This document shows positions 1-9,887 of a stretch of DNA of 9,887 bases, piece after piece. The stretch's first letter is position 1, and every line of letters starts with the position of its first letter. Source of the DNA: a bacterium (GTDB lineage: Bacteria > Actinomycetota > Acidimicrobiia > UBA5794 > ZC4RG35); the NCBI GenBank assembly GCA_028819835.1, contig JAPPKR010000155.1, positions 1 through 9,887 of the forward strand. The letters are read 5' to 3'. The position numbers were made by a program, and so were the translations under genes. The notes under the pieces were generated by a model. That model saw only the letters and a list, made by a program, of their open reading frames with translations. It made no database searches and was not told where the DNA came from.

Positions 1-430
1 GCACTCCCACCAGAACGTCCTCGGGCAGGCGATCGGCGTAGTCCCGCGCCACGAACCGGTACACCTCTTCTCCTCCGGGCAATGCCGCGACCAGGGCGGG
101 CAGGGCCACCCGGCGGGGGTCCTGGTGGTCGGCCAACCCGTATGGGACAATTGCGCGTGATCGGTCGGGGTCCGAGAGCATCGGGAAGGGTAGTTTCAGC
201 TTCTCCACCATTGCCGCATGCCGGGAGGGCGAGTCGACATCAATCGCCGCGGTACGGAACCCGGCAGCCAGGATCTCCTGATGCCGGTGCGCCAGGCTGG
301 CCAACTGGCCGTTGCAGTAGGGTCACCAGTCCCCGCGGAGGAACACCAGGAGCACCCCTGCGTCGAGGTGGCTGCCGAGTCTCCACGGTTCGCAGGCCTG
401 GTCTTCGAGGGTGAAGTCGGGTATCGCCAT
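1..430 (-). CDS. Peroxiredoxin-like (AhpC/TSA, thioredoxin-fold) selenoprotein candidate, 3' end outside window
   Basis: Reading from ATG at 430 to the window edge gives 143 codons with one in-frame stop, TGA at 325-323 (codon 36). On both sides the frame encodes one continuous thioredoxin-fold protein. It starts MAIPDFTLED, then has the strand LLVFLRGDW, the TGA, PYCNGQLASL, and later AAIDVDSP and PFPMLSDPDR, the usual peroxiredoxin-like order. In this family the motif is RGxWCPYC, so TGA stands exactly in place of the first, catalytic Cys of CxxC, giving Sec36-P-Y-Cys39. Known biology: UxxC selenoproteins of this fold reduce peroxides or disulfides in the cytoplasm. Hairpin-forming sequence directly follows the TGA. 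No Shine-Dalgarno site is seen; TATAGT ends 7 nt before the ATG. Conventional gene callers would split or truncate it. Alternatives are a nonsense mutation or a sequencing error, but position and intact flanking frame argue against both. The family call is firm; selenocysteine is inferred. Confidence 0.82.
297..317 (-). promoter_or_regulatory. Candidate bacterial SECIS hairpin just after the in-frame UGA
   Basis: Numbering the UGA as nt 1-3, nt 9-29 can fold as CUG/CAG plus CAAC/GUUG, with a two-base GC bulge on the 3' side and a five-base loop GGCCA. The loop therefore opens with GG, as in the E. coli fdhF element. A competing fold pairs GGCC (nt 16-19) with GGCC (nt 24-27) around loop AGUU. 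A third, GCCA/UGGC around loop GCC, lies a little further on. Bacterial SECIS elements are read by SelB and sit inside the coding region directly downstream of UGA. The loop starts about 13, 17 or 26 nt after the UGA in the three folds, and the best one cannot be decided by eye. GC-rich sequence forms short hairpins easily, so this supports the Sec call but does not prove it. Confidence 0.5.
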
Positions 431-437
431 CGGAGGC

Positions 438-443
438 ACTATA
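438..443 (-). promoter_or_regulatory. Probable -10 box (TATAGT) for the selenoprotein-like gene
   Basis: On the minus strand TATAGT (5 of 6 matches to TATAAT) ends 7 nt before the ATG at 430, inside the 36-nt gap between this gene and the upstream LiaF-like gene. Transcription would begin at or next to the start codon, giving a leaderless mRNA. This agrees with the lack of a Shine-Dalgarno site. No good -35 box is visible at 17 nt spacing. Confidence 0.5.
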
Positions 444-466
444 CCGCAGGCGTGAGTCGGGAACCC

Positions 467-1375
467 CTAGCCTGAGGCGGTGATTATCTGGGCCGAGCCT
501 TCCTCCATGACGGTGATGTCCCACCCTGCGCCCCGCTCCCCGAACCAAGCCGTATCCCCGTCGACCGTCCACTCCTCGGGCACGACGGCCGCTCCCAGCA
601 CCTCGACCGCAACCCCGGCGGGCACCTCGATGGTGAAAGAACCGCTCAGGACCATTCTGGTGGGTGTCGATGCCCCTGCTACCTTGATGGCGCCTTCCCC
701 GGCCACCGCCAGGCCCGCCAGGCGAATGTTGCGAAGATCCAGGGAGATCTCGGGGGCTGCCAACGTCAGGTTCCAGGTCGGATCGGGATGCAGGCCCACA
801 CTCCATCCGGAGGACCGTAACCAGGCGTTGTCCTGCACCGGCAGGTCGAGGTCGAAGGGAAGGGGGTCTCTGACATCAATGATGGTTATCTCTCCCCCCT
901 GGTCTCCGGTACTCTCAACCGCCAGAGGGATTCCGGCGCCCCCTCCCCGTCGGGTCATCTCCACCTGGTAAGCGGAGGGACCGCTCCCCGTCAAAACCGT
1001 CAAACGTCCTTCTCTCATCTGCACTGCAAGTGTCGAGAAACCCACTTGATCCACCGGCGGGCCCTTCAGGTCGGCGCTGCGGGACGGGAGAGACCCGACA
1101 TCTGTGAAGTGGAGGGAGACAGAGAACACCAGCCAGGTGAAAATCACCAGCGGGGTAACCGGGGCGTGAGCAAGTCGGGTGGTCGGCCAGATCCTCCGCG
1201 TCACCCATCCCAGGGCGAGGAGAGCGGCCCCGATCGGCCACAGGGCGCCAACGTCCAGCAGGATCGCCGGCGACAGGAGCCGGATCGCCACCCCAACCGC
1301 GAGGATGGCCAGGACCGCGCCGATGAGCCCCCAAGCTCCTCTCTTTTGTACCAGGAGGTGCTCCGTCTGGGTCAC
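467..1375 (-). CDS. LiaF-like membrane protein (three-helix N-terminus, beta-rich C-terminal domain)
   Basis: 302 aa if it begins at GTG 1375-1373, whose GTGA overlaps the stop of the upstream LytR_C gene. Three hydrophobic segments lie near residues 14-32, 38-57 and 73-90. The second contains ALWPIGAALLALGW, which resembles the LiaI/LiaF transmembrane region. After residue 100 the protein is a soluble, repetitive beta-strand region rich in short hydrophobic strands, with motifs such as GEGAIKVAG and GSFTIEVPAGVAVEV, suggesting a toast-rack/DUF2154-like or putative-adhesin beta domain outside the membrane. LiaF family proteins often modulate cell-envelope stress signalling, but no two-component system lies here, so function stays open. 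The open frame runs upstream to 1510, but that part overlaps the neighbour's coding sequence and is compositionally poor. Membrane topology is clear; the LiaF link is moderate. Confidence 0.62.
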   Translation of the reverse strand: MTQTEHLLVQKRGAWGLIGAVLAILAVGVAIRLLSPAILLDVGALWPIGAALLALGWVTRRIWPTTRLAHAPVTPLVIFTWLVFSVSLHFTDVGSLPSRSADLKGPPVDQVGFSTLAVQMREGRLTVLTGSGPSAYQVEMTRRGGGAGIPLAVESTGDQGGEITIIDVRDPLPFDLDLPVQDNAWLRSSGWSVGLHPDPTWNLTLAAPEISLDLRNIRLAGLAVAGEGAIKVAGASTPTRMVLSGSFTIEVPAGVAVEVLGAAVVPEEWTVDGDTAWFGERGAGWDITVMEEGSAQIITASG

Positions 1376-1986
1376 TCCTCGAAAGAGCGTCCCAAGACCA
1401 CCACGATGTCGATCCCTTCCTGCTCCAGCGGGATCGCCTCTACCAGCGCGTCGGGAACCAGTTCCTCCCTGAGGAGCGCAGCCTCCCTGGAGAGGTCGTC
1501 CCGGTACCACACCCGTGACACGTCCAGGCGTTGAGCATGATTGTCCGGTGAGGTTACGCCATACCCGGCCTCCTCCAAGCGGCCGGACAACCTGCCGGCC
1601 ACCCCCTGGACGCCGTTGGCGTTGAGAACCCGTACCACCAACTGGGCCGGGTCGAGAGGCGGAGGGACGGTGGTTGTGGTGGTGGAGGTGGTGGTGACCG
1701 CCGCAGTGGTGGAGGTGGTGGTGTCGGCTTCCGTGGCCTCGGTCGTAGCGGGACGGCTGGTGGTAGTGGCGCCCACCTCGGGCTCGGTCCCCGGGGTCAC
1801 AGCTTCCGTGGTGGCGGTGGTCTCGGGGACCGAGGTTGTCGGAACAGCTTCCGTGAACAGGTCATCCTCGGAGAAGAGCCACCATATGAAAATGACCATC
1901 GCAACCAGCAACAGGGCGAGGACGGTCCTCAGGATTATGTCGCGCCAGAAGGGTGACCATCCTCCCGCGGCGTGGCGGCCCCTCAT
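1372..1986 (-). CDS. Membrane-anchored LytR_C-domain protein with Thr-rich linker
   Basis: 204 aa. A short basic N-terminus precedes a single membrane segment (about residues 17-38, ILRTVLALLLVAMVIFIWWLF). Residues 45-110 form an extracellular linker made almost wholly of Thr, Ala, Pro, Glu and Ser, encoded by a low-complexity ACC/ACG tract (about 1669-1723). A C-terminal LytR_C-like domain (about 116-201) starts VVRVLNANGVQGVAGRL and ends IDIVVVLG. LytR_C domains occur at the end of LytR-CpsA-Psr ligases and, in actinobacteria, also alone on membrane anchors, where they are thought to act at the cell wall; no catalytic LCP domain is present here. It overlaps the LiaF-like gene by four bases (GTGA), so the two are probably co-translated. 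ATG 1986 is chosen as the first in-frame start. A 6-bp inverted repeat lies just upstream. Confidence 0.8.
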   Translation of the reverse strand: MRGRHAAGGWSPFWRDIILRTVLALLLVAMVIFIWWLFSEDDLFTEAVPTTSVPETTATTEAVTPGTEPEVGATTTSRPATTEATEADTTTSTTAAVTTTSTTTTTVPPPLDPAQLVVRVLNANGVQGVAGRLSGRLEEAGYGVTSPDNHAQRLDVSRVWYRDDLSREAALLREELVPDALVEAIPLEQEGIDIVVVLGRSFEE

Positions 1987-1990
1987 CGGC

Positions 1991-2008
1991 GACCTGCCGA
2001 CACAGGTC
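1991..2008 (-). repeat. Inverted repeat (GACCTG/CAGGTC) directly before the LytR_C gene start
   Basis: A perfect 6-bp inverted repeat with a 6-nt loop ends 4 nt before the ATG at 1986. In the minus-strand mRNA its 3' arm contains AGG, six nt before the ATG and the only Shine-Dalgarno-like bases there, so folding could hide the ribosome site. It could equally be an operator or chance. No T-run follows, so it is not an intrinsic terminator for the upstream tRNA. Confidence 0.3.
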
Positions 2009-2130
2009 CGACGATCAACAGTTCCGGCACCTCTCCGAGTTTGGTGTACGGGGCCACAAGATTCGACATCCCAACAGTAGGTTATCGCAGTTTGTGGCTA
2101 AGTTGGCACATTTAGGAAGGGACCTGTGGG

Positions 2131-2204
2131 AGCTGGCGGTGGGACTCGAACCCACGACCTGCTGATTACAAATCAGCTGCTCTGGCCGTCTGAGCTACGC
2201 CAGC
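2131..2204 (-). tRNA. tRNA-Thr (anticodon UGU)
   Basis: The minus strand folds into a complete 74-nt cloverleaf. It has acceptor GCTGGCG/CGCCAGC (7 bp), D stem GCTC/GAGC, anticodon stem GCTGA/TCAGC with loop TTTGTAA (anticodon TGT, reading ACA), a 5-nt variable region AGGTC, and T arm GTGGG-TTCGAGT-CCCAC. The discriminator base is U, and CCA is not encoded (TCCC follows). It sits 42 nt downstream of the rlmB stop on the same strand. It could be processed from read-through of the housekeeping operon or use its own promoter (TACGAT, 2219-2224). Confidence 0.96.
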
Positions 2205-2218
2205 TGGTTGAGATCGGG

Positions 2219-2224
2219 ATCGTA
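2219..2224 (-). promoter_or_regulatory. Possible -10 box (TACGAT) for tRNA-Thr
   Basis: TACGAT on the minus strand lies 14 nt before the tRNA 5' end, in the 42-nt gap after rlmB. It matches TANNNT and four of six bases of TATAAT. No clear -35 box is present, and read-through from rlmB would also supply the tRNA, so the call is weak. Confidence 0.3.
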
Positions 2225-2246
2225 CCATTTAGAGGCCAGACCCGGC

Positions 2247-2993
2247 TCATGGTTTCGGAAGGTAGCCGCGGACGCGGGCCAGTTCGAAGAGCGCCAACCC
2301 GGCCGCGACCGAGGCGTTCAGGCTCTCGGCATCTCCCACCATGGGGATGGAGGCCAGCAGGTCCACCCGTTGCGCCACCAGCCTCGACAGGCCCCGGTGC
2401 TCGGCCCCGACCACCAGGGCGGCGGGCTCTCCCAGCAACTCCAATCCGAGAAGAGACGTCGGAGCGTCGGCCGCCAGGCCGACTGTCCAGACACCCATGC
2501 GGGAGAGTTGGCTGAGCGTCTCCGCTATGGAGGAGACCATGCAGACGCGCGTCCGTTCCAAGGCCCCCGCGGCCGCCTTGAAGGCTGTGGGAGTGAGAGG
2601 CGATCCCCTCCGCCGGGGAATAACCAGCCGGGGGGTTCCCGCCGCCACCGCACTGCGGGCGATCGCCCCCAGGTTGCGGGGATCGGAGATGCGATCGACC
2701 ACCACCAGGGCGGCGGGCGCCGCCTCGTCGGCCAGTTGGGTGAGCGTCACTGCCCGAAGCGGACGGCATTCGGCCAGCACCCCCTGCGGGGAAGAGGTAA
2801 CAGCCATGCCCGCCAGGCTGCTCACCATCTCTATCTCCACTCCCCCGCCCCGGGCCGAGTCCACCAGTTCGGCCACGCGGGGGCCGGAGGCGGAGCGGCT
2901 TTCGACTCGAAGCTTCCGCACCCGGCCCGCTTCGAGGGCAGCCTCGACCGCCGGGACTCCCTCGACCCTAGCGCCGTAGCCAGCGAGTGCCAT
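2247..2993 (-). CDS. rlmB: 23S rRNA 2'-O-ribose methyltransferase, SpoU/TrmH family (RlmB-like)
   Basis: 248 aa, the usual length for RlmB. An N-terminal substrate-binding domain (about residues 1-80) begins MALAGYGARVEGVPAVEAAL and ends SSPQGVLAECRPL. The SPOUT catalytic domain follows with its three signature motifs: motif 1 in DRISDPRNLGAIARSA (conserved Asn and catalytic Arg), motif 2 VVGAEHRGLSR, and motif 3 IPMVGDAESLNASVAAG. These form the trefoil knot that binds S-adenosylmethionine. RlmB methylates the ribose of G2251 (E. coli numbering) in the 23S rRNA peptidyl-transferase region. ATG 2993 is supported by GGAGG nine nt upstream. It overlaps the end of cysS by 26 bp, a pairing common in actinobacteria. 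The exact target site is inferred; other SpoU members modify tRNA or rRNA elsewhere. Confidence 0.9.
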   Translation of the reverse strand: MALAGYGARVEGVPAVEAALEAGRVRKLRVESRSASGPRVAELVDSARGGGVEIEMVSSLAGMAVTSSPQGVLAECRPLRAVTLTQLADEAAPAALVVVDRISDPRNLGAIARSAVAAGTPRLVIPRRRGSPLTPTAFKAAAGALERTRVCMVSSIAETLSQLSRMGVWTVGLAADAPTSLLGLELLGEPAALVVGAEHRGLSRLVAQRVDLLASIPMVGDAESLNASVAAGLALFELARVRGYLPKP

Positions 2994-4392
2994 CTCGGGA
3001 ATCCTCCAACACGATCCCCAGGGCGGCCAAGTCGTCCCTGATTCGATCGGCCGACGCGTAATCGCCTTCCGAACGCGCCGCAGAGCGTTTTGCAAGCAGG
3101 CTCCCCACAATTTCGGCGGTGTCTCCCGCCGCGTCGGCGCCTTCCCGGGAGGCGATCTGTTCCACCGAAGCCCGGAGTTCGTCGAGTTCTCGAGTCTGGG
3201 AGTGGAGGGAGAAGCCGGAGAGGTCGTCCAGTCCCAGGACCCGGGCCATCTCCCAGGCAGCCGCGGCATGGGCTCCGGCGGAACCGGTGAGCTCCAACTC
3301 GCGGTTGGCCTCCCGTACCGCGCCGAACAGCCAGCCGAGCGCCCGGGGAGTGGCGAAGTCGTCGTCCATGGCTTCCTCGAAGCCGGCGATGGTCTCCGGG
3401 TGGGGCGGCTTCTTCACATCGGCGGTCTTCTCCAGGAGACGGTGAAGACGAGCCAGGGCGGTCTGAGCGTCCTCCAGGAGTTCGTTGGAAAACTCCTGCG
3501 GCGAGCGGTAATGCGCCTGTAGGTAGAACAGTCGGACCGCCAAGCCACCGAATCGCTGGTTCGCCTCGTTCAGGTCGACCAGATGACCGGTGGACTTTGA
3601 CATCTTCTCCCCGCTCAGGTTGAGCATGCCGTTGTGCATCCAGATCCGGGCGAACGGCGCTCCGTTTGCCCCTTCGGACTGGGCTATCTCGTTTTCGTGG
3701 TGCGGAAAGATCAAGTCGTTTCCCCCGCCGTGGATGTCAAAGGTCTCCCCCAGGTACCGCGCAGCCATGGCGGAGCACTCGATGTGCCATCCGGGGCGGC
3801 CCGGGCCCCAGGGCGAATCCCACCAAGGCTCACCGTGTTTGGCCTCCTTCCAGAGAGCGAAGTCCAGGGGATCGTCCTTCTGCTCGGAAACCTCCACCCG
3901 GGCTCCTGCCATGAGGTCATCGAGGCCCTGACCGGAGAGTTTCCCGTATCCGGAGAGGGACCGCACCACGAAGTAGACGTCTCCCCCGCGGGCGTAGGCG
4001 AGACCCTTCCGGATGAGCCGGTTGATCAAAGCGATCATGTCGGGGATGTGTTCGGTCGCCTTTGGCTCTATGTCGGGAGCCTCCACTCCCAGGTCCCGGT
4101 ATCCGCGGTCGAACTCCCCCGTGATCCGGACCGCATGTTCTCCCGGTGGGACCCCCTCCTGCCGGGCGATGGCGATTATCTTGTCGTCCACGTCGGTGAT
4201 GTTCCGCACGAACCGGACATCCCAGCCCTTCCATGACAGATAGCGACGCACCACGTCGAAGACCACGGCGGAACGCCCGTGCCCCACATGGGGGGGAGAT
4301 TGGACCGTAGGGCCGCAGACATACATCCCGATTCTCGGGGGGTCAACCGGCTCCAGTGGCGTTGTCACCCTGTCAAGGGTGTTGTAGATCAT
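2968..4392 (-). CDS. cysS: Cysteinyl-tRNA synthetase
   Basis: 474 aa, normal for the family. This class I synthetase charges tRNA-Cys in the cytoplasm. Seen directly: YVCGPTV near residue 24, the HIGH motif as HVGH (35-38), KMSKS (263-267), and the four zinc ligands Cys26, Cys206 (WHIECSAMA), His231 and Glu235 (PHHENE) in the same order and spacing as the E. coli enzyme. A helical C-terminal DALR-type domain for anticodon recognition follows from about residue 305. ATG 4392 fits the family N-terminus (MIYNTLDRV). The open frame upstream to 4725 overlaps ispF and is not coding. It lies 62 nt after ispF and overlaps rlmB by 26 bp. A TAAAAT box 13 nt before the ATG may give it its own promoter. 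An mshC paralogue is excluded by overall length and the complete anticodon domain. Confidence 0.95.
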   Translation of the reverse strand: MIYNTLDRVTTPLEPVDPPRIGMYVCGPTVQSPPHVGHGRSAVVFDVVRRYLSWKGWDVRFVRNITDVDDKIIAIARQEGVPPGEHAVRITGEFDRGYRDLGVEAPDIEPKATEHIPDMIALINRLIRKGLAYARGGDVYFVVRSLSGYGKLSGQGLDDLMAGARVEVSEQKDDPLDFALWKEAKHGEPWWDSPWGPGRPGWHIECSAMAARYLGETFDIHGGGNDLIFPHHENEIAQSEGANGAPFARIWMHNGMLNLSGEKMSKSTGHLVDLNEANQRFGGLAVRLFYLQAHYRSPQEFSNELLEDAQTALARLHRLLEKTADVKKPPHPETIAGFEEAMDDDFATPRALGWLFGAVREANRELELTGSAGAHAAAAWEMARVLGLDDLSGFSLHSQTRELDELRASVEQIASREGADAAGDTAEIVGSLLAKRSAARSEGDYASADRIRDDLAALGIVLEDSRDGTRWLRR

Positions 4393-4405
4393 CACACCAC
4401 CGCCG

Positions 4406-4411
4406 ATTTTA
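4406..4411 (-). promoter_or_regulatory. Possible -10 box (TAAAAT) for cysS
   Basis: TAAAAT (five of six consensus bases) lies 13 nt before the cysS ATG inside the 62-nt ispF-cysS gap, the largest gap in the housekeeping block. It would give a leader of about six nt, in keeping with the absence of a Shine-Dalgarno site. No -35 box is evident. Confidence 0.35.
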
Positions 4412-4454
4412 GAGGAAAGCTCCTTCGACGCGGACGTGGAGGTCGGCGCGGTCC

Positions 4455-4946
4455 TTACCTGACCACCGTCACCGCGGCCACCGCCGCAATTCCCCGGTCG
4501 CGACCCACCCATCCCAATCCATCGGTGGTGGTGGCCTTGACCGAGACCTGCCCGACACTCAAACCCAGGGCGCCCGCCAGTGCTGCCCGGACGTCCTGGC
4601 GATAGGGAGCGACCCGTACCGATTCGGAGACAGCGGTCACGTCGCAGAACGACGGCTGCCACTTCATGCTCGCCGCCATCTCCACCACCCGGCGAAGCAA
4701 GCCCATGCTGTCGGCGTTTTCCCACCGTGGATCCGATGACGGGAAGAACGTGCCCAGGTCTCCCAGAGCCGAAGCGCCCAACAGTGCGTCGGCCACGGCA
4801 TGGGCCACCACATCTCCATCCGAGGTGGCTATCACCCCCCTCTCACGGTCAACCTCCACTCCGGCCAGCAGAATGGGGGGCTCTCCACCCAACCGGTGGA
4901 CATCCAATCCCCATCCCACTCGCCAATCCTGGCGCGATCCGGTCAC
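4455..4946 (-). CDS. ispF: 2-C-methyl-D-erythritol 2,4-cyclodiphosphate synthase
   Basis: 163 aa, full length. IspF converts CDP-methylerythritol 2-phosphate to the cyclic diphosphate with loss of CMP in the MEP isoprenoid pathway and works as a homotrimer. The metal ligands are visible as Asp15 and His17 (GLDVHRL) and His49 (SDGDVVAHAVADALLG). The C-terminal signature is VKATTTDGLGWVGR (residues 136-149). The loop that normally reads D-x-T-x-x-x-x-x-P-K/R is DVTAVSESVRVAPY here, so the usual Pro is replaced by Val; this loop lines the cytidine site in E. coli IspF. The start is GTG 4946-4944, whose GTGA overlaps the carD stop. The neighbour expected in many actinobacteria, ispD, is absent on either side, so the preceding pathway step must be encoded elsewhere. 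Confidence 0.92.
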   Translation of the reverse strand: MTGSRQDWRVGWGLDVHRLGGEPPILLAGVEVDRERGVIATSDGDVVAHAVADALLGASALGDLGTFFPSSDPRWENADSMGLLRRVVEMAASMKWQPSFCDVTAVSESVRVAPYRQDVRAALAGALGLSVGQVSVKATTTDGLGWVGRDRGIAAVAAVTVVR

Positions 4947-5638
4947 TTCTTACGAGCGATGGGCTCGAAAGTAGGCAACGCACGGTTGATTTTGTTCTCG
5001 GCCGCCGTAGCGTCCAGGCCCAGAGAGAAGCGGACCTCGGTGATCAATGCGTCTCGCGCGCGATTGAGCATCTTCTTGAGAGCAGGAGAGATGCCCTTGG
5101 TCTGGTTGGAGTAGTTGAGGTCCCTGACAACCTCCGCCACTTGAAAGATGTCCCCCGAGTACATCTTCTCCTGAAGCACTTTGTACCACCGGCTCCAGTT
5201 GGCCCCCGACTCCTGTGGATCCTCCTTGAGCTTCTGCACGACCCGGGCGGCCTCCGTTTTGTTGATCAGGGGCCGGATCGTGTAGAGAGTCTTGTTGGTC
5301 GGGACACTGATCACCATCTCCTCGGTGGGGAAGTTCAAAATGAAGTATTCCTGTGTCTCGCCGAAGTCGCTCTTGGTCTGGATGTCGGAGATGTGCGCCA
5401 CGCCGTGCTGGATGTGGACCACGTAATCGCCCTTCTTGTACTTCGGCGCCTGCTCCGGTGTTGACGAAGCGCCGGCGCCACTCCGGGCATGTCTCGGCGG
5501 AGACTTGACCTTCCTCCTGCGAGCCGGTGCGGGAACGGGAGGAGCGGCAGCGATTCCCGCCGTTTCGCTCTTGGTCCTGGCTCCCCGCTTACCGCTCTCG
5601 GCAGGCTTTTTCGCAGATGTCGGAACTCCCCGGGTCAT
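4943..5638 (-). CDS. carD: CarD-family RNA polymerase-binding transcription regulator with long basic N-terminal tail
   Basis: 231 aa against about 160 for mycobacterial CarD. The core starts near residue 67 (YKKGDYVVHIQHGVAHI) and holds the Tudor-like RNA-polymerase-interaction domain, then the helical DNA-binding domain with NWSRWYK and GDIFQVAEVVRDL. Trp148 matches the Trp that wedges into the -10 element in M. tuberculosis CarD (W85). Two Arg residues that contact polymerase there (R25, R47) align with Lys89 and Ser111. Residues 1-66 are a Lys/Arg/Ala/Pro-rich, probably disordered tail. No ATG, GTG or TTG occurs in frame in codons 2-66, so the tail is not a mis-called start. CarD stabilises the open complex at rRNA and many other promoters. 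The ATGA overlap links it to disA, and a TATAAT box within the disA end may give a separate promoter. Confidence 0.93.
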   Translation of the reverse strand: MTRGVPTSAKKPAESGKRGARTKSETAGIAAAPPVPAPARRRKVKSPPRHARSGAGASSTPEQAPKYKKGDYVVHIQHGVAHISDIQTKSDFGETQEYFILNFPTEEMVISVPTNKTLYTIRPLINKTEAARVVQKLKEDPQESGANWSRWYKVLQEKMYSGDIFQVAEVVRDLNYSNQTKGISPALKKMLNRARDALITEVRFSLGLDATAAENKINRALPTFEPIARKK

Positions 5639-6759
5639 GGAAGACGATTATACGATTTCGGGCGGTCTGTGAGCACGCGTTGTCCTATAGGGTGAACCGC
5701 GGCCAGCAGCCGATCGAAGTAATGCCTCAACCGGGTGGCTGTCTTGGGGCCTACTCCCCTCACCTCCATCAAGCGTTCCAGAGGCGCATGCAGCAGAGCC
5801 GGGGCGTCGGGGAACTCCTCCAGGAGGATTCCCCTGATCCGCTTGGTGACGACGCCGGTCCTGTACAGAAGCCGGTGCCCCCGCGGGACAAGCTCTCCTT
5901 CCAGGTCGGACAGTCCGATCTCTGTCTCCACCAGCCAGGTGTGGGCGAGTTGGTGTCCCAGCACGCCGGCCAGCGCCCCTCGAGCTTCATCCCCTTCGTC
6001 ATCCAGGTAGTCCCTCAAGGTCAGTTGCAGCAGTCTCTCCACTTCGAATACTCGATCCGCCACCACAGCGGCGGTGGTATCCGGGTCCTGGGCGGAGTCG
6101 ACCACCATGGCCTCGATGCCGGATGCAGCCCTGACCACCAACTCACCCAGCCTCAGCATGTGCGCCACGTCCCTTCGGGTCACCAGTCCCAGCAACTCCA
6201 TCCGAAGCAGGTGTTCCTCGGCTTCATCGAACCGCTTACGCATCACCACGAGAATCTGAAGATGGTGAAGGATCCGCCGGCCGATTGTCCACCGGGGGGT
6301 GAGATCCGCCTGCTCGGAATTGAAATAGAGGGTTACCACCGCCCGGTCCTTGCTCACGGTGACAACCGGCAGGCCGGTCACATAGGCGGTCCGCTGGGCG
6401 GTGCGATGCCGGGAACCGGATTCGGTGGTGGGGAGATCCATCGGAGGGGAGAGATGGGCGTTGGCGGTGAGGATGCTTTTCCACGAGTTGTCGAGGATTA
6501 TCGCTCCGTCCATCTTCGCCACTTCCGACAGACGGGCGGCGTCAAAGCCGTCAGACGCTATTTGCAGTCCGTCCACGCTGATGTCTTGCAGGTCGAGGTT
6601 CGAGCCGAGCACGATCAGGGCTCCCTCCCTGGCCTGGAGTATTCTTTCCAACCCGTCCCGGATAGGACGATGCGAGAAAAGTCTCTCCACCACCTCTTGG
6701 GTTGTTCGGTCGCCCACCACAACTTTGAGGCTAGCAAAAAGGCTGCCGCGCTCCGCCAT
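5635..6759 (-). CDS. disA: DNA integrity scanning diadenylate cyclase DisA
   Basis: 374 aa, close to the family norm of about 360. DisA makes cyclic di-AMP from two ATP in the cytoplasm, scans DNA as an octamer and stops at branched structures. The N-terminal DAC domain shows both catalytic motifs: DGA at residues 84-86 (KMDGAIILD) and GSRHRTA at 115-121. A helical linker domain follows. A C-terminal RuvA-like helix-hairpin-helix at about 325-350 (PLERLMEVRGVGPKTATRL) binds branched DNA. An in-frame TGA two codons upstream fixes ATG 6759 as the earliest ATG. It is first in the disA-carD-ispF-cysS-rlmB run, and its TGA overlaps the carD ATG. Adjacency of disA and carD is familiar in actinobacteria, although radA often sits close by and is not seen here. 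Confidence 0.96.
   Translation of the reverse strand: MAERGSLFASLKVVVGDRTTQEVVERLFSHRPIRDGLERILQAREGALIVLGSNLDLQDISVDGLQIASDGFDAARLSEVAKMDGAIILDNSWKSILTANAHLSPPMDLPTTESGSRHRTAQRTAYVTGLPVVTVSKDRAVVTLYFNSEQADLTPRWTIGRRILHHLQILVVMRKRFDEAEEHLLRMELLGLVTRRDVAHMLRLGELVVRAASGIEAMVVDSAQDPDTTAAVVADRVFEVERLLQLTLRDYLDDEGDEARGALAGVLGHQLAHTWLVETEIGLSDLEGELVPRGHRLLYRTGVVTKRIRGILLEEFPDAPALLHAPLERLMEVRGVGPKTATRLRHYFDRLLAAVHPIGQRVLTDRPKSYNRLP
5647..5652 (-). promoter_or_regulatory. -10 box (TATAAT) for carD inside the end of disA
   Basis: A perfect TATAAT lies 8 nt before the carD ATG, overlapping disA codons for YN near the C-terminus. No Shine-Dalgarno site precedes carD, so a leaderless or near-leaderless transcript is plausible. 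The hexamer at 17-nt spacing (TGCTCA) matches TTGACA at only three positions. carD could therefore be transcribed both from here and by read-through from disA. Confidence 0.55.
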
Positions 6760-6766
6760 GTATCAT

Positions 6767-6780
6767 CACTGCTGACAGTG
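6767..6780. repeat. Short inverted repeat upstream of disA
   Basis: CACTG-ctga-CAGTG, a perfect 5-bp inverted repeat centred about 15 nt before the disA ATG. It overlaps the place where disA transcription would begin if TATGCA (6777-6782, minus strand) is the -10 box. It may be an operator or a 5'-leader hairpin, or chance. Confidence 0.25.
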
Positions 6781-6796
6781 CATACCGAAGAGACCG

Positions 6797-6812
6797 GCCG
6801 GGGTACCCTGGC
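6797..6812. repeat. Near-perfect palindrome in the disA / zinc-ribbon gene divergent region
   Basis: The 16-bp sequence gccgGGGTACCCtggc is a perfect palindrome apart from one pair of opposed positions. It lies near the centre of the 107-bp region between the divergent starts of disA and the plus-strand membrane gene. A dimeric regulator controlling both genes could bind here. No known regulator consensus was recognised. Confidence 0.3.
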
Positions 6813-6866
6813 TCCACAAATGAAATCAACCGTCCCCCTCGGGGATTGTGCCAAAATAGGCTGGCT

Positions 6867-7790
6867 ATGAGACAGATCTGTGGTCGATGCGGCGCTGATG
6901 TCGGAGACGCGGACTTTTGCTCCTCGTGCGGCGCTCTCCTTGAAAGGCCGATCCCCTCAACAACGATTGAAGACCCCGCCCCGGACGACTCCTCGGTCAC
7001 TTACCCACCCACCCACAACATGGTGTCCTGCTCCTTGTGCGGCCACCTCAACCCTCCTTCCCGACAGAGTTGCGAGCAGTGCCACATAAGACTCAACCAA
7101 GCGGACATGCCCCTTGCTCCCCGTCCCACCATCGGGACGAATGCCCGGGTGAGAGCGGTCATCGCCACGGGGACGACGATTTTCGCGGTAGCGGTGTTCG
7201 CCCTGCTCTTCAACCTCTTCACCGGCGGTTCCGAAGAGGACGGAGAGGCTACCGAAGATACCGTGGCGGTTGAGGAGACCACCACCACCACTGCTCCCCC
7301 ACCGATCCCCACCACCCAGGGGGTGTTGAGCGTGGTGTGCTCCCCGGAGGGACTGGGGGCCATCTACTCCTGTGACAACCTGATAAACGGAAAGACCGGC
7401 GAGTGGCAGATAAGGTGGACAGACATCACCCCGGGCACGCAGGTCACCATCAGCCTGGTCTTCGAGCAGCCCATCACCATCCGCCGCCTGGAGTGGGTCA
7501 ACGTCAGTGACGAGGACCGCTTCTACCAGAACTTCAGGGTGAGGACCATGGAGGCGGGAAGCGACAGCGGCGTGGCCATTCCCCTGAACCTGGTGGACCG
7601 CCTCGGATCCCAGATCATCGACTTGGCGGTCATGCGGACCAACCAACTCACCCTGACCATAACCACGGTGTATGACGCGGAAGTCCGCAACGGCACGGTC
7701 TACAAGGAGTTGGCGGTGGAAGGCATCAACGTGATCGGCTATCCGGCGGCGCCCCTCAGTTCGGAAACGACCACCACGGCCGTCTCCTAG
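6867..7790 (+). CDS. Double zinc-ribbon membrane protein with discoidin-like extracellular domain
   Basis: 307 aa from ATG 6867; a TTG at 6846 would add seven residues. Two zinc ribbons occupy the N-terminus: CGRCG with CSSCG (Cys5, 8, 18, 21) and CSLCG with CEQC (Cys55, 58, 69, 72). One membrane helix lies at about residues 97-118 (VIATGTTIFAVAVFALLFNLF), then an acidic and Thr/Pro-rich linker. The outer domain (about 150-295) has the pattern of discoidin/NADase-type glycan-binding beta sandwiches: SCDNLINGKTGEWQIRW, then VTISLVFEQPITIRRLEWVN, and a late strand KELAVEGINVIGY. With cytoplasmic zinc ribbons and an external binding domain, it could be a surface sensor or scaffold. No catalytic motif is seen and the function is unknown. 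It is transcribed away from disA, and its TAG shares CTAG with the convergent P450 stop. Confidence 0.75.
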   Translation: MRQICGRCGADVGDADFCSSCGALLERPIPSTTIEDPAPDDSSVTYPPTHNMVSCSLCGHLNPPSRQSCEQCHIRLNQADMPLAPRPTIGTNARVRAVIATGTTIFAVAVFALLFNLFTGGSEEDGEATEDTVAVEETTTTTAPPPIPTTQGVLSVVCSPEGLGAIYSCDNLINGKTGEWQIRWTDITPGTQVTISLVFEQPITIRRLEWVNVSDEDRFYQNFRVRTMEAGSDSGVAIPLNLVDRLGSQIIDLAVMRTNQLTLTITTVYDAEVRNGTVYKELAVEGINVIGYPAAPLSSETTTTAVS

Positions 7791-9019
7791 ACGAACTCCA
7801 GGCCGAGAGGCAGCGTCGGCACCCCCCTGAACACCAGGCTGGGGACGCGCTGTCCGGCGCCATCCTCCACCTCGAACGAGCGCACCCGCTCCAGCAGGAC
7901 GTCGAAGGCGACTCTCAACTCTTCCCGGGCGAGGGCCACCCCCACGCAGTAGTGCACGCCGCCGCCGAACGAGACATGGGGGTTGGGGGTCCGCCCCAAG
8001 TCGAGGCGGTCGGGATGGGAGAACACATCCTCGTCGTGATTGGCCGAGCCGAGCAGCAGTCCCACCTTCGATCCTCCCTCCAACGGCAACCCGCCCCATT
8101 CGAGGTCCTCGGTCACCCACCGCTCGAACATCTGGAGCGGTGTGTCGTATCGGAGCAACTCCTCCACCGCCGTCCCGCTCATCCCGGGATCGGATCGCCA
8201 TCGCCGCCATTGGTCGGGATGGGCCGCCAGCGCCATGAGCCCGTTGCCGATCGCCTGAACGGTCGCCTCGTGTCCGGCGTTCAGGACCAGGATTGCGGTG
8301 GAGATCAATTCCTCCTCACTGAGGACGTCCCCCTCGTGCTCGGAGCGGATCAGATGTGAGAGAAGGTTGTCCGCATCCCGACCCCGATGCTCGGCGATCA
8401 ACTCCTTCATGTAAGTGCAGAAGCTGATGACGGCCTGCTCGGCCTCCTCCCCCTCGGCAGGTGTGCAGCCCTGGTCGAAGAGTCTCACGATCAAATGCGA
8501 CCACTCCACCAGGCGGGGTTGATCAACCGGAGGCACTCCCATCAGTTCTCCGATCATCACCAGCGGTATGGGGGTGGCATACTCCGAGATGGCTTCCATC
8601 CGTCCCTCCCCGGCTACCGCGTCCAGCCGCCGGTGCGCCTCGACTTCCATCCTCTTGCGATAACTCTGTGAGGCCCGACGACTGAAGGCCCACTGGACAA
8701 GCCGGCGGATACGGGTGTGTTTTGGCGGCTCGAGATCGATAAAGGAGTCCCTGATCATCCGGGTCCACACCGGGTATCGGGGTGGATAGATCCGCTGGTA
8801 AACCTGGGGATCGACCCGGGCGGCGGCTGCCGGCGCGTGGCGGATGTCCCGTCCGAAGCGGCGATCCCGGAGAATCTGGTAGACGTCGGCGTGTCGGCTG
8901 AAGAATGTGAGGTTCCAGTGTTGGTCGTAGAAGACCGGATGTCGTTGCCTCAGCCGGGCATAGACGGGATAGGGATTGGAGATGAAGTCGGGATGGTAGG
9001 GATCGAATCCCGCTGTCAA
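7787..9019 (-). CDS. Cytochrome P450 (soluble bacterial type)
   Basis: 410 aa from TTG 9019-9017, the usual length and start of bacterial P450s (MTAGFDPYHPDFISNPYPVY). The haem-binding motif is FGGGVHYCVG with the axial Cys358. ExxR is E287-L-L-R290, and the C-helix HxxxR is H101-T-R-I-R105. The I-helix reads NAGHEATVQ (residues 247-255), so the Thr of the usual acid-alcohol pair (GxE/D-T) is Ala252, followed by Thr253; P450eryF also has Ala there. Such enzymes hydroxylate small molecules using electrons from ferredoxin and its reductase, none of which is encoded here. The substrate cannot be read from sequence. TTGA overlaps the permease stop, implying co-translation with the transporter. 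The longer open frame to 9232 overlaps the permease and lacks P450 similarity. Confidence 0.93.
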   Translation of the reverse strand: MTAGFDPYHPDFISNPYPVYARLRQRHPVFYDQHWNLTFFSRHADVYQILRDRRFGRDIRHAPAAAARVDPQVYQRIYPPRYPVWTRMIRDSFIDLEPPKHTRIRRLVQWAFSRRASQSYRKRMEVEAHRRLDAVAGEGRMEAISEYATPIPLVMIGELMGVPPVDQPRLVEWSHLIVRLFDQGCTPAEGEEAEQAVISFCTYMKELIAEHRGRDADNLLSHLIRSEHEGDVLSEEELISTAILVLNAGHEATVQAIGNGLMALAAHPDQWRRWRSDPGMSGTAVEELLRYDTPLQMFERWVTEDLEWGGLPLEGGSKVGLLLGSANHDEDVFSHPDRLDLGRTPNPHVSFGGGVHYCVGVALAREELRVAFDVLLERVRSFEVEDGAGQRVPSLVFRGVPTLPLGLEFV

Positions 9020-9887
9020 AGTTGCTGGCCCCGCCGGTAGGGGCGTCCGTCGGCGGCCGGCATCCGCAGGTGCTGGGAGGCCAGGGACATCACTACCAGG
9101 GTGGTGACATACGGAGCGATGAACACGAATTCCCGGGGAATGGAGTCGGTGGCCAGGAACACAGCCAGTGCCGCTACCCCGGTTCCCACCAGCCACACGG
9201 CGGGCGCCCAGCGGCGTCGGTATCCCATCCAAACACCGAAGGCGACCCCGGCCAGGGCGATCATCAGCAGCAGGGCATGGACGGCCGGCTCGTCCCGTAA
9301 CTCAAGGGCGAAGGTGAATCCGAACAGACCGCCGGCCGCGGCGGCGCCTCCGGGGCGCCAGTTGCCCATGATCATCGAGGCCAGCCCGATGAACCCTCTT
9401 CCGCCGGTCTGGCCCTCCCGGTAGATCCGGGCGAACTCGGTCACCAGGATGGCGCCGCCCAGTCCGGCCATGCCGCCTGACAGCATCACGCCCAGATACT
9501 TCATCCGGTAGACGTTCACTCCCAGGGACTCGGCCGCCACCGGGTGCTCGCCCACCGATCGCATCCGCAGCCCTAGCGGGGTCCTCCACAGGAACCACCA
9601 GGTTGCTGGAACCAGAGCCACCGCCACTATCACTGCCCAGGAGACATCAACGGTCATCCCTTTTGCCAGCCCGGCTAGATCGGAGATGAAGAACCACCGC
9701 TGGGACTCCAGCGTCCCCAACAGGTCGGGACTCTCCCATCCGAGGATCTCCCCTCCCGACAGCACCGGCAGTGAGGCCTTGCCGATCACGTCCGAGATGG
9801 GCGGCGATTGGGTTGCTCCTCCGCCGGTCTCAGCGCCGTAGGTGACCACCGACAGGAATCTCATCCCCCCGAACGCCAGGATGTTGA
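9016..9887 (-). CDS. ABC transporter permease, nucleoside/simple-sugar type (BPD_transp_2), 5' end outside window
   Basis: About 289 residues are visible, open to the window edge, so the true start is missing; the ATG at 9864 is probably internal because the frame continues hydrophobically upstream (NILAFGG). The hallmark is RTPLGLRMRSVGEHPVAAES-LGVNV, the cytoplasmic coupling loop of the branched-chain amino acid/sugar permease family and especially of the BmpA/NupN-linked nucleoside permeases. Several membrane helices follow (MKYLGVMLSGGMAGLGGAIL, then ALLLMIALAGVAFGVWMGY and VFIAPYVTTLVVMSLA). QTGGRGFIGLASMIMGNW is also typical. The partner permease, ATPase and lipoprotein should lie upstream, beyond the right edge. 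Its stop overlaps the P450 start (TTGA), suggesting that uptake of a purine nucleoside or related small molecule is tied to the P450. Substrate is inferred from family only. Confidence 0.88.
   Translation of the reverse strand, partial: NILAFGGMRFLSVVTYGAETGGGATQSPPISDVIGKASLPVLSGGEILGWESPDLLGTLESQRWFFISDLAGLAKGMTVDVSWAVIVAVALVPATWWFLWRTPLGLRMRSVGEHPVAAESLGVNVYRMKYLGVMLSGGMAGLGGAILVTEFARIYREGQTGGRGFIGLASMIMGNWRPGGAAAAGGLFGFTFALELRDEPAVHALLLMIALAGVAFGVWMGYRRRWAPAVWLVGTGVAALAVFLATDSIPREFVFIAPYVTTLVVMSLASQHLRMPAADGRPYRRGQQL

Follow-up and report, generated by a model that had tools for sequence, protein, structure and literature searches.

A new subfamily of UxxC peroxiredoxin-like selenoproteins predicted in Acidimicrobiia and related bacteria

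The locus

The window, that is, the whole stretch of 9,887 nucleotides analysed here, contains at its left edge an incomplete gene on the minus strand. Its reading frame starts at the ATG at 430 and continues past the window edge; translation of positions 430 to 2 yields 143 codons with a sole stop, the TGA of codon 36, in the context RGDW-U-PYCN. The following features are considered below.

2..430, minus strand: peroxiredoxin-like gene, very probably encoding a selenoprotein, 5' part (143 of 223 codons, judged by the copy in genome G001); the remainder lies beyond the window edge
438..443, minus strand: TATAGT, possible -10 box 7 nt 5' of the ATG, suggesting a leaderless mRNA; TANNNT occurs here in relatives
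323..325, minus strand: in-frame TGA, codon 36, first position of the UxxC motif, predicted from the translation and the homologous codons to be read as selenocysteine (Sec)
314..316, minus strand: codon of Cys39, the UxxC partner of Sec36, aligned with the peroxidatic Cys of peroxiredoxins (alignment with AhpE and PrxQ); conserved in all 56 proteins aligned
299..310, minus strand: register B of the predicted SECIS hairpin, the lower-energy fold in the window (-8.1 against -6.8 kcal/mol for register A); stem GGCC 310-307 / 302-299, loop AGUU 306-303, 16 nt after the UGA
291..309, minus strand: alternative predicted SECIS hairpin, register A, the family consensus (unaided RNAalifold and pair counts); arms 309-303 / 298-291, loop 302-299, bulge 295, 20 nt after the UGA
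98..100, minus strand: codon of Pro111, at the position of the peroxiredoxin catalytic Arg (aligned with R116 of AhpE) and at the thioredoxin-like cis-Pro position, the cis geometry being presumed; Pro in at least 90% of the 56 proteins

The nearest genome examined, G001, has 75% of the window's sampled 31-mers in common. Its copy matches the part in the window with 99% identity and is full-length: it encodes 223 amino acids, contains one TGA, at the same codon, and ends in TAG. Retranslation and this copy agree with the initial annotation, which had described the frame as open to the edge save for codon 36. The same annotation had read the product as one continuous protein, and indeed the Pfam AhpC-TSA domain matches it straight through the TGA (residues 3-93, 76 bits against a cut-off of 26, E 3.2e-21).

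Among 30 rows with an assigned start (the 31st had none), 22 show the TANNNT pattern at a distance of 6-9 nt from it, on the upstream side; this is a raw count and includes two near-identical rows, L118 and the window. Leaderless transcription of the window gene and its relatives is possible, judging from the upstream sequence. The adjoining gene (467-1372) encodes a protein of 301 amino acids that has no Pfam match at E 0.001, yet is conserved in the genus. The order of the neighbour genes is kept in L023-L025, and these genes give no functional hint.

Conservation of the in-frame TGA

The gene is present in five of six same-genus genomes, with 79-99% identity and the TGA in each; in the sixth, G005, there is nothing closer than a distant match. 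When 395 genomes of the class were searched (E up to 1e-15), 44 of them gave a total of 46 rows. Of these, 43 rows from 42 genomes have TGA as codon 36 and that of G352 has TGC, while two fragments (G317 and one of the two pieces from G353) stop short of it. Thus TGA is found in 42 of the 43 readable class genomes and a Cys codon in one. Five of the 43 TGA rows come from a distant clade with the PYCC motif. The search of 396 genomes of the phylum (E up to 1e-12) produced 44 rows in 41 genomes, 32 with an internal TGA and 12 without a stop. At the 27 newly added loci codon 36 is TGA in 19, Cys in seven and GAC in one. Finally, another set of 67 loci has TGA in four (L023-L026) and TGC or TGT in 63. 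The in-frame UGA is therefore aligned with Cys of homologues, which is one of the criteria used for bacterial selenoprotein genes.

In a quick tree of 88 rows, built with the codon-36 site masked, 62 Sec rows, 12 Cys rows and the GAC row form one clade (SH-aLRT 99). The Sec label requires at least three changes on this tree, compared to a mean of 22.7 in shuffles. Three genomes of family f71 (G466, G651, G732) each hold one copy with TGA and one without; some rows of this family do not differ in the tree from L027-L030, which come from Rubrobacteraceae or Rubrobacter. The GAC row, L187 from G525, reads RGDW-D-PYC; the codon encodes neither Sec nor Cys, and may be a true change or an assembly error. 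The loci L149-L153 and L186 form a clade of their own with RGDW-U-PYCC, in which the TGA is kept, the N-terminus is divergent and the hairpins are placed differently.

Several copies, all outside the genus, are damaged or short. In L034, a distant homologue of the Cys form (33% identity), a TAG lies one codon ahead of RGDW, L162 and L153 end early, L183 has an apparent frameshift in the alignment, and the copy in G669 contains two TGA and one TAG. These are exceptions to the pattern. Unrelated premature stops in close relatives would speak for gene decay; there are none in the genus.

Purifying selection acts both before and after the TGA. Among the five genus members dN was lower than dS in ten of ten pairs on either side, with dN 0.012-0.145 and dS 0.087-1.712 over the 35 codons before the TGA, and dN 0.035-0.190 and dS 0.251-1.482 over the 107 codons after it.

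Selenocysteine machinery

The genes selA, selB and selD score above the curated cut-offs in all six same-genus genomes, with selA adjoining selB in each, and tRNA-Sec is found in the same six at 76.7-79.6 bits (Rfam cut-off 47 bits). The machinery that the initial annotation proposed to look for is thus complete in these six relatives; judging by them, the window's own genome would carry these genes as well. In each of G001-G006 the selD gene (L112-L117) itself contains one in-frame TGA, and SelD is probably a selenoprotein in this genus.

More widely, 51 of 60 relatives have a tRNA-Sec above the Rfam cut-off, some of them near 47 bits, and so do five of 14 control genomes. Of the 44 class genomes, 39 have a selA match, which exceeds the cut-off in 38. 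In the 24 with completeness of 90% or more and contamination of 5% or less, selA is missing from G352 alone, the genome with the Cys form; the other class genomes without selA (G033, G289, G321, G376) are 56-84% complete. The phylum set adds selA in 32 of 36 further genomes. Three of the four without it have a TGA row, G641 (93% complete, 590 contigs), G651 (82%) and G732 (88%), which, together with the four less complete class genomes, counts against the selenoprotein reading. In family f71 selA fails to separate Sec from Cys, as genomes without a TGA row, e.g. G445, have selA too.

Decoding of the TGA

The conserved TGA, the Sec machinery of the genus, the hairpin with near-fixed codons described below, and dN below dS on both sides together make it very probable that a selenoprotein gene lies here, with its first two thirds inside the window. 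Formally TGA is a stop codon, and the gene callers behind the databases begin downstream of it, in line with a pseudogene, a nonsense mutation or a sequencing error. However, a nonsense mutation, which the initial annotation had already considered unlikely at just this codon, would hardly be retained in the assemblies of 42 other class genomes, with selection acting on both sides, downstream codons near-fixed and the Sec machinery present in relatives. We consider such an explanation very improbable.

Reading of the TGA as Trp or another standard amino acid, by a change of the code or by suppression, is still less probable. One database protein, P0032, does have Trp at this position, presumably from a gene caller using a code in which TGA is Trp. 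However, TGA-free homologues have Cys and none has Trp, the exceptions being GAC in L187 and Thr in L002, a distant BCP-type paralogue. Moreover, 26 of the 62 Sec loci end in TGA, so that this codon also works as a stop. Both explanations were rejected on the conserved TGA, selection, the Cys homologues and the TGA terminators, and the TGA is taken as a Sec codon below.

Candidate SECIS element

When applied unaided to 30 Sec genes (alignment A1), RNAalifold predicted a hairpin of seven pairs with a loop of four nucleotides and a bulge. Pairing holds in 97.6% of the 210 alignment cells, compared to 94.5 in shuffles, none of 500 shuffles being as high. Both sides of a pair are changed in four cells (columns 18/34; again 0 of 500 shuffles as high), all four from a single clade (L137, L139, L141, L145). 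The number of pairs with a double change was equalled in 290 of 500 shuffles and the number of further pair types in 40 of 500. The complete set of seven pairs occurs in 27 of 30 Sec genes and in none of 63 Cys homologues, the structure having been derived from the Sec genes. A plain GGCC-AGYU-GGYC hairpin was rejected as the family-wide common structure: it breaks in four of 30 genes and is without covariation, although it is still the favoured fold in 12 of 56.

Codons +4 to +10 past the TGA are near-fixed, with a mean same-codon excess of 0.72 against 0.04 elsewhere (sd 0.21, 163 columns). Gln42 is encoded by CAG in 30 of 30 Sec genes, and Ser45 by AGC in all 28 genes that have Ser there, while AGC accounts for 54 of the 288 Ser codons elsewhere in these genes.

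The matching place in fdhF of E. coli contains GGTTGCA-GGTC-TGCACC, which we take to be its SECIS. In the printed model of the bacterial element G occurs in the first two loop positions and the loop lies 16-37 nt from the UGA (PMC13188914). The family hairpin fits this model. In register A its loop starts 20 nt from the UGA and in register B 16 nt, and the first or second loop nucleotide is G.

Tests of folding energy against resampling of synonymous codons are weak for single genes. The energy of the window hairpin is unremarkable (z -0.40, with 35% of resampled sequences as low). Over 56 Sec genes the mean z was -1.11, with 55 of 56 below zero and only ten at 5% or less; for nine Cys and other genes the mean was -0.07. 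Two Cys homologues, L172 and L184, fold well in register A (-9.1 each), and thus a hairpin at this place is not exclusive to Sec genes.

The two registers were compared by constrained folding of 56 Sec genes, leaving out the six PYCC rows. Register A is favoured in 44 (loop GGTC in 40, AGTT in three, CGCC in one) and register B, with the loop AGTT, in 12; the window belongs to the latter by the small margin listed above. The favoured loop contains GU in 55 of the 56 genes. In 43 genes residue 44 is Val (GTN) and Leu43 is CTG or CTA; in these the favoured loop is GGUC or AGUU, 20 nt past the UGA, and Val44 alone supplies GU to loop A. The other 13 genes have Ala44, with which loop A cannot hold GU. 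In 12 of them Leu43 is TTG, which otherwise encodes few of the Leu residues of these genes (59 of 603), and the AGUU-loop hairpin, 4 nt nearer the UGA, replaces that of register A; the remaining one, L169, has CTC and no GU. Of seven Cys and other phylum loci with Ala44, two (L174, L185) have TTG. The 12 register-B genes fall into two separate clades (two changes on the tree), which supports about two independent events. One possibility, to which we give an even chance, is that the SECIS register switched twice, the synonymous Leu43 codon and residue 44 having co-evolved so as to keep GU in the apical loop. If true, this change of register in a SECIS is directly testable.

Active site and possible function

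The nearest structures in PDB are AhpE and Bcp, with matches mostly over residues 1-149; the remainder of the 223-residue protein is a C-terminal tail about 75 residues long, presumably of two helices. No signal or anchor was apparent by eye. The initial annotation placed the TGA at the catalytic Cys of a peroxiredoxin-like protein. In peroxiredoxin terms, however, the position is that of the active-site Thr (TxxC becomes UxxC), and the peroxidatic Cys corresponds to Cys39. Similarly, the catalytic Arg is replaced by the near-invariant Pro111. By residues, the protein is therefore not a classical peroxiredoxin: Sec or Cys stands instead of Thr at -3 of the peroxidatic Cys, and Pro instead of Arg.

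Given Sec36 at the Thr position, Cys39 at the peroxidatic one and the replacement of Arg by Pro, a thioredoxin-like UxxC oxidoreductase acting on a peroxiredoxin fold seems rather probable, as far as residues and fold allow, and is favoured over a peroxidase. The latter would be a selenoprotein as well, with either Cys39 attacking the peroxide and Sec36 resolving, or Sec36 itself peroxidatic. The fold with its AhpE and Bcp neighbours, the AhpC-TSA match and the alignment of Cys39 with the peroxidatic Cys all agree with a peroxidase. However, the protein lacks both the active-site Thr and the catalytic Arg, and its matches to NCBIfam peroxiredoxin models fall well short of the respective cut-offs (in one case 28.6, where 140 is required); we regard a peroxidase as the less likely alternative.

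We infer Sec insertion, the attacking residue and the substrate, as well as any role of the C-terminal tail. For the favoured oxidoreductase, SelB and tRNA-Sec would insert selenocysteine at the UGA of codon 36, aided by the small hairpin whose loop starts 16-20 nt downstream. Sec36 and Cys39 would form a UxxC pair beside Pro111, in a thioredoxin-like active site. Most likely Sec36 would attack disulfides, Cys39 would resolve the intermediate by forming a selenenylsulfide, and this would be reduced again by a thiol system of the cell.

Relation to known families

Prx-like thiol:disulfide oxidoreductase selenoproteins of PF00578 with UxxC or UxxU are already in print (Table 1 of PMC13188914). 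Published UxxC families include Prx-like 1 (PMC2398784) and Prx-like (PMC1088965), and the members named in the accessible text of these three papers are from Geobacter, other bacteria and marine metagenomes. The protein described here has in common with them, as far as they are described there, the AhpC-TSA domain, UxxC in place of TxxC, the position of Sec and the proposed redox role. It differs by the C-terminal helical tail, the known members being compared by description only.

The best NCBIfam match by E-value (1.1e-10) is the SelL-related redox protein NF040769, with the domain in common; however, its 41.4 bits fall short of the cut-off of 120, and the match is limited to residues 2-91. 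No NCBIfam cut-off is reached. AhpE, Bcp and PrxQ share the fold over residues 1-149 and the peroxidatic position of Cys39, but differ by Thr, Arg and the absence of the tail. The ResA/TlpA thiol-disulfide oxidoreductases have a related fold (the ResA variant 3c71 was matched with E 4.1e-13) and a CxxC-type site, in which the first Cys corresponds to Sec here.

Among the matches listed for openly available papers we found no report of this subfamily. The suggestion of a new selenoprotein is well supported, in the sense of a further branch within a selenoprotein type already known; relative to the printed UxxC Prx-like selenoproteins it is a putative subfamily. Including Cys forms, the family occurs in 44 of 395 class and 41 of 396 phylum genomes sampled. 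Such a natural Sec/Cys series in one family could serve as a test of what selenium buys.

Among the matches listed (159 were found), extrapolated alignment places the start of 119 of 120 database relatives past codon 36, the lone exception being P0032, which covers the codon. Public databases thus nearly always truncate the protein just past the active site; the loss of the N-terminus and the active site had been anticipated in the initial annotation. One of these truncated matches, P0017, carries the name 'peroxiredoxin family protein [Acidimicrobiia bacterium]'.

Further genes of the same superfamily with in-frame TGA were found in G001 and point to a selenium-rich redox set. On contig C31 (69515-71890) three adjoining Trx/ResA-like genes (L202, L200, L203) contain one in-frame TGA each, in the motif FWAEWUPxC, and are likely a selenoprotein cluster. 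Another AhpC-TSA gene (L196; contig C11, 4812-5147) has one TGA within ASWUGC, resembling the UGC-containing Prx-like family of PMC2398784.
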